A DNA stretch of 64,000 nt from Haloplanus salinus (GTDB lineage Archaea > Halobacteriota > Halobacteria > Halobacteriales > Haloferacaceae). Every line of letters begins with the position of its first letter. Positions within the stretch are counted from its first letter, which is position 1. Where the stretch lies: NCBI RefSeq assembly GCF_003336245.1, contig NZ_QPHM01000001.1, forward strand, positions 1,488,001-1,552,000, written 5' to 3'. The position numbers and the translations under genes are program-made. The notes under the pieces are model-generated. The model made no database searches, was not told the origin of the DNA, and was given only the letters and a program-made list of their open reading frames with translations. Below, piece by piece: positions 1-64,000 of the stretch.

Positions 1-29
1 TCGTGGGGGGTAGGGACGCCGGGACCGGA

Positions 30-200
30 TCAGTTCTGCTCCGCGTCGTCGCGCGTCTCGCTCAAATGTTCCCAAATCTCGGTACAGCCCGCCCCGGGAG
101 TCACGTCGGAGAGATGGGTCCGTGCGTCCGTCGCCTCGTCGTCGTCGTCGTCGTCGGGATCCTCAGACGGCGTCGCCACGCCCTCGCTGTTCTCGGTCAT
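30..200 (-). CDS. Small acidic conserved haloarchaeal protein (56 aa)
   Basis: An ATG at 198-200 (reverse strand) opens 56 codons to a TGA at 30-32. The N-terminal third is very acidic with a run of Asp (residues about 16-22). The C-terminal half is ordered-looking, with a single Cys followed by the segment TEIWEHLSETRDD. That tail resembles a short protein I have seen repeatedly in haloarchaea, but I cannot attach a function. A TATA-like CTTATCC lies about 30 nt upstream of the ATG, which fits leaderless transcription. It is divergent from the next gene. Confidence 0.6.
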   Translation of the reverse strand: MTENSEGVATPSEDPDDDDDDEATDARTHLSDVTPGAGCTEIWEHLSETRDDAEQN

Positions 201-427
201 CGACCCTCCGTAGACGGTACGCCCGGATAAGGTCGCGTTCGGGCATAATTGCTACCCGTTCTCCCGCATTGGGGCGGGCCTTTCCGGTATCCGTGACGAG
301 CCGATTCGGGCCGAATTCCGACCTCGTCCGTCGATTACGCCCGAATCGACCCCCGATTCCGCGTCCGAGGACCGGCAAGCGTCGCGGCCGCCGACGGGCT
401 TACCGCCGTCGGGGCTGTATCGAAGGC

Positions 428-763
428 ATGACCACCTCGGTTCACCAGCTCGACGACGGGGCGTGGGTCAGCGTCAACGACTCCCGAGAGGTGAACGTCA
501 GCGACCTCTGGCGGCTCGCTCGCCACGATTTCTGCCAGTGCCGGCTCGCCGACTTCCTCGCCGAGGGGTTCGTGGAGGTGGCGCCCGACGGCGGCGACGT
601 GGAGGCGCGGGTCGCCGGCCAGTGCATCCAGTGCGGCACGAGCGGCGTCACCGACTGGCTCACCCTCGGTCGCGTCGACCCCGAAACCGGCGCGTTCCGC
701 CCTGTCGTCCCCGAGAGCGTCCACGTCCCCGGCCGGCGGTCGAGACACACGACGCCGCGCTGA
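428..763 (+). CDS. Conserved haloarchaeal zinc-ribbon-like protein (111 aa)
   Basis: The ATG at 428 was chosen because the reading frame upstream is Arg-rich and unlike real protein, while composition becomes typically haloarchaeal from MTTSVHQLDDG onward. Two cysteine pairs, CQC near residue 38 and CIQC near residue 71, suggest a small zinc site. No catalytic motif is visible. It stands alone between two promoters, with nirA 100 bp downstream on the same strand. Function unknown. Confidence 0.65.
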   Translation: MTTSVHQLDDGAWVSVNDSREVNVSDLWRLARHDFCQCRLADFLAEGFVEVAPDGGDVEARVAGQCIQCGTSGVTDWLTLGRVDPETGAFRPVVPESVHVPGRRSRHTTPR

Positions 764-837
764 GCGCCCTCCCGCCGGTACCAGCAATTATTGTCGGCTC
801 CCCGGAGAGCCGGGGAAGGTTGACGACGTGCCCGACC

Positions 838-844
838 GTATATG
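838..844 (+). promoter_or_regulatory. TATA box of nirA
   Basis: GTATATG centred 26 nt before the nirA ATG at 867. This spacing fits an archaeal promoter giving a leaderless transcript, and it argues against a start at the upstream GTG-type codon at 828, which would lie inside the promoter. Confidence 0.5.
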
Positions 845-866
845 TTCGCGCCTACTTTGCCCCTTC

Positions 867-2645
867 ATGCCAAGCAAGGTCGAGCGCTGGAAGGACGAAA
901 CCTACGGGATGGAGATACGCGACCACCTTCTCCGGTTCGCCGAGGAGGGCTGGGACGCCATCCCGGAGGACGAACACGACGCCTGGTTTGAGCGGTTCAA
1001 ATGGTGGGGGCTGTACCACCAGCGGAAGGGCCAGGAGAGTTACTTCATGATGCGCATCGGGACGCCGATGGGCCGGATGACGCCGGAACAGCTCCGGACC
1101 GTCGGCGAGGTGGCCAAGGAGTACGCCACCGGCCCCGTCGAGAACCCCGAGTTCGGCGACGCCTACGCCGACTTCACCACCCGCCAGTCGATCCAACTCC
1201 ACTGGATCAAAGTGGAGGACATCCCCGACATCTGGGACGAACTCGAATCGGTCGGTCTCTCGACGATCCAGGCGTGTGGCGACTCCTGGCGCAACATCGT
1301 CGGCTCGCCCGTCGCCGGCCGCGACGCCGACGAACTGATCGACGTCTGGCCCATCGTTCAGGAACTCCACGAGACGTTCAAGGGTAACGACCTCTACGCC
1401 AACCTGCCCCGGAAGTGGAAGGTGGCGATGACCGGCGACCGCCGCGGCTCCGGGCAGGGCGACATCAACGACCTCGCCTTCGAACCCGCGACCAAGGAAC
1501 TGGACGGCGAGGCGGTGGCCGGCTTCAACGTCAACGTCGGCGGCGGCCTCGCCCGCAAGGAACCCCGGTTCGCCCGCGACATCGACGTCTTCTGCCGCCC
1601 CGAGAACGCCACGGACGTGGCCGCGGGACTCTCCGCGCTCTTCCGTGACTACGGCGACCGCGAGGACCGCTTCAACGCCCGCATCAAGTTCCTCGTCGAC
1701 GAATGGGGGCCGGAGAAGGTCCGATCCGTCCTGCAGGAGGAGTACGTCGATTACGAACTCCCGACGGCCGGCGAAGGCCTCCGCGACGAGTACGACTACA
1801 ACGCCGGGCGTTCGGACTCGCCGGGCGACTACATCGGCGTCCACGACCAGCACGACGGCCAGAACTTCCTCGGTCTCTACGTCCTCGTCGGCCGCATGGC
1901 CGCCGACGACGTGATCGAACTCGCCGACCTCGCCGAGGCGTACGGCTCCGAGATGATCGGCCTGACCCAGCGACAGAACGTCATCGTCGGCGACGTTGCG
2001 GACGAGGACCTGGACGATTTCCTCGCCGAGGACCTCCTCGACGACTACTCGCCGGATCCGCACCCGTTCCTGCGCGGCTCCATCGCGTGTACGGGCACCG
2101 AGTACTGCTCGCTGTCCATCGTCGAGACGAAAAACCGGATGGTCCGGTACGGCCGCTGGCTGCGGGACAACGTCCCCGTCCCCGAGGGCGTCCAGGACTT
2201 CCACATCCACCTCTCGGGCTGTACCGCCTCGTGTGCCCAGCCACAGATCGCCGACATCAGCCTGCGCGGCATGAAAACGCGCAAGGACGGCGACGCCGTC
2301 GAGGCGTTCGACGTGGGGTTGGGCGGCGGCCTCGGCGAGAACCCGCAGTTCGCCGACTGGGTGAAGATGCGCGTCCCCGCCGACGAGGTGCCCGGCTACA
2401 TCGCCAATCTGGTCGAAACCTACGAGGCGGAGCGTGCGGGTCCCGAGGAGTCCTTCCGCGACTTCGTCGCCGGCCGCGACGAGGACGAACTCGCCGCCCT
2501 CGCCGAGGCCGAGGAGACGAGCTACGAGGACCCGTACCTCGGCAACACGAAGCTGACGTGGTATCCGTACGCCGAGGACACGTCGATGGACGCCTCGCCC
2601 GCGCCGACGGACGGCCAGGGTGAGCCGCTCCCCTCCGACGACTGA
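867..2645 (+). CDS. nirA: Ferredoxin-dependent nitrite/sulfite reductase (NirA family)
   Basis: A 592-residue siroheme and [4Fe-4S] reductase that carries out six-electron reduction of nitrite to ammonia, or of sulfite to sulfide. The cluster/siroheme ligands are visible as C408-x5-C414 (ACTGTEYC) and C452-x3-C456 (GCTASC). The duplicated ferredoxin-like half-domain architecture is apparent from two repeats containing GG-rich loops. The start at 867 (MPSKVERWKDETYG) matches the promoter. Downstream genes supply siroheme (cobA, sirC) and a possible ferredoxin donor, so this is probably an assimilatory enzyme. Nitrite is the usual call in haloarchaea, but the sequence alone does not separate nitrite from sulfite. 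Confidence 0.9.
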   Translation: MPSKVERWKDETYGMEIRDHLLRFAEEGWDAIPEDEHDAWFERFKWWGLYHQRKGQESYFMMRIGTPMGRMTPEQLRTVGEVAKEYATGPVENPEFGDAYADFTTRQSIQLHWIKVEDIPDIWDELESVGLSTIQACGDSWRNIVGSPVAGRDADELIDVWPIVQELHETFKGNDLYANLPRKWKVAMTGDRRGSGQGDINDLAFEPATKELDGEAVAGFNVNVGGGLARKEPRFARDIDVFCRPENATDVAAGLSALFRDYGDREDRFNARIKFLVDEWGPEKVRSVLQEEYVDYELPTAGEGLRDEYDYNAGRSDSPGDYIGVHDQHDGQNFLGLYVLVGRMAADDVIELADLAEAYGSEMIGLTQRQNVIVGDVADEDLDDFLAEDLLDDYSPDPHPFLRGSIACTGTEYCSLSIVETKNRMVRYGRWLRDNVPVPEGVQDFHIHLSGCTASCAQPQIADISLRGMKTRKDGDAVEAFDVGLGGGLGENPQFADWVKMRVPADEVPGYIANLVETYEAERAGPEESFRDFVAGRDEDELAALAEAEETSYEDPYLGNTKLTWYPYAEDTSMDASPAPTDGQGEPLPSDD

Positions 2646-2647
2646 TC

Positions 2648-2932
2648 ATGGCCGACCGTGTACTGAAGGTCAACGCCTTCACCACGTTCGACCTGCTCGA
2701 CGGCGCCGTCGAGGGCCACGGCTTCGAGGAGGGAGCGTTCGCCACGCTCAACGTCCGGACGGCCCGGGAGGCGCCCGAGGAGATCACGCTCGAACTCGAA
2801 CTCGACAACACCGAGTTGGAGTCGGTGCCGCCCCACGCCGACCGGGTGACGCTCTCGGCCGCCGAGGCCGAACGCCTCGCGGACGAACTGCAGAGCGCCG
2901 CCGACCGCGTGGCAAGCGCGGAGGAGGAGTGA
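2648..2932 (+). CDS. DUF6360-like small protein
   Basis: A 94-residue acidic protein starting 2 nt after the nirA stop, so translationally coupled. It opens with MADRVLKVNAFTTFDLLDG and ends in a helical Ala/Glu-rich stretch. It has no cysteines and no membrane segment. I associate it with the haloarchaeal DUF6360 family from memory. Its position between nirA and cobA suggests a role in the reductase or its cofactor assembly, but that is inference only. Confidence 0.7.
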   Translation: MADRVLKVNAFTTFDLLDGAVEGHGFEEGAFATLNVRTAREAPEEITLELELDNTELESVPPHADRVTLSAAEAERLADELQSAADRVASAEEE

Positions 2933-2933
2933 C

Positions 2934-3770
2934 GTGAGCACGATGACGGCCGGCACGGTCTATCTCGTCGGCGCCGGTCCGGGCGACCCCGAACTCGTGA
3001 CGATGAAGGCCAGACGCCTCCTCGATTCGGCCGACGTGGTCCTCCACGACTCGCTCGTGGGCGACGGCCTCGTCGACACCATCCCCGACGACGTGCGCGT
3101 CGAGAACGTCGGGAAACGCGCGGGCGGCGACCGGACGCCCCAGGCCGAGATCAACGACCGCCTGATCCGCGAGGCGAAGGCCGGCCGCGAGGTGGTCCGC
3201 CTGAAAGGTGGCGACCCCACCATCTTCGCCCGCGGCGGCGAGGAGGCCGAACACCTCGCGCACCACAACGTCCCCTTCGAGGTGGTCCCCGGCATCACGA
3301 GCGCCGTCGCCGCGCCCGGCGTCGCCGGCATCCCGACCACCCACCGCGATCACGCCTCGGCGCTCGCCGTCGTCACCGGTCACGAGGACCCGACGAAGGC
3401 GGACAGCGCCCTCGACTGGGGCGCCCTCTCGGATCTCGTCTCCGCCGGCGGGACGCTGGTGATCCTGATGGGCGTCGGCCGCCTCCCCGACAACGCGGCC
3501 GCGCTCCGCGCCGCGGGCGTCGACCCCACGACGCCCGTCGCGATGGTCGAACGCGCCACCCTGTCGGACGAGCGGGTCGTCACGGGGACGCTCGATACCA
3601 TCGTCGACGTGGCCGACGCGGCGGCGGTCGAACCCCCCGCCGTCACCGTCGTCGGCGACGTGGTCGGCGTCCGCGAGACGGTCGCGCGCTGCCTCGGCGG
3701 GAGCGACGCGATGGCCGACGCCCCCGTCACGACCGCCAACGGCGTCGTCGGGGTGACTGACAGTGACTGA
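2934..3770 (+). CDS. cobA: Uroporphyrinogen-III C-methyltransferase
   Basis: This SAM-dependent enzyme methylates uroporphyrinogen III twice to precorrin-2, the branch point to siroheme. The N-terminal GAGPGDPEL loop, the LKGGDPTIFARGGEE substrate motif and the VVPGITSA segment are diagnostic of SUMT. Length (278 aa) is normal for a single-domain enzyme without the dehydrogenase half found in bacterial CysG. It starts with GTG one base after the upstream stop; an ATG three codons later is possible. It belongs to the nirA operon, supplying cofactor, with sirC convergent nearby. Confidence 0.93.
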   Translation: MSTMTAGTVYLVGAGPGDPELVTMKARRLLDSADVVLHDSLVGDGLVDTIPDDVRVENVGKRAGGDRTPQAEINDRLIREAKAGREVVRLKGGDPTIFARGGEEAEHLAHHNVPFEVVPGITSAVAAPGVAGIPTTHRDHASALAVVTGHEDPTKADSALDWGALSDLVSAGGTLVILMGVGRLPDNAAALRAAGVDPTTPVAMVERATLSDERVVTGTLDTIVDVADAAAVEPPAVTVVGDVVGVRETVARCLGGSDAMADAPVTTANGVVGVTDSD

Positions 3771-4812
3771 CGAAGCCTGGCCGCTCAAGCGCCTCATGAC
3801 CGAGGTAGTGGGATCGGGAACGAAGTCCGCGGAGGATATGACCCGCGCCCAGGCTGGCGAGGCCATGCGCCGCATCTTCGACGGCGACCCCCATCCGACC
3901 ACGCTCGGCGCCTTCTGGCTCGCCAACCGCTGGAAACACAACACGCCCGCGGAACTCGCGGCCTTCACCGACGAGATGTGTGACCGGGCCGAGTACGTGG
4001 CGCCCGACGCCGACCCCGTCGACTGCGGCGCCAACTACGACGGCAAGGGCCGGACCGCCATCCTCGGCGTCGCCGCGGGCGTCGTCGCCGCCGGCGCCGG
4101 GACGCCCGTCGTGACCCACTCCGGCGACCGGACCCCCACGCAGAAACAGGACGCGTACAAGCACGTCCTCGACGCACTCGGCGTGGCGACGGAGTTGACC
4201 CCCCGCGACTCCGCCGACATGGTCGACGAGACGAACTTCGGCTTCTACTACCAGCCCGCGTTCAACCCCGCGGTCGCCGACCTGTTCGACGCCCGGGATC
4301 GGATGGGCGTCCGCACGTTCGTCAACACAGTCGAGACGCTCGCCAACCCCGCCGGCGCGAGCGTCCATCTCGGCTCCTTCTACCACCTCGCGTTCGCGAA
4401 GAAGGTGGTCGAGACGTTCGCGGCGAGCGAGTTCCACGACCCCGATCGAGTCGTCATGTTTCAGGGGCTGGAGGGCTACGACGACATCCGCCCCGGCTAC
4501 ACCAAGGTGGCCGACTGGTCGGCGGACGGCGACTTCGACGACTACGAGATCGAGACGGCCGCGTACGGCATGGACTTCGAGGAGGCGGACTTGGAAGTCG
4601 CGGACGTGGCCGAAGACAGCGCCCGCCTCACCCGCGAGGTGGTCGCCGGCGACCGGACCGACCACTGGTACGACGCCGTCGCCCTCAACGCCGCCGTCCG
4701 GATCTACGCCCGCGGCGACGCCGACTCGCTGGATGCGGGCCTCGACGCCGCCCACGGCGCCATCGACGACGGGTCGGCCGCCGCCGTCCTCGACGACCTC
4801 CGGGCGTTCTAG
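3763..4812 (+). CDS. Anthranilate phosphoribosyltransferase-like protein (TrpD-like)
   Basis: The 349-residue protein starts with a GTG that overlaps the cobA end by 8 nt. It has the TrpD/nucleoside phosphorylase fold signature: an N-terminal helical domain and a glycine-rich stretch around DCGANYDGKGRT and VTHSGDRTPT in the PRPP-binding region. It resembles the TrpD2/YbiB-like branch rather than classical TrpD, and no other trp gene is nearby. Its place in a siroheme/nitrite operon is unexplained; a role with an aromatic or nucleoside substrate other than anthranilate is possible. Confidence 0.7.
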   Translation: MTDEAWPLKRLMTEVVGSGTKSAEDMTRAQAGEAMRRIFDGDPHPTTLGAFWLANRWKHNTPAELAAFTDEMCDRAEYVAPDADPVDCGANYDGKGRTAILGVAAGVVAAGAGTPVVTHSGDRTPTQKQDAYKHVLDALGVATELTPRDSADMVDETNFGFYYQPAFNPAVADLFDARDRMGVRTFVNTVETLANPAGASVHLGSFYHLAFAKKVVETFAASEFHDPDRVVMFQGLEGYDDIRPGYTKVADWSADGDFDDYEIETAAYGMDFEEADLEVADVAEDSARLTREVVAGDRTDHWYDAVALNAAVRIYARGDADSLDAGLDAAHGAIDDGSAAAVLDDLRAF

Positions 4813-4813
4813 C

Positions 4814-4820
4814 TTTATGA
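4814..4820 (+). promoter_or_regulatory. TATA-like element of ferredoxin gene
   Basis: CTTTATG lies 26 nt upstream of the ferredoxin ATG at 4843. This suggests the ferredoxin has its own promoter although it follows the nirA operon by only 30 nt. Confidence 0.35.
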
Positions 4821-4842
4821 CTCCGCCGCCACTACTGCACCC

Positions 4843-5184
4843 ATGACCGACACCGACGACGGACTCCGGCCGAGCGACGTCGGCGGTTCCGACGCTCCGC
4901 CGGTCGACGAGAAGCCGTACAAAGTGGTCTTCGAGGCCAACAAATGCATCGGCACCGGGAAGTGCGCCGAAGTCTCGTCGAACTGGGATCTCGACCTCGA
5001 CACCGGACTCGCCCGCCCGAGGACCTACTACGTCGGCGAGGCCGACCTGGAGCACAACGTCCGCGCCGCCGAGGTCTGTCCCGCGAAGAAGGGTCGGGGG
5101 GTCATCCACGTGATCGACCGCCGCACCGACGAGGAGATCGCCCCCGACCCCGCGGGGGACGGCAGCCTGAGCGTCGACTGGTAG
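4843..5184 (+). CDS. Three-cysteine ferredoxin
   Basis: A 113-residue acidic protein with C35-x5-C41 and a late C79-P motif, a pattern of single-cluster archaeal ferredoxins. The second position of the usual CxxCxxC is replaced, which would favour a [3Fe-4S] cluster or a [4Fe-4S] with a non-Cys ligand. It is the natural candidate electron donor for NirA just upstream. Its stop abuts the convergent sirC stop with no intervening base. A shorter relative with the same cysteine spacing lies at 36418-36660. Confidence 0.8.
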   Translation: MTDTDDGLRPSDVGGSDAPPVDEKPYKVVFEANKCIGTGKCAEVSSNWDLDLDTGLARPRTYYVGEADLEHNVRAAEVCPAKKGRGVIHVIDRRTDEEIAPDPAGDGSLSVDW

Positions 5185-5847
5185 TCAGCCGCCGTCGCCG
5201 TCGTCACCGAGCGCGTCCGCGAGCACCCCGTCGGCGGCTTCGCGTACCGCGTCCCGACTCCCGTTCGCCCGCGCGACCGCCCACACCGCCTCGGCCTCGG
5301 CGACGGCGCGGACCGCCGCCCGCCGCCGGCCGGGGTCGACGTCCCCGTCTTTCAGCTCCGCCCGAAGCTCCCCGACCACCGTCGCCACGACCCCCGCGCC
5401 GTCGACGACCGACTCCAGTTCCCGGCGCAGGTGCCGGCTCACCGCCGGACTCGTGCCGCTCGTCGTCACCGCGACGTGCACCGGGTCGTCGTCGACGGTG
5501 GCGGGGACGACGACGCCCCCGCGCCCCCGCTCCCCGCTGCGGTCCGCGCGGTTGACGAGGAGTCCCCGTTCTTTCGCTTCCGACTCGATAGCGGCGTTGA
5601 GCGCCGTGTCGTCGGTGGCGGCGACGACGAGTACCGGATCGGCGGCGTCGAGCCACGTCGGCACGTCGTCCGGGCCGGGTGCGGCACGGAGGAACTCGCT
5701 GTCCCCGAAGTCGGCGTCCGTGAACGCCGGGCTGACGACGACGACCCGCGCCTCGCGGGCGAAGCGACGCGCCTTCCGGGCGCCGACGGTTCCACCGCCG
5801 AACACGAGGACCGTCTCGCCGTCAATGTCGTGGACGAGTGGGATCAC
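5185..5847 (-). CDS. sirC: Precorrin-2 dehydrogenase / siroheme synthase
   Basis: The 220-residue protein begins with a Rossmann dinucleotide motif (VLVFGGGTVGARKARR) and contains the VVAATDD and LVNRAD segments typical of the NAD-dependent Met8p/SirC family. These enzymes oxidise precorrin-2 to sirohydrochlorin and may also insert iron. The TSGTSPAVSRHLRRELE stretch is the conserved dimerisation/active-site region. It is convergent with the nirA-cobA-ferredoxin cluster that uses its product. In other haloarchaea sirC often sits with hemA; here it stands alone. Confidence 0.9.
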   Translation of the reverse strand: MIPLVHDIDGETVLVFGGGTVGARKARRFAREARVVVVSPAFTDADFGDSEFLRAAPGPDDVPTWLDAADPVLVVAATDDTALNAAIESEAKERGLLVNRADRSGERGRGGVVVPATVDDDPVHVAVTTSGTSPAVSRHLRRELESVVDGAGVVATVVGELRAELKDGDVDPGRRRAAVRAVAEAEAVWAVARANGSRDAVREAADGVLADALGDDGDGG

Positions 5848-5917
5848 GGTCGGTCATCGCCGCCGCCGATGCAAAGTTCCCCCGAACTGTTTTGTCGTCG
5901 ACGCCGTATCTCGGCCC

Positions 5918-6271
5918 ATGCTCGGGCGGGTGCTCGCGTGGCTCGGTATCGGGGACGACGGTGGGGACGCGTCCGACGCGGACCTCGACTGGACCGACCC
6001 GGACGCCGCGTACGGCGGCGACGGCCCGCCCCGGCGCTACACCTGCTCGGAGTGTTCGACGACCATCGAGGGCGTCGGCCCCGACGAACAGGTGACCTGC
6101 CCCGAATGTGGGACGGCGTTCAAGGGCACCCTCGTCCCCGACTGTGCGATCTGTCCGGACTGTGGCTCGCGGATCGACGACTTCGCGTTCTACCCGGCGA
6201 CGCGCCGTGATACGGAGTCCGCGTCGTGTTCGTGCGGCTACCGGTGGGAGAGCGACCCGCGGACGCGATAG
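5918..6271 (+). CDS. Multi-zinc-ribbon protein (117 aa)
   Basis: The start at 5918 (MLGRVLAWLGIGDD) was taken over more distal frames because upstream sequence is antisense to sirC. An N-terminal amphipathic helix and acidic linker are followed by CSEC, CPEC, CPDC and CSC pairs, which could form two zinc ribbons (residues about 42-110). Such proteins often bind nucleic acid or act as adaptors. No partner can be inferred: it is monocistronic and convergent with the next gene. Confidence 0.75.
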   Translation: MLGRVLAWLGIGDDGGDASDADLDWTDPDAAYGGDGPPRRYTCSECSTTIEGVGPDEQVTCPECGTAFKGTLVPDCAICPDCGSRIDDFAFYPATRRDTESASCSCGYRWESDPRTR

Positions 6272-6281
6272 CGACCGACGC

Positions 6282-6593
6282 TCACCCCTCGATCAGCGTC
6301 GTCTCCTCGCTCCCGGCGTGGTGGAGGGTCACGTCGTGGCGGGTGTGGCGGGCGTGGGTCCGCGCCCAGCGCCGGGCGGCCGTCTCGGAGAGCCGCTCGA
6401 CGCCGTCCGGACACCGCCGACACGTCGCTCGCCACGTCGAGACGCCGTCCGGATAGTGGCCCGTGTGGCGCTCGTGGTCGAGCGCGAACTGCTCGGCCGC
6501 GCGATTACCGGCCATCAGTTCGTCGAGTTCGTACGAGAGGTCCCACTCGCGACCACATCGTTCGCAGGTGACGGTCGGGTCGTTGTCTGACAC
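6282..6593 (-). CDS. Zinc-finger-like protein (103 aa)
   Basis: Starts MSDNDPTVTCERCGREWDL and carries CxxC pairs at both ends of the first 60 residues (CERC, CRRC), plus several His residues near the second pair, consistent with a structural zinc site. The rest is Arg/His-rich and helical. I do not recognise a characterised family; it appears to be a conserved haloarchaeal hypothetical. Confidence 0.65.
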   Translation of the reverse strand: MSDNDPTVTCERCGREWDLSYELDELMAGNRAAEQFALDHERHTGHYPDGVSTWRATCRRCPDGVERLSETAARRWARTHARHTRHDVTLHHAGSEETTLIEG

Positions 6594-6858
6594 GGGTCGA
6601 GATACGGCCGCGACGCTATTGAACGTGTAGTCTTCGCCGGGCTCGCCGGCGTTCCAAAGGGGGGAGGAACCGCGGCAGGGGGGACGCCACGGTTCCGATC
6701 GGCGATCAGCTGTCCACCGGCACGACGATAATCGACGTGTGGGGTGCCTCCACTGACCGGCGGACAGCGTAATACTGGGATCGGACTGTGGTAATCCTTT
6801 CCTTTCGCTTCGATTCCCTGATAGACCAAGCCGGCTGGGGCTGCCCCCGGCCGCCGGC
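6594..6858. other. Intergenic region with GC hairpin downstream of fhs
   Basis: About 265 bp with no convincing ORF. Immediately beyond the fhs stop (reverse strand), 6830-6858 contains GCCGG and CCGGC arms enclosing a second inverted repeat, GGGGC-T-GCCCC, which could terminate or stabilise the fhs transcript. There is no T run after it, so the terminator call is weak. Nothing else recognisable was seen. Confidence 0.3.
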
Positions 6859-8574
6859 TCAGAAGAGGCCGCTGACGTTGCCGTCCGCGTCCACGTCCAT
6901 CCCTTCCGCTGCGGGTTCGGCGGGGAGACCGGGCATGGTGAGCACGTCGCCCGTCAGAACGACGACGAAGCCGGCGCCGGCGTCGGGGTAACACTCACGC
7001 ACCGTGAGCGTCCAGTCGTCTTTCGGCGCGCCCTTCCGCGTCGGGTCGTCCGTCGTCGAGTGTTGTGTCTTCGACAGACAAACCGGCATGTCGCCGTAGC
7101 CCTGTTCCTCCAGGCGTGCCAGGTCGTCCTGCGCGTCCTCGGTGAAGTGGGCGCTCTCGGCGCCGTACACCTCCGTGGCGACGGTCCGGATCTTCTCTTC
7201 CAACCCTGCGTCGAGGTCGTAGAGGGGTTCGAAGTCGCCCTCGTCGCCGTCGGCGAGATCCTTCGCCGTCTCGGCGAGTTCCGCGGCGCCCTCCCCGCCG
7301 TCGGCGAAGGCGTTGGAGACGACGACCGGATAGCCCTGCTCCTCGCAGTGGTCGACGATTGCCTGAATCTCCGCGTCCGTGTCCGTCGGGAAGCGGTTGA
7401 TGGCGACGACGAAGGGCACGTCGAACCGCTCGACGATGCCGGCGTGGTGGTCGAGGTTCACCATGCCGTCGCTCACGGCCTCGGGGTTCGGTTCCTTCAA
7501 CTCGTCGTAGTCGACCGGCCACATCTCCAGGCCGTGGTACTTCATCGACCGGACCGCGGTCGTCAACACCACCGCGTCCGGTGCGACGCCGTGGCGGGAG
7601 ACGATGTTGCCGAACTTCTCGAAGCCGAGGTCGGCGGCGAAGCCCGCTTCGGTGACGAGGTAGTCGCCGAGCGCGAGGCCGAGTTTGTCCGCCACCAGCG
7701 AGTTGGTGCCGTGGGCGATGTTGGCGAAGGGACCGCCGTGGACGAACGCGGGCGAGCCCTCGATGGTCTGCACCAGGTTCGGCCGCAGGGCGTCCTTCAG
7801 GAGCATCGCCATCGCGCCCTCGATACCGAGGTCCGAGACGGTGACGGGATCGCCCGTCGAGTCGTAGGCGACGATGGTTCGCGAGAGTCGCTCCTTGAGG
7901 TCCGCGAGCGAGTCCGCGAGACAGAGCACCGCCATCACTTCCGAGGCGGCCGTGATCTGGAAGCCGTCCTCCCGGGGCGGGCCGTTGCTCGACCCGCCGA
8001 GGCCGACTACGACCTCCCGGAGCGCCCGGTCGTTCATGTCGAGCGCGCGCTTCCAGGCTACCTCGTCGACGTCGACGTCGAGGTCGTTGCCGTAGTGGAC
8101 CTTGGTGTCGAGCGTCGCCGAGACGAGGTTGTGCGCCGTCGTCAGCGCGTGGAGGTCACCCGTGAAGTGGAGGTTGATGTCCTCCATCGGAAGCACCTGC
8201 GAGTGGCCGCCACCGGCGGCGCCGCCCTTGATGCCGAAGACGGGGCCGAGCGACGGCTCGCGTACCGCGACTACGCCGCGCTCGCCGAGGTGGTTCAGCC
8301 CCTGTCCGAGGCCGACGGTCGTCACCGTCTTGCCCGCGCCCTTCGGCGTCGCCGTCGTCCCCGTGACGAGGATGAGGTTCCCCTCGTCGGCGTCGGACAG
8401 CGTCCGCTGGATCGCGTCCTGTTCGATCTTGGCGATGCCGTTGCCCTGGGGGTCGATGTCCTCGACGGAGAGACCGATATCGGCCGCCACGTCGTCGATC
8501 GGTCGCGTCTCCGCTTCGCGCGCGATTTCCATGTCGGTCGGTGCGTCCTCGCCGTTAGTGTCGTCCGAAGCCAT
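6859..8574 (-). CDS. fhs: Formate--tetrahydrofolate ligase
   Basis: An ATP-dependent ligase making 10-formyl-THF for purine and one-carbon metabolism. The 571-residue protein contains the TPKGAGKTVTTVGL P-loop-like motif and the REPSLGPVFGIKGGAAGGG signature of the family, with LGGSSNGPPRE and FANIAHGTNS further on. Length matches family members. The N-terminus has a short acidic extension before MEIAREAE. A TATA-like CTTACATAG lies about 28 nt upstream of the ATG. It is monocistronic by spacing. Confidence 0.95.
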   Translation of the reverse strand: MASDDTNGEDAPTDMEIAREAETRPIDDVAADIGLSVEDIDPQGNGIAKIEQDAIQRTLSDADEGNLILVTGTTATPKGAGKTVTTVGLGQGLNHLGERGVVAVREPSLGPVFGIKGGAAGGGHSQVLPMEDINLHFTGDLHALTTAHNLVSATLDTKVHYGNDLDVDVDEVAWKRALDMNDRALREVVVGLGGSSNGPPREDGFQITAASEVMAVLCLADSLADLKERLSRTIVAYDSTGDPVTVSDLGIEGAMAMLLKDALRPNLVQTIEGSPAFVHGGPFANIAHGTNSLVADKLGLALGDYLVTEAGFAADLGFEKFGNIVSRHGVAPDAVVLTTAVRSMKYHGLEMWPVDYDELKEPNPEAVSDGMVNLDHHAGIVERFDVPFVVAINRFPTDTDAEIQAIVDHCEEQGYPVVVSNAFADGGEGAAELAETAKDLADGDEGDFEPLYDLDAGLEEKIRTVATEVYGAESAHFTEDAQDDLARLEEQGYGDMPVCLSKTQHSTTDDPTRKGAPKDDWTLTVRECYPDAGAGFVVVLTGDVLTMPGLPAEPAAEGMDVDADGNVSGLF

Positions 8575-8666
8575 CCTGAGAGGATACAGGATGGGTCCCT
8601 ATGTAAGCGCCGGGGGCGTTCTTGACACGGGTTTTTATCAGGCGCCCGCTATCGCCGACGGATCGC

Positions 8667-9170
8667 TCACTTCTCCACGTCGAGCAGCGCCACCCGCTCG
8701 GCCACGAGGTCGACCAGGCTGCCGTCCGTCGCGTCGAGTTCCGCCTCGGTCACGTCGAAGAAGGCCCGCACCCGGTCGGCGTCGTAGTCGTCGAGCGTCG
8801 CCGCCGGGTCGAGCAGCCCCCCGACGGCCGACGCCGCGGCCGCCACCGCCGTCTCGTCGCTCTCGGCGTCGCTGACGACGACGACCGTCGGCGTCCGCCC
8901 CTCGCGTACACCCATGGTCAGCGCGTCGTCGATCTGTCGGCGGCCGGCCGCGTACAGCAGGATCTCCACGCCCCGCTCCCGTGCCACGTTCTCCCCACGC
9001 GCGATGGCCCGATCCGCCAGTTCGACCGCCCGTTCGAGGTGGTCCCGGCCGACGACGTAGCGCGCGTCGAACGCTTGTACCGTGACGCCGTGGTCGGCCG
9101 CCACCTCGTCCAGCCGGGCGAGGAAGGCGTCGATATCGTCGACGTCGGCGACGCCGTCGACGACCCTCAT
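8667..9170 (-). CDS. cgi121: KEOPS complex subunit Cgi121
   Basis: A 167-residue protein of the Cgi121/TPRKB family. KEOPS makes the t6A modification on ANN-decoding tRNAs; Cgi121 recruits tRNA and contacts the Bud32 kinase. The pattern [23 protein letters not shown] is the conserved core of the family. The ATG overlaps the hel308 stop by 4 nt (ATGA), so the two are co-translated. Confidence 0.9.
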
Positions 9171-11416
9171 CCGAAATCACCCAGGTTGGCCTGCCCGCCG
9201 GCGTCGTGGGCGGCGTCGCCCCCGTCCTCGACGTCCACGTCGACGTCGACGCTCACCGCGTCCATCGACGGGTCGCGCCGCCCCGCGTTCTCCAGGATGC
9301 GCTCGGCGGTCCGCTCGCGCCCCCGGAGCGCGCCGAGGATCAGGGACTTATCGGCCTCGCGCAGGTCGGCGCGGGACTCGACGCCCGCCTCGTAGAGCCG
9401 GCGGGCGCGCTTGCGTCCCACGTTGCGCACCCCCGCCAGGTCGAGCAGTTCCTCGCGGACGCCGTACTGGACGCGCTTTTTCGCCTCCCGGACCGCGACG
9501 ACGCAGTCGGGGTCGAGGTCGAGGTCGGTCGCGAGGCGTTCGGCGGCGCCGAGCAACCACTCCGCGGCGTCGACTTTCCCCCGTACGTCGCCGGGTCCGA
9601 CGCCGTAGCGTTCGGTGATGCGATCCTCGTCCACCTCGCTCGCCCAGTCTTCCAGCAGCTTCGCCGTCTTCAGCGCCGACAGCCACTCCTCGAAGCGCAC
9701 GTCCTCGAACTCGGAGGGGACGCGTCCGAGGAACTCCCCCTCGCGCTCGTAACACAGTTCGGTGTAGGCCTCCCGGTCCCCCGACTTTAGGTAGAGTTCG
9801 TACATATCCGGCGTCCGACAGACGAGATGGTAGCACCCGAGCGGGGTGGGGTCGTCCGCGTCGCGGAGGCCGTCCACGATCTCGGCCGCGCTCATCGGGT
9901 CGAGGTAGAGTCGGGAGACGGTGTGACCGAGGTTCGTGGCGGTCACTTCGCCGCCCTCGCGGTCGACGAAGTCGTTGGCGGCGAGATAGTCGAGCGTCGA
10001 GTCGACGACTCCCGCGAGCCGCCCCCCTTCGCCGGTCTGGGCCGCGTACAGCGTCCCCGCGAGGAAGTCGAGCAGTCCCTCGCGCGTGCGGGCGAACCCG
10101 GACGCCACCGTCGCCAGCAGATGGGTACGCATCGCCGGCTCCCGGGCGAGTTTCGACCCCACCGGCTCCGGGTCGGCCCACACGTACCGCTCGAACAGCT
10201 CGTCCATCGTGTCGTGGTCGTTCGCCAGCAACACCGCCTCGCCGTAGGGGTCGAGTCCCGGCCGGCCGGCGCGGCCGAACATCTGGTGGACTTCCAGCGT
10301 GTCGAGGGGTTTCATCCCGCCGAACTCGCCGTCGTAGCGCCGCCAGTCGCGGACGATCACCCGCCGGCTGGGCGTGTTGACGCCGGCCGCGAGGGTGGGG
10401 GTGGCACAGATGGCCTTCAGCTCCCTGTCCCGGAAGGCGTCCTCGACGAGCGAGCGGTGGTCGGCGGCGAGCCCGGCGTGGTGGAAGGCGGCGCCCTTCC
10501 GCACGGCCGCGGCGAGGTCGTCGCTCGTCTCGGTGTCGGAGACGGACGCGATGTCGTCGGCCACGTCGGCGAGCGCCGCCCGCTCCTCGGGTGTCAGGGC
10601 GCCCTCGGTCACGTCGGCCAGCCGTCGCGCCGCCGCCTCCGCGTTCCGGCGGGAGTTGACGAAGACGAGCGACGAACCGCCCTCGTCGAGCGTGTCGGCG
10701 ACGAGGGCGGCGGTGGGACGCTCGCCCGCCCCGACGGGTACCTCGCGTTGCTCGCCGTCGTCGAACGTGATGGCGTCGCCGTAGTGGACGCCCGTCCGGA
10801 GGTCGATCGGCCGCCAGTCCGACCTGACGAGTGCGGCGTCCAGCCAGTCGGCCACCTCGTCGGCGTTGTCGACGGTCGCCGAGAGCGCGACCACCTGTAC
10901 GCCGGGATTGATGCGCCGGAGCTTCGCGAGCGTCACCTCCAGCGTCGGGCCGCGGTTCGGATCGTCGACGAGGTGAACCTCGTCGGCGACGACGCAAGTG
11001 AGGTCGTCGATCCAGGGCGCGCCGTTGCGCACCAGCGAGTCCACCTTCTCGCTCGTCGCGACGACGATGTCGCGACTGGAGAGCCACTCCTCGCTCGACT
11101 CGTAGTTGCCCGTCGAGACGCCGACGTCGACGTCGAAGTCGGCCCACCGCTCGAACTCCGCTTTTTTCTCGCTGGCGAGGGCGCGAAGGGGGACGACGTA
11201 GAGCGCCGTGCCGCCGCGCTCGACGCTCGACAGCATGGCGAGTTCCGCGATCAGGGTCTTGCCACTGGCCGTGGGAACGCTCGCGACGAGGCTCTCGCCG
11301 TCGGTGACGCCGGCGTCGACGGCGTCGGCCTGGGGCGGATAGAGCTCCTCGATCCCCGACTCGACGAGGTGTTCGGGGACGCCCGTCGGCAGTCCGGGCA
11401 CGTCCGTCGGGTTCAT
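9167..11416 (-). CDS. hel308: ATP-dependent DNA helicase Hel308
   Basis: A 749-residue Ski2-like superfamily 2 helicase that unwinds lagging strands at stalled forks. Visible motifs are the Q-motif region (YPPQADAV), Walker [13 protein letters not shown] box (VADEVHLV), SATV-type motif III (ALSATVDN), and motif VI ([10 protein letters not shown]). The C-terminal helix-hairpin-helix ([22 protein letters not shown]) is the domain-5 brake. The last residues (QANLGDFG) resemble a PCNA-interacting tail, QxxLxxF. It is coupled to cgi121. Confidence 0.95.
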
Positions 11417-11509
11417 CTACCCGGGTTTGGCGCGTCGCCGCGTTTAAGCTGTCGGGTCCGACCGCCCGCGCCACGGGCGTTTAAGTCGTTCCCGTCCCAC
11501 CCTCCGTCG

Positions 11510-11746
11510 ATGGCGACTCAGACGATCGAGGCGGGGGAGTGGACGGCGGCGGAAATCCTCGACGCCCTCGACTCGGGCCAGCGCCTCGTCGTGCGTGTCG
11601 AGATGCTCGGCGGCACACACGAGGTGACGCTCCGCCACGACGGCACCACGTACTACTGCGACACGCCGACGACGCTTCACAAACACCAGTCGGTCGACAA
11701 GATGCGAACGTGCATCGAGAACATGGGGTACAGTCGGGACGCGTAG
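11510..11746 (+). CDS. Conserved haloarchaeal hypothetical (78 aa)
   Basis: Starts MATQTIEAGEWTAAEILDAL at 11510, just after a TTTAAG element about 30 nt upstream. The centre alternates beta-like segments (RLVVRVEMLGGTHEVTLRHDG, read as two short strands) followed by a CDTPTTLHKH stretch and a C-terminal helix with one more Cys. There is no zinc pair or catalytic motif. It is probably a small beta-rich protein of unknown role; divergent from hel308. Confidence 0.65.
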   Translation: MATQTIEAGEWTAAEILDALDSGQRLVVRVEMLGGTHEVTLRHDGTTYYCDTPTTLHKHQSVDKMRTCIENMGYSRDA

Positions 11747-11802
11747 TCGGGCGCGACGCGTCCGTGCCGCAGTTTTAATTTCGACCGGCGCCAACGACGG
11801 GT

Positions 11803-12186
11803 ATGGCAGACACCGACACCGACGCGCCCGACATCGAGGAGCTCGTCGGCGTCGAGGAACCGGGGTTTCGGCACGTTCTCGCCTGTGTCTTCGGGATTCA
11901 AGACCACGAGAGCCGGACGTACCTCGTCCTCCTCGACAACCCCGGCAGTACGGTCGCCGAACTCGCCGAGGACCTCGACCGCGACCGAAGCAACGTCAAC
12001 AGATCGCTGACGACGCTCTTAGAGAAGGGGCTGGTCGACCGGGAGCGACGCCTCCTCGACCCCGGTGGCTACGTGTATCAGTACACCGCGACGCCGCTCC
12101 CCGAGGCGAAGGAGCTGATGCACCGCACCCTCGACACCTGGGTCGAGCAGGTCCACGAGGCCATCGACGGCTTCGGTGGAGCGTGA
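11803..12186 (+). CDS. Winged-helix transcriptional regulator (TrmB/MarR-like)
   Basis: The 127-residue protein holds a clear helix-turn-helix around residues 48-85 (STVAELAEDLDRDRSNVNRS then LTTLLEKGLVDRERR), followed by a beta wing (GGYVYQYTATPL) and a C-terminal helix for dimerisation. This is the layout of single-domain TrmB/MarR regulators common in haloarchaea. It has no effector domain. It lies directly upstream of thrC, but an oligo-T run between them suggests separate transcripts. Confidence 0.8.
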   Translation: MADTDTDAPDIEELVGVEEPGFRHVLACVFGIQDHESRTYLVLLDNPGSTVAELAEDLDRDRSNVNRSLTTLLEKGLVDRERRLLDPGGYVYQYTATPLPEAKELMHRTLDTWVEQVHEAIDGFGGA

Positions 12187-12202
12187 GCCGGAACCCATCC
12201 CG

Positions 12203-12208
12203 TTTTTC
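12203..12208 (+). terminator. Oligo-T terminator after the HTH gene
   Basis: A run of T (CGTTTTTC) 17 nt after the regulator stop and ahead of thrC. Archaeal termination commonly uses such T tracts without a strong hairpin. Confidence 0.35.
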
Positions 12209-12232
12209 ACTCCGCGGCCCAATTCTCCGACA

Positions 12233-13498
12233 ATGAGTACCAGCCTCGACCTGGCTGCCCCGGCTCCTGCGGCGCCGGCGGTCGCCGACGACGGCGTCTG
12301 GCTCGCGTGCATCGCCTGCGGTGAGACGTTCGCCCCGTTCGAGACGATCCGCTACACCTGTGACCACTGCGACGGCCTGCTGGAAGTCCGCTACGCCGAC
12401 CCGCCGACCTTCGGCGACTTCGAGGGTCGCGGCGTCTGGCGCTACGCCGACGCCCTCCCCTTCGAGGAAGGCGTCTCGCTCCCCGAGGGCGACACGCCGC
12501 TCCACCACGTCCCCCGGCTGGAAACGGAGGTGGGCGTCGAACGCCTCCGGATCAAACACGAGGGGATGAACCCGACCGGGGCGTTCAAGGATCGCGGCAT
12601 GACCGTCGGCGTTCGCGTCGCCCAAGAACTCGGCGTCGGCCGCCTCGCCTGCGCCTCGACGGGTAACACGAGCGCCGCGCTCGCGGCCTACGGCGCCCGC
12701 GGTGGGATGGAGACGCTCGTCCTCCTGCCCGCCGGGAAAGTGGCGTCGGGCAAGATCGCCCAGGCCGCCCTCCACGACGCTCGTATCCTCGAAGTCGACG
12801 GGAACTTCGACGACTGTCTCGACATCGTCCAGGAACTCGCCATGGCCGGCGAGGTGTACCTGCTCAACTCGCTGAACCCCTTCCGACTGGAGGGCCAGAA
12901 GACGATCGGCTTGGAGATTCTGGAGACGTTCATGACCGATCACGGGACGTATCCGGACCGCATCGTCCTCCCCGTCGGCAACGCGGGCAACACCGCGGCG
13001 CTCTACAAATGTTTCCGCGAACTCGTCCAGAGCGGGGCCCTCGCTCCCGTCGACGTGCCGAAACTCACCGGCGTGCAGGCCGAAGGCGCGGCGCCGATGG
13101 TCGAGGCGGTCGAGGAGGGTAACGACGAGATTCGGCGGTGGCCCGACGTCGAGACCATCGCCACCGCCATCCGCATCGGCAACCCGGTGAACGCGCCGAA
13201 GGCCCTGCCGGGCATCCGGGAGACCGGCGGCACCGCCATCTCCGTCTCCGACGAGGAGATCACCGACGCACAGCGTGCGCTCGCGGGCGAGGGCGTCGGC
13301 GTCGAACCCGCTTCCGCCGCGTCCGTCGCCGGCCTCCGAAAACTCCGCGACCGGGGCATCGTCGGCGCCGACGAACAGGTGGTCTGTCTCACGACGGGTC
13401 ACCTGCTGAAAGACCCCGACGCCGCCTTCGAAGCCGGCAACGATCCCGAACCCGTCCCGAACGACGCCGAGGCAGTGCTGGACCACATCGGGGAGTAG
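12233..13498 (+). CDS. thrC: Threonine synthase
   Basis: A PLP enzyme converting O-phosphohomoserine to threonine. The N-terminus has a rubredoxin-like zinc ribbon (CIACGE then CDHCDG, residues about 23-46), typical of archaeal ThrC. The PLP lysine is in NPTGAFKDRG, the phosphate loop is in STGNTSAALAAYG, and LPVGNAGNTAALYK is the second PLP-contact segment. The ATG at 12233 was preferred because the earlier frame overlaps the regulator's end. It competes with MetX for homoserine-derived carbon encoded later in the window. Confidence 0.93.
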   Translation: MSTSLDLAAPAPAAPAVADDGVWLACIACGETFAPFETIRYTCDHCDGLLEVRYADPPTFGDFEGRGVWRYADALPFEEGVSLPEGDTPLHHVPRLETEVGVERLRIKHEGMNPTGAFKDRGMTVGVRVAQELGVGRLACASTGNTSAALAAYGARGGMETLVLLPAGKVASGKIAQAALHDARILEVDGNFDDCLDIVQELAMAGEVYLLNSLNPFRLEGQKTIGLEILETFMTDHGTYPDRIVLPVGNAGNTAALYKCFRELVQSGALAPVDVPKLTGVQAEGAAPMVEAVEEGNDEIRRWPDVETIATAIRIGNPVNAPKALPGIRETGGTAISVSDEEITDAQRALAGEGVGVEPASAASVAGLRKLRDRGIVGADEQVVCLTTGHLLKDPDAAFEAGNDPEPVPNDAEAVLDHIGE

Positions 13499-13584
13499 GC
13501 CGGGGCGACCCCGCCCACCCGTCGACCCTCCGTTCCCGACTCGGGCGTCGACAGCCGGCGCGGCCGACGGCGTCGAGTCGGTCG

Positions 13585-13618
13585 GGCCGTCCCTGACGGC
13601 CGTCTGACGGGGCTTTTT
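13585..13618 (+). terminator. Hairpin plus T-run terminator after thrC
   Basis: GGCCGTC-CCT-GACGGCC forms a perfect 7-bp stem at 13585-13601, followed 12 nt later by TTTTT (13614-13618). It lies 87 nt beyond the thrC stop and before the next start. Confidence 0.5.
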
Positions 13619-13643
13619 GTCGGTACGGGTGTGACTGTCTCAC

Positions 13644-13952
13644 ATGCCACCCAGCGGCCTTCCGACCGGGACGGTGAGTAGCGGTCGCGACGGGTCGCCG
13701 CGTGCGGACGCGACACATCCCAGCCGCGACACCGACCCCGAGACGCGCATCGCCGAACTGGAACGCGAGAACGAAGCGCTCCGCGCCGCCGTCGAGAAAC
13801 AGCGCCGCGAGAACGAACGGATCGTCGAGCGGTACGAGCAGTTACTGGACCGCGACCGGCCGGCAGCCGACGAGTCGGAGCGAACGCCGCCCGAATCGAC
13901 CGGGGCCGTCGTCCGCGTCGCCCGCCTTCTCGGCCTCGGCGGTAGCGAGTGA
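13644..13952 (+). CDS. Coiled-coil protein (102 aa)
   Basis: The first 30 residues are polar and disordered. Residues about 34-70 form an uninterrupted heptad-like helix rich in Glu, Arg and Leu (RIAELERENEALRAAVEKQ onward), predicting a coiled coil. A short hydrophobic segment (VVRVARLLGLGG) closes the protein and could be an amphipathic membrane or partner contact. No known family recognised. Its last codons (GSE-stop) form part of a palindrome shared with serA. Confidence 0.65.
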   Translation: MPPSGLPTGTVSSGRDGSPRADATHPSRDTDPETRIAELERENEALRAAVEKQRRENERIVERYEQLLDRDRPAADESERTPPESTGAVVRVARLLGLGGSE

Positions 13953-14014
13953 AACTGGTCGCACACCCGGTCGCGAGACGCCGTGTGACCGGGTGTGTGA
14001 CGGCTTTCACTCGC
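13945..14014. terminator. Nested inverted repeats between convergent genes
   Basis: Outer arms GCGAGTGAAA (13945-13954) and TTTCACTCGC (14005-14014) are perfect 10-bp complements. Inner arms CACACCCGGTC (13962-13972) and GACCGGGTGTG (13987-13997) are perfect 11-bp complements around a 14-nt loop. Spacers between the two stems are 7 nt on each side. The outer arms contain the last codons of both flanking genes. Likely a bidirectional terminator or 3'-end RNA structure. Confidence 0.55.
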
Positions 14015-15614
14015 TGCCGTAGTCCTCGCCCTCGCCGTTACCGAGGGTGATCCCTTTCACGTCGATGATTCGCTCGTCCGCGCGAATCTCCTCGACCACG
14101 GCGTCGGGCACCGCCTCGTCGAGGTTGTAGACGGTCACCGCCTCGCCGCCCAGCGTCTCGCGGCCGTTGAACATCCCCGCGATGTTGATGTCGTTGTCCC
14201 CGAGCACCGTCCCGATCAGGCCGAGGACGCCGGGCCGGTCGTAGTTGCGCACGACGAGCATCTGGCCGTGGGGGACGGCGTCGACCCGGTAGCCGTCGAG
14301 GCGGACGATCCGCGGATCGTCGCCGGCGAAGAGGGTGCCACAGGCGCCGATTTCGTCCTCGCCGTCGCCGACGGTGACGGTGACGAGGCTCTGGAAGTCC
14401 TCGCTCTGCCGGGTCTTCTCCTCGGTCACCTCGATCCCGCGTTCGTCCGCGATCTTCGGCGCGTTGACGGCGTTGACCTGCCACTCCAGGGGTTCGAAAA
14501 CTCCCTTGAGCGCGCTCGCGGTGACGAACTCCACGTCCTCGTCCGCGATGTCGCCCTCGTAGCGCACGCGCACCTCGGAGATGCGGCCGTCGAACATCTG
14601 GGCCGCGACCTTCCCCGCGGTCTCCGCGAGGTCGATGTACGGCTGGACGCGCGGGAACGCGCTCTCGTCGATCGAGGGGGCGTTCAGGGCGTTCGCGACG
14701 GGTTCGTCGTCGAACGCGGCGACGATCTGGTCGGCGATGCTCGTGGCGACGTATTCCTGTGCGGCCTCGGTCGAGGCGCCGAGATGCGGCGTGACGACGA
14801 TGTCCTCGACGGCCAGCAGGGGGTTGTCCGGCCCGACGGGTTCGTCCGCGAACACGTCGACCGCGGCGCCCGCGAGCGTCCCGTCCTCCACCGCCGCGGC
14901 GAGCGCCGTCTCGTCGACGACGCCGCCGCGCGCGCAGTTGACGAGGTAGCCGCCCTCCATCGTGGCGAGTTCGTCCTCGGCGATCATCCCCTCGGTCTCC
15001 GGGGTCAGCGGGGTGTGAACCGTCAGGAAGTCCGCGCGTTCGAGACACGTCTCGAAGTCGACGAGTTCGGCGCCCAACTGCTCGGCCCGTTCCTCGCTGA
15101 TGTAGGGGTCGAACGCGACGAGGTCCATGCCGAGCGAGCCGAGACGTCTGGCGACTTCCTGCCCGACGCGGCCGAGGCCCACGACGCCGAGCGCCTTGCC
15201 GTTGAGTTCCGTGCCGAGGTAGTCGCTTTTCGCCCACTCGCCGGCCCGGAGGCGGACGTGCGCCTGCGGGATGGAGCGGGCGGTGGCGAAGGCCATGGCG
15301 ACGGTGTGTTCCGCGGCGGCCCGGACGTTCCCCTCCGGAGCGTTGGCGACGACGACGCCGTGGTCCGTGGCGGCGTCGATGTCGATGTTGTCCACGCCGA
15401 TGCCGGCACGACCGACGATCACGAGGTCGGGCGCCGCCTCGAACACCGCCTCGGTCACGTCCGTCCCCGAACGCACTACGAGCGCGTTGGCGTCGGAGAC
15501 GGCGTCGAGGAGCGCGTCGCCCTCCACGTCGTATGCCGTCTCCACCTCGTAGCCTGCCTCGCGGAGGCGGTTGAGCCCCGCGTCTGCGACCGGGTCCGTG
15601 ACGAGTACCTTCAT
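14007..15614 (-). CDS. serA: D-3-phosphoglycerate dehydrogenase
   Basis: First enzyme of the phosphorylated serine pathway, oxidising 3-phosphoglycerate. The 535-residue protein has the substrate/NAD double Rossmann layout: NAD loop GLGRVGQEVARR, catalytic Arg in NCARGGVVDE, Glu in DVFADEP and His in TPHLGAST. It continues with the intervening ASB-type domain and a C-terminal ACT domain (LVVRNYDRPGVLGLIG), so serine feedback is plausible. SerB is divergent just upstream, and a class-V aminotransferase at 26806 could supply the missing middle step. Confidence 0.95.
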   Translation of the reverse strand: MKVLVTDPVADAGLNRLREAGYEVETAYDVEGDALLDAVSDANALVVRSGTDVTEAVFEAAPDLVIVGRAGIGVDNIDIDAATDHGVVVANAPEGNVRAAAEHTVAMAFATARSIPQAHVRLRAGEWAKSDYLGTELNGKALGVVGLGRVGQEVARRLGSLGMDLVAFDPYISEERAEQLGAELVDFETCLERADFLTVHTPLTPETEGMIAEDELATMEGGYLVNCARGGVVDETALAAAVEDGTLAGAAVDVFADEPVGPDNPLLAVEDIVVTPHLGASTEAAQEYVATSIADQIVAAFDDEPVANALNAPSIDESAFPRVQPYIDLAETAGKVAAQMFDGRISEVRVRYEGDIADEDVEFVTASALKGVFEPLEWQVNAVNAPKIADERGIEVTEEKTRQSEDFQSLVTVTVGDGEDEIGACGTLFAGDDPRIVRLDGYRVDAVPHGQMLVVRNYDRPGVLGLIGTVLGDNDINIAGMFNGRETLGGEAVTVYNLDEAVPDAVVEEIRADERIIDVKGITLGNGEGEDYGSE

Positions 15615-15712
15615 ACTCGAACCTACCGAGTACGGCTGTTAAGGGTTTCCAAACACGTCTCGGTCGGCGCTTGCGTCGGGACATTCAACTTCCCGGCCGG
15701 TAAGGGGCGGGT

Positions 15713-16357
15713 ATGCGACTCGTCGCGTTCGACTTCGACGGTACGCTTTCGGACTCCGAGATGACGGTCCTGCTCGGCGAGCAGTGCGGCGTCGCCGACC
15801 GGATGGCCGCGGTGACCGAGCGGGCGATGAACGACGAAATCAGCTACGCCGATAGCCTCCGCGAGCGCGCGGCGTTGCTCGACGGCCTCCCCCTCGACGA
15901 CGCCGCGAACGCCTTCACGCAGGTTCGCCTCCGCGAGGGGGCCGCCGACCTGCTCGCTCGCCTGAACGACGCCGGTCACCACACCGCGATTTTGACCGGT
16001 GGTTTCGAACGCGGCGTATCCCGCGCCCTCGAACGCGAGGGGGTAAGCGTCGACACCGTCGTCGCCAACCGCCTCCCCGCGAGTGGCGGCCACCTCACCG
16101 GCGGCGTCGAGGGGCCACTGATCGACGGGACGAAAGACGAGGCGCTCGAATCGCTGGCCGACGACGCGGGCGTCCCCCGCTCCCGAACCGTCGCCGTCGG
16201 CGACGGCGCCAACGACCTTCCGATGCTCGAAGTCGCCGGCCTCTCGGTCGGCTTCCTCCCCAAGCCGGCGGTACGCCCCGCATGCGACGTGGTGGTGGCG
16301 TCGATGGAGCGGCTGGGGCGCGTCTTCGAGGAGCGGGACGTGCTTGCCGCCCGATGA
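15713..16357 (+). CDS. serB: Phosphoserine phosphatase
   Basis: HAD-superfamily phosphatase releasing serine from phosphoserine. Motif I is DFDGTLSD with both catalytic Asp residues, motif II is ILTGGFERG, the Lys is in DGTKDEALE, and motif III is VGDGANDLPML. The 214-residue length fits SerB. It is divergent from serA, and its stop overlaps the asparaginase start (ATGA), indicating translational coupling. Confidence 0.9.
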   Translation: MRLVAFDFDGTLSDSEMTVLLGEQCGVADRMAAVTERAMNDEISYADSLRERAALLDGLPLDDAANAFTQVRLREGAADLLARLNDAGHHTAILTGGFERGVSRALEREGVSVDTVVANRLPASGGHLTGGVEGPLIDGTKDEALESLADDAGVPRSRTVAVGDGANDLPMLEVAGLSVGFLPKPAVRPACDVVVASMERLGRVFEERDVLAAR

Positions 16358-17310
16358 CCGTCGCCGTCGTCTCGACCGGCGGCACCATCGCATCGACCGA
16401 GGACGGCAGCGGCGCCACTCCCGACCTCGGCGGCGCGGACCTCGTCGCCGCCGTCCCCGGCCTCGACGACGTCTCCCTCCGCGTCGAGGAGTTCTCGACG
16501 ATCCCGAGCCCCCACTTCACCGTCGGGCGGATGTTCGGCCTCACGACGCTCGTCCGTGACCTCGACGCCGACCCCGCGGTCGAGGGCGTCGTCGTCACGC
16601 AGGGGACGGACGTCTTGGAGGAGACGGCGTACTTCCTCGATCTGTGCTACGACGGCGAGACGCCCGTCGCGGTCACGGGCGCGATGCGGAACCCGTCGCT
16701 CGCGAGCCCCGACGGCCCCGCCAACCTGCTCGCGGCGGTCCGGACGACGCTCGACCCCGACGCCCGCGGCCGGGGCGTCCTCGTCGCCTTCGCCGGGCGC
16801 GTCCTGCCCGCCCGCGAGGCGACGAAGGCCCACGCACAGATGGTCGATACGTTCCGGTGTCCGGAGTTCGGCCCCGTCGGCGTCGTCGAGGAGGGGTCGG
16901 TCACCTGGCGCCGACGTGCCCAGCAGCCGGACCCGACGTTCGACCCCGACCCCGACCGCCTCACGAACGACGTGGCCGCGGTGTACGTCACCGCCGACGC
17001 GCCGGCCTCGCACCTGTCGGCCCACGCCGACGCGGCGGCGGTCTGTCTCGCCGCCACGGGCGCGGGACACGTCCCCGAAGCCATCGTCGACGCCGTCGAG
17101 GACCTCCGGGCGGCGGACGTGCCGGTGATCGTCACCACCCGGTGCCCGGAGGGCCGCCTCGCCCGTGGGACGTACGGCTTCCGGGGAAGCGAGCGGACGC
17201 TCCGGCGCCTCGACTGCCTGTTTGCGGATCTGAACCTCCAGAAAACACGGATTCGGGCCATCGTCGCGCACGCCGCCGACCGACTGGACGACGCCTTCGA
17301 CGCCGGGTAG
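16354..17310 (+). CDS. L-asparaginase
   Basis: Type I/II asparaginase fold hydrolysing asparagine to aspartate and ammonia. The first catalytic Thr is in STGGTIAST near the N-terminus and the second active-site Thr-Asp pair is in QGTDVLEETA (about residue 88); ATKAHAQM holds the Lys that completes the second triad. The 318-residue length fits the cytoplasmic single-chain form, and there is no signal peptide. The start overlaps serB by 4 nt. GatD, the tRNA amidotransferase subunit, shares this fold but has an N-terminal extension that is absent here. Confidence 0.88.
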   Translation: MTVAVVSTGGTIASTEDGSGATPDLGGADLVAAVPGLDDVSLRVEEFSTIPSPHFTVGRMFGLTTLVRDLDADPAVEGVVVTQGTDVLEETAYFLDLCYDGETPVAVTGAMRNPSLASPDGPANLLAAVRTTLDPDARGRGVLVAFAGRVLPAREATKAHAQMVDTFRCPEFGPVGVVEEGSVTWRRRAQQPDPTFDPDPDRLTNDVAAVYVTADAPASHLSAHADAAAVCLAATGAGHVPEAIVDAVEDLRAADVPVIVTTRCPEGRLARGTYGFRGSERTLRRLDCLFADLNLQKTRIRAIVAHAADRLDDAFDAG

Positions 17311-17311
17311 C

Positions 17312-17770
17312 TCAGAGGGGTGCCGGCACCACCGTCGCCCCGTCGTCGTGGTAGGCGAGTCGGACCGACTCGTCGAGGGCGACGCCGTTGAACTCGCGCC
17401 GGCTCACCGCGGGGGCGGAACACCCCGGACAGTCGTGGCCGAGGTAGTAGCGGACGGCCGCGAACCGATCGAACAGGTCGCGGTGCAGGTCGGTCGAGAC
17501 GATTCCCTCGTCGATCCGGCCACGGTAGCCGTCGCGGACGCGGCGGTCCGCCGTCCCGTCGCGGTTCAGTTCCTCGTGGTAGATGTCGACGATACGGGCC
17601 GTCCCGCCGTCGACGAGACGGCCGGAAACGTGGGGGACGACGACCCGCCCGCGTCCGGACGCCGCGAACGACCCGCCGTACCCGACACCGACCGTCGCGC
17701 CGGCGCCGGCGACGGCCTTCAGGGGGGCGCGCCGGCTGCGCGTCACGGCCGTCGCAGCTCCCCCGACCAC
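17312..17770 (-). CDS. Uncharacterised protein downstream of metY (152 aa)
   Basis: Starts with GTG 7 nt after the upstream sulfhydrylase stop, so probably in the same transcript. The N-terminus is basic then Ala/Gly-rich (SRRAPLKAVAGAGATVGVGYGG), weakly like a Tat or signal-anchor sequence. The C-terminal half contains an HDCPGCSAP segment whose Cys pair could bind metal or be redox active. No family recognised; a later GTG at about residue 9 is a possible start. Confidence 0.5.
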   Translation of the reverse strand: MVGGAATAVTRSRRAPLKAVAGAGATVGVGYGGSFAASGRGRVVVPHVSGRLVDGGTARIVDIYHEELNRDGTADRRVRDGYRGRIDEGIVSTDLHRDLFDRFAAVRYYLGHDCPGCSAPAVSRREFNGVALDESVRLAYHDDGATVVPAPL

Positions 17771-17777
17771 AGATCCC

Positions 17778-19070
17778 TCAGGTCGCCGCGTCGATGGCTC
17801 GGTCCAAGTCCGCGACGATGTCGTCGACGTCCTCCAGGCCGACGGAGAGCCGGATCATGTCGGGCGTGACGCCCGCGGCCGCCTGTTCGTCCTCGGTCAA
17901 CTGCTGGTGCGTGGTGGAGGCGGGGTGGATGACGAGCGTCTTCGCGTCGCCGACGTTGGCGAGCAGGGAGGCGAGTTCGACGTTGTTCACCGTCCCCTTC
18001 GCGGCCTCGTAGCCGTCGGCGAGGCCGAAGGCGATCATGCCGCCGTAGCCGCCCTCCAGATACTCGCCCGCCGTCCCGTGGGTCTCGTGGCTCTCCAGGC
18101 CGGGATACGTCACCCACGCGACGTCGGGGTGGTCGTCGAGGAACTCCGCGACGGCCATCGCGTTCTCGCAGTGGCGCTCCATCCGCATCGGGAACGACTC
18201 CAGTTTCTGGAGGGTAACCCAGGCGTCGAACGGCGACTGGGTGTTGCCCAGGTCGCGGAGACCGCGGGCGATGGCCGCGTATGTGAGACCCGCGGGCGCG
18301 AACGTCTCGTGGAAGTTGACGCCGTGGTAGGCGGGATTCTCCTGCCCGATTTCGGGGTAGTCCTCGGCGTATTCGCCCCAGTCGAAGGTGCCGCCGTCGA
18401 TCAAGGCCCCGCCGACGGTCGACCCCGACCCGTGGAGCCACTTGGTCGTCGAGTCCCACACGAGGTCCGCGCCGTGCTCGAGGGGCCGACAGAGATACGG
18501 CGTCGCGAACGTGTTGTCGACGAACAGGGGCACTCCGTGGTCGTGGGCGATGTCCGCGACCCGCTCGATGTCGGGGGTCACCAAGGCGGGGTTGCCGATG
18601 GTTTCGAGATGGACGTACGCGGTGTCGTCGTCGATGGCGTCGGCGTAGCCGTCGTAGTCGAGGGTGTCGACGAACCTCGTCGTGATGCCCCGTCGCTCGA
18701 CGGAGTGGGTGAAGTAGGTGTACGTCCCCCCGTAGAGCGCCGAAGACGTGACGACGTTGTCGCCCGCCTCCGCGAGGAGGAAGGTCGCGAGGTCGAGGGA
18801 GGCCATCCCCGACGCCGTTGCGGCGGCGCCGACGCCGCCTTCGAGGGCGGCGAGGCGCTCCTGCAACATGCCGACGGTGGGGTTCATCAGTCGCGAGTAG
18901 ATGTGCCCCTCCTTCTCCAGGGCGAACTGCCCGGCGGCGTCGTCGGCGTCGTCGAAGACGTACGACGTCGTCTGGTAGATGGGCGGCGCGCGCGCGCCCG
19001 TCGATGGGTCGGGCGACTGGCCGGCGTGCAGGCTTCGCGTGTAGAATCCGGGCTGATCGTCGTCTGCCAT
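17778..19070 (-). CDS. metY: O-acetylhomoserine aminocarboxypropyltransferase / Cys-Met metabolism PLP enzyme (copy 1)
   Basis: PLP enzyme of the Cys/Met metabolism family that uses O-acetylhomoserine and sulfide to form homocysteine. PLP lysine lies in DSTTKWLHGSG; family signatures are [14 protein letters not shown] at the N-terminus, TASGMASLDLA, and NTFATPYLCRP. The ATG at 19070 (MADDDQPGFYTRSLHAG) was preferred to one four codons earlier. A second paralogue lies at 25252-26517 next to metX. This copy sits between the importer genes and an uncharacterised ORF. Cystathionine gamma-synthase or lyase activity cannot be excluded. Confidence 0.88.
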   Translation of the reverse strand: MADDDQPGFYTRSLHAGQSPDPSTGARAPPIYQTTSYVFDDADDAAGQFALEKEGHIYSRLMNPTVGMLQERLAALEGGVGAAATASGMASLDLATFLLAEAGDNVVTSSALYGGTYTYFTHSVERRGITTRFVDTLDYDGYADAIDDDTAYVHLETIGNPALVTPDIERVADIAHDHGVPLFVDNTFATPYLCRPLEHGADLVWDSTTKWLHGSGSTVGGALIDGGTFDWGEYAEDYPEIGQENPAYHGVNFHETFAPAGLTYAAIARGLRDLGNTQSPFDAWVTLQKLESFPMRMERHCENAMAVAEFLDDHPDVAWVTYPGLESHETHGTAGEYLEGGYGGMIAFGLADGYEAAKGTVNNVELASLLANVGDAKTLVIHPASTTHQQLTEDEQAAAGVTPDMIRLSVGLEDVDDIVADLDRAIDAAT

Positions 19071-19166
19071 GCCCACCACTTCATCGCCGACGGGGTAAAA
19101 CCGGCGGACAGAAGCAGGCTATGCCGGTGTCTACGACGCTGCCGTCACGAATCGGGACCGCCCGAC

Positions 19167-19883
19167 TCAGTCGGTGCCGAGGTAGAGTTCGGCGACCTCC
19201 TCGCTGTCGAGCAGTTCCGCGCCGGTCCCCTCGAATCGGTTCTCGCCCATGTCGAGGACGATGCCACGGTCCGACCGTTCGAGCGCCGCTCGCGCGTTCT
19301 GCTCGACCATCAGCACGGGCGTTCCCGCGTCGTTGATGTCGACGATCTTCTCGAACACCTCCTCGACGAGCTTCGGGGCCAACCCCGCCGATGGCTCGTC
19401 GAGGACGAGCAGATCCGGATCGAGTATCATCGCCGTCCCCATCGCGACCATCTGCTGTTGGCCGCCGCTGAGCGCGCCGGCCCGCTGATCCGCGCGCTCT
19501 TCGAGGATGGGGAACTGGTCGTACACCTCCTGGAGACGGTCGTCGAAGTCGAACCAGTCCTCGCCCTCGGCCGGCCACGCCCCCATCTTCAGGTTCTCCA
19601 TCACCGAGAGGTTCGGGAAGATGTTGTCGTTCTGGCGGACGTAACAGACGCCGTACTCGACGACTTCCTCCGGTGGCCTGCCGGCCAAGTCGGTGCCGTT
19701 GAAGACGATAGCGCCCTCGCGGGCCTCGACCACGCCGACGATGGTCTTCAGGAGCGTCGACTTCCCGGCCCCGTTCGGGCCGATGATCGTGACCATCTCG
19801 CCGTCGGCCATCTCCATATCCACGCCGTGGACGATGATGGCGTCCCCGTAGCCGCTGACGACGTCCTCGAGTTCGAGTAGCAT
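19167..19883 (-). CDS. livF: Branched-chain amino acid-type ABC transporter ATPase (LivF)
   Basis: One of two ATPases of a HAAT-family importer. Walker A GPNGAGKST, signature LSGGQQQMV, Walker B LLVLDEPSAGL and switch His replaced locally by VEQNARAAL are visible; the short 238-residue length and the VEQN motif mark LivF rather than LivG. Its ATG overlaps the livG stop (TGATG). Fifth gene of the operon livK-M-H-G-F. Confidence 0.93.
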   Translation of the reverse strand: MLLELEDVVSGYGDAIIVHGVDMEMADGEMVTIIGPNGAGKSTLLKTIVGVVEAREGAIVFNGTDLAGRPPEEVVEYGVCYVRQNDNIFPNLSVMENLKMGAWPAEGEDWFDFDDRLQEVYDQFPILEERADQRAGALSGGQQQMVAMGTAMILDPDLLVLDEPSAGLAPKLVEEVFEKIVDINDAGTPVLMVEQNARAALERSDRGIVLDMGENRFEGTGAELLDSEEVAELYLGTD

Positions 19884-20647
19884 CAGACCTCACCTCCCAG
19901 GTACGCTTCGAGCATCTGCTCGTCGGACTGCACTTCCTCCGGGGTCCCTTTCGAGAGCACCGTCCCGTCGTGCATCCCGACGACGGTGTCGGAGATTCGC
20001 ATGATCGCTTCGATGTCGTGTTCCACCACGAGGAAGGTCATGTCGCGCTCGTCGCGCAGGTCCATGATACGCTGGAGGAGGCGGTCGGTCAGGTCGGGGT
20101 TGACGCCGGCCATCGGCTCGTCGAGCAACAGGAGTTCCGGCTCGGCCATCAGCGCCCGTCCAAGCTCCAGCAGCTTCCGCTGTCCGCCCGAGAGGTTGCC
20201 GGCGTACTCGTCGCGTAGGTCCCAGAGTTCGAGGAATTTCAGCAACTCCTCGGCGCGGGTCCGGGCGTCTTCCTCGAAGTCGCGGACGCCGCTGGTCTTT
20301 GCGGCCGCCGCGAGCACCTTCTCCCCCGGGTGGTTCTGCGACGCGAGCAGCATGTTGTCCATGACCCGCATCCCGGTGAGTTCCTGTGCGATCTGGAAGG
20401 TCCGCACCAGGCCCCGCTGGGTTCGCTCGTTGGGTGGCCGTTCGGTCACGTCCTCGCCGTCGAACACTACGGTCCCCTCGTCGGGCGTGTGGAACCCGGC
20501 GAGGAGTTTGAACATGGTGGATTTGCCGGCACCGTTCGGTCCGATGACGCCGACGATTTCCGTGCGGTCGACCTCGAAGGAGACGTCGTCGACGGCGACG
20601 ATGCCGCCGAACGTCTTCCGGAGGCCGTTGGCCTCGAGCAGCGTCAT
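19883..20647 (-). CDS. livG: Branched-chain amino acid-type ABC transporter ATPase (LivG)
   Basis: Second ATPase of the importer. Walker A GPNGAGKSTM, signature LSGGQRKLLELGRALM, Walker B LLLLDEPMAGVN and switch VVEHDIEAIM are all present. LivG-type features are the longer 254-residue length and the MRVMDNMLLA region. It overlaps livH by 4 nt upstream and livF by 1 nt downstream, so the subunits are translationally coupled. Confidence 0.93.
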   Translation of the reverse strand: MTLLEANGLRKTFGGIVAVDDVSFEVDRTEIVGVIGPNGAGKSTMFKLLAGFHTPDEGTVVFDGEDVTERPPNERTQRGLVRTFQIAQELTGMRVMDNMLLASQNHPGEKVLAAAAKTSGVRDFEEDARTRAEELLKFLELWDLRDEYAGNLSGGQRKLLELGRALMAEPELLLLDEPMAGVNPDLTDRLLQRIMDLRDERDMTFLVVEHDIEAIMRISDTVVGMHDGTVLSKGTPEEVQSDEQMLEAYLGGEV

Positions 20648-21507
20648 CGCGTCGCCTCCCCGAACAGGCCGTCCGGACGAGTCAACAGCCCGACGATGAG
20701 TGCAACGAGTCCGACGCCGAACTTGTACTCCGAGGGGATGACGGCGACGCTCACTTCCTGTGCGAGGCCGATGGTGTATCCGCCGGCGACGGCACCCTTG
20801 GGGTCACCGATGCCGCCGAGGATGACCGCCGCGAAGATGGCGATCAGGGCGGTAAAGCCCATGTTCGGGCGGATCTGTGCGTCGAGCCCGAGCATGATGC
20901 CGCCCAGTCCGGCGATCCCACCGCCGATCAGCCAGACGTACAGGACGAGTTTCTCCGTGTCGACGCCGCGGATGCGCGAGAGCATCCGGTCGTCGGACGC
21001 CGCTCGCATCGCGATGCCGACCCGGGTCCGCCGGAGCATGACGTAGACACCCAGCAACAGGAGCAGACTGGTGACCATGATCGCGACCTGCTCGATGCTG
21101 AACCTAACCCCCACGAACGAGGGGCTGGCCTCCAACGGGAGGTCGTAGAAGTGTCCGCTCGGCCCCCAGATGGCGCGGAGCAGGTTCCGGATGAAGAAGG
21201 CCACGCCGATCGAGACGATGAGCAGCGTAATCGGGCTCCGGGTCCGGAAGTGCTGGAAGACGAGTTTGTCGAGAACCACCGAGCCGACGGACATGAAGAG
21301 AACGCCGGCGACGATGGCGACGCCGATCGGAAGTCCGATCTGTGCGTTGACCGCCCAGGCGACGTACGCGCCGGCGGCCATGTAGTCGCCGTACGCGATG
21401 TTGATGAAGTTGAGAATGCCGAAAATGAGCGTCAGCCCCAGTGCCGAGACGGCGATGATGCTTCCGACGACCAGTCCGTTCCAGACGAGTTGTGGATCGA
21501 GTACCAT
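20644..21507 (-). CDS. livH: Branched-chain amino acid-type ABC transporter permease (LivH)
   Basis: An integral membrane protein of 287 residues with about eight hydrophobic segments. The opening (LVVGSIIAVSALGLTLIFGI, then NFINIAYGDYMAAGAYVAW) is the hallmark of LivH permeases, and the coupling EAA-like loop is near ALIAIFAAVILGGIGDPKGA. It follows livM with a 6-nt gap. With LivM it forms the heterodimeric channel. Confidence 0.92.
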   Translation of the reverse strand: MVLDPQLVWNGLVVGSIIAVSALGLTLIFGILNFINIAYGDYMAAGAYVAWAVNAQIGLPIGVAIVAGVLFMSVGSVVLDKLVFQHFRTRSPITLLIVSIGVAFFIRNLLRAIWGPSGHFYDLPLEASPSFVGVRFSIEQVAIMVTSLLLLLGVYVMLRRTRVGIAMRAASDDRMLSRIRGVDTEKLVLYVWLIGGGIAGLGGIMLGLDAQIRPNMGFTALIAIFAAVILGGIGDPKGAVAGGYTIGLAQEVSVAVIPSEYKFGVGLVALIVGLLTRPDGLFGEATR

Positions 21508-21513
21508 CGAGTA

Positions 21514-22455
21514 TCACTCCGAAGTGCCGGCCTGCAGCCGTTCGGCGTCGCCGAGTAGCCCCTCCGGCCGGTAGTAGAGGACGAGGATCAACACCAGTCC
21601 GACGACCATCAGTCGGATGTAGGAGAGCTGGTCGCCGAAGGGCACGTCGCCCGGGATGAACCGCGTGATCTGCCGGAGGAAGACGATGACGCTGGCTCCG
21701 AGGATCGCACCGCCGTAGCTCCCGGCACCGCCGATGATGACGGCCGCCCAGATCAGGAAGGTGATGCTGGGCAGGAACATGATCGACGAGATGGCGTAGA
21801 CGTAGTGCGCCCAGAGGCCGCCGGCGAGGCCGGCGATTGCTGCGCCGATGCCGAACGACTTCAGTTTGAAGACGTACGTGTTCTTCCCGAGCGCGAGCGG
21901 CACGTCGTCGTTCTCGCGGATGGCGTGGAGCACCCGGCCGAACGGGCTGCGTGAGAGCCGCGTGAACAGCAGGTAGCAGACGCCGACGATCCCCCACACG
22001 AGGACGAGGTAGAAGAGGTCGTAACTGACCGGTACCGCGCCGTCGAGCGGTCGGGGGATGTTCTTCAGCGTCTGTGCCCCGGTGGTCAACCACGCCTCGT
22101 TGTGGATCATCAGGCGGATGAGCTCCGCGGAGCTCAGCGTCACCATCGCGAGGTAGTCGCCTTCGAGGCGGACGCTCGTGATGGCGATCAACACGCCGAC
22201 GACGCCGGCGAAGGCGGTTCCCGCGGCGAGGCCGACGACGATTGGCAAGTCGAACCCGACGACCCGCGTCGCCAGGCTGCCGGTCGCCGGTGGCGTCGTG
22301 AGTATCGCGGACGTGTACGCACCGACCGCGAAGAAGGCCGCGTGGGCGAAGTTCAGCAAGCCGGTATCGCCCCAGTGCATGTTCATACCGATCGCTAACA
22401 ACGAGTAGACGCCGGCGATGACGCCGACGACCAGCAGTAGGTCTACGAGCGCCAT
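21514..22455 (-). CDS. livM: Branched-chain amino acid-type ABC transporter permease (LivM)
   Basis: A 313-residue permease with eight to ten hydrophobic segments. LLAIGMNMHWGDTGLLNFAHAAFFAVGAY is the LivM signature region (shown here as overlapping parts: MNMHWGDTGLLNFAH and FFAVGAYTS), and IIGGAGSYGGAILGA is the ATPase-contact loop. It is 72 nt downstream of the binding-protein gene and begins the tight permease/ATPase run. Confidence 0.92.
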   Translation of the reverse strand: MALVDLLLVVGVIAGVYSLLAIGMNMHWGDTGLLNFAHAAFFAVGAYTSAILTTPPATGSLATRVVGFDLPIVVGLAAGTAFAGVVGVLIAITSVRLEGDYLAMVTLSSAELIRLMIHNEAWLTTGAQTLKNIPRPLDGAVPVSYDLFYLVLVWGIVGVCYLLFTRLSRSPFGRVLHAIRENDDVPLALGKNTYVFKLKSFGIGAAIAGLAGGLWAHYVYAISSIMFLPSITFLIWAAVIIGGAGSYGGAILGASVIVFLRQITRFIPGDVPFGDQLSYIRLMVVGLVLILVLYYRPEGLLGDAERLQAGTSE

Positions 22456-22478
22456 GGATCTGTGTGGTGCATGTGTCG

Positions 22479-22490
22479 AATATCAATATT
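22479..22490. promoter_or_regulatory. Short AT inverted repeat between livK and livM
   Basis: AATAT-CA-ATATT, an IR of 5+2+5 bp, 24-35 nt before the livM start in the only AT-rich patch between livK and livM. It could be an internal TATA region or processing site that separates binding-protein and membrane-component expression. Confidence 0.25.
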
Positions 22491-22527
22491 GGGATGGTGT
22501 GTCGTCTGCGGGCGGTGCAGACGGTCG

Positions 22528-23859
22528 CTACGTGGTCAGGTCCTCGGCCGAGAACGTCGTCACCTCGGACCACTCGCCGCTGGAGACTTCGAGCACGGAG
22601 AACGGTCCGACGGGGTCGCCGTTCTCGTTGAAGTTCTGCGGGTTCGACGCGCCCTGGTAGTTGATCTCGTTACCGGCTTCGAGTTCCTCCTTCCCCTCGG
22701 AGAAGGAGGTGACCGCGGTCCCCTCGGGACGGGCGACCGGGTTGATGTTTTCGGTGATGGCTTGGCGGGTGGCCTCGCCGGCGCGCTGGGCCGCCAGCGC
22801 GATGAGGTTCATCGCGTCGTAGCCGGCGGCGCCGAAGGTGCCGGGGGCCTGCCCGTGCATGTCCTGGTGGGCCTGCTGGAACTGGTCGTAGGACGGACCC
22901 GGTGCGGGCGCCTGCCCGAAGATCGGGGCCTCGGCCATCGCGTCGGCGCCGATCCGCTCGACGAAGTCGGCCGTGATGACGTCGTTCCCGATGAAGATCG
23001 GGATGTCGAGGCCCGCCTCGATGTAGTTGCGCATGAACAGCGCCGACACCTCGGTTCCGGCGGTCATGGAGATGACGTCCGCGCCGGAGTCGGCGATCTC
23101 CTGGATCTCGCTGCGGTAGGAGTCGGAGTTGATCGCGAGCGCGACGTCCGCGACCTGTTCGCCGCCCTGGCCGGTGAAGTAGTCGGCCACCGCGGTGGAG
23201 AAGCTCTGCGAGCCCTTATCGTCCTTGTACACGACTGCCATCTGGGTGAAGTCGTTGTCGAGGGCGTACTGCCCCTGTGCGCGGCCGGCGATGGAGTCGC
23301 TCGGCACCGTCCGCCAGAGGTAGTCCCCGGGACCGCCGACGGAGTCGAGCTGTGTCGTCCCCGCGGAGACCGAAAGCATCGGCAGTTGCGCGTCGGCGAC
23401 CGGCTGGAAGAGGTTCGGAATGACCGTACTCGACGGGCCGAGCATGGCCACCACGCCGGCACTGTCGAGCGTATTGAACCCGGAGATCGCCGCCTGCGGC
23501 GTCGTCTCCGTGTCCTGTTCGTTGATCTCGATACTGCGGCCGAGGACGCCCCCGGCCTCCTCGATGTCGGCGAGGGCGACGTCCCGGCCGCGGGCGGCGT
23601 TCGGGCCGACCCAACCGAGGCCCTGGCTGAACGGCGCGAGCGTCCCGACGAGGATGGAATCGCTGCTGCTGTCCCCGGTACTCTCCCCGTCGCCGCCGTC
23701 GCCGCCGTCACCGCCGCCGCCGTCACCGCCGTCGCCGCCGTCGCCGCCGTCACCGCCGTCACCGCCGCCCCCGCCGCCGGAACAGCCGGCGAGACCGACG
23801 ACACCCGCGACACCTGCTGCCTTTACGAACCGTCGCCGTCGAACAGTGTGGTCCGACAT
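22528..23859 (-). CDS. livK: ABC transporter substrate-binding lipoprotein, LivK/amino acid type
   Basis: A 443-residue periplasmic-type (pseudoperiplasmic) binding protein. The N-terminus has a Tat motif (RRRRFVKAAG) and a lipobox (GLAGC, Cys at about residue 26), so it should be exported folded and lipid-anchored. After a Gly/Asp linker follows the type I periplasmic-binding fold: ILVGTLAPFSQGLG, GPSSTVIPNLFQPVAD and a C-terminal NFNENGDPVGPFSVLEV. Ligand is not predictable; the flanking methionine genes raise the possibility of a sulfur-containing or related amino acid. Confidence 0.9.
   Translation of the reverse strand: MSDHTVRRRRFVKAAGVAGVVGLAGCSGGGGGGDGGDGGDGGDGGDGGGGDGGDGGDGESTGDSSSDSILVGTLAPFSQGLGWVGPNAARGRDVALADIEEAGGVLGRSIEINEQDTETTPQAAISGFNTLDSAGVVAMLGPSSTVIPNLFQPVADAQLPMLSVSAGTTQLDSVGGPGDYLWRTVPSDSIAGRAQGQYALDNDFTQMAVVYKDDKGSQSFSTAVADYFTGQGGEQVADVALAINSDSYRSEIQEIADSGADVISMTAGTEVSALFMRNYIEAGLDIPIFIGNDVITADFVERIGADAMAEAPIFGQAPAPGPSYDQFQQAHQDMHGQAPGTFGAAGYDAMNLIALAAQRAGEATRQAITENINPVARPEGTAVTSFSEGKEELEAGNEINYQGASNPQNFNENGDPVGPFSVLEVSSGEWSEVTTFSAEDLTT
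23690..23780. repeat. Low-complexity GGDGGD-coding tandem repeat in livK
   Basis: Roughly 90 bp of 9-bp periodic units (variants of CCGCCGTCG and CCGCCGTCA) encode the Gly/Asp linker just after the lipobox of the binding protein. It tethers the domain to the membrane. Such repeats change length easily by slippage. Confidence 0.7.
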
Positions 23860-23877
23860 TCCATCGTAAACTGGGCC

Positions 23878-23945
23878 AGCTTATCTGCATTAATTATTGT
23901 GGTATTGGTACCCGAACTCAATGACGATAGTCAATTATTTAAACT
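23878..23945 (-). promoter_or_regulatory. AT-rich promoter region of the liv operon
   Basis: An unusually AT-rich stretch for this genome, 20-85 nt upstream of the livK ATG. Candidate TATA elements are AATTAATG centred about 36 nt upstream and TTTAAATAAT about 80 nt upstream. Two elements suggest either dual starts or an upstream regulator site. Confidence 0.45.
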
Positions 23946-24031
23946 GATTGCCATTTGATGGCAACCACGCCTCACCCGACGCAGTCGCTCACGAGTCGGT
24001 CGAGTCGTCCGCGAGAATCGACGCCTCCCCC

Positions 24032-25255
24032 CTATCCGCCGAACAGGGAGTTGTGGACGGGGGCGAACTCCGTCTCCTCGTCGCCGTCCGCCTCCTCGGC
24101 GGTGTCGTGGACGGCGCGTCCGGCCAGCCCGTCAGCGAGGAAGTCCCGGAGCGGCGGCCCGACCTTCTCCGGTTCGACGAGGAAGGCGTCGTGGCCGTGG
24201 TCGGAGCCGACGACGTGGTGGGCGACGGGGACGCTCGCCTCGCGGCAGGCCTCCGCCAGCGACTCCGACTGTGCGACGGTGAAATGCCAGTCGCCGGTAA
24301 ATGACATGAGCAGCGCCTCGCCTTCGTAGGCCGCCAGTGCGTCGGCGTCGCCCTCGTACCCCTCGCTGAGGTCGTAGTCGTCCATCGCGCGGGTGAGATA
24401 GAGATAGGAGTTGGGATCGAACCGGTCGACGAACTTCTCGGCCTGATAGTCGAGGTAGGACTCCACCTCGCGGTACGGGAAGTAACCCGCGGCGCGGTCG
24501 GCCGGGAAGGAGCGCACGGCGTCGCGGCCGGCCGCCCGACGGCCGAACCGCTCGCCCATCGAAGTCTTCGAGAGGTACATGACGTGCCCGACCTGTCGGG
24601 CGAGCGCGAGGCCGTCGGTGGGTTTGGCGGCGCCGTAGTAGTCGCCGCCCTGCCAGTCGTCGTCGCTCGTGATGGCGCGGCGGGCGATGGCGTCGAGGGC
24701 GAGACACTGGGCGTCGAGGCGGGCCGCGGCCGCGACGGGGACGATGCGGGCCACGTCGTCCGGATACTGCACCGCCCAGTCGAGGACGTTCATGCCGCCG
24801 GCGCTCCCGCCGACGACGGCGTGTAGACGTCCCACGCCGAGTTCGTCGAGCAGGCGGCGCTGGGCGCGCGTCCAGTCGCCGACCGTTACGGGCGGGAAGT
24901 CGGTGCCCCACGGCTCGCCCGTCTTCGGGTTCTCGGCCGGTGGCCCCGACGACCCGTAACAGGAACCGGGGACGTTGGCACAGACGACGTAGTACTTCGT
25001 GGTGTCGATGGCCTTCCCCGGGCCGACGATGTCGTTCCACCACGCACGGGCCTGCCCGGAGGTTCCGGGGACGCCTTCGCTGGCGACGTTCTGACTCCCG
25101 GTGAGCGCGTGACAGACGAGGACGGCGTTGCTCCCCTCCCCTTGCGGTTCGAAGTCGCCGTACGCCTCGTAGGCCACCTCCAGGTCGCCGATGGACTCCC
25201 CGCACTCGAAGGTGAACTCGCCGAGGCTCCGGGTGCCGCTCTCGACGGAGGTCAC
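24032..25255 (-). CDS. metX: Homoserine O-acetyltransferase
   Basis: An alpha/beta-hydrolase enzyme that activates homoserine with acetyl-CoA for methionine synthesis. The nucleophile elbow is [13 protein letters not shown]; most MetX proteins have GGSMGG, so the residue after the nucleophile Ser is changed to Ala. The catalytic Asp (SFTGDWHF) and His ([11 protein letters not shown]) are near the C-terminus, and HALTGSQNV forms the oxyanion region. The 407-residue length is normal, with an acidic C-terminal tail. Its ATG overlaps the upstream metY-like stop (ATGA). Confidence 0.92.
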
Positions 25256-26517
25256 GGGAGCCCCCCGTTCAGATCGGCGACGATGTCGGCCGCGTCCTCC
25301 AGCCCGACGGAGAGCCGCACCATGTCGGGGGTGACGCCCGCGGCGCGCTGTTCGGCCTCGCTCAACTGGGAGTGGGTGGTCGAGGCAGGGTGGATGATCA
25401 GCGTCTTCGCGTCGCCGATGTTGGCGAGGAAGGAGGCGAGTTCGACCGTCTCACACAGGTCCCTGGCAGCCCCGTAGCCGTCGACGAGGCCGAACGTGAC
25501 CATCCCGCCGTCGCCGTCGAGATACTCCGCGGCGTTCCCGCGGGTCGCGTGGCCCTCTAAGCCGGGATACGTCACCCAGTCGACCGCCGGGTGACCGTCG
25601 AGGAACTCGGCGACGGCCGTCGCGTTCTCGCAGTGGCGCTCCATCCGGAGCGGCAGGGTCTCCAGCCCCTGCAGGGTGACCCACGCGTCGAACGGCGACT
25701 GGGCGCTCCCGAGGCTCCGGAGCGAGCGGTAGCGCACGGCGGCTGCGAGCGCTCGGTCGCCGAAGCGCTCGCCGAAGTCGAAGCCGTAGGCTGGATTCTC
25801 GCCGGCGAGTTCGGGGTAGTCGGCGTCGGGGTGGTCCCACGGGAAGGTGCCGCCGTCGACGAGGACGCCCCCGAGCGTGGTGCCCGAGCCGTGAATCCAC
25901 TTGGTCGTCGACTCCCAGACGATGTCGGCCCCGTGTTCCACCGGTCGGCAGAGGGAGGGCGTCGCGAACGTGTTGTCGACGAACAGCGGGACCCCGTGGT
26001 CGTGGGCGATTCCGGCCAGCCGCTCGAAGTCCGGCGTCACCAGCGACGGGTTGGCGAGCGTCTCGACGTGGACGAACGCGGTGTCGTCGTCGATGGCCTC
26101 GGCGTAGGCGTCGTAGTCGAGGGTGTCGACGGTCCGGAACTCGATTCCCCGGCGCGTCGCCATCTTCGTGAAGTACGTGCTCGTCCCGCCGTACATGTCC
26201 GCGGAGGCGACGACGTTGTCGCCGGCTTCGGCGAGGATGCTCGTGCCCGCGTCGAGGGCGGCCATCCCCGACGCCGTGGCCACGGCGTCGGTCCCCGCCG
26301 ACAGCGACGCCAGCCGACGTTCGAGGACGCGGGTCGTCGGGTTCGAGAACCGCGAGTAGATGTCGTCCTCCACGTCGAGGCGGAACCGCTCGGCGGCGTC
26401 GTCGGCGTCGTCGAAGACGTACGAGGTGGTCTGGTAGATGGGTGGCGCGCGCGCACCCGTCGCCGGGTCCGGCTCCTGCCCGGCGTGGAGGCTACGGGTG
26501 TGAAAGCCGTCGGTCAT
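25252..26517 (-). CDS. O-acetylhomoserine aminocarboxypropyltransferase family PLP enzyme (copy 2)
   Basis: A 421-residue paralogue of the enzyme at 17778-19070; the two share long identical blocks such as [33 protein letters not shown] and [18 protein letters not shown] lysine is in [11 protein letters not shown]. It is co-translated with metX, which makes its substrate, so this copy is the better candidate for direct sulfhydrylation of O-acetylhomoserine. Copy 1 may then have a distinct specificity. The last residues are shorter than in copy 1. Confidence 0.88.
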
Positions 26518-26543
26518 GTTTAGAGTGCATAATCCTCTAGAAA

Positions 26544-26550
26544 CTTATAA
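26544..26550 (-). promoter_or_regulatory. TATA box of the metY2-metX operon
   Basis: TTATAAG (reverse strand) about 30 nt ahead of the ATG at 26517, in a short AT-rich island. The rest of the 288-bp gap up to 26805 is GC-rich and holds nothing else I can support. Confidence 0.5.
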
Positions 26551-26805
26551 CCATCAGTTACGGATCCGGCGGGGCGGGACGCCGTCGGCCCCGGCGGTGA
26601 CACCCCCGACGTCGACGCTGGCCCGCCGGGGTTCACGACGCCGGTGATCGACCCGTTCCCGAAGGGGAGGAAGGTGCTCCGATCGAAGCCGTCGGTTCCC
26701 GTCCGTTCCGGCACGACTCCACCGACGGTCCACCCCCCGAGCCGCTCCGGCCCGGCATCAAAAGGTCCATGCCGCCTCGCGCCTCGCTAGGCCGTACCCA
26801 GGCCC

Positions 26806-27915
26806 ATGACGAGGAAACGCGAATACACGGACGACTACCCTGACAAGACGCTCTACATCCCCGGCCCGACCGAGGTGCGCGACGACGTGATCGAGGCGAT
26901 GGCGCAGCCGATGTTCGGCCACCGGATGGATCGGATGACCGACCTCTATACGACCATCGTCGAGGATACGAAGGCCTTCCTCGGCACCGACAACGACGTC
27001 ATCGTGCTCACCGCCTCCGGAACGGAGTTCTGGGAGGCGTCGACGCTCAACCTCGTCGACGACCGGATGCTCTGTGCCACCTCCGGGAGCTTCTCGGAGC
27101 GGTTCGCCAACGTCGCCGACCGCCTCGGCACGGACGTGGACCGACTCGAGTACGAGTGGGGCAAGGCGGTCAAACCCGAAGACGTGCGCGCGGCGTTAGA
27201 GGCGAGCGACGACGGCTACGACGTGGTCGGCTGTGTGATGAACGAGAGTTCGACCGGCGTCCGCAACCCGATCGAGGAGATCGGCGACGTGGTCGCGGAG
27301 TATCCGGACACCTACTTCGTCGTCGACGCCGTGTCGTCGCTGGGCGGCGACTACGTCGACATCGACGCCCACGGCATCGACGTCATCTTCGCCTCGACTC
27401 AGAAGGCCTTCGCCATGCCCCCCGGCCTCGCGGTCTGTGTCGTCAGCGAAGACGCCTACGACCGCGAACTCGAGACGGAGTCGGCGTCGTGGTACGGTGG
27501 CTTCCAGCGCTGTCTCGACTACTACGACCGGAAGGGGCAGACCCACTCCACGCCGGCCATCCCGATCATGCTCGCCTACCGCACGCAGATGAAGCGGATG
27601 CTCGACGAGGGGCACACGGCCCGCGACGAGCGTCACCGCGAGATGGCCGAGTACACCCGCGAGTGGGCGCGCGAACACTTCGACATGTTCCCAGAGGCGG
27701 GGTACGAATCGCAGACGGTGAGCTGTATCGCGAACACGCGAGGCATCGACGTGGCCGAAACCATCGAGGCGGTGTCCGAACGATACGACATGGTGTTCTC
27801 GAACGGCTACGGCACGATCGGGGAGGAGACGTTCCGCATCGGCCACATGGGCGAACACACCGTCGAGAGCATCGCGGCGCTGACCGACGCTATCGAGGAC
27901 GTGGCGGACCTATAG
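26806..27915 (+). CDS. Class-V aminotransferase (alanine/serine--glyoxylate or phosphoserine type)
   Basis: A fold-type I PLP aminotransferase of 369 residues. N-terminal YIPGPTEVRDDVIEAM and FGHRM are class-V signatures; the PLP Asp lies in VVDAVSSLGGDYVD and the Schiff-base Lys in ASTQKAFAMPPG. Family members act on alanine, serine and glyoxylate. Since SerA and SerB are encoded 11-13 kb away and no SerC is seen, it may serve as the phosphoserine aminotransferase, as suggested for archaeal members. It ends in a palindrome shared with the convergent gene. Confidence 0.85.
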   Translation: MTRKREYTDDYPDKTLYIPGPTEVRDDVIEAMAQPMFGHRMDRMTDLYTTIVEDTKAFLGTDNDVIVLTASGTEFWEASTLNLVDDRMLCATSGSFSERFANVADRLGTDVDRLEYEWGKAVKPEDVRAALEASDDGYDVVGCVMNESSTGVRNPIEEIGDVVAEYPDTYFVVDAVSSLGGDYVDIDAHGIDVIFASTQKAFAMPPGLAVCVVSEDAYDRELETESASWYGGFQRCLDYYDRKGQTHSTPAIPIMLAYRTQMKRMLDEGHTARDERHREMAEYTREWAREHFDMFPEAGYESQTVSCIANTRGIDVAETIEAVSERYDMVFSNGYGTIGEETFRIGHMGEHTVESIAALTDAIEDVADL

Positions 27916-27922
27916 GTCCGCC
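27903..27922. terminator. 20-bp perfect palindrome at the shared end of convergent genes
   Basis: GGCGGACCTATAGGTCCGCC is self-complementary over its full length and contains both stop codons. The two proteins therefore both end in ADL. The coding ends overlap by 6 nt. It could form a hairpin in either transcript. Confidence 0.55.
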
Positions 27923-28734
27923 TCCTGGAACCAGAGCAGGCCCAAAAGCGGCGGCACGAGGATCCACACCAGCAGCATCAGGGTGGCCGACACCTGCATG
28001 TTCACGCTCCCACCCGTGTAGAGCGACCCCTGCAGGAAGGCGTTCGAGACGATTTTGAACGAGCCGGTAGGGTTGATCAAGCGGAGCATCCGCAGCACCT
28101 GCTGGCCCGTCAACGGGAGCCATCCCGGGCCGCCGCCCATTCCCAGGTACAGTCGGAGCGGGAACCGGACCGCCCCCCACAGCGGGACGAACAGAAAGTA
28201 GATACCGATGGCGCCCGCCACCGCTCGGCGACTCGACGACGCTGCCGTCGAAAACCCGACGGCGATGCTGACGAAGACGACGCCCAGAATCGCCGTCAGC
28301 AGGGTGTAGCCGACGTACGATATCGCGTCGAAGTTCACCGCGGGGACGACGAGCAGGATGGCCGCGGGGAGGAGAAAGCCCACGCCGATGGGGGCGGCGA
28401 TGGCGCCCGCCCGGCCGAACACCTTCCCGAACACCACGTCGGCCCGCGAATGTGGGAGCGAGAGCAGGAGCTTCAGCGACCCCGACTCCCGCTCGCCGAC
28501 GATGGCGTTGTACGCCACGATCAGCGCGATCAGGGGCACGAGCGTCGTCACGAGGGCGTCGCGGACGAGCAGCGAGTTGAGTACCTGATTCGAACTGATC
28601 GTCCGTCCCGGCGCCGGCCGGACCAGATACGCCGCCGCCGAGACGAGGAGGACGAACAGCGCGGAGAGCCCGGCGACCCACCGCGACCGGATGGCGTCCT
28701 CGAAGTCCTTGCGTGCCACCGCCGTCCACGTCAT
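27910..28734 (-). CDS. ABC-2 type transporter permease
   Basis: A 274-residue integral membrane protein with about six hydrophobic segments and an amphipathic start (MTWTAVARKDFEDAIRSRW) typical of NosY/ABC-2 permeases. The motif NAIVGERESGSLKLLLSLP is the conserved cytoplasmic coupling helix of the family. It overlaps the ATPase gene upstream by 4 nt. Export substrate cannot be deduced. Confidence 0.87.
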   Translation of the reverse strand: MTWTAVARKDFEDAIRSRWVAGLSALFVLLVSAAAYLVRPAPGRTISSNQVLNSLLVRDALVTTLVPLIALIVAYNAIVGERESGSLKLLLSLPHSRADVVFGKVFGRAGAIAAPIGVGFLLPAAILLVVPAVNFDAISYVGYTLLTAILGVVFVSIAVGFSTAASSSRRAVAGAIGIYFLFVPLWGAVRFPLRLYLGMGGGPGWLPLTGQQVLRMLRLINPTGSFKIVSNAFLQGSLYTGGSVNMQVSATLMLLVWILVPPLLGLLWFQEADL

Positions 28735-29648
28735 GCCGACACCTCCTTGCCCTCGGTGTACGCGAGGAACAGATCCTCCAGCGACGTTTCCTCCGTCCGG
28801 AAGTCCTTCACCGTCACCCCGGCGTCCTCCAGCGCGCCGATGACGGCCGTCTTCGCGTCCGCGTCGCAGGTGACCGTCACCGTTCCGCCGTCGGTGGCGG
28901 CGTTGCTCACGCCGTCGAGCGCCCGAACCGCCGCCAGGTCGTCCTCGCTCGCGGCGTCGACGGTGATGACGAGCGTCTCGCCGCCCTCGACGGCCTCTCT
29001 GAGCCCGTCGATGCTGTCCTCGGCGACGAGTTCCCCCGCGCGCATGATCCCGACGCGGTCACACACCGCCTCCACCTGCCCGAGGACGTGACTGGAAAAG
29101 AAGACGGTCGCGCCGCGGTCGGCCTCCGCGCGCACGATGTCGCGCATCTCGCGGGCGCCGCCCGGGTCGAGGCCGGAGGAGGGCTCGTCGAGGATCAACA
29201 GGTCCGGCTCGCCCACGAGCGCCATGCCGAGGGTGAGACGCTGGCGCATCCCCTTGGAGTAGCCGCCGGCCTTGCGGTCGGCGGCGTCGGCGATGCCGAC
29301 CCGTTCCAACACCGCGTCGGGGTCGCCGTCGACTTCCTTCGAACGCATCGCGAACTCGACGTGTTTCCGCCCGGTGAGCCGGTGGTACACGTCGTAGCCT
29401 TCGGGGAGGACGCCGGTTCGGCGGCGCACTGCGACGCTCTCCGCGCCCGCATCCAGCCCGAGCACCCGTATCTCGCCGGCTGTCGGGCGGACGAAATCGA
29501 GCAACATATTGATGGTCGTCGACTTCCCCGCGCCGTTCGGCCCGAGGAAGCCGAACACCTCGCCCTCGGGGACCGTGAGGTCGAGGTCGGAGACGGCCGT
29601 GACGTCGCCGAAGTGCTTCGTCACGCCGTCGAGTTCGATTGCGGCCAT
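28731..29648 (-). CDS. ABC transporter ATPase, NosF/CcmA-like
   Basis: A 305-residue ATPase. Walker A GPNGAGKSTT, signature YSKGMRQRL, Walker B LLILDEPSSGLDPGG and switch FFSSHVLGQVE are present. After the nucleotide-binding domain (about residue 220) comes an extra regulatory C-terminal domain, usual for exporters of this group. It pairs with the permease at 27910-28734. Confidence 0.9.
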   Translation of the reverse strand: MAAIELDGVTKHFGDVTAVSDLDLTVPEGEVFGFLGPNGAGKSTTINMLLDFVRPTAGEIRVLGLDAGAESVAVRRRTGVLPEGYDVYHRLTGRKHVEFAMRSKEVDGDPDAVLERVGIADAADRKAGGYSKGMRQRLTLGMALVGEPDLLILDEPSSGLDPGGAREMRDIVRAEADRGATVFFSSHVLGQVEAVCDRVGIMRAGELVAEDSIDGLREAVEGGETLVITVDAASEDDLAAVRALDGVSNAATDGGTVTVTCDADAKTAVIGALEDAGVTVKDFRTEETSLEDLFLAYTEGKEVSA

Positions 29649-29704
29649 GGGAATCCGTTGGGTCAGTCTCGGTTAAAGGGTTTAGGTGTCGGCGGCGCCG
29701 CCCC

Positions 29705-29965
29705 TCACACCGCCTCCCCCGGATCGTGGCGCTCCGCCATCCGCGTCGCCTCGGCCGCGTACCGCTCCCGCAGGTCGTCGTCGTCGACCGGTTCGAGCGC
29801 TTCCGCGTCGGCGTCGACGGCCGCGGTGACGCCCCCCGATCGCTCGACGGCGATGGGTGCCCGTTCGATCCGACGCACGGTACTCCCGTCGGTCGTCGCG
29901 TACACGAGCGAGATGAGTCCCTTGTCGTCGTAGGCGCGCTCGACCAGCCACAGTCGCTGCTCCAT
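29705..29965 (-). CDS. Conserved haloarchaeal hypothetical (86 aa)
   Basis: Opens with MEQRLWLVERAYDDKGLISLVYATTDG, a beta-strand-like start, and continues with an acidic C-terminal helix (DDDDLRERYAAEATRMAERH). It lacks Cys residues and membrane segments. The composition and codon use match neighbouring genes, so it is probably real. No function can be assigned. Confidence 0.6.
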   Translation of the reverse strand: MEQRLWLVERAYDDKGLISLVYATTDGSTVRRIERAPIAVERSGGVTAAVDADAEALEPVDDDDLRERYAAEATRMAERHDPGEAV

Positions 29966-29998
29966 GGTCGACCATCGCCGCCGGCGGTGTTTAACGTT

Positions 29999-30305
29999 TT
30001 ACCGCCGGCCGTCGGCTTTGAGTTCCGCGACGCTGCGTTGGAGTTCGTCGACCGCCCGCTCGTCGGCGTCGAACGTCGCCCGCGCGTCGAGATGTCCCTC
30101 CGTGAGGCCGTGGAGCGTCCCTCGGACCTCGTCGACGAGGTCGGCGACCGCATCCCGCCGCTTCACCGTCGTCGTCGGCGTTCAACTCCCCCGCGTCGGT
30201 GGCGTCCGGTTCCTCGGACGCGACGGCGTCGGCACCGACCCCGCCGTCCGCCTCGAGCGCGTCCTCCGTCCCTCCCCCGGTTTGTGACTTGGGACCGTGG
30301 TCCAT
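29999..30305 (-). pseudogene. Small coiled-coil-like protein with apparent frame break
   Basis: From the ATG at 30305 the first 49 codons look natural ([12 protein letters not shown] onward, ending DDDGEA), then the frame turns into Arg-rich nonsense. In the next frame a natural helical sequence, [17 protein letters not shown] onward to a TAA at 29999, continues at the same point. Removing one G of the GCGGCGGGATG tract near 30150-30160 would join them into a 101-residue protein. An alternative is an independent 55-aa gene beginning at a GTG at 30166. No family known. Confidence 0.45.
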
Positions 30306-30414
30306 ACGCCATCGCTCGACACCCCGCTTCATAACGATTTCCGACGGTTATCACGGACGAACCCCCGATCGGACGCGTCAGGCTCATTGGGCCGCGGCGG
30401 CTACAGCCACCCCG

Positions 30415-32151
30415 ATGCACGTGACGGCGGTTCGAGACCGCGCAGCCGACCTGCCGCGTGACCCGGGTGTCTACCTCTTCTACGAGGGCGAACACGTCCG
30501 TTACGTCGGCAAGGCGGTCGATCTCCGGGATCGCGTCCGGTCGTACGCCGACCCGCGGAGCGACCGCATCCGGCGCATGGTCGACGCCGCCGATCGGATC
30601 GACGTGGCCGTCACCGACACCGAGACGCAGGCGCTCCTGTTGGAGGCGAACCTGATCAAGCGCCACCAGCCGCGGTACAACGTCCGGCTGAAAGACGACA
30701 AATCCTATCCGCTGGTCCAGCTTACGGCCCACGACGCCCCGCGGATCGAGGTGACACGGGATCCCGAGGAGGGAGCCACCGTTTTCGGCCCCTTCACCGA
30801 CAAGGGTCGCGTCGAGACGGTCGTGAAGGCGCTACGGGAGACGTACGGCCTTCGCGGCTGTTCGGATCACAAGTACCGCGGCCGCGACCGCCCCTGTCTC
30901 GACTACGAGATGGGGCTGTGTAGCGCCCCCTGCACCGGCGAAATCGGGGTCGAAGCCTACGGCGAGGACGTCCGCGCAGCCACGCGGTTCTTCGAGGGTG
31001 AGACCGGCGCTCTGGCCGACCCGCTCCGTCGAGAGATGGAGGCCGCGGCACAGAACCGGTCGTTCGAGCGCGCCGCCAACCTCCGGGACCGGCTGGAAAC
31101 CGTCGAGTCGTTTCACGGCGCCGGCGGCGACGCCGTCGCCGACCCCGCCGACGAGCGGACGGTCGACGTACTCGGCGCCGCCGTCGAGGGCGACCGGGCG
31201 ACCGTCGCCCGCCTGCACAGCGAGCGCGGGCAACTCGTCGACCGCTCGCGCCACCGACTCGACGCGCCCGACGGCGAAGACCGGGTCGGCGCCCTCCTCG
31301 CCGCCTTCATCCCCCAGTACTACGCCGACCGCGAGTTGCCGGACGCCGTGCTCTGCTCCGAACGACCGGACGACCCCGAGGTGATCGCGTGGCTGGAGGC
31401 CGAAGGCGTCTCGATTCGCGTCCCCGGCGCCGGCCGCGAGGCAAAACTCGTCGACCTCGCGCTCAAGAACGCCCGGCGCCGGTCCGGCGGCGACGACGCG
31501 CCGGCGCGTCTCGCGGACGAACTCGGCCTCGACGACCCGATCCAGCGGATCGAAGGGTTCGACGTGAGCCACAGCGGCGGCAAGGCGGTCGTCGGGAGCG
31601 ACGTCTGCTTCGTCGACGGCAGCGCCGAGAAGTCCGCCTACCGCCGGAAGAAACTCACCGAACGCAACGACGACTACGCGAACATGCGCGAACTGATCCG
31701 CTGGCGTGCCGCCCGCGCCGTCGACGGTACCGACGACCGGCCCGATCCGGATCTCCTTCTGATCGATGGCGGCGACGGCCAACTCGCCGCCGCCCGCGAC
31801 GCCCTCGCGGAGACGGGGTGGGACGTGCCCGCCGTCGCGCTGGCGAAGGCCGACGAACGGATCGTGACGCCCGACGGCGTCCACGACTGGCCCGCCGACG
31901 CCCCCCACCTCCACCTCTGTCAGCGGGTGCGCGACGAAGCCCACCGCTTCGCCGTCCAGTACCACGGGTCCGTCCGCGACGAGGTGTCGACGGCGCTCGA
32001 CGACGTGCCGGGCGTCGGTCCCGAGACGCGGCGGCGACTCCTCCGGCGGTTCGGGAGCGTCGAGAACGTGCGCGAGGCGTCGCTCGTGGACCTGCGGGAC
32101 GTAGAGGGCGTGGGCGAGAAGACGGCGGCGGCGCTGGCCCGGCGACTGTAG
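30415..32151 (+). CDS. uvrC: Excinuclease ABC subunit UvrC
   Basis: Dual-incision nuclease of nucleotide excision repair, 578 residues from the ATG at 30415; the frame upstream is antisense to other sequence. Domains in order: N-terminal GIY-YIG nuclease ([25 protein letters not shown]), a Cys-containing segment ([13 protein letters not shown]) that can bind an Fe-S cluster, the UvrB-interacting UVR helices, an RNase H-like 5' nuclease with Asp residues in [10 protein letters not shown] and LIDGGDGQL, and a C-terminal double HhH ([19 protein letters not shown]). A complete protein. Confidence 0.95.
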
Positions 32152-32268
32152 CGAACAGGTGGCGCCTCGCACGGCCGCGACGACGGGGTGTGGCGCCACG
32201 CGCCCGCGGACACCCCGTGACCGGTCGTCAGGTCACGGGGCGACTGGCCGCGGCATCGGATATAAACG

Positions 32269-33183
32269 TCAGGCGACTTCTGCGTACTGCTCGCGAAGTT
32301 TCTCCGCGGCGTCGTCCATCAACTCGGCCTCGTAGTCGTCGAGGTCCCACTCGACGACCTCCTCGACGCCGTTCGAGCCGAGCTTGACCGGCACGCCGAA
32401 GGCGGTGTCCTCGTAGCCGTACTCGCCGTCGAGGACGACGCTACCCGGGAGGACGGTACCGGTGTCGCGGAGTACGGCTTCGACCATGTGGGCGACGCCC
32501 GTCGCCGGTCCCCACTCCGTCGCGCCCTTGCGCTCGATGACGTCCATCGCGGACTCCTGGAGGTTACCGAGGATCTCCTCGCGCTCGTCGGCGGTGAACT
32601 CGGGATCGCTGCCGTCGACCCGCACTTTCGAGAAGACGGGTACCTGCGCGTCGCCGTGTTCGCCGAGGATGGTCGCCTCGACGTTCCGCACCGGCACGTC
32701 GAACCGCTCGGAGAGGACGTATCGGAAGCGCGCGGAGTCGAGACGGCCGCCGAAACCGATCACCGAGTGCCGGTCCCGGTCGCCCGTCTCGTAGAGGTGG
32801 CGGTTGAGCAGGTCCACCGGGTTCGAGGTGGTGATGGAGACGAAGTCGTCGTTGTACTCCGCGAGCGAGGAGCCGATGTCCTCCATGATCGGCGCGTTGT
32901 CGCCCGCGAGGTCGATGCGGGTCTGCCCGGGTTTGCGCGGGATGCCGGCCGTGATGACCACCACGTCCGAGCCCTCGGTCGCCTCGTAGCCGCCCTGTCG
33001 GACGACGGTGTTGGAGTCGTAGGCGATGCCGTGGTTCGCGTCCGCAGCCTGTCCAACCGTCTCGGCCTCCATATCCGGAATGTCGACGAAGACGAGTTCG
33101 TCCGCGATGTCACGGAGCGCGATGGTGTACCCTGCCGCGGCCCCGACGGTCCCTGCCGCGCCGATGACGCTCACTTTCGTCAT
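32269..33183 (-). CDS. mdh: Malate dehydrogenase
   Basis: A 304-residue LDH-like malate dehydrogenase of the TCA cycle. NAD-binding loop [14 protein letters not shown], substrate Arg residues in [23 protein letters not shown], and the catalytic His in [11 protein letters not shown] identify it. The start is [11 protein letters not shown] at 33183. Surface acidity matches halophilic MDH. It is flanked by uvrC convergently and a divergent zinc-finger gene. Confidence 0.94.
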
Positions 33184-33329
33184 ATCACGTATCGATGGCG
33201 GGGGATTCCGATTAAACGCTTCGGAAGCCCCGGATTCGCCCCGCAGTCGGCGTACGGTCGCTCGACGACCGTCGAAAATCGCGTCCCGACCCCGTGGGGT
33301 TTTTCGACTTCGGCCGCCTTCCCCCGCCC

Positions 33330-33902
33330 ATGAGTGGGTTCGACGAGGAGGCCGAACGCGAGCGGCTCCGGGAGAAGTACGAACAGGACCAGGAGAAGCG
33401 TGCGAGCACACAGCGCATGAGCGAACTGCTCCTCAAGGGGGCGACGATGACAAACAGCCACTGCGACACCTGTGGCGATCCCATCTTCCGCCACGACGGA
33501 CAGGAGTTCTGCCCGACGTGCCAGGCGGCCGACGGTGGGGCGGACGACCGCGTGGCGGCGACCGCCGATGCCGACGCCGACGCCGCTCCCACCCCCGACG
33601 CGACGCCGGGCGGCGAGGCCGCGACCCCCGACCGCTCCGCACAGGCCGACGTCGGGGTCGAGGCTGACACCGACGCAGCGGCGGACGCAGGTGCTGGCGG
33701 GGGACGCGACCCGACCGCGACCAGTCCCTCGCCCCCGTCGCCGCGCGCCGACGCCCCCCTCGACGAGGCCCGCGCGTCGCTCTCGCGGACGCTCCTGAAG
33801 TACGCGCGGGCGGCCGAGGGGACCGACGACCCGCGGCGGGCACAGGAGTTCCTCGCCGCCGCCCGCGAGGCGGCGGCGACGCTCTCTGCGCTCGAGCGCT
33901 AG
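33330..33902 (+). CDS. Sjogren's syndrome/scleroderma autoantigen 1 family (SSSCA1/p27-like) protein
   Basis: Starts [18 protein letters not shown], a charged helix, then [21 protein letters not shown] and FCPTCQ, a CxxC/CxxC zinc ribbon at about residues 45-70. This N-terminal helix plus ribbon is the family signature. It is followed by a long Ala/Asp/Thr-rich disordered linker and a C-terminal helical segment. The function in archaea is unknown. Its stop overlaps the convergent hef stop within CTAG. Confidence 0.75.
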
Positions 33903-36316
33903 CGGTACTCGCTTCCCACCACGTCGCGGATGCGGTCGGCGGTGACCTCGCCGACCCCGTCGACGGCCAGCAGATCCTCCTCGCGGGCCGTCATCACGGC
34001 CTCGACGCTCCCGAAGTGTTCGAGCAGCGACCGCGCCGTCACCGGGCCGATGTCGGCGATGGCGCCGACGACGTACTCCTGTTGTTCGGCCAGGGTCTTC
34101 GAACTCTTCTCGCCGTGGACGCTCACGGCGCGGTCGCGGGTCGTCTGCTCCCGTCCGGCGAGCACCGCGAGCAGGTCCGCGGTGTCGCCCTCGTCCTCCG
34201 TCCGCAGGACGCTCACGCCGAAGTCGACGGTGAGCGACGCCAGCGCGCCACGGATGGCGTCGGGGTGGACGTTGCGCTCCTCGTAGAGTCCGTCGCCCTC
34301 GATGAGGACGACCGGGCGGGCGTAGTGTCGGGAGAGGTCGCCCACCTGTTCGAACAGCGAGCGATCGCCGCCGGTCAGGGTGTCGAGGAAGTCCGAGACG
34401 GTCTTGCGCTCGACTGCGACGCGGTCGGAGACGACGTAGTCGCCGACCGCCAGCGTCTCCAGGCGCGTCGCCATCCCCTCGCGGGTCGAGAGGTCGCGGG
34501 CGATGGCCGAGTCGAGTTCGCGCTGGTCGACGACGACCTCCACCTCCCCGTCCTCGTCCCCGTCCCCGTCCCCGCCCGCGGTGGCGACGACGGCGTCGTC
34601 GTCGACGCCGTCTCCGTCCCCGTTCGCCGCCCCGAAATCCGCCAGCCCCGGCTGGGCCGTCGCGCCGCCGTCCGCTTCGGCGGCCGCGTCGCCGGCCGCC
34701 CCGGCGTCCGCATCCGCCGCGCCGTCGAACGAATCCAGTGCGGTCTGGGAGTCGTCGAGTTCCGCCTCCACCTCGTCGGCCACCCCTTTCAGTTCCTTCA
34801 GTTCGTCCTCCATCTCCCGCTCGCGCCGGCGGGAGATCCAGAAGAAGGCCTCGTCGCGGGTGTCCTCGGCCATCAGGACGATCACCCGCCCCTCGTCCTG
34901 TCGGCCCGTCCGCCCCTTTCGCTGGATGGATCGGATCGCGGTGGGGACGGGTTCGTAAAAGAGGACGAGGTCCACCTCGGGCACGTCCAGCCCCTCCTCC
35001 GCGACGGAGGTGGAGACCAGCACCTCGAACTCACCGCTTCGAAAGGCATCGAGCGTCTCGCCCTGCTGCTTCTGGGTCATACCGTCCGAACCTTCCTTGT
35101 CGCCCTGGCCGACGAACCGCCGGGTGTCGAAGCTCTCGCTCAGGAAGTCGGTCAGCGCCTCGGCCGTGTCGCGGGATTCGGTGAAGACGATGACGCGCTC
35201 GCCGCCGCCGATGCCGAGCGTCCGGGCGAGGAGGACCCGCGTCTGTCTGAACTTGGGGTGAAGGTCGTCGAACGCCTCGGCTTTCCGCATCGCTTCCCGC
35301 ACCTTCGGCTCCGAGACGAGCCGTTGACTCGCCTTCGACGCGCCGGAGGCGCGGGCGGCGTTGCGCTGGCGTTCGAAGTACCGACGGAGCGACTCGACCG
35401 ACTGCGTCTCCGCGAGCTCCACGGCTCGACGGAGCTTCATCACCTCCGCGTGCATCGACATGCCCTCGTACCCCTCGGACTGGTCGGCGTCGATGAGGTC
35501 CTGTAGCTGCCCGCGCATCGAGTTGAGATCCCGCTGTGAGAGGTCGGGACTCGTCTTGTTGGTGACGCCGAGGTGCTTCAACTGCTCCAGGCGGTCGGTG
35601 ATCACCTCGTTGATGGCGTCCCTGATCTCCAGTACCGGCTCGGGGAGGGTTACCCGCTCCCACTCCACCTCGGTGTCGTGGGTGTACTCGGCCACGTCGG
35701 CGTCGTCCTCGGTCATCACCGCCACCTCGCTCAGCCCGAGGTTCTCACAGACGGTGAGGATGGCCTCCTCGTCGCCGCCGGGGGACGCGCTCATACCGGT
35801 GACGAGCGGCGCCCCGGCGTCGGCGTGGTAGCGCTCCGCGATGTAGACGTACGCGTAGTCGCCGGTCGCGCGGTGACACTCGTCGAAAGTGAGATGCGTC
35901 ACGTCCGACAGGGAGATCCGACCACCGATGAGGTCGTTCTCGACTACCTGTGGCGTCGCGATGACGATGCGGCTCTCCGCCCACAGCGCGGCTCGGTCGT
36001 CCGGGCGCACCTCCCCGGTGAACACCGTCACCTCGTCGTCGGGGATCGAGAGGGCCTCGCGGTAGAAGTCGGCGTGTTGCTGGACGAGTGGTTTGGTCGG
36101 TGCGAGAAAGAGCGCCGTCCCGCCCACCTCCTGGAGGCGGTCGGCGGTCACGAGCAGGCTCACCGTCGTCTTCCCGAGGCCGGTGGGCAGACAGACCAGC
36201 GTATGCGACTCGCGGGCGTCGGACGCGAGTTGGAGCTGGTAACGACGCCGTTCGATGAAGCCGGGTTCGAGCAGCGGGTGGTCGACGTACGCTTGCTCGT
36301 CGTCGGTGGCCGCCAT
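33899..36316 (-). CDS. hef: Hef helicase/nuclease
   Basis: Archaeal FANCM/XPF relative acting at stalled forks. N-terminal SF2 helicase (Walker A CLPTGLGKTT, DECH box FDECHRAT, SAT-like GMSASPGG, motif VI QRKGRTGRQ) with the inserted helical domain between lobes; a long acidic low-complexity linker (residues about 535-610, Asp/Gly/Ala-rich, with TAQPGLADFG resembling a PIP-like motif); then an ERCC4 nuclease with V-ERK-xxxD (VAVERKTVSDF), and a C-terminal (HhH)2 domain (DIGPVTARSLLEHFG). All catalytic motifs are intact in 805 residues. Confidence 0.95.
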   Translation of the reverse strand: MAATDDEQAYVDHPLLEPGFIERRRYQLQLASDARESHTLVCLPTGLGKTTVSLLVTADRLQEVGGTALFLAPTKPLVQQHADFYREALSIPDDEVTVFTGEVRPDDRAALWAESRIVIATPQVVENDLIGGRISLSDVTHLTFDECHRATGDYAYVYIAERYHADAGAPLVTGMSASPGGDEEAILTVCENLGLSEVAVMTEDDADVAEYTHDTEVEWERVTLPEPVLEIRDAINEVITDRLEQLKHLGVTNKTSPDLSQRDLNSMRGQLQDLIDADQSEGYEGMSMHAEVMKLRRAVELAETQSVESLRRYFERQRNAARASGASKASQRLVSEPKVREAMRKAEAFDDLHPKFRQTRVLLARTLGIGGGERVIVFTESRDTAEALTDFLSESFDTRRFVGQGDKEGSDGMTQKQQGETLDAFRSGEFEVLVSTSVAEEGLDVPEVDLVLFYEPVPTAIRSIQRKGRTGRQDEGRVIVLMAEDTRDEAFFWISRRREREMEDELKELKGVADEVEAELDDSQTALDSFDGAADADAGAAGDAAAEADGGATAQPGLADFGAANGDGDGVDDDAVVATAGGDGDGDEDGEVEVVVDQRELDSAIARDLSTREGMATRLETLAVGDYVVSDRVAVERKTVSDFLDTLTGGDRSLFEQVGDLSRHYARPVVLIEGDGLYEERNVHPDAIRGALASLTVDFGVSVLRTEDEGDTADLLAVLAGREQTTRDRAVSVHGEKSSKTLAEQQEYVVGAIADIGPVTARSLLEHFGSVEAVMTAREEDLLAVDGVGEVTADRIRDVVGSEYR

Positions 36317-36417
36317 TACGCCCGCTTCGTCGGCGTCGTGGTTAAGCGTTGGCGAACCGCGGTGAAAGTGGTCGCGGGACGCTGGCTCGGCGCTCGGTTC
36401 GAAGTCGCCTCCGAACG

Positions 36418-36660
36418 CTACACGATGCGCTCGCCGTCGTCGTCGTACAGCCGGATGGCGTCGACGGGACAGGTCCGGGCGGCGAACTCGGCGTCGAGTT
36501 CCGCCCCGTCGGGCACCTCGCGGACGAAGATGTCGGGCTCGGTCTCCTCACTCTCCGCGAGGTCGGCCTTCCCGTCGTCGCGGTTCTCCTCGAACGCCGC
36601 CCACTCGTCGGTACACTGGAACATCCCGATACAGGTGTCGCGGTCGAACTCGACGCGCAT
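36418..36660 (-). CDS. Short three-cysteine ferredoxin
   Basis: An 80-residue protein with C10-x5-C16 and C64-P, the same spacing logic as the ferredoxin at 4843-5184. The start at 36660 (MRVEFDRDTCIGMFQC) puts the cluster motif near the N-terminus. A [3Fe-4S] cluster is likely. Its redox partner is not obvious; DUF5828 upstream on the same strand is 38 nt away. Confidence 0.82.
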   Translation of the reverse strand: MRVEFDRDTCIGMFQCTDEWAAFEENRDDGKADLAESEETEPDIFVREVPDGAELDAEFAARTCPVDAIRLYDDDGERIV

Positions 36661-36698
36661 GGCCGTCGGTAGACGGGGTAGAGAGAAAGATGTAGCGC

Positions 36699-37385
36699 CT
36701 AGTTGGTCGTCGACTTCGACTCGCCGCCGTTCGGCGGCGGTTCGACGCCCTCGACCACTTCCGCCACTTCGGTCTGCTTCTCGGTGTCGACGTGCCAGCG
36801 GTCCACCCGGTCCTCGTAGTCGGCGAGTCGGTCGCTCACGACCGCCTTGACCTCGTCGTCGTTGACGTTCACCTCGAAGATGAACCCCTCCTCGTCGCCG
36901 CCGCGGGTCGTCTTCTGGACGTTCGCACTCACGAGTTCGTTGTCGAAGTAGTAGGGCGCGAGCTGTGTCATCACCTTCCGATACACCGTGTCCTCGACGG
37001 CCCGGAGCGCCTTCCGCCCGGCGGAGTCGGCGGCGCGGGCGACGTAGTTGATCGAGTCCTGCCAGCGCTCGACTGCCCCCTCGTTGTCCCCCTCCTCGAC
37101 GCGTTCGTAGGACTCGGAGAGCTTCTCGCCGGCCGTCCGCAGGTCCTCGTCCGGCTCTTTCCCGGCTTTCTCCCCTTCGCCCTCGTCGACGCTCGCCTGT
37201 TCGGCCGTCTTCTCGTTGACGTCCTCGCCGAGGCGCTCGTGGGATTTGGGTCGCCACTCGTCCCACTCGTCGAACGCCTCGCCGTCGACCCCGGCCTCGC
37301 GGAGTGCGCGCGTGATCCGCTCGCCGTGCTCGACGATGTCCGCCCACGTTCCCCGACATTTGAAGCCGGACACGCTCTCTTCCAT
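36699..37385 (-). CDS. DUF5828 family protein
   Basis: A 228-residue acidic protein starting MEESVSGFKCRGTWADIVEHG. The middle is Glu/Lys-rich and disordered (about residues 55-95); the C-terminal half is more structured, with helices and a strand region (EEGFIFEVNVNDDEVKAVV). I recognise the start as that of the haloarchaeal DUF5828 family. There are no catalytic motifs. It probably shares a transcript with the ferredoxin gene downstream. Confidence 0.75.
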   Translation of the reverse strand: MEESVSGFKCRGTWADIVEHGERITRALREAGVDGEAFDEWDEWRPKSHERLGEDVNEKTAEQASVDEGEGEKAGKEPDEDLRTAGEKLSESYERVEEGDNEGAVERWQDSINYVARAADSAGRKALRAVEDTVYRKVMTQLAPYYFDNELVSANVQKTTRGGDEEGFIFEVNVNDDEVKAVVSDRLADYEDRVDRWHVDTEKQTEVAEVVEGVEPPPNGGESKSTTN

Positions 37386-37430
37386 CGCTTGTCAGGTCTC
37401 CAGGGTGCGGGTGTACAAAACGGTTCCGCG

Positions 37431-37649
37431 CTACCGGCCGTACGTGAACCGAGTCGCGTAGTCGTCGAGGCGACGCTTGAGGCGACCGAGCCACGCCGCC
37501 GGCGAGACGGCGCGCAGTTGTCGTTCGTCGACCTCGATCCGGGCGCCGGCGTACGGGTCCCGTTCGTCGTCCTCGTCGTCCGCCGAGGCCACGCCGACGA
37601 CCGAACTCATGGCACAGCGGCCGCAGGTTTCGGTATCTTTGCCACCCAT
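37431..37649 (-). CDS. Small conserved hypothetical with CxxC (72 aa)
   Basis: Start MGGKDTETCGRCAMSS at 37649, with a TTTAAT element about 30 nt upstream. A single CGRC pair near the N-terminus precedes an acidic stretch and a basic C-terminal helix (WLGRLKRRLDDYATRF). A start at the internal Met at residue 14 would drop the Cys pair. Function unknown; divergent from the cupin gene. Confidence 0.55.
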   Translation of the reverse strand: MGGKDTETCGRCAMSSVVGVASADDEDDERDPYAGARIEVDERQLRAVSPAAWLGRLKRRLDDYATRFTYGR

Positions 37650-37736
37650 CGTGCCTGTGTCTACGGCTACGAGCCGATTAAACCTTGCCGTGCCGGTGAC
37701 GACGCGTTTTTCCTCCCGCCCGTCCAGTGAAGCGAT

Positions 37737-38111
37737 ATGGGTTACCACGTCGTCGACACCGACGAAATCGAACCGGACCCCGACCGCCCCTGCACGCGCC
37801 GGTCGCTGTCCGACCCCGGCGGCCTCACCAACATGGCTATCAACCGCTACACGGCCGCACCCGGTGAGGAACTGCCCCTCGCCTACCACTATCACGACGA
37901 TCAAGAGGAGGCGTTCTACGTCCTCTCCGGCACCCTCCACGTGAAGACGCCCGAGGGGACGCTGCAGGCCGGCCCGGACACGCTACTCACCGTCGAACCC
38001 GACAGCCCCCAGTTCGCGTACAACCCCGAGGACGCCGCGGAGTCCGTCGACGTCGTCGCCATCGGAGCGCCGGCAATCGACGACGTCCACGCGTACGATC
38101 CGGACTCGTGA
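37737..38111 (+). CDS. Cupin domain protein
   Basis: A 124-residue single cupin. Motif 1 is AYHYHDDQEEAFYVLSGTL, with the His-x-His...Glu metal ligands, and motif 2 falls around PDSPQFAYNPEDA, where the usual second His is replaced by Gln/Phe. The reduced metal site suggests a binding or weakly catalytic role. It overlaps the next gene by 4 nt (GTGA), implying a shared function. Confidence 0.82.
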   Translation: MGYHVVDTDEIEPDPDRPCTRRSLSDPGGLTNMAINRYTAAPGEELPLAYHYHDDQEEAFYVLSGTLHVKTPEGTLQAGPDTLLTVEPDSPQFAYNPEDAAESVDVVAIGAPAIDDVHAYDPDS

Positions 38112-38743
38112 GCGACGACGGGGTGCCGAGCGGCGGCGCGGAGACGGGCGTCGAGGCCGACGCCGACGGCGACGTGCCCGACGACGTCCCCCACTGGGAC
38201 GACGAGTACGTCGACCGGGTCAGCGACCGCCTGATGTTCAACTACGACCTCGAGCGTGACTACCGGGTCGACGCCGAGTCGTTCGACCTCTACGGTCGCC
38301 TCGAAATCCACACCCAGAAGAAGTTCTTCCACCCCGCGATCACCTACGGCCACCACGCGTCGTACGAGCACCTGTTCCTGCGTCGTGCCGACGACGTTCG
38401 GGTCCCGGCGCTCGAACGACTCGTCGGCCTCGCCGCCGACCTCGCCGACCGCTGGATCGAGGCCGACGAGGAACACTACGCCACGGAGTTCACCTTCGCC
38501 GTCGTCGTCCCCGAGATTCCCGACGACGTGCGCGAGTTCGTCGCCGGCTTCTCCGACCGAAACATGCTCAAATACGGCTACAACGGCTACTACGAGACCC
38601 ACCTCGCCGTCGTCGCGCCGGAGCGGGAGGACGTGGTGACGAGCCAGCGCGCGGACGTGGCCGACGCGCTTACCGTCTGGCGCCCGATCGACGCCGACGT
38701 TCCCGGCCCGCTCGAACGGCTCAAACGCCGGCTGCTGGGGTAG
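38108..38743 (+). CDS. Conserved hypothetical coupled to cupin (211 aa)
   Basis: GTG start overlapping the cupin stop. Residues 1-35 are acidic; the core contains KKFFHPAITYGHHASYEH and a repeated NGYYETH-like aromatic/His cluster, with a C-terminal basic helix (LERLKRRLLG). No signal peptide. I cannot assign a family; the regular structure argues for a globular protein of unknown activity. Confidence 0.65.
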   Translation: MSDDGVPSGGAETGVEADADGDVPDDVPHWDDEYVDRVSDRLMFNYDLERDYRVDAESFDLYGRLEIHTQKKFFHPAITYGHHASYEHLFLRRADDVRVPALERLVGLAADLADRWIEADEEHYATEFTFAVVVPEIPDDVREFVAGFSDRNMLKYGYNGYYETHLAVVAPEREDVVTSQRADVADALTVWRPIDADVPGPLERLKRRLLG

Positions 38744-38819
38744 CCGACCGCCGACGGTCGTCCGCCCGCCGCACACGACCGACGCGGTACTGAAGGGCCG
38801 CGACCGTCCAGACGTGCTT

Positions 38820-39569
38820 ATGACCCGGCGCGTACCCCTCGTCACCGTCCTCGTCTTCGTCCTCGTCCTCGCCGGCTGTATGGGGGTCGGCGGTGGCGGT
38901 ACGACGCCCACCCCGGAGCCGCCGCTCCGCGCGACGGCGACGCCGGCGACGCTCGCTCCGGCCACCCTCGACGCGACGGGGTACGCCACCCATCGCGCCG
39001 ACTCGCCGCCGCTGCACACGACGGTTACGGCCCGTATCGAGGGCGACGTGACGCTTCAGACGACTCGCGAGGTGCGCGCGACGACCGCCCGTCGCGTGTA
39101 CGTCCGGTCGACGCCGGACGGCCCTGCGGTCGTCGGCCTCCGTTCGGTTCCGAGCGTGAAGCCCTTCGAGAACGCCGACCTCCGCAAGGACCCGGCGGCC
39201 GGCCTGTCGCTCGCCGACCGACTCGCCCGTGCGCAGTCCGTCTACGCCGCCGTCCGCGTCCGGTCGACGACGGGCGAGCGATCGGCCACGCTCCTCGGAA
39301 CCGAGGCGACGCTCACCCGCCATCGAGGGACCACACGGGTAAACGGCACCGACCGATCGGTGTCGGCCGCCCTCGTCACCGTCGCCCACGGCGGCGACTA
39401 CGTGACGATGGCCGTCGTCGTCCCGCGGGGCGTCGAGGCGTCGCTCCCCCGACTCCTCGGGGGGTGCGCCACGAGAAGGGGTAGAAGGGAGTCGTTCAGT
39501 CGTCGTCCGTGGGCTCGCCGCCGTCGGCGACGGCCGCGCTCGTCCCACGGGCCTGTCGGATGTTGCTGA
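38820..39569 (+). CDS. Secreted lipoprotein, C-terminus probably frameshifted
   Basis: Signal sequence MTRRVPLVTVLVFVLVLAGC with a lipobox (LAGC) and Thr/Pro linker, followed by a beta-rich domain (TVTARIEGDVTLQTTREV, TRVNGTDRSVSAALVTVAHGG). The natural C-terminus seems to be VEASLPRLLGG; after it the frame becomes Arg-rich and runs 74 nt into the convergent transporter. Adding one G to the six-G tract at 39459-39464 gives a stop at 39482-39484 and a 221-aa protein without overlap. Fold unknown; haloarchaeal DUF6517-like lipoproteins are similar in style. Confidence 0.6.
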   Translation: MTRRVPLVTVLVFVLVLAGCMGVGGGGTTPTPEPPLRATATPATLAPATLDATGYATHRADSPPLHTTVTARIEGDVTLQTTREVRATTARRVYVRSTPDGPAVVGLRSVPSVKPFENADLRKDPAAGLSLADRLARAQSVYAAVRVRSTTGERSATLLGTEATLTRHRGTTRVNGTDRSVSAALVTVAHGGDYVTMAVVVPRGVEASLPRLLGGCATRRGRRESFSRRPWARRRRRRPRSSHGPVGCC

Positions 39570-41315
39570 TGCCCATGTAGGCGAGGGACAACGCCAGCCA
39601 GACGAGCACCAGCGCGATCACGATCTGGACGCCGGCCGACGCCATCTCGACGGTCGTCCCGCCGCCGGCCCAGTTGCCCTGGATGAACTTCTGATAGAGG
39701 TTCTGGTAGAATGCGAGATACAGCAGGGCCGTCGTGGTGATCACCAGCATGAACGCCATCGGCGCGCCGGTGGAGATGAGCTGTTTCTGATCGTCCCAGT
39801 TGGCGAGCCAGACGGTGGCGACGAGGAGCGCGAGCGCCGCGAGCGTCTGGTTCGCACCGCCGAACAGGGGCCAGAGGTCGGCCCACCGACCGGAGGCGAC
39901 GAGGACGTACGCCGGCGCCACCTGCAGGAAGGCGTTGACGTAGCGGTTGGCCGCCACCTCCTGCACCTGCGTCTCGGGCGTCCCGACGAGTTCCTCGACC
40001 ATGTAGCGGCCCAGCCGGACCGCGGTGTCCGTGCTGGTGAGCAGGAAGCTCACGAGGACGAGGCCCATGAAGGGCGCGGCGATGCTCTCCGGGATGCCGA
40101 AGCCGACGTTGAGGATGAGCCCGCCGCCCGACGCGAAGTTGGGCAGGGCAAGCCCGATACCGCCGCCCGTCGGCACCTGCGTGTACACCGCGCGGTGACG
40201 ATGGCGACGGTGGCGAGTAGGCCCTCTCCGAGCATGCCGCCGTAGCCGATGGTTCGGGCGTCGGTCTCCTTGTCCAACTGCTTGGCCGTCGTCCCCGAGG
40301 AGACCAGGGAGTGGAAGCCGCTGATCGTTCCGCAGGCGATAGTGACGAAGAGGAGCGGGAAGAGCGGAAGCGTCGTATCGACCAGCGCGCCGCCCCAGAA
40401 GCCGGCGAACGCCGGGGCGTCGATGACGAGCTGGGACGCGCCGCCGGTGAACGTCCCGACGATGACCGCCAGGATCGTCCCGCCGACGCCCGCGTACAGC
40501 AGGCTCGACGTGAGGAAGTCACGCGGCTGGAGCAACACCCAGACCGGCAGGACGCTGGCGATGAACCCGTAGACGAGGATCACCGGAATCCACGTCGCGA
40601 TGTTGACGCTGCCCAGCACCGGCGGAAGCGGACTCCCCGATAGGAGGACGATGGTGCCGGCGGGGTAGTCGCCCGGAACCAGCGCGAGCGGGTACTGGAC
40701 GCCCACCCAGACGCCGGCGAAGACGGCCGCGATGAACGCGAGCGTCCCCGGCAGGAAGGGGAGGTCGAGTTGATAGAGATACACGCCGAACACGAGCGCT
40801 AAGACGATGTAGACGAGCGACGCCGTCGCGGCCTGTGGATACGCGTTGAACACCAGCGCGATCACGAGGCCGAACACGGCGACGACGAGGATGATCGTCA
40901 GGAACGCGAACCAGAGGATCATGTCCTTGCCGCGTTCGCCGACGTACTCCCCGATGATGTATCCGATCGACTTCCCCTCGTGGCGCATGCTCGCCGTCAG
41001 CGACATGAAGTCGTGGACGGAGCCGAACAGTGGGTTGCCGATGGCGACCCACAGGAACGCCGGCACCCACCCCCAGACGACGGTCGCCGTGATCGGGCCG
41101 ACGATCGGTGCCCCTCCCGCGATACTCGAATAGTGATGCCCCAACAGCACCGGCTTCTTCGACGGGACGTACTCCTGCCCGTCCCGATACTTGTGTGCTG
41201 GCGTCTCGCGCTCGTCGTCCAGGTCGACGAACTGTGACAGGTACCGCGAGTACCCGAGATACGCGACCGTGAACGACACGAGCGTGAGCACCACCACCGT
41301 AATAGCCTGTACCAT
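39496..41315 (-). pseudogene. cstA: CstA-family peptide/pyruvate transporter, frame-disrupted
   Basis: Two adjoining frames together encode one carbon-starvation CstA protein with some 16 hydrophobic segments. The first part (from MVQAITVV at 41315) carries LLGHHYSSIAGGAPIVGPI and CGTISGFHSLVSSGTTAKQLD, both CstA hallmarks, and reads well to LLATVAIVTA. The second begins at VYTQVPTGGG in the other frame and ends in DDD at 39496. One missing C (plus strand) at about 40190 would restore a 606-aa protein. Whether this is a real mutation or a sequence error cannot be told here. Confidence 0.85.
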
Positions 41316-41345
41316 ATTTATGTGACCCAAGTCGAAGTCACGAAA

Positions 41346-41360
41346 AATTATTATTTAAAC
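41346..41360 (-). promoter_or_regulatory. AT-rich promoter of cstA
   Basis: A TTAAATAATAATTT tract 31-45 nt ahead of the ATG at 41315, in an otherwise GC-rich gap to arsA. It is the most likely TATA region for the transporter. Confidence 0.45.
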
Positions 41361-41397
41361 GTTGGGCATCTGTCCGCGCGACGCACACGCGCGTTGT

Positions 41398-42348
41398 TCA
41401 GACTCCCACGTCGAGTTCGGCGGCCACCTCGTCGAGCAGCGACCCTTTAACTTCCCGGACGCGCGTCTCCACCGCCGCGACCACCGGCTGCTCGAACGTC
41501 TCGTGGAGTTCGTCGAGGCGCTCCCGCTCGGTCGCCACCCGGTCGCGGAGATACCGGGCGCCGCGTCCCGCCTCGTCGTCGTCCGGCGACGGCGTCAGTT
41601 TGTTCACCGCCAACCCCTCGACCCGGAGGCCGTGGTCCGCGAGGCCGTCGACCGCCCGTCGCGTCTCCCGGATCGACAGTTCGTCGGGGTTGACGACGAG
41701 GAAGAACGCGGCCCCATCCTGCAGGGTCTCCTTCGCGAACTCGAAGCTCTCCTTGCGCTCCTGTAGGCGGGCGATGATGGGGTCGCCGTCCATCAGCCGC
41801 CGGGGTTCCTGGTTGCCGATGGCAGCCCGTTCGTACAGCTTGACGCTCTGTTTACGCTTGTGGAGGAGCCGATCGACCCACCCTTCCAGGAACTCGGGGA
41901 GGCTCAGGAGCCGCAGGGTCCCACCCGTCGGCGACGTGTCGAAGACGATCCGGTCGTAGGGCGCGGGATCCCGCATCACGTCGATGAAGCGGTCGAACAG
42001 CGCCGCCTCGTACGCCCCCGGCGTCTGGTGGGCCATCTCGATCTGTCGGTCGATCTCGTTGACCATCGCCGGGCTCACCTGGTCGCCGAGGGCGCGTTTC
42101 GTCTCCATCAGGTGTCGTTCGAGCTCCTCGTCCGGATCGATCTCCATGACGCTCAGCCCCTCGACCCCATCGACCGATCGGGGATCGTCGGAGAACTCCT
42201 GGTCGAACACGTCGGCGGTGCTGTGTGCGGGGTCGGTCGAGACGACCAGCGTCTCCAGCCCGCCGCGGGCACACTTCAGGCCGTAGGCGCTCGACATGGT
42301 CGTCTTGCCGACGCCGCCCTTGCCGCCGAAGAAGACGAAGCGGTCCAT
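41398..42348 (-). CDS. ArsA/Get3-family ATPase
   Basis: A 316-residue deviant-Walker ATPase: P-loop GGKGGVGKTTMSSAYG, STDPAHSTADVFDQEF (switch I/A-loop) and FDTSPTGGTLRLL (switch II). It has a single ATPase domain and lacks the three metal-binding Cys of true arsenite pumps, so a Get3-like targeting or other ParA-type role fits better. The start overlaps the upstream small gene stop within TGATG, so the two are coupled. Confidence 0.85.
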   Translation of the reverse strand: MDRFVFFGGKGGVGKTTMSSAYGLKCARGGLETLVVSTDPAHSTADVFDQEFSDDPRSVDGVEGLSVMEIDPDEELERHLMETKRALGDQVSPAMVNEIDRQIEMAHQTPGAYEAALFDRFIDVMRDPAPYDRIVFDTSPTGGTLRLLSLPEFLEGWVDRLLHKRKQSVKLYERAAIGNQEPRRLMDGDPIIARLQERKESFEFAKETLQDGAAFFLVVNPDELSIRETRRAVDGLADHGLRVEGLAVNKLTPSPDDDEAGRGARYLRDRVATERERLDELHETFEQPVVAAVETRVREVKGSLLDEVAAELDVGV

Positions 42349-42644
42349 CAGAAGTGGTACTGCTCGCCCTTGCGCTCCAGGAGCGACCCCCGGTTCCACA
42401 TCCGGCGCTCCCACGCTTCGAACTCGTCTTCGAGGTAGGGCAGGAGTTCGGCCGTGTAGTACGACACCGGACTCGGGATGCCGAAGGCGTCGGGGAAGCA
42501 GGCGAGCATGAAGGTGTCTTCCCGGTCCTCGGCCTCCTTCTCGATTTTCTCGTAGGCGGGGTGGGTGATCAGCCCGTGATACAGGCCGCGGAGCCACTCC
42601 TCGGCCACCCGCCGGAACCGCTCGATCCGTTCCGCGAGGTCCAT
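42348..42644 (-). CDS. Conserved small protein coupled to ArsA-like ATPase (98 aa)
   Basis: A helical 98-residue protein starting MDLAERIERFRRVAEEWLRG, with SYYTAELLPYLEDEFEAWERRMWN in its second half (two short quotable parts of a Trp/Tyr-rich helix). No transmembrane segment or metal motif. The one-base stop/start overlap with the ATPase gene suggests a dedicated partner or cargo adaptor. No characterised family recognised. Confidence 0.65.
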   Translation of the reverse strand: MDLAERIERFRRVAEEWLRGLYHGLITHPAYEKIEKEAEDREDTFMLACFPDAFGIPSPVSYYTAELLPYLEDEFEAWERRMWNRGSLLERKGEQYHF

Positions 42645-42743
42645 GCTCCGTTTCCCCGCGGCGTGGGCAAAAGCGTGTCGTCGGTCGCCCGCCGCCGGCG
42701 CACGTCCGCGGGGTTAAGTTGCGTCGGCGCCCTTCCCCCACGC

Positions 42744-43952
42744 ATGTCTCGCGACCGCGACGCCGTCCCCGTCACCATCCTGAGCGGGAGCCTCGGCGCC
42801 GGCAAGACGACGCTGCTCAACCACCTGCTCACCGGGGCGGGCGACCGCGATATCGCCGTCCTCGTCAACGACATGGGCGACATCAACGTCGACGCCGACC
42901 TCGTGAGCGGGAACACGGACCTCGCCGTCGACGGCGGCGTGGCCGAACTCTCGAACGGCTGCATCTGCTGTGAACTGCGGGACGACCTCGAAACCGCCGT
43001 CGTCCGCCTCGCTCGGGAACGGGGGTTCGACCACCTCGTCGTCGAGGCGTCGGGCATCTCCGAGCCCCGACCCGTCGCCCGTCTCTTCACAACGGGGTCG
43101 CAGGCCGCCGCCCGCTACGACGTGGCCTCCGTCGTCACCGTCGTCGACGCCCGCCAGTTCCACGACGCCTTCGGCGACGAGGGGGCGGCGACGCGCCGCG
43201 GTGAGGCCGACGACGGGACCCGACCCCTCTCGGATCTCCTCGTCGAGGGCGTCGAGTTCGCGAGCCTCGTCGTCCTCAACAAGACGGACCTCGTGACGCC
43301 GGACGAACTCGACGCCGTCGAGGAGATGGTGCGGGCGCTCCGCCCCGACGCCGAGGTGGTCCGTACCGAACACAGTCGGGTCGACCCGGACACAGTGCTC
43401 GACGAACGGTACGACCCCACCACCGCCGACGAGGCGGGGTGGAAGCGGGCGCTGGACGGGGACGATCACGACCACGACGGCGGCCACGCACACGATCACG
43501 ACCACGCCCACCCCGAAGCCGTCTACGGCGTCACCTCCTTTACCTACCGCCGCCGTCGTCCGTTCCACCCCGAGCGCGTCCGTTCGCTCCTCGCCGACCT
43601 CCCCGCCGCCGTCGTCCGCTCGAAGGGCACCTGCTGGATCGCCACCGGCGCCGATCTCTCCTACACGATGGGCCAAGCCGGCCCTTCGGTTCGGGTCGAG
43701 GCCGCCGGTCCCTGGATCGCGAGCCTCCCCGAGTTCGAACGGGACGCCTACCGGCGCAACCGCTCGAACCTGGACTGGGACGAGGAGTGGGGGGACCGCC
43801 GGACGGAACTCGTCTTCATCGGCCGGGAGATGGACGACGACGCCCTGGTCGCGGCACTCGACGACTGCCTACTCACCGACGACGAGATGGCGGCCGACTG
43901 GGGGACTTCGGCGACGCCTTTCCGACCGAGGCGGGCGACGAACTGGTGGTGA
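42744..43952 (+). CDS. CobW/COG0523 zinc-type GTPase, C-terminus probably frameshifted
   Basis: G3E GTPase of the CobW/ZNG1 group. Walker A GSLGAGKTTLLN, the CxCC zinc site NGCICCELRDD, and NKTDLV guanine motif are visible; a His-rich loop (DHDHDGGHAHDHDHAH) at residues about 240-257 suggests zinc binding. The CobW C-terminal domain follows. The last 14 residues (TSATPFRPRRATNWW) look out of frame: one extra G in the five-G tract at 43900-43904 yields GDFGDAFPTEAGDELVVTEP and a stop at 43961-43963 (406 aa), meeting the convergent gene's stop in TTAA. Confidence 0.85.
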   Translation: MSRDRDAVPVTILSGSLGAGKTTLLNHLLTGAGDRDIAVLVNDMGDINVDADLVSGNTDLAVDGGVAELSNGCICCELRDDLETAVVRLARERGFDHLVVEASGISEPRPVARLFTTGSQAAARYDVASVVTVVDARQFHDAFGDEGAATRRGEADDGTRPLSDLLVEGVEFASLVVLNKTDLVTPDELDAVEEMVRALRPDAEVVRTEHSRVDPDTVLDERYDPTTADEAGWKRALDGDDHDHDGGHAHDHDHAHPEAVYGVTSFTYRRRRPFHPERVRSLLADLPAAVVRSKGTCWIATGADLSYTMGQAGPSVRVEAAGPWIASLPEFERDAYRRNRSNLDWDEEWGDRRTELVFIGREMDDDALVAALDDCLLTDDEMAADWGTSATPFRPRRATNWW

Positions 43953-43959
43953 CCGAGCC

Positions 43960-44181
43960 TTAACAGGCGCACCCGGTCGACCCGGGCGAGCGCTCGAACT
44001 CCATCTCGTCGCCACAGGCCGGACACGCCGGCGCGTCGTCGCCGTCGACGTCGGTGTCGAGGCGCCGTTCGCGACAGTCGTGACACCAGTACGCACCCTT
44101 CGACTCGCCCGCACCGCTCCCCCGGTTCGACGACGAGGAGGAGGCTTTCAGCGTATCCGTGATCGTGCTCAACAGTCCCAT
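43960..44181 (-). CDS. Zinc-ribbon protein (73 aa)
   Basis: MGLLSTITDTLKASSSSSN then CHDC and CPAC pairs at about residues 33-56, plus a terminal CAC. The N-terminal amphipathic helix followed by a Ser-rich linker and ribbon is a common haloarchaeal small-protein layout. A CTTTATTC TATA-like element lies about 28 nt upstream. Function unknown. Confidence 0.65.
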   Translation of the reverse strand: MGLLSTITDTLKASSSSSNRGSGAGESKGAYWCHDCRERRLDTDVDGDDAPACPACGDEMEFERSPGSTGCAC

Positions 44182-44272
44182 ACCCGGCGTTCGCGCCCCG
44201 ACGAATAAAGCCTCGGTCGGCTGTCCGCCCGCGGCGCACGGCCGCGACGGTCATGCCATTTAGTAAGTCATC

Positions 44273-44310
44273 ACCAGTGGCTCGCCGGACCGTCTCGGCG
44301 AACCACTGGT
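44273..44310. promoter_or_regulatory. Long interrupted hairpin between small genes
   Basis: Arms ACCAGTGG-C-TCGCCG (44273-44287) and CGGCGA-A-CCACTGGT (44296-44310) pair over 14 of 15 positions around an 8-nt loop. It lies downstream of the 44332-44538 gene (reverse strand) and well upstream of the zinc-ribbon gene. Without a T tract it is a 3'-end structure, operator, or mobile-element remnant. Confidence 0.5.
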
Positions 44311-44331
44311 AAACAGTTAGAATAAACCGTA

Positions 44332-44538
44332 TCAGGCGTCCTCGTCGGCCGGCGTTTCGGACTCCAGGTCGGTCACCCGGTCTTCGAGCGCGGTGACCCG
44401 GTCGGAGCGCGCCCCCCACCGGGCGCCGACGGCAGCCCCGAGGACGACGCCAGCGGCGATGCCGACGGGTCCGAAGACGCCGCCCACCATCCCGAGGACG
44501 CCCGCGAGGCCGATGGTCACGAGGTCACGCCAGTCCAT
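44332..44538 (-). CDS. Small membrane protein (68 aa)
   Basis: MDWRDLVTIGLAGVLGMVG opens a single or hairpin transmembrane region (residues about 6-38, Gly/Val-rich, with a possible Gly-zipper), followed by a short coiled-coil-like tail (VTALEDRVTDLESE). A small membrane anchor with soluble C-terminal helix is likely; an alternative GTG start adds three residues. Confidence 0.6.
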   Translation of the reverse strand: MDWRDLVTIGLAGVLGMVGGVFGPVGIAAGVVLGAAVGARWGARSDRVTALEDRVTDLESETPADEDA

Positions 44539-44563
44539 GGTCGTCACTCGGGCGGCGGCTACT

Positions 44564-44971
44564 TCAGGTCGCCGCCGCCAGCGCGTCGAGTAACCGCTTT
44601 AGCTCACCCTGTCGTTTCCACGTCGCGATCCGATCGGTCAGCGCCGGGACGGGGAGGCCGAGGCTCACCGCCGACCGCGCAGTGACGCGTGTTCCCTCGT
44701 CCTCCGCCGCGACGGTCAGATCGGTCGTCATGGCGTCGAACGGCCCCGCCGACCCCGCCTGCGTGTAGTGGAGGCCGTCCGGTCGCTCCTCGAATCTGAG
44801 CGTGAGTTCCAGCCCCCGCGCGCCGGCGGTGACGAGCGTCCCGTCCTCGCCGTCGGTCACGTCGCGGACGGTGAAGCTACCCTCGCTCTCGACCACCGTG
44901 GCGGGCGTCAGGACGCGTTCGACCGCCCTCGGCGGTGCCCGGACGAACCGTGAGACTTCCACCTCGCGCAT
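44564..44971 (-). CDS. SRPBCC/START-like protein
   Basis: A 135-residue protein whose opening MREVEVSRFVRAPPRAVERVLTP fits the beta-strand plus helix entry of the SRPBCC fold, followed by alternating strands (EGSFTVRDVTDGEDGTLV, DGLHYTQAGSAG). The fold binds hydrophobic ligands or acts as a polyketide-cyclase-like protein. The ligand is unknown. Confidence 0.75.
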   Translation of the reverse strand: MREVEVSRFVRAPPRAVERVLTPATVVESEGSFTVRDVTDGEDGTLVTAGARGLELTLRFEERPDGLHYTQAGSAGPFDAMTTDLTVAAEDEGTRVTARSAVSLGLPVPALTDRIATWKRQGELKRLLDALAAAT

Positions 44972-44986
44972 CGTCGGGACTTCGCG

Positions 44987-45307
44987 TCACCGCATCAAAA
45001 GCGGGAGGGAGAGGGCAACGAGTACCGCGGCCCCCACGAGCGCGGCGTACAGCAGCCCCTCGATCCGTTGTTCGGGCGACAGCTCAGCCCGCAGCTCCGG
45101 GCGGGCGGTGTAGACGAGCCGGTGATACGCCACGGCGACGGCGGCGAGACAGGCGACGGTCGGTAGCCCGAACACCGCCGGTCCCGACAGGCCGATGGTA
45201 ATGGCGTAGATGGGACCGAACGAAAAGCAGACGAGGCCGGCCATCGCCGTCACGACGAGGAAGGGTACTGCGTCGACGGCCGTCCCGTCCCGGTTCCGGA
45301 GGCGCAT
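44987..45307 (-). CDS. Small three-segment membrane protein (106 aa)
   Basis: Start MRLRNRDGTAVDAVPFLVV at 45307. Three hydrophobic stretches (about residues 14-36, 41-58, 82-103) separated by a loop containing YHRLVYTARPELRAELSPE. This fits a haloarchaeal integral membrane protein of unknown role. It is upstream of and on the same strand as the SRPBCC gene, 15 nt apart. Confidence 0.65.
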   Translation of the reverse strand: MRLRNRDGTAVDAVPFLVVTAMAGLVCFSFGPIYAITIGLSGPAVFGLPTVACLAAVAVAYHRLVYTARPELRAELSPEQRIEGLLYAALVGAAVLVALSLPLLMR

Positions 45308-45385
45308 ACCGAACCATGCGGCTCGACGGGCAAAACTCGCGCGCCGATCCGAAGGTTCAGGGTCCTCGCCCGACTCCCCACGCCT

Positions 45386-46096
45386 ATGCCCACGGTTCGC
45401 GCCGAGGTGGTCGGCGAGGGGACGCGGGACCTCGCCCTCGACGCCGACGCCACCTACGGCGACGTGCTCGCCGCCCTCGATTTTAGCCCCCACGAGGCGA
45501 CGGTCCTCGTCGACGGGGTGCCCGTCCCCGAGGACCGCCCGGTCGACGCCGACGCGGTGCGTGTCCTCCGACTCGTGAAGGGGGGTGCGGTCGACGGGTG
45601 GGCGGTCCAGGTCCGCGTCGCCGGCCCCAACGACCACCTCGACGTGATGCGGATTCTCGACGGCGCGATGCTCGCCGTCGACGCCGACGCGGTGCGCGGA
45701 CGAATCGGCGACGGCGAGGTGCTGGTGGCGACTCGACGTCGCGACGACGGCGACGCCGTCGGTCCCCCCGTCGGCGCCCTCGTCCGCGACGGCGACCGGG
45801 TACGGGCGGTGGCGACCAAGCGCCGCCACCGAAACCGGGGGGTTGGAAGCGCGTTGATCGCCGCGGCCCTGGAGGCGCGTGGCCGCCTCGTCGCCGCGTT
45901 CGATCCCGACGTGTGCCCGTTCTACGAGTCGCTGGGGTTCGATATCGAGGCGGCCGGGGACGGCGACGAACGCCTTCGCGGGACGTTAGCCGGGGAGCCG
46001 CCGCGAGACGGCGACGCCCACCTCGTCCGCCCAGTAGAGCAGGGCGACGGTAAACAGGAAGACGGCAGTCGAGAGGTCCCAGGCGAGACCGGTTAG
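45386..46096 (+). CDS. SAMP2-like ubiquitin-fold domain fused to GNAT acetyltransferase
   Basis: Residues 1-66 closely resemble small archaeal modifier protein 2: EVVGEGTRDLALD, FSPHEATVLVDGVPVPEDRPV and RVLRLVKGG, where free SAMP2 would end. Here translation continues without a stop through AVDGWAVQVRV into a GNAT domain with HRNRGVGSALIAAALE (acetyl-CoA loop) and CPFYESLGFD. The end overlaps the convergent gene by 111 nt and is Gln/Glu-rich; removing one G near 45980-45982 would end it naturally at LRGR with a TAG at 45987-45989. The fusion itself is not explained by a single homopolymer change. Confidence 0.75.
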   Translation: MPTVRAEVVGEGTRDLALDADATYGDVLAALDFSPHEATVLVDGVPVPEDRPVDADAVRVLRLVKGGAVDGWAVQVRVAGPNDHLDVMRILDGAMLAVDADAVRGRIGDGEVLVATRRRDDGDAVGPPVGALVRDGDRVRAVATKRRHRNRGVGSALIAAALEARGRLVAAFDPDVCPFYESLGFDIEAAGDGDERLRGTLAGEPPRDGDAHLVRPVEQGDGKQEDGSREVPGETG

Positions 46097-46687
46097 CGTC
46101 GAGCCGAACAGCGCGGTGGCGCCGAGCAGGGGAAAGAGGATGGAGAACGTACAGCCGACACAGGAGACGAGGCCGAGAACGCCCGAGAGCACCGCCCGCG
46201 TCGCGTCGAGCAGGCGGGCGTAGACGAGGTAGGTCATGGCGATGTAGCCCAGCACTTTGAACGGAATGATCGAGAGGCGGACCCGCGGCGTGCCGTAGAC
46301 GACGATCGGACCCAACCCGGGAACGTTCCAGTGAATCGAGGCCACCGCACCACCGTTGAGCGGGTCGGTGATCCCGAGTTGGAGGGTGCCGGCCGCGACG
46401 AACAGGACCAGCAGATAGCCGACAGCCACGGCGGTCGCCACGGCCCACTGCCGACGGCCGACACTCGGCGTCTTCGTCCGAACCATCGCCCAGACGCCGA
46501 CGTTGATCCAGAGGAACGGATACACGACGTAGCGCGGTTCGACGACTGTCACAGTCGGGGTGACGGCGAGGTACGCAGTGACGAGGGCGAGTTCGGCGGC
46601 GAGGACGAGGCTCCACCACCGGATGGCGGCCGTCTCCGCGAGGAGGAGGCGACGAACCCGCGCGAGCGGCCCGTAGGCTTCGCTCAC
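45986..46687 (-). CDS. Polytopic membrane protein with conserved CVGC (233 aa)
   Basis: GTG start (VSEAYGPLARVRRLLL) at 46687, chosen because an ATG 32 nt upstream in another frame soon stops. Six or so hydrophobic segments; the fifth contains LVSCVGCTFSILFPLLGA, a Cys pair inside the membrane suited to metal or redox chemistry. The PLNGGAVASIHWNVPGLGP loop is conserved-looking. No family I can name with certainty (a haloarchaeal DUF). Confidence 0.65.
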   Translation of the reverse strand: MSEAYGPLARVRRLLLAETAAIRWWSLVLAAELALVTAYLAVTPTVTVVEPRYVVYPFLWINVGVWAMVRTKTPSVGRRQWAVATAVAVGYLLVLFVAAGTLQLGITDPLNGGAVASIHWNVPGLGPIVVYGTPRVRLSIIPFKVLGYIAMTYLVYARLLDATRAVLSGVLGLVSCVGCTFSILFPLLGATALFGSTLTGLAWDLSTAVFLFTVALLYWADEVGVAVSRRLPG

Positions 46688-46812
46688 GCCCGCACCCCCC
46701 ACCGGCCGACGGTCACGGTCATACGCCTCGTTCGGTCGCGGAGGACTATGGAAATGTCGACTTCGACGCATCCTCCGGTCGCGGACGGCGACGCCGAGTC
46801 CGCGGACCCCCG

Positions 46813-48180
46813 TTAGACCACCCCGGCGACCAGCGCCCGCCCCTTGTCGAGCAGCTCGTCGACGCGCTCGCGGCTCCCGGCCTCGGCGTACACGCGCATC
46901 TTCGGCTCGGTGCCGCTGGGTCTGACGAGGAGCCACGAGCCATCGGTCAGGAGGAGTTTGAACCCGTCGAGCGTGACGACGTCCTCGACCGCTTCGCCGG
47001 CCACGCGGTCGGGGATGGCGTCGCCGAGGGCGTCGATCACGCCCGCCTTACGCTCGTCCGGACAGTCCACGCTCACCTTGTCGGCGACGATGTCGCCGTG
47101 TTCGTCGAGGAGGCGGTCCACGCGGTCGTCGAGCGGTTCGGCCGCCGCGGCGTCGGCCGCGAGCGCCGCCATCAACACGCCGTCCTTCTCGGGGACGTGC
47201 CCGCGGATGGAGAAGCCGCCGGACTCCTCGCCGCCCATCAGCGCGTCCGCGTCGATCATCGCCTCCGCGACCCACTTGAACCCGACCGCCGTCTCGATCA
47301 CGTCTTCGCCGTGAGTGGCCGCGATCCGGTCGATCAGGAACGTGGTCGAGACGGTTCGCACTGCGGGTCCGGAGCCGTCGTCGAGCAGTTCGTCGTAGAC
47401 GGCGGCGAAAAACAGGTTCTCGTCGAGGAAGCCCCGCTCCGGCGTGACGATGGCGAGGCGGTCGGCGTCGCCGTCGTTCGCGACCCCCAGGTCGGCGTCG
47501 TGGCGCCCCACGGCGTCGACGAGCCCCGCGAGATGCTCGGCGCTCGGCTCCGGGGGCGTGTCGCCGAACGATGTGTCGTGGTCACAGCGCCGCCGGATCA
47601 CCGTCGCCCCCGCGGTTTCGAGGAGGGCGTCGGTGACCCCGCGCCCGCTCCCGTGCATGGCGTCGTAGACGACGGTCAAGCCCTCGCAGTCGGGGGCGAC
47701 GAGGGACCGGACCTGCTCCGCGTGGGGGGTCACGACGTCGACGCGTTCGACGGAGCCGCGGGGGCCGTCCGCACGCGGTTCGGCGAGTCGCGACTCGATG
47801 TCGTCGGTCACCTCGGGGAGCGCCGGCGCGCCGTTCCCCGGGATGAACTTCACGCCGTTGTACTCGGGCGGGTTGTGGGAGGCGGTGATCATCAGCGCCC
47901 CCGAAAGGCCGCGGTCGACGACGGCCCACGCGATTAGCGGCGTCGGGCAGTCCCGCTCCGGCAGGAGGACGTCGAAGCCGTTGGCCGCCAACACGTCCGC
48001 GAGCGACTCCGCGAACCCCTCGGAGGTGGCTCGCGCGTCGTAGCCGACGGCGACCGGAGCCTCGTGACCGGCGTCGGCGAGGTGGTCCGCGACGGCCTGT
48101 CCGACCATCCGCACCCGCTCGTCGGTGAAGGCGTCGAGACGGGCGCGCCACCCGTCGGTGCCGAAGGAGATGGCGTCCAT
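46813..48180 (-). CDS. glmM: Phosphohexomutase (phosphoglucosamine/phosphoglucomutase family)
   Basis: A 455-residue alpha-D-phosphohexomutase. Sugar-phosphate loop SFGTDGWRA, catalytic Ser in MITASHNPPEYNGVK, metal loop ANDGDADRLAI, sugar loop GGEESGGFSI and phosphate-binding VRPSGTEPKMRVY are all present. The start at 48180 (MDAISFGTDG) follows the family. Substrate (glucosamine, mannose or glucose) is not decided by sequence; the GEESGG loop fits GlmM or PGM. Confidence 0.88.
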   Translation of the reverse strand: MDAISFGTDGWRARLDAFTDERVRMVGQAVADHLADAGHEAPVAVGYDARATSEGFAESLADVLAANGFDVLLPERDCPTPLIAWAVVDRGLSGALMITASHNPPEYNGVKFIPGNGAPALPEVTDDIESRLAEPRADGPRGSVERVDVVTPHAEQVRSLVAPDCEGLTVVYDAMHGSGRGVTDALLETAGATVIRRRCDHDTSFGDTPPEPSAEHLAGLVDAVGRHDADLGVANDGDADRLAIVTPERGFLDENLFFAAVYDELLDDGSGPAVRTVSTTFLIDRIAATHGEDVIETAVGFKWVAEAMIDADALMGGEESGGFSIRGHVPEKDGVLMAALAADAAAAEPLDDRVDRLLDEHGDIVADKVSVDCPDERKAGVIDALGDAIPDRVAGEAVEDVVTLDGFKLLLTDGSWLLVRPSGTEPKMRVYAEAGSRERVDELLDKGRALVAGVV

Positions 48181-48308
48181 ACCCTTCCCTCCGCGCCGGA
48201 CGGGAAAAAGGTGGGCGCCGGGCGACCGCGTGGACGAACGTCCACTTTCGACGAGGCGGTACAAAAGTGTTACCGTGTGACAACGTATCTCGGTTCGGGG
48301 GCCACCGT

Positions 48309-48470
48309 ATGTCACTCGTAGACAGTCTGAAACGGGTGTTCACCGCCGGCGAACGCATCGTCTATCGGTGCGACGCGTGTGGGGCGACGTTCCGTACCGA
48401 CCCGGACACCGACGAGCCGACGTGCTCGAAATGCGACTCGGCCGAGGTGCGGCAGATCAACCGCGTGTAG
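48309..48470 (+). CDS. Small zinc-ribbon protein (53 aa, FmdB-like)
   Basis: MSLVDSLKRVFTAGERIVY then CDACG and CSKCDS pairs (about residues 21-42). The single-ribbon layout matches many haloarchaeal regulator-like mini-proteins. The end overlaps the convergent nuclease gene by 14 nt. Role unknown. Confidence 0.65.
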   Translation: MSLVDSLKRVFTAGERIVYRCDACGATFRTDPDTDEPTCSKCDSAEVRQINRV

Positions 48471-48708
48471 CGCCGTCGACCAGCCGTTCTTTCTGTCGCC
48501 GCGCGAGCGACTTGATCGCGTGTTCGCGGCTCATCGCCGCCGACCGGGTGTCGTACTCCTCGACGTGGACGAGTTCGACCGGCGTCCGGCCGCGGGTGTA
48601 TTTCGCCCCCTCGCCGGCGTCGTGTTCGGCTACGCGCCGCTCCACGTCCGTCGTGTAGCCAGTGTAGTAGGTGCCGTCCGCACATTCGAGGACGTAGACG
48701 TAGTGCAC
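48457..48708 (-). CDS. GIY-YIG nuclease-family protein
   Basis: An 83-residue UPF0213-type single-domain nuclease: YVYVLECADGTYYTGYTTD is the GIY-YIG core (Tyr pairs), with the conserved Arg in DVERRVAEH and Glu in REHAIKSLARRQKERL. Such proteins likely act on DNA, but their role is undefined. It is complete. Confidence 0.85.
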   Translation of the reverse strand: MHYVYVLECADGTYYTGYTTDVERRVAEHDAGEGAKYTRGRTPVELVHVEEYDTRSAAMSREHAIKSLARRQKERLVDGATRG

Positions 48709-48944
48709 GCGTCCGTCGAGACGTCGTCGCCCGCCTAATGTGTGTCGTCCGCCGCGGCGTCGACTCGCGTGTCCCCGACGTCAGCCGCCGACCGGTCGGC
48801 GTCGGGCCGACGACCCAGTTCCGTGGTGAGCGCCGGCGCAGCGTGGTGAGTCGGCGAGACGGGCGGCCTCGGGGCCCGAGCGTGCACGAACCGTCCCGTG
48901 CGCGGAAGGTAACTTCGCGTGGTGGTCGAACGTCGCTACAGTGG

Positions 48945-49094
48945 TTATGCGTTTGGGGTGCGACGCCTCGATGCCTCCGCGATGCCGGCGTTGGCCGAGC
49001 AGCTTGGACAGGCGAGGATTCGCCCACTCGCGTCGGCGAACACCCTCGCGAAGCGCTCCGAGACGTGTGACCCGCAGTGATCGCAGCGTGCCAT
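48945..49094 (-). CDS. DUF7563-like zinc-finger mini-protein (49 aa)
   Basis: MARCDHCGSHVSERFARVF followed by CPSC gives a complete four-Cys zinc finger in 49 residues. The motif HVSERFARVFAD and the tail AGIAEASRRR match the haloarchaeal DUF7563 pattern as I remember it. These are thought to be regulators or ribosome-associated, unproven. The short length favours the ATG at 49094. Confidence 0.75.
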   Translation of the reverse strand: MARCDHCGSHVSERFARVFADASGRILACPSCSANAGIAEASRRRTPNA

Positions 49095-49209
49095 GATTGA
49101 ACCGGCTACTACCGGTGCCGGCGAGTTCGTGTATGGAACACGCACCTAAATGGGCACCGCGCGCGTGCGTGAGGGGTTCACGAACGTCCATAAAATGGGC
49201 GAAACTCGA

Positions 49210-50007
49210 CTATTCTGTCGATTCTCGACCGCCGCGCGCCCCGGCAACCGCCCGAGCGATCAGTCCCGCCTGGGCGCCCGCGGTAAAGCCGTCGTCGACG
49301 TTGACCACCGAGAGGACGGTGCACGACTGGAGCATGCTGGCGAGCGCCGATTCGCCCTCGCCACCGTGACCGTAGCCGGTCGAGACGGGAAGCCCGATCA
49401 CTGGCGTGTCGATCAGGCCGGCGACCACCGTCGGGAGCGCGCCCTCCCGACCGGCGGCGACGACGGCGACGTCCGCCCCCCGGAGCGCGTCGAGGTGGTC
49501 GACGATACGGCCGAGGTGGGCGACGCCCACGTCGTCGACGCGTTCGACCGTCGCTCCCACGGCGCGGGCGAGGACGGCCGCCTCCCCCGCCGCCGCGGCG
49601 TCGGAGGTTCCCGCGGTGACGACGGCCACCTTCGCGTCGATGACCGGCGGATCGAACCCGGGCGCGCGAACGACGAGCGTCCGGGCACGCTCGTCGTGAT
49701 CGACCGTCGCGGCCGACGGCAGGCCGTCGGTGACGGCGGCGACGTGCGCGTCGTCGGCGCGGGTGATCAGCGCCCGTCCCGTCGTCTCCAGCGCCGCCTC
49801 GGCCATCGACGCCACCTCCGCCGGGGTCTTACCCTCCGCGAGGACCGCCTCCGGAATCCCCCGCCGACGCTCGCGGGCGGCGTCGAACCGCCCCGCGTCC
49901 GTCGTCGCGTAGCCGACGAGTCGGGTCTCCGCCTCGGCCGGCGAGAGGTCGCCGCTCGCCACCGCGTCGAGAATCTCGCGCATACGCTCCATCCGGTCGT
50001 AAGACAC
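49210..50007 (-). CDS. larB: Nickel pincer cofactor biosynthesis protein LarB
   Basis: LarB carboxylates and hydrolyses nicotinic acid adenine dinucleotide in nickel-pincer cofactor synthesis. The N-terminal helical region (REILDAVASGDLSPAEAETRL) and the PurE-like C-terminal domain with VVTAGTSDAAAAGEA, VGVAHLGRI and DGFTAGAQAGLIARA match the family; 265 aa is normal. The GTG at 50007 was favoured because the TATA sits about 33 nt upstream; an ATG at 49992 is possible. LarE is encoded separately at 58885. Confidence 0.92.
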   Translation of the reverse strand: MSYDRMERMREILDAVASGDLSPAEAETRLVGYATTDAGRFDAARERRRGIPEAVLAEGKTPAEVASMAEAALETTGRALITRADDAHVAAVTDGLPSAATVDHDERARTLVVRAPGFDPPVIDAKVAVVTAGTSDAAAAGEAAVLARAVGATVERVDDVGVAHLGRIVDHLDALRGADVAVVAAGREGALPTVVAGLIDTPVIGLPVSTGYGHGGEGESALASMLQSCTVLSVVNVDDGFTAGAQAGLIARAVAGARGGRESTE

Positions 50008-50032
50008 TCGTAGGTGTCGGTTTTCGGCCCCA

Positions 50033-50048
50033 GTATTTATATATCTGG
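50033..50048 (-). promoter_or_regulatory. larB promoter with flanking inverted repeat
   Basis: GATATATAAATAC (reverse strand) is a strong TATA. CCCAG (50029-50033) and CTGGG (50045-50049) flank it as a 5-bp inverted repeat, a possible operator occluding the TATA. Confidence 0.4.
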
Positions 50049-50103
50049 GACGAATCGCGCGAGAACGGCGCCTGTGGCGGTACGCGCGGCCGATTTGGGA
50101 AAT

Positions 50104-50115
50104 CTTATTAATAAG
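50104..50115 (+). promoter_or_regulatory. Palindromic TATA of the DUF1931 gene
   Basis: CTTATTAATAAG is a perfect 12-bp palindrome centred 26 nt before the ATG at 50136, combining TATA function with twofold symmetry. Confidence 0.5.
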
Positions 50116-50135
50116 GCTCGGTATGGGTAGGTCGT

Positions 50136-50303
50136 ATGGCAGACCTCATCGTCAAAGCCGCTGTCAAGGAAGCGCTCCAGGACAAGAACGTCGCTTCGGA
50201 CTTCTACGATGCCCTCGACGAGGAAGTCGAGGAACTGCTCGCCGATGCCGCCCGTCGTGCCGAGCAGAACGACCGAAAGACCGTCCAGCCGCGCGACCTG
50301 TAA
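50136..50303 (+). CDS. DUF1931 histone-fold-like protein (55 aa)
   Basis: MADLIVKAAVKEALQDKNV, then a helical segment (VEELLADAARRAEQNDRKT) and the ending VQPRDL. The helix-strand-helix with RKTVQPRDL recalls the half-histone fold of the DUF1931 family. It is well expressed-looking: strong TATA, near-leaderless, a T6 terminator at 50326-50331. It may bind DNA as a dimer; this is family-level inference. Confidence 0.85.
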   Translation: MADLIVKAAVKEALQDKNVASDFYDALDEEVEELLADAARRAEQNDRKTVQPRDL

Positions 50304-50325
50304 GACGGCCTCCTAGCTTCTCCCG

Positions 50326-50331
50326 TTTTTT
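50326..50331 (+). terminator. Oligo-T terminator after the DUF1931 gene
   Basis: A TTTTTT run 22 nt after the stop; its last T is also the first base of the rpiA stop triplet on the other strand. Confidence 0.5.
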
Positions 50332-51029
50332 CACTCGCCGTCAGCGCGGCGTACCGTCACGCCGCCCTCGCGTCCCACGTGCACCTCGTCGACCAGGTCG
50401 ACGAACAGGCCGTGTTCGACGACGCCCGGTATCGTCGCGAGGTCGGTCGCCAGCGCCCCCGGGTCGGTGATCGTACCGAAGTCGGCGTCGAGGACGACAT
50501 TACCGTTGTCGGTCACGACGGGGCCGTCCTTGCGCTCGGCCGTCCGGAGCGTCGGCGTCCCCCCGAGTTCGCGGAGCGACCGCCGGACGGCCGCCCGCGC
50601 GTCGGGCAGCAGTTCGACCGGAATCGGGCGGTCGAGTTCCGGCCCCGTCTTCGAGGGATCGACGACGACGACGAACCGGTCCGCCGCCGAATCGACCACC
50701 TTCTCCCGAGCGTGGGCCGCGCCGCCGCCCTTGATGAGCGCCAGGCCGTCGTCGACCTGATCCGCCCCGTCGATGGCCACGTCGATCCGCGCAACCGCGT
50801 CGAGCCCGACCACCGGAATCCCCACCTCGCGGGCGAGGTCACGCGAGGCGTACGAGGTGGCGACGCCGCGCACGTCGAGGCCGTCGTCGACCGCCCGCCC
50901 CAATGCGCGGATGGCGTGGGCGGCCGTACTCCCGGTTCCCAACCCCACCACGTCGCCGTCGGTCACGCGTTCGGCGGCGTGTTCACCCGCGCGACGCTTC
51001 GCCGCGTCCGATCCGCCGGGCGTCTTCAT
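50331..51029 (-). CDS. rpiA: Ribose-5-phosphate isomerase A
   Basis: A 232-residue isomerase interconverting ribose-5-P and ribulose-5-P. The GLGTGSTAAHAIRALG phosphate loop, IDGADQVDD and IKGGGAAHAREK (catalytic Asp and Lys) identify RpiA. The start at 51029 (MKTPGGSDAAKRRAG) was preferred; an earlier frame adds an atypical leader. Confidence 0.93.
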   Translation of the reverse strand: MKTPGGSDAAKRRAGEHAAERVTDGDVVGLGTGSTAAHAIRALGRAVDDGLDVRGVATSYASRDLAREVGIPVVGLDAVARIDVAIDGADQVDDGLALIKGGGAAHAREKVVDSAADRFVVVVDPSKTGPELDRPIPVELLPDARAAVRRSLRELGGTPTLRTAERKDGPVVTDNGNVVLDADFGTITDPGALATDLATIPGVVEHGLFVDLVDEVHVGREGGVTVRRADGE

Positions 51030-51288
51030 GCGCGTACCCACCGCCGGCGGCGACAAAAACAGCCCGGTACTCACACGGCCTCCACGACCGTCGGGACCGG
51101 TACGGTCCCCGTCGTCCTCCCCTCGACAGCCACTGCCACCGCCACCGCCGTCAACCCGTCCACCCGCCGGATACGCGTCCTCGCGACTGCGGCGCCCTCG
51201 CCCTGCCGGTCGTCATGGGAGGGGCACGACCCGCCGGCGCGGCGTGAGCGCCCGAACCGTTTTGACCGCGCCACCCCTCGTCCCCCCC

Positions 51289-52008
51289 ATGACACGAACC
51301 GCCGTCGTCGCCGGGGTCGGCCCGGGTCTCGGCGCCGCCGTCGCCCGCCGGTTCGTCGCCGAGGGCTGTCGGGTCGCGCTGCTCGCCCGTACCGAACCGT
51401 ACCTCGACTCGCTCGCCGCGGAACTGGACGCCGAGGGGGCGGCGCTGGCCGTCCCGACCGACCTCACCGACGCCGACGAGGTGGCGGCCGCGTTCGAAAC
51501 CGTCCGCGAGGCGTTCGGCCCGACCGACGCCCTCGTCTACAACGCGAGCGGGACGCCCTGGAAGGGGCTGTCCGACATCGGCGTCGACGAGTTCGACGAC
51601 GCGCTGGCGACCGGGCCACGCGGCGCCCTGCTGTGTGCGAAGGAAGCCGCGGCGGACATGTGCGGCAACGGCGCCGACGACGGGGCCGGCACCGTCGTCT
51701 TCACCGGCGCCACTACCTCGATTCGGGGGAAGGAGGGGGCGCTCGGCTTCTCGGCCGCCAAGTTCGCGATTCGAGGGATGGCGCAGTCGCTCGCGCGCGA
51801 ACTCGGCCCCGAGGGCGTCCACGTCGCCCACGTCGTCCTCGACGGCTCGATCCGGCCGCCGGACGTCGTCCCCGCCGACCCACCGACACGCCTCGACCCC
51901 GACGACATCGCGGCGCAGTACTGGGAGTTGGTGACGGCCGATCCCGCGACGATGCCTTTCGAGATCCACCTCACGAACGGTCCGGGCGGCGCCGTCGAGT
52001 TCGTTTAG
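51289..52008 (+). CDS. Short-chain dehydrogenase-like protein lacking the catalytic Tyr
   Basis: A 239-residue SDR with nucleotide loop GVGPGLGAAVARRF, NASG motif (YNASGTP) and SSIR-like FTGATTSIRG; where the YxxxK motif is expected the sequence is FSAAK, so Tyr is Phe while the Lys is kept. The family may act differently or bind nucleotide without classical reduction. The stop overlaps the convergent remnant within TTAG. Confidence 0.82.
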   Translation: MTRTAVVAGVGPGLGAAVARRFVAEGCRVALLARTEPYLDSLAAELDAEGAALAVPTDLTDADEVAAAFETVREAFGPTDALVYNASGTPWKGLSDIGVDEFDDALATGPRGALLCAKEAAADMCGNGADDGAGTVVFTGATTSIRGKEGALGFSAAKFAIRGMAQSLARELGPEGVHVAHVVLDGSIRPPDVVPADPPTRLDPDDIAAQYWELVTADPATMPFEIHLTNGPGGAVEFV

Positions 52009-52547
52009 CTGCCCGTGAACGCGAACCGGCGGCCGTCGGTCGCGATGCCGTCCGGACAGCCCGTCGCGACGTACGCGACGCCGTGGACCGCCGGCTCCCC
52101 GTCGGTGATCGGAACGACCTGATCGACGTACGTGTCCGTGCTCGCGTGGTACAGACGTAGCTCCGTAGTCGGGTACTCGGCGGCCACGACGCCCGACGGC
52201 AGCGCGGAGACGCCCCGGCGACGCACCCGACTCGCTCCGTCGCGGAACGGTTCCGGGTCCGGGGAGCGATGCGCCGCGATTCGACACGTCACGGCGTCGA
52301 ACGCCTCCGGCGGCAACGGGAGTCGCTCCGCGTCGGCGGCGACGCCCACGACACCGGGAAACGAATCGGCGCTCGTGGCAACCATCGGGTCGGCGGCGTC
52401 CGCGACGACGACGTTCGGGACCCTCCCGTTCCTGTGAGCGGTGCCCCTCGGATACGCTCGGGCGTTCGCGCCGAACGAGGGAGCGGCGGCCGTCTTCCGG
52501 CCCCCGTCTTCGATACGACCCTCACTCGCCGTGGGATCGCGGGTCAC
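52005..52547 (-). pseudogene. Decayed SAM methyltransferase remnant fused to unknown tail
   Basis: From a GTG at 52547 the frame reads SFGANARAYPRGTAH, like the first helix of class I methyltransferases, but jumps straight to VPNVVVADAADPMVATSADS and ERLPLPPEAFDAVTCRIAAH, motifs II-IV, without the Gly-rich motif I region. After about residue 100 it changes to an unrelated C-terminal part (RLYHASTDTYVDQVV, ending FAFTGS). This is best read as an internally deleted methyltransferase joined to the end of another gene. The flanking sequence to 52675 is otherwise empty. Confidence 0.55.
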
Positions 52548-52675
52548 ACGAACGCCGGTCGTCCCGCCTCCGGGGTCCCCGTTCGACGCGTCCGGGTCCC
52601 GGAGCGCTTCGGCGCCGGGTGCGACGGCGCCCGCCACCGGTCGTTCCAACCGACGCGCCCGGCCGACGACGTGGC

Positions 52676-53800
52676 CTACAGCCGATTCAACACCGCATCG
52701 GCGTCGTACGAGAGCGTGAGCGACCGCGAGCGTCCCCGGCCTTCCACGTCGGCGTAGTCGGCCTCGATGACGCCCAACTGATCGAGTTTGTTGACGATCT
52801 CGGTGTAGCGCGTGTAGCCGAGACCCGTCGACTCGTGGAACGCCTCGTACACCGTCCCGGCCTGCTCGCCGTCGTGTTCCGCGATAGTCTCTACCAGCGC
52901 CTGCTCCGACTCCGTGAGTTCGCGCAGGCACCGCGAGAGGTGGACGTATCTCGATTTGTCGTACGCCGCCTCCACGTCGTCGACGCTGATCGTCCGACTC
53001 GCGCGCATCTCGGCGTTCAGCCCCGCCCGTCGCAACAGGTCGATACCGACCCGGAGATCGCCGCTCTCGGCGGTCAGTTCGGCGACGCGGTCGAGTTCCG
53101 GGCTTCCGATCACCCCGTCGTTGAACCCGCGGTCGACGCGCTCTCTCAGGATATCGACGAGTTCGTCGGCGTCGTAGACGGGGAAGTACACCTCCTCCGG
53201 CCGGAAGACGCTCTGAACCCGCCCGTCGAGTTCCTCCATGATGTCCAGGCTCAGGTCCGAGGAGACGACGATGACGCCGATGCGCACCCCTGCCGATCCC
53301 TCGTGGGCGCGCAGGAGCGAGTAGAGCGTGTCGGACGCCTCGTTCTCGTAAAAGAGGTAGTTCACGTCGTCCAGGGCAACGACGAGTACCTCGTCGTCGT
53401 CGACGAGGCGGTCCGTGATCTGCCCGAACAGCTTCTTGAAGGAGATCCCCGAGGAGGGGGGCTCGTAGTCGAAGACGTTCTCGAAGACGCGGGAGAAGAC
53501 GGCATATCGGGTCGAATCCAGTTGACAGTTCACCCGGACCGTCCGCACGCCGTGTTGGCCCGATAGCTCGCCAAACAGCTTCAGGACGGCGGTTGTCTTG
53601 CCCGTCCCCGGCGGGCCGCGAACCATCGTGTTGAGCGGCCGGGAGCCACGGACCGCCGGGCGGAGGGCGTATTTCAGGCTCTCCAGCTGTGTCTCGCGGT
53701 GGTCGAACGTCTCCGGCACGTAGTCGATTTCGAAGACGTGCTCGTCCCGAAAGACCGACTCGTCCCACGACAGCATCCCCTCCTCGGGGTCATCTGTCAT
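52676..53800 (-). CDS. Orc1/Cdc6-family replication initiator
   Basis: AAA+ ATPase of 374 residues: Walker A RGPPGTGKTTAV, Walker B VVALDDVNYLFYE, arginine-sensor region RVGIDLLRRAG, and a C-terminal winged helix (VYEAFHESTGLGYTRYTEIV). The ATG at 53800 gives MTDDPEEGMLSWDESVF, the usual haloarchaeal start; a GTG three codons earlier exists. No ORB repeats or AT-rich unwinding region were found nearby, so this may be a dispersed paralogue. Confidence 0.88.
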   Translation of the reverse strand: MTDDPEEGMLSWDESVFRDEHVFEIDYVPETFDHRETQLESLKYALRPAVRGSRPLNTMVRGPPGTGKTTAVLKLFGELSGQHGVRTVRVNCQLDSTRYAVFSRVFENVFDYEPPSSGISFKKLFGQITDRLVDDDEVLVVALDDVNYLFYENEASDTLYSLLRAHEGSAGVRIGVIVVSSDLSLDIMEELDGRVQSVFRPEEVYFPVYDADELVDILRERVDRGFNDGVIGSPELDRVAELTAESGDLRVGIDLLRRAGLNAEMRASRTISVDDVEAAYDKSRYVHLSRCLRELTESEQALVETIAEHDGEQAGTVYEAFHESTGLGYTRYTEIVNKLDQLGVIEADYADVEGRGRSRSLTLSYDADAVLNRL

Positions 53801-53809
53801 CACTTTCAC

Positions 53810-54029
53810 CTCGCTCGCGTGACCACTTAACCCTTACCGCGGACCGTCCGCCCGTCGGCCGACGACGGCCAGTCACCAGTGTTCGCCGTCCGGCTCCGTC
53901 GCCACCGCCGCGCCGTCCGCGCGCCGCTCGCGGCGACGAGGCGTCACCGCCCCTCGGCGGCGTCCTCGAACGCCCGAACGGTCGGCGCCACGTGCCGGCG
54001 TTCGGCCACCGGCGCCCTCCCGCTACGGG
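53810..54029. other. Intergenic gap upstream of orc1/cdc6
   Basis: About 220 bp, GC-rich, with no origin-like repeats or AT-rich element. Only a TTAAG/TTAACCC element about 25 nt ahead of the orc start looks like a promoter. Confidence 0.4.
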
Positions 54030-56003
54030 TCAGAACTTCTCCAGTAGCCGCCCGTAGAACTCCGCGTCCCCCTCGCCCGCCAGTTTCTCGACGATGAGTT
54101 CGGGCGTCGACCGGGCGAGGTGATTCGTGACGGGCGAGCGGTTCACCCGGAGTTCGCCGTCGACCAGGCCGACGGCTTCGATGCCGTCGACAGCCACGTC
54201 GATGCCCGCAGCGTCCCGAATCTCGCCCGCGAGGTGGGAGACGAAGACGGCGGTCACCGCCTGGCCGTCGAGCGATTCGAGGATGCCGGCGATGATCTTC
54301 GCGCTCGCACCCGGTTCCGTGATGCTCTCCAGTTCGTCGACGAGGACGAGCCGCGAGTCCGTGCCGCGGGCGAGGTCGGCGAAGTCCCGCAGCGTCGCCT
54401 CGAACGCCCCTGCGTCGAGGGTCCCCTGACTCTTCGCGTAGTAGTGAAGCTCGGAGACGCGTTCGACCCGTGCCGAGTCGGCGGGGACGGGCAACCCCAT
54501 GTGCGCGAGGATCGTCACCAGCGCCAGCAGGTCGAGCGTCGACGTCTTGCCGCCGCTGTTGACGCCGGAGAGGAGCGTCACGCCCGAGACGGCGTAGTCC
54601 ACGGGCTCCACGTCGTCGAACGCCACGTCGAGGAGGGGCGAGCGTCCCCCCTCGACGGCGACCCCCGTCACGTCCCCGCCGATTTCGGGCAGGGTGCAGT
54701 CGAAGTCGTCGGCGAAGCGCGCGAGCGCGAGTTCCACGTCGCGTTCGAGCGCCGCCCGCACCAGGTCGTCGACCGGCTCGCGGAGGGCACCCAGATCGGC
54801 CGCCAGATCGGTCTTGAGCCGCGCCGCCCGGCGGTCACGGGCGGCCTTCAGCTCGGTCCGTAGCCGGGAGACGGCCTCGGAGTCGCGTTCGACGGGGAAC
54901 GTTGGGTCGTCGCCGAAGGCCCGCTCCGCGAGGTCACGCTCGTCGGCGAGACCGAGGCTGTCGACCAAGTGGTTTCGGGCCTTCTCGACGGCGCGGTCGA
55001 ACTCGTCGGCGAGTTCCCGCGAGAGCAGGGCGTCGACGCGGGCACCCTGTTCGACCAGCGAGAGGAAGTCCGTCCCCTCGATGGTCACGTCGCGCTCCCG
55101 AATCACCTCCCGGAGGTGATCGTTGGCGACGGATTCGGCCGTCCCGACGGCGGCGTCCAAGTCGTCGACCGCCGTGGTCAGGCGGTCGAGTTCGTCGTCG
55201 CCGACGGGCGTGCCGTCGTCGTCGAGGCGGTCGAGGGCGTCCCGGAGCGCGTCGAGGTCACAGGGCGGGTCCATCCCCGCCGTCTCGTGGACGCGGGCGG
55301 CCGCGAGCAGCGACCCGCGGTTGGCGGCGAAGAAAGCGAGGAGGCGTTCGGGCACCACCTCGGCGGGGTGGTCGAGGGCGTCCGGGCGCACCCGCACGTC
55401 GCCGGCCACGTCGACGCCGGCGAAGGACTCGTCGAGGGCGACCACCGTCGCGTACGACCGCGCGAGCTCCGCCAGTCCACGGGCGTCGTCGACCACTTCG
55501 ACCGAGAGTTCGGGGATGGCGTCGGACGCTTCGGCGTACCTCTCCGCGTCGGTCGTGGCGAGACAGCGGTCGCGCACCCGCGTCGCCGGCGGCTCCGCGA
55601 GCGGTTCCACGTCGGCTAGCGCGTCGAGGGTCGCCCCGTCGATTTCGCGGCGCCGCGCCCGCTCGACGAGTTCGCGCACCTCCGCGATGCGCGACTCGGC
55701 GCCCGTCGGGACGAACGTCTCCACCCGCCGGGCGGCGTAGTCGGTGACCGTCCGCTCCTGTAGAAGCGAGAGGACGGACTCGAAGACGTCGCGAGCGCGG
55801 TCGGTCGCGAGGAAGTCGCCCTCGGCGCCGTGTTCGTGGCGGACGGCCGCGCGGGCGATGGCGGCGGCGCGGCCGGCGGAGATCCCCGGCGCCCGCGAGA
55901 GCGCCGCCACGTCGCCCTCCCGGAGCGCACGCTCCGGATCGTCGAGGTCGGCGAGCGCCGCCGCCGTTTTCTCGCCGACCCCCGGGATGGCCGTAAGCTC
56001 CAT
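54030..56003 (-). CDS. MutS2-like DNA repair ATPase with N-terminal HhH
   Basis: A 657-residue protein: N-terminal helix-hairpin-helix ([15 protein letters not shown]), long helical lever region rich in Glu/Arg, and a C-terminal MutS ATPase with Walker A GVNSGGKTST and Walker B LVLVDELES, plus SHLAGEIRD. It lacks the mismatch-recognition domain and the Smr nuclease, so it belongs to the archaeal MutS2-like group, possibly with recombination or chromosome roles. Start at 56003. Confidence 0.87.
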   Translation of the reverse strand: MELTAIPGVGEKTAAALADLDDPERALREGDVAALSRAPGISAGRAAAIARAAVRHEHGAEGDFLATDRARDVFESVLSLLQERTVTDYAARRVETFVPTGAESRIAEVRELVERARRREIDGATLDALADVEPLAEPPATRVRDRCLATTDAERYAEASDAIPELSVEVVDDARGLAELARSYATVVALDESFAGVDVAGDVRVRPDALDHPAEVVPERLLAFFAANRGSLLAAARVHETAGMDPPCDLDALRDALDRLDDDGTPVGDDELDRLTTAVDDLDAAVGTAESVANDHLREVIRERDVTIEGTDFLSLVEQGARVDALLSRELADEFDRAVEKARNHLVDSLGLADERDLAERAFGDDPTFPVERDSEAVSRLRTELKAARDRRAARLKTDLAADLGALREPVDDLVRAALERDVELALARFADDFDCTLPEIGGDVTGVAVEGGRSPLLDVAFDDVEPVDYAVSGVTLLSGVNSGGKTSTLDLLALVTILAHMGLPVPADSARVERVSELHYYAKSQGTLDAGAFEATLRDFADLARGTDSRLVLVDELESITEPGASAKIIAGILESLDGQAVTAVFVSHLAGEIRDAAGIDVAVDGIEAVGLVDGELRVNRSPVTNHLARSTPELIVEKLAGEGDAEFYGRLLEKF

Positions 56004-56054
56004 TCGGCGCAGTGTATCGCCCCGGCCGGCAAAACGTTGCGGGTCACGGGCCGT

Positions 56055-57014
56055 CTATCGGCGGCGTCCGACGACCCGGCGACGAATCCGGACGGCGACA
56101 GCCACGGCGAGGTAGCCGGCGATGGCCACGAGGACGACGGTGCCGCCGGCGGCCACGTCGTACAGATACGAGAGCGTGACGCCGGTGAGGGTCGCGAACT
56201 GTCCCGCGGCGACCGCCGCGACGAGCGCCCGCTTGAATCCGGTGACCGCCGTCGCCGTCGCCACCGGGATCACCAACATGGCGGCGACGAGGATAACGCC
56301 CATGATCTGCATGGCGGCGACGACGACCACCGCCGTCAGCACGGCGAGCAGCCGGTTGTAGCGCTCGACGTCGAGACCCGCCGCCCGGGCGCCCACGGCG
56401 TCGAAGGTGACGTAGAGGAGCGGGCGATACGCCGCGGTGACGGCGAGGCCGACGACGCCGCTCGACGCCAGCAGGATCGCGGCGTTCGCCCGGGACACCG
56501 TCGCGAGCGATCCGAAGAGGTACGCGTCGATGCCGACGGCGATGCCACCGTCCGTCGCCGTTACGAGCACGCTCCCGACCGCGAACGAGCCGGTCAGCAC
56601 GATGGCGAGCGCGGTGTCGCGATACGTGCCGGCGTAGTCGACGAGCGTCTGGACGAGGAGCGCCGCGACGGCGGCGACGACCAGCGCCGTCAACAGCGGC
56701 GGCACCGTCACCGCGAACGCGGCGTTCACGAACAGGCCGGCGGCGACGCCGGCGAAGGCCGAGTGAGCGAGCGTATCGCCGATCATCGCCATCTCCCGGT
56801 GGACGAGGAAGCTGCCCACGACCGGCCCGATGAACGCGACACAGACGGCCGCGAAGTACGCCCGCTGCATGAACGGGGAGGCGAGCAGCTCGACGCCACT
56901 CAACGCCGACAGGAGATCCAGCCCGGCGCCCCAGCCGTCGAGCACCGTCTCGAGGATCCGTTCGACGACGGCGACGAACGGGGCCACCGGCTCGGTGGGG
57001 GTAATCGGCGCCAT
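56055..57014 (-). CDS. Metal ABC transporter permease (ZnuB-like)
   Basis: A 319-residue permease with about eight to nine hydrophobic segments; EMAMIGDTLAHSAFAGVAAG is the ABC-3/ZnuB signature and GSLATVSRANAAI the ATPase-contact region. Start ATG at 57014 overlaps the ATPase stop (TGATG). Zn or Mn transport is expected. Confidence 0.9.
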   Translation of the reverse strand: MAPITPTEPVAPFVAVVERILETVLDGWGAGLDLLSALSGVELLASPFMQRAYFAAVCVAFIGPVVGSFLVHREMAMIGDTLAHSAFAGVAAGLFVNAAFAVTVPPLLTALVVAAVAALLVQTLVDYAGTYRDTALAIVLTGSFAVGSVLVTATDGGIAVGIDAYLFGSLATVSRANAAILLASSGVVGLAVTAAYRPLLYVTFDAVGARAAGLDVERYNRLLAVLTAVVVVAAMQIMGVILVAAMLVIPVATATAVTGFKRALVAAVAAGQFATLTGVTLSYLYDVAAGGTVVLVAIAGYLAVAVAVRIRRRVVGRRR

Positions 57015-57751
57015 CAGTGCTCGTGGTGGACGACGCCGTGCGAGTCGCCGTAGGCCTCCGCCAGCGCGTCGGTCTCGACGAACGCGTCCGGGTCGCCGTG
57101 GAAAAACAGCGTCCGGTCGAGACAGGCCACCTCGGTGGCGTGGGTCGTCACGACGCCGATGTCGTGTTCCACGAGGAGGACCGTGAGGCCGCCGTCGTTC
57201 AGGTCGTGGAGCAGGTCGTAGAACGCCGCCCGGGACTCGGCGTCGACGCCGACGGTCGGTTCGTCGAGCGCGAGCAGGTCGGCCTCCGCCGCCAGCGCCC
57301 GGGCGATGAAGACGCGCTGACGCTGGCCGCCGGAGAGACGCCCGACGCGCCGGTCCGCGAGCTCCCCGATCCCCACTCGATCCAACGCCGTCCGGACCGC
57401 ACGGCGGTCGTCGCCGTCGAATCGCCCGAGCCACCGGTGTGGATAGCGACCCATCCGGACGACCTCCTCGACGGTGATCGGGAGGCCGTCGGCCGCGGTC
57501 GCCACGTTCTGGGGCACGTAGCCGATGCGCTCGCCGTCGTCGAAACGGTGTGCGGGGTCGCCAAACAGCGTAACCGAGCCGTTGTCGGGGCGCCGGAGGC
57601 CGACCAGGAGTTCGAGCAGCGTCGTCTTCCCGGACCCGTTCGGGCCGACGAGCCCCAGAAACGCGCCGTCGGCGACGTCGAGCGTGACGTCTTCGACGAC
57701 GGGCCGGTCGCCGTACGCGAACGTGACGTCGCGGGCTTCGATGGCCGTCAC
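57014..57751 (-). CDS. Metal ABC transporter ATPase (ZnuC-like)
   Basis: A 245-residue ATPase with Walker A GPNGSGKTTLL, signature RLSGGQRQRVFI, Walker B LLALDEPTVGVD and switch VEHDIGVV. It begins with GTG at 57751 overlapping the binding-protein stop. A His-rich end (GVVHHEH) may help metal sensing. Confidence 0.92.
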   Translation of the reverse strand: MTAIEARDVTFAYGDRPVVEDVTLDVADGAFLGLVGPNGSGKTTLLELLVGLRRPDNGSVTLFGDPAHRFDDGERIGYVPQNVATAADGLPITVEEVVRMGRYPHRWLGRFDGDDRRAVRTALDRVGIGELADRRVGRLSGGQRQRVFIARALAAEADLLALDEPTVGVDAESRAAFYDLLHDLNDGGLTVLLVEHDIGVVTTHATEVACLDRTLFFHGDPDAFVETDALAEAYGDSHGVVHHEH

Positions 57752-58746
57752 GCGTCCAACACCCGCCTCAGCGTCGGGAGGTTCACCCGCTCCATCACGT
57801 CGACGTACCCCCAGTCGTCTGCGTCCCACTCGTCGGTCAGGCCGGGCATGGCCGTCAGCGGAAGCACCGCCTCGGCGTCGGTTTCCGCGACCAGCTGCTC
57901 GGCGGCCCGCTGGGACTCCAGCGGGTCCGCACAGACGTACTGCAGGCCACGCTCGTCGACGAGCCGTCGCGCCCGCTCGACGTCGCGTGCCGTCGGCCGG
58001 TCGTCGGGCGAGGCGTCGGTCAACGAGACGACGTCGAGACCGTAGCGGTCCGCCAGATACCGGTGGGCGTTGTGACCGGCGACCAGGACCGTCCGGGTCG
58101 ACCCTCCCGCTACCGTCGACGCGATCCGGTCGTGGAGGCCGTCGAGTCGGGTCCGCAGGGCGTCGGCGTTCTCGGCGTACGCGGCCGCGTTCCCCCCGTC
58201 GACGGCGACCAGTCCCCGTCGCACGTTCTCCACCGCGTCCATTACGCGAAGCGGGTCCATCCAGAAGTGTGGGTCGGCCCCAGCGCCGTGGTCGTGCGGT
58301 TCCTCGTCGTCGTGGCCGTCGTGCGTTTCCTCGCGCTCGTGCCCACGCCCCGAGTCGACGGCGAGGAGGTCGACCCCGTCGCTCGCGTCGACCGTGGTTA
58401 CGCCCGCTCCGTCGGCCGCTAGGTCGCGCGTGATGGCGTCCACCCACGGCTGGAACCCCGGCATCCCGTGGACGAACAGGTCCGCTCCGCGAACGTCCTC
58501 CCGGATCCGCGGTCCGGGCTCCCACCCGTGACCGTGCTGACCGACCGGCACGAGCAACTCAGTAGTCGCGGCGTCCCCGGCGACCTGCGCGGTGAGGTCG
58601 CCGAAGACGAAAAACGACGACCGCGCGGTTGCGCCGTCGGTCGACGCGCCGGCGGTCTCCCCCGCGTCGCCGCCGAGACACCCCGCGATTCCGCCGATAC
58701 CGACCGTCGCCGCCGCCGTCGCCACCCGTCGTCTGGTCAGGCGCAT
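57748..58746 (-). CDS. Metal ABC transporter substrate-binding lipoprotein (ZnuA-like)
   Basis: Twin-Arg signal (RLTRRRVATAAATVGIGG) and lipobox IAGC, then the cluster A-I fold with the FVHGMPGFQPWVD region. A charged His-rich loop (HEREETHDGHDDEEPHDH) at about residues 130-150 marks zinc-specific members; metal His residues also lie in ADPHFWMDP and GHNAHRYL. First gene of the three-gene importer operon. Length 332 aa. Confidence 0.92.
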   Translation of the reverse strand: MRLTRRRVATAAATVGIGGIAGCLGGDAGETAGASTDGATARSSFFVFGDLTAQVAGDAATTELLVPVGQHGHGWEPGPRIREDVRGADLFVHGMPGFQPWVDAITRDLAADGAGVTTVDASDGVDLLAVDSGRGHEREETHDGHDDEEPHDHGAGADPHFWMDPLRVMDAVENVRRGLVAVDGGNAAAYAENADALRTRLDGLHDRIASTVAGGSTRTVLVAGHNAHRYLADRYGLDVVSLTDASPDDRPTARDVERARRLVDERGLQYVCADPLESQRAAEQLVAETDAEAVLPLTAMPGLTDEWDADDWGYVDVMERVNLPTLRRVLDA

Positions 58747-58749
58747 CTC

Positions 58750-58779
58750 GATTATTAATCTAGTATCTAAGTATAATAA
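58750..58779 (-). promoter_or_regulatory. Promoter and candidate operator of the zinc importer
   Basis: TTATTATAC (58771-58779) is a TATA about 28 nt ahead of the ATG. Between them GATTATTAATC (58750-58760) is an 11-bp palindrome, and TTAGATACTAG adds related half-sites. Its position over the transcription start suits a metal-dependent repressor. Confidence 0.45.
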
Positions 58780-58884
58780 CTTTACCACTACAAACGGAAT
58801 CCAAATAGTAATTCGATGGGGTGCCGCCCCCGCCCGACCGCACAGACAACGCGCTTTTGCCCGTCGGCGCAGTAGCCGGAGATC

Positions 58885-59745
58885 ATGACTGCCCTCGACG
58901 CGAAACTCGACGCCGCCCGCGAGGCCGTGGCCGCCCGCGACGGCGTCGTCGTCGCGTTCTCCGGCGGCGTGGATTCGAGCGTCGTCGCCGCCCTCGCCCA
59001 CGACGCCCTCGGCGACGACGCCGTGGCGTGTACGGCCCGGAGCGAGACGCTCCCCGCGGCGGAACTCGACGACGCCCGCCGCGTCGCCGACGAAATCGGG
59101 ATCCGACACGAGACGGTCACCTTCTCCGAACTCGACAACCCCGACTTCGTCGCGAACGACGGTGAACGGTGTTACCACTGCCGGACGATGCGGCTCGGAA
59201 AGATGTACGAGGTGGCCCGCGACCACGGTATCGGGACCGTCTGTGACGGCACGAACGCCTCCGACCCCGGCGAGGGCCACCGCCCCGGCCTGCGCGCCGT
59301 CGAGGAACTCGAAGTGTTCTCGCCGCTACTCGCCCACGACCTGACCAAAGCCGAGGTGCGCGAGGCCGCCGAACGGTACGGCCTCTCGGTCGCCGATAAG
59401 CCCTCGATGGCGTGTCTCTCCTCGCGCATTCCGACGGGGCTGGCGGTGACCGAGGAGAAACTCACGCGCGTCGAGAAAGCCGAACGCCTCCTGCGGACCT
59501 GGGGGTTCTCGCAGTTCCGCGTCCGCGACCACGACGGCCTCGCGCGCATCGAAGTCGCGCCCGCGGAACTCGACGCCGCCCTCGACCGCGAGTTCGCCCG
59601 CGCGGCCCGCGAACACCTCACCGACGCCGGCTTCGACCACGTCACGCTGGACCTGCACGGCTACCGGACGGGGAGCGTCAGTCCCGAAGGCGATTCGGCC
59701 GGCCCGGATCCGGAGCAGGAGTACCCCGTTCGCGAGGATCGATAG
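58885..59745 (+). CDS. larE: Nickel pincer cofactor biosynthesis protein LarE
   Basis: ATP-pyrophosphatase that donates sulfur to make the pincer thioacids. SGGVDSSVV is the PP-loop; GERCYHCRTM and KPSMACLSSRIPTG carry the Cys residues, of which the latter matches the sacrificial/sulfur-donor position. The presence of a CxxC plus a third Cys resembles LarE types proposed to hold a [4Fe-4S] cluster, not sacrificing protein Cys. The 286-residue length is normal. LarB is 9 kb away; LarC and LarA are not in the window. Confidence 0.92.
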   Translation: MTALDAKLDAAREAVAARDGVVVAFSGGVDSSVVAALAHDALGDDAVACTARSETLPAAELDDARRVADEIGIRHETVTFSELDNPDFVANDGERCYHCRTMRLGKMYEVARDHGIGTVCDGTNASDPGEGHRPGLRAVEELEVFSPLLAHDLTKAEVREAAERYGLSVADKPSMACLSSRIPTGLAVTEEKLTRVEKAERLLRTWGFSQFRVRDHDGLARIEVAPAELDAALDREFARAAREHLTDAGFDHVTLDLHGYRTGSVSPEGDSAGPDPEQEYPVREDR

Positions 59746-59927
59746 CGAGGGTTTCCGGTCGGGTACGATCCCCCTTCGACTCCCCGTCGCGCCGCGCGTC
59801 CTCGGACGCCACCACCCCGCGGAGGAACACGAGCGTACACGCCGTCGCCCCGCCCCCGGCGCCCGCCGGACGGTCATCGCCGTCGCACAGACCCCGGAAT
59901 TACGTGCCGGTTACGATGCCGGCGGGA

Positions 59928-60557
59928 TCATGCGGTGAGGACGTCGAGAAAGTCCGTCCGATTCTCCGCGACGACCCGCGGCGCCCCGTCGTCGACCCGA
60001 ACCTCGTTCAACGCGCAGTTGTGTTGCTCGCCTTCCACCACCGCGGAGACGATGTCGCGGCCGTCGACGGCGCCGAGGAGGAGAGAGAGCGGGCCGCCGT
60101 GGGCGACGACGGCTACCGTCTCGTCCGGGTCGCTCTCGGTGAGGATTCGCTCCCACCCCGAGAGGACGCGCTCGCGCACCTCCCGAAGGGTCTCCCCGCT
60201 CTCCGGGCGGGCGTCCACCGCGTCCCGGCCGGCGTGGGCCAGCGACAGACGCTCGTGGTCCTCGAACACCGCCTCGTAGTGAAGCCCTTGATACCGGCCG
60301 AAGTCGCGTTCGCGCCACGCCGACTCGAACGCCGGTTCGCGACCCACGTGGTCGGCGAGATACGATGCGGTCTGCTTGGCGCGTCGGAGATCCGAGGCCA
60401 CCATGCGATCCACGTCGTACTCGGCCGCGACGGCGCCGGCGAGCGCCCGCGCCTGGTCGTGCCCGCGGTCGGTCAGCCGTGTCGGTGCCCAGCCCTGCAG
60501 TCGGCCGTCGCGATTCCACGCCGTCTCGCCGTGTCTGGCGAGGAGAACGGTCGGCAT
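59928..60557 (-). CDS. Histidine phosphatase / phosphoglycerate mutase family
   Basis: Start MPTVLLARHGETAWNRDG; the catalytic RHG motif is followed by the second His in VAVVAHGGPLSLLLG and the acid-base region WRERDFGRYQGL. It is a 2H phosphatase with broad small-molecule substrates; alpha-ribazole phosphatase or phosphoglycerate mutase activities are possible. 209 residues. The 182-bp gap between larE and this gene contains no feature I can support. Confidence 0.88.
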   Translation of the reverse strand: MPTVLLARHGETAWNRDGRLQGWAPTRLTDRGHDQARALAGAVAAEYDVDRMVASDLRRAKQTASYLADHVGREPAFESAWRERDFGRYQGLHYEAVFEDHERLSLAHAGRDAVDARPESGETLREVRERVLSGWERILTESDPDETVAVVAHGGPLSLLLGAVDGRDIVSAVVEGEQHNCALNEVRVDDGAPRVVAENRTDFLDVLTA

Positions 60558-60631
60558 GGAAGGTCGTAACATCGTCCCGTACAAGAGCGTTCCTGGGGAG
60601 GGAACGTGACCGCTCCCGAGGGATCAGTAGC

Positions 60632-61621
60632 TCAATTTCCGGTCCACCGCAGGAGCGCCAACGTCCCCTCGAACAGCGTGATCATCGTCGCCGCGACGAT
60701 GATGGGCGCCATCCCGGTCGGATCGGGGCTGATGAGGAAGGCGACGCCGAGGAAGCCGCCCCAGAACAGCAGGCGGCGGTCCTCGAGCCAGATTCGCGTC
60801 GTGAGATTCATCATGATCGCCAGCATGATGAAGAGCGGAATCTGGAAGACGAGCGCCATGTAGCCCATGAGGACGAGGATGAGGCTGAACGTCTCTTTGA
60901 GGCCGAACGCGACGACGGCCGTTCCCGTGGTGTAGGCGGTGAAGTACGCGAAGATGGCCGGCAGGACGACGAAGTGGGCGAAGGCGACGCCGATCAACGC
61001 GAGGACGAGGCTGGTCGGGACGGCGGCGAGGTAGTAACGACGTTCGCGGGGGAAGAGACCGGGGCGCATGAACAGGTACGTCTCGTAGACGGCGACCGGG
61101 AGGCCGACAACGAAGCCGGCCAGCGCCGCCACCTTGAGTTCGGTGACGACGAGTTCGAGCGGCCCGTAGAGACGCGGCCGCCGGTCCGTGATAGCCTCCG
61201 CGCCGGGGATGTGGGAGTTCCAGAGAAAGTTGATCAACTGGTCGGCGACCGGAAACACCGCGAGGCCGACGACGCCGCCGACGACCAGTACGACCGCCAG
61301 CCGGCGCACCATCTCCTCGATGTGGGCGGCGAGCGGCATCTCCTCGTCCGTGGCCGGCCCCTCGCCGACCAACCCCTCGTCGACGGCGCCGGCGGTATCG
61401 CCGTCGGCCGCGGTGAGGTCCGGCCCCGTCGCCGCGTCACCGACCGACTGGGCGGGGTCGTCGACGGACGCCGCCTCGGCGTCGGCGCCGGCGCTGGCGT
61501 CGGTTCCGACGACCGACTCGTCGTCCGTTTCGACGACCGACTCCGCGGCGGCGTCGGTTTCGACGACCGACTCGTCCTCGTTCGCCACGCGCCGGTGCCG
61601 TGGCGCCGTGGAGTCACGCAT
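60632..61621 (-). CDS. tatC: Twin-arginine translocase subunit TatC, reading frame probably broken upstream
   Basis: Six hydrophobic segments with TatC hallmarks: EMPLAAHIEEMVRRL near the start of the conserved domain, FMRPGLFPRERRYY, and the segment FLGVAFLISPDPTGM. It inserts folded Tat cargo, the dominant export route in haloarchaea. The N-terminus has a long acidic low-complexity extension (VVETD repeats). Adding one G at the six-G tract at 61636-61641 would extend it to the ATG at 62019, giving about 462 residues. The double tatC gene is divergent. Confidence 0.85.
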   Translation of the reverse strand: MRDSTAPRHRRVANEDESVVETDAAAESVVETDDESVVGTDASAGADAEAASVDDPAQSVGDAATGPDLTAADGDTAGAVDEGLVGEGPATDEEMPLAAHIEEMVRRLAVVLVVGGVVGLAVFPVADQLINFLWNSHIPGAEAITDRRPRLYGPLELVVTELKVAALAGFVVGLPVAVYETYLFMRPGLFPRERRYYLAAVPTSLVLALIGVAFAHFVVLPAIFAYFTAYTTGTAVVAFGLKETFSLILVLMGYMALVFQIPLFIMLAIMMNLTTRIWLEDRRLLFWGGFLGVAFLISPDPTGMAPIIVAATMITLFEGTLALLRWTGN

Positions 61622-62019
61622 CTCCCGACCGGTCCGGGGGGCCCGCCGGCGTCGCCCTCGTCTTCCGTCGTCCCGGCGCTCGAATCGGGGTCGAGGTCCG
61701 GCTCCGCGTCGGGGTCGGAGTCGGCGACGGGGGGGCTGACGGCGTCCGAGACGCTCCGCCGTTCGTCCTGCTCGTCGGCCGGGGCGGCGGACCCGTCGTC
61801 GAGGACCCCCTCGATGGACCCGTCGGGCACGTCGCCGTCTTCCGACGGGTAGACCGCGTCCGTCTCCGGAGGCGGCCCGCCCCCGTCGTCCTCGGCGTCG
61901 GGGTCGTCCGCGGCCGCGTCGCTCGCCGGCGGCGCGCGTTCCTCGGGTTCCCCGGCCGAATCCGACGGCTCCTCGTCCGTCGGACCGGACGCTGATCCCG
62001 ACTCCGAGTCCTCAGCCAT
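61614..62019 (-). other. Out-of-frame acidic N-terminal extension of tatC
   Basis: From the ATG at 62019 (MAEDSESGSASGPTDEEP) about 125 codons of Asp/Glu/Ser/Pro-rich disordered sequence follow, then Arg-rich nonsense after GGPPGPV. The acidic composition and promoter position (divergent with the double tatC) suggest it is the true start of tatC rather than a separate gene. Confidence 0.55.
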
Positions 62020-62127
62020 TCACCCGACATATCTCCCCGGCTGTTATAGGCCTTTTTCCATCGCGTCGCGTCGGTCGCGGACGACGGAGAGAAAAGATTG
62101 ATAGCAGCGAGACGGCTTCGATACTCC

Positions 62128-64000
62128 ATGTCGAGCGCGCTCGATGAGGACACTCGTCGGACACTGGACGCGGGCCGAGAGACGGCCGGCGCGATGCTCC
62201 GGTCCGCTCAAAAGGACCTCCAGAAGGTGTTTATCGTCTTCCTCGTCGGGTTCATCGGCTCGTTCTACGCCCTTCGACTGTACGTCTGGGGCTTTCTCGA
62301 AGGGATCACCCGGTCGCGGCTGGACGAGGTGGCGTCGGGCGAACTCGAAATCATCGCTCAGACGCCGTTCGACGTGATCCTCCTGCAGGCGAAAATCGGC
62401 CTCGTCGCCGGCATCATCCTCTGTCTTCCCGTATTCATCTACTTCTCACGGGACGCGCTCCGGGAGCGGGGGCTGTGGCCGTCGTCGCCGGTCTCGCGGT
62501 GGAAACTCGTCCTCGGCGGTCTGCTCGCAGCCGTGCTCTTCGTCGCCGGTCTCGCCTACGGCTACCTCGTTTTCTTCCCCGTGATGTTCGCCTTCCTCGC
62601 TAACAACGCCCTCTCGGCGGGGTTCACTCCCACCTACTCGATCGTCCTCTGGGCGCAGTTCATCTTCCTCCTCACCCTCTCCTTTGGCCTCGCGGCGCAA
62701 CTGCCGCTGGCGATGAGCGGGCTCTCGTACGCCGAAATCGTCCAGTACGAGACGTTCCGCGACCGCTGGCGCTACGCCGTCGTCGGCATGGTCGCCGCCG
62801 GCGCCCTCTTTACGCCGCCGGACCCGTTCACGCAGATCATGTGGGCGGTACCGATGATCGTCCTCTACGGGTTCAGCCTCTACCTGACGAGCGTGGTGGT
62901 GACGGCCAAGCGCGGGAGCGAGCGGATCGGCGTCGGTGCCGCCGCCGCCGGTCACTGGAACTTCATCCTCGGATTCGGCGTCGTCGGAGGCTTGCTGCTG
63001 TACGCCTTCTTCACCCGTGGCGGCGTTCCCCTCGCCAACGACGCGCTGGCGTTCGCGGGGAGCAGTCGCCGCCTCGTGACGCCGGAATCGCGGCTCGGCC
63101 TCGCGCTGTGGACCGCCGCCGGCGCCCTCCTCGCGGGTCTCGTCGCGTTCATGTACTACGTCTACGCCGAACTCGACGCCGCGGTCGACACCATCGAGGC
63201 CGGCGACCCGACCGAGATCGATCTCGCCGAACTCGACGCCGCCGGGATCCGTGCCGCGCCGCCCGAGGCGTTCGCCGACCTGAGCGAGGACGACGCCGTC
63301 TCGATGGCCGGCGACGCGATGGACGCGGACGACACGGAGAAGGCCCGCGCCATCCTCGACCGGTTCGACGAGGCCGAAGCGGCTCGGGAAGCCGAGGGCG
63401 GTGCCGACGCCGACACCGACGCCGACGCTCCTCAGTCGACGACCGAGGAGATCGGCGACCGGGCGAGTCGCGCCGGCGGCACCTTCCTCGACGAGTTCAC
63501 CGACGGCGAGACGGACGAAGACGACATCGGCGGCTACTACACCGACGCCGCCTTCATCCTCGACTCGCTCACGTCGCGGGCGTTCCGCATCGCCGCCGTC
63601 TTCGGCATCGTCCTCGCGGGGACGTTCGGCTGGCTCTACACCGGCGGTATCGGCCGCGTCTTCGAGCAGTTCCTCTCCCAACTCCCGAGTCAGGTGACGC
63701 CCGACGACATCAACGTCGTCGCCCTCCACCCCATGGAGGCGCTGATCTTCGAGGTGAAGTTCTCGACGCTCGTGGCCGTCTTCGTCACCTTCCCCGTCGT
63801 CATGTACTACGCCTGGCCGGCGCTCCGGGAACGGGGCTTCGTCCGCGGGAACCGCAACGTCATCTTCGGGTGGGCCGCCGCCCTCGTCGTCGGCCTCTTC
63901 GGCGGCTTCGTCCTCGGCTACACCACCGTCGCCCCGACGGTCATCTCCTACCTCGTCGCCGACGGCGTCCGGGCGAACATGATCATCGCCTACCGCATCA
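62128..64000 (+). CDS. Double-domain TatC (TatCt-type), truncated at window end
   Basis: Open from ATG at 62128 to the end of the window without a stop (624 codons). Two TatC-like units are visible: the first with VLLQAKIGLVAGIILCLPVF and FTPPDPFTQIMWAVPM, then an acidic linker (about residues 350-470), and a second beginning FILDSLTSRAFRIAAVFG with PMEALIFEVKFSTLVAVFV. This 14-helix fusion is specific to halophilic archaea. It is divergent from tatC across about 108 bp. Confidence 0.92.
   Translation, partial: MSSALDEDTRRTLDAGRETAGAMLRSAQKDLQKVFIVFLVGFIGSFYALRLYVWGFLEGITRSRLDEVASGELEIIAQTPFDVILLQAKIGLVAGIILCLPVFIYFSRDALRERGLWPSSPVSRWKLVLGGLLAAVLFVAGLAYGYLVFFPVMFAFLANNALSAGFTPTYSIVLWAQFIFLLTLSFGLAAQLPLAMSGLSYAEIVQYETFRDRWRYAVVGMVAAGALFTPPDPFTQIMWAVPMIVLYGFSLYLTSVVVTAKRGSERIGVGAAAAGHWNFILGFGVVGGLLLYAFFTRGGVPLANDALAFAGSSRRLVTPESRLGLALWTAAGALLAGLVAFMYYVYAELDAAVDTIEAGDPTEIDLAELDAAGIRAAPPEAFADLSEDDAVSMAGDAMDADDTEKARAILDRFDEAEAAREAEGGADADTDADAPQSTTEEIGDRASRAGGTFLDEFTDGETDEDDIGGYYTDAAFILDSLTSRAFRIAAVFGIVLAGTFGWLYTGGIGRVFEQFLSQLPSQVTPDDINVVALHPMEALIFEVKFSTLVAVFVTFPVVMYYAWPALRERGFVRGNRNVIFGWAAALVVGLFGGFVLGYTTVAPTVISYLVADGVRANMIIAYRI

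Follow-up and report, generated by a model that had tools for sequence, protein, structure and literature searches.

The window, a 64,000-nucleotide stretch of the Haloplanus salinus genome, contains an open reading frame in which a SAMP2-type modifier is joined to an acetyltransferase of the GNAT family (Table 1). The frame runs from the ATG at 45386 through SAMP2, the Gly-Gly and the GNAT domain to the stop codon at 46094-46096 without any intervening stop. The SAMP2 part matches Pfam PF21965 at 87.6 bits (cut-off 27, residues 4-64) and NCBIfam NF041919 at 98.4 bits (cut-off 70, residues 4-67), and the GNAT part of the same protein matches PF13508 at 33.1 bits (cut-off 27, residues 112-186). 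The original prediction of an in-frame fusion lacking a stop at the Lys-Gly-Gly is thereby confirmed. Nearest to the SAMP2 part are the SAMP2 structures 2l32 and 4hrs of Haloferax volcanii, with a phmmer E-value of about 1e-20. Two details had to be corrected. The SAMP2 part has 67 residues and not 66, with Lys-Gly-Gly (codons AAG GGG GGT) at residues 65-67, and the predicted end of the feature at 45990 is out of frame, as the reading frame extends to 46096. Since 169 codons follow the Gly-Gly, it is not the C-terminus of the translated protein, and the segment is classed as a SAMP2 domain or precursor and not as free SAMP2.

Upstream of the ATG, a GAA(G/C)(G/C)TTCAGG element is found at the same place, from about -36 to -25, in 12 of 12 Haloplanus loci. 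Judged from the sequence, it may act as the promoter of a leaderless transcript starting at the SAMP2 ATG. No match to Rfam was obtained for the region 45000-46400. The last ~35 residues of the protein look like a run-on after stop-codon loss, since relatives stop near codon 192-206. This part overlaps the 3' end of a convergent membrane-protein gene (45986-46936, minus strand). A similar run-on is present in locus L006, and a shorter one in L012, whereas stops in the remaining nine species fall within the range given above.

Table 1. Features of the SAMP2-GNAT locus in the window, and the loci of SAMP2-redoxin fusions in other genomes.
Feature	Position	Strand	Evidence
Whole SAMP2-GNAT fusion reading frame, 236 aa	45386..46096	+	open frame; both domain profiles matched
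SAMP2 beta-grasp domain, residues 1-67	45386..45586	+	PF21965 and NF041919 above curated cut-offs; phmmer
Internal Lys-Gly-Gly; cleavage predicted after Gly67 (45586/45587)	45578..45586	+	invariant in 12/12 Haloplanus; AF2 junction pLDDT < 50
Variable linker, Gly-Gly to first GNAT strand	45587..45607	+	length and sequence differ across 12 species; pN/pS
GNAT acetyltransferase domain, residues 73-201	45602..45988	+	PF13508, PF00583; AF2 and Foldseek
Acetyl-CoA binding motif R-x-x-G-x-G (R149, G152, G154)	45830..45847	+	conservation
Probable extension by stop loss (about 35 codons), overlapping 3' end of convergent gene	45989..46096	+	comparison with relatives
Upstream element CGAAGGTTCAGG, -36 to -25 from ATG; putative BRE/TATA	45350..45361	+	conserved in 12 loci
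SAMP2-redoxin fusion loci	L077, L078, L090-L092, L145, L147, L149, L150, L154, L157, L196, L197, L204, L209, L220		

The second domain is a GNAT by profile, by fold and by its R-x-x-G-x-G acetyl-CoA motif, and not a MoaE as in the Ubl-MoaE fusions. The AF2 model of this domain alone, built with 51 sequences, reached a pLDDT of 91, and Foldseek placed YjaB, PA2271 and Ard1 as its best matches (E 5e-8). R149, G152 and G154 are invariant in all 12 Haloplanus proteins, and both glycines in the 51 GNAT sequences as well. For the substrate, sequence and fold searches returned only generic GNATs (YjaB, PA2271, Ard1, NatC). The model of the whole fusion, with a moderate mean pLDDT of 67, contains two domains. 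Residues 64-69, which span the junction, fall below a pLDDT of 50; the Lys-Gly-Gly is thus predicted to be flexible and to lie between two separate domains.

The in-frame fusion is not restricted to this strain. It is found in 12 of 12 Haloplanus genomes, in one copy each and with a protein identity of 64-80%. K65, G66 and G67 are invariant in all of them, while the residues that follow vary in kind and number. The DNA of the junction also differs among species, as in AAGGGGGGTGCG, AAAGGCGGCGCC and AAGGGAGGGGCG. Simple uncorrected substitution counts over the 12 species gave a pN/pS of 0.38 for SAMP2, 0.43 for the GNAT and 0.71 for linker residues 68-84. Both domains are under purifying selection, the linker less so. 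The conservation of the Gly-Gly could in part stem from structural constraint.

Searches of the Haloplanus salinus genome with the SAMP2 domain and PF21965 yielded no other SAMP2 above the cut-off, and when the whole fusion was used as query against the genus, no genome gave a second match, except for a 38-residue fragment in G002. The next match in Haloplanus salinus, below the cut-off at C1:622178, was rejected as a second SAMP2, being a MoaD-like reading frame without a terminal Gly-Gly. This frame (L002:1435-1704) ends in APMRE and adjoins an aldehyde-oxidoreductase-like gene. Within the genus, no stop after the Lys-Gly-Gly and no separate intact SAMP2 was found; the original prediction had named the former, and the latter together with an absence of cleavage, as evidence against it. 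In the comparison of relatives that it had proposed, most other genera of haloarchaea have samp2 next to the GNAT gene but not fused to it, and none of the 12 Haloplanus genomes has a stop after the Lys-Gly-Gly. In several loci of the relatives, the two genes are separated by a redoxin gene.

The C-terminus of SAMP2 is variable elsewhere in the family. In 59 other genomes (loci L063-L122), hand-picked from the matches and thus no estimate of frequency, SAMP2 ends exactly at the Gly-Gly in 25, carries a tail of 2-21 residues in 29 and is fused to an AhpC/TSA-type redoxin in five. In this hand-picked sample, SAMP2 frequently extends beyond the Gly-Gly. The short tails show many different sequences after Lys-Gly-Gly, beginning most often with Ser or Ala. 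Fusions of SAMP2 to the redoxin (AhpC/TSA-type, SelL-related) are found in three genera of the Haloplanus family (g12, g15 and g21) as well as in Halorussus, and the Gly-Gly is kept in all. L215 (G269) was rejected as a further case, its SAMP2 C-terminus being scrambled in a frameshift-like manner in a genome that is 72% complete. A second SAMP2-GNAT fusion (L219:255-836) was identified in a genome of another family (G159, 78% complete), with Ala-Gly-Gly and almost no linker. Both lineages with a SAMP2-GNAT fusion have a small GIY-YIG-like reading frame close to it (48457-48708 of the window and L219:803-1090, both on the minus strand).

In every case checked, the partner belongs to a gene type that relatives carry immediately behind samp2, which makes the loss of a stop codon the likely route of fusion. 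For the GNAT, where L219 forms a long branch, every bootstrap tree requires two changes to account for the two fused lineages. In the redoxin tree, where the Halorussus fusions contribute eight distinct sequences, supported branches force three changes of state, and the AU test rejects the grouping of all fused redoxins in one clade (p = 6.8e-8). There were thus at least five changes between the fused and unfused states, two for the GNAT and three for the redoxin. Repeated gain is the simplest reading of these five changes, with room for a few losses. What was originally predicted as a single odd gene is a trait of the whole genus, and one case of recurrent SAMP2 tails and fusions.

Among 60 extended proteins, the residue after the Gly-Gly is Ser in 24 and Ala in 19, where about 2.7 and 6.1 would be expected from composition, counts which are no statistical test because the sequences are related. 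As Ser codons lie one base away from each stop codon, the excess of Ser may reflect an origin from a stop rather than the preference of a protease. The excess of Ala is not explained by such a descent.

The machinery for processing and activation was searched for in the genomes. Haloplanus salinus encodes one clear UbaA-type E1, with the PDCATT active-site region and the zinc cysteines, and two JAB/JAMM proteins with the HxHx7SxxD motif; its JAMM1 gene is located at C1:1000276-1000704. A JAMM1-like protein with this motif is present in all 11 Haloplanus genomes that are over 90% complete; in G005 (L233) and G009 (L234) it is represented only by a divergent form, with 47-49% identity and the motif intact. 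The Haloplanus protein is related by sequence to the JAMM1 structures 5ld9 and 5lda, the latter being a complex that contains a SAMP2 chain. JAB proteins are also encoded in 11 of 11 other genomes that carry fusions. The presence of JAMM1 carries little weight, given how common the protein is. An NcsA-type protein (TIGR00269) was found in 12 of 12 Haloplanus genomes. The other modifiers of Haloplanus salinus comprise a SAMP1-like protein ending in VSGGRQ (C1:1901085-1901348, L058), a SAMP3-like protein ending in VAGGT (C1:1088838-1089101, L059) and a MoaD-like protein ending in RGG; the first two thus also carry residues beyond the Gly-Gly.

The fusion is probably a precursor of SAMP2 that a JAMM of the HvJAMM1 type cuts after Gly67, and the need for cleavage, as originally predicted, is supported as far as sequence can test it. 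An ancestor of Haloplanus would have lost the samp2 stop codon, joining the gene in frame to its old operon neighbor. The JAMM metalloprotease would cut the flexible Lys-Gly-Gly junction after the second glycine. The freed Gly-Gly could then be adenylated by UbaA and used in the thiolation of the tRNA wobble uridine, together with NcsA, and in protein conjugation; the same cut would release a free GNAT, so that modifier and second enzyme would be made in a 1:1 ratio. We infer the cleavage, JAMM as its agent and the retention of the thiolation and conjugation roles of SAMP2. Cutting probably takes place after translation, because the recurrent fusions of related archaea keep the Gly-Gly. Such a cut has a precedent in an engineered SAMP1-MoaE fusion, which HvJAMM1 cleaves in vivo exactly after the Gly-Gly, with function restored only then (PMC4443979). 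A further precedent is CsJAMM, which cuts the SAMP precursors of Caldiarchaeum (PMC6043591).

The fusion could also stay uncut and act as a bifunctional acetyltransferase of which SAMP2 is a lasting part, guiding it, for instance, to SAMP2-binding partners; SAMP2 would then no longer serve as modifier or sulfur carrier in Haloplanus. Free SAMP2 is not strictly required, since H. volcanii tolerates its loss at normal, though not at high, temperature (PMC4048286), and a Ubl-Cgi121 fusion is conserved in Thaumarchaea, as reported by Makarova and Koonin (PMC2948915). This explanation is nevertheless unlikely. Although the Lys-Gly-Gly sits in a flexible segment next to a fast-changing linker, it shows no variation among the 12 species, and at least four further fused lineages have kept the Gly-Gly. 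Retention of NcsA throughout the genus and of UbaA in Haloplanus salinus also argues against it. To our knowledge, ubiquitin-like domains in permanent fusions generally lose the Gly-Gly, which counts against an uncut fusion as well.

Somewhat less likely still is cleavage by another protease, or a partial or regulated cleavage that leaves a GNAT-bearing pool of SAMP2 with a role of its own. MoaX of Mycobacterium tuberculosis provides a parallel, as it is cut at the Gly-Gly by an unidentified protease while a part stays full-length (PMC4326299). HvJAMM1 is, however, the characterized haloarchaeal enzyme for the Gly-Gly bond (PMC4443979), and a relative of it is encoded in every Haloplanus genome that is more than 90% complete. 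The G tract at the Haloplanus salinus junction (AAGGGGGGTG) might suggest that free SAMP2 arises by programmed frameshifting or that translation initiates internally, but this is very improbable, the tract not being conserved in the genus (see AAAGGCGGCGCC). In none of the 12 species does another frame contain a stop directly behind the Gly-Gly, and six of them lack an in-frame start codon between the Gly-Gly and the first GNAT helix; frameshifting and internal starts are thus rejected as a general route. A sequencing or assembly error joining two genes can be dismissed, since 12 independent genomes carry the fusion, with junctions that differ in sequence, in agreement with the earlier argument, correct by inspection, that no one-base insertion or deletion in the G tract creates a Lys-Gly-Gly followed by a stop.

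Returning to a precursor cut by JAMM, the consequences for the system would be considerable. SAMPs have mostly been studied in H. volcanii, whose SAMP2 ends at the Gly-Gly and needs no maturation. In Haloplanus salinus, the only SAMP2 found could not be activated unless cut, so that a single protease would govern conjugation to proteins as well as tRNA thiolation. On balance, we lean toward the wider view that haloarchaeal SAMP2 is commonly a precursor, with tails or operon genes (GNAT, AhpC/TSA-type redoxin) repeatedly fused after the Gly-Gly, and that neither tRNA thiolation nor sampylation can occur until SAMP2 has been matured by a JAMM, perhaps one preferring Ser or Ala after this site. 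As the fusions arose repeatedly, the processing of precursors would seem to be an ancient and general capacity of the archaeal system, and the origin of ubiquitin precursors would therefore be directly testable in culturable organisms.

A literature search of incomplete coverage found no paper describing a natural SAMP2-GNAT or SAMP2-redoxin fusion. The neighborhood of the two genes in Halobacteria is on record as a genomic association of arCOG00535 with arCOG04721 (Makarova and Koonin 2010, PMC2948915), and fusion to a GNAT or redoxin is not reported in the accessible part of that article. Natural Ubl-enzyme fusions of the MoaD-MoaE type that are cut by JAMM are already known; judged against the literature searched, natural SAMP2-GNAT and SAMP2-redoxin fusions that are fixed in genera appear to be new.

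Among the closest known arrangements are those of MoaX (MoaD-MoaE, M. tuberculosis) and of DR2607/DR0402 from Deinococcus radiodurans, in which an N-terminal ubiquitin-like sulfur carrier with an internal Gly-Gly is followed by an enzyme domain. These proteins are cut after the Gly-Gly, in D. radiodurans by a JAMM (PMC4326299, PMC8832034), and for MoaX the cut is required (PMC4326299). The Haloplanus fusion shares with them the N-terminal Ubl, the internal Gly-Gly, an intact second domain and a JAMM gene with its motif in the genome. In contrast, its carrier is of the SAMP2 type, and the haloarchaeal partner is a GNAT or redoxin without known role in the pathway, where MoaX and DR2607/DR0402 carry MoaE, the reaction partner of the carrier itself. 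The engineered SAMP1-MoaE of H. volcanii likewise places a SAMP before an enzyme (PMC4443979); it is an artificial construct with SAMP1, whereas the Haloplanus fusion is natural, is built on SAMP2 and has become fixed in a genus.

Residues beyond the Gly-Gly are also a feature of the eukaryotic ubiquitin-ribosomal protein fusions and of the Caldiarchaeum CsUb/SAMP precursors, and some modifier precursors of this kind are trimmed by JAMM-type enzymes. The CsUb precursor of Caldiarchaeum has a tail of 9 residues (PMC6043591), and the partners of eukaryotic ubiquitin are ribosomal proteins. If SAMP2 is commonly a precursor, its fusions would represent an archaeal parallel to those of ubiquitin with ribosomal proteins, and JAMM would be a maturation enzyme besides a desampylase.
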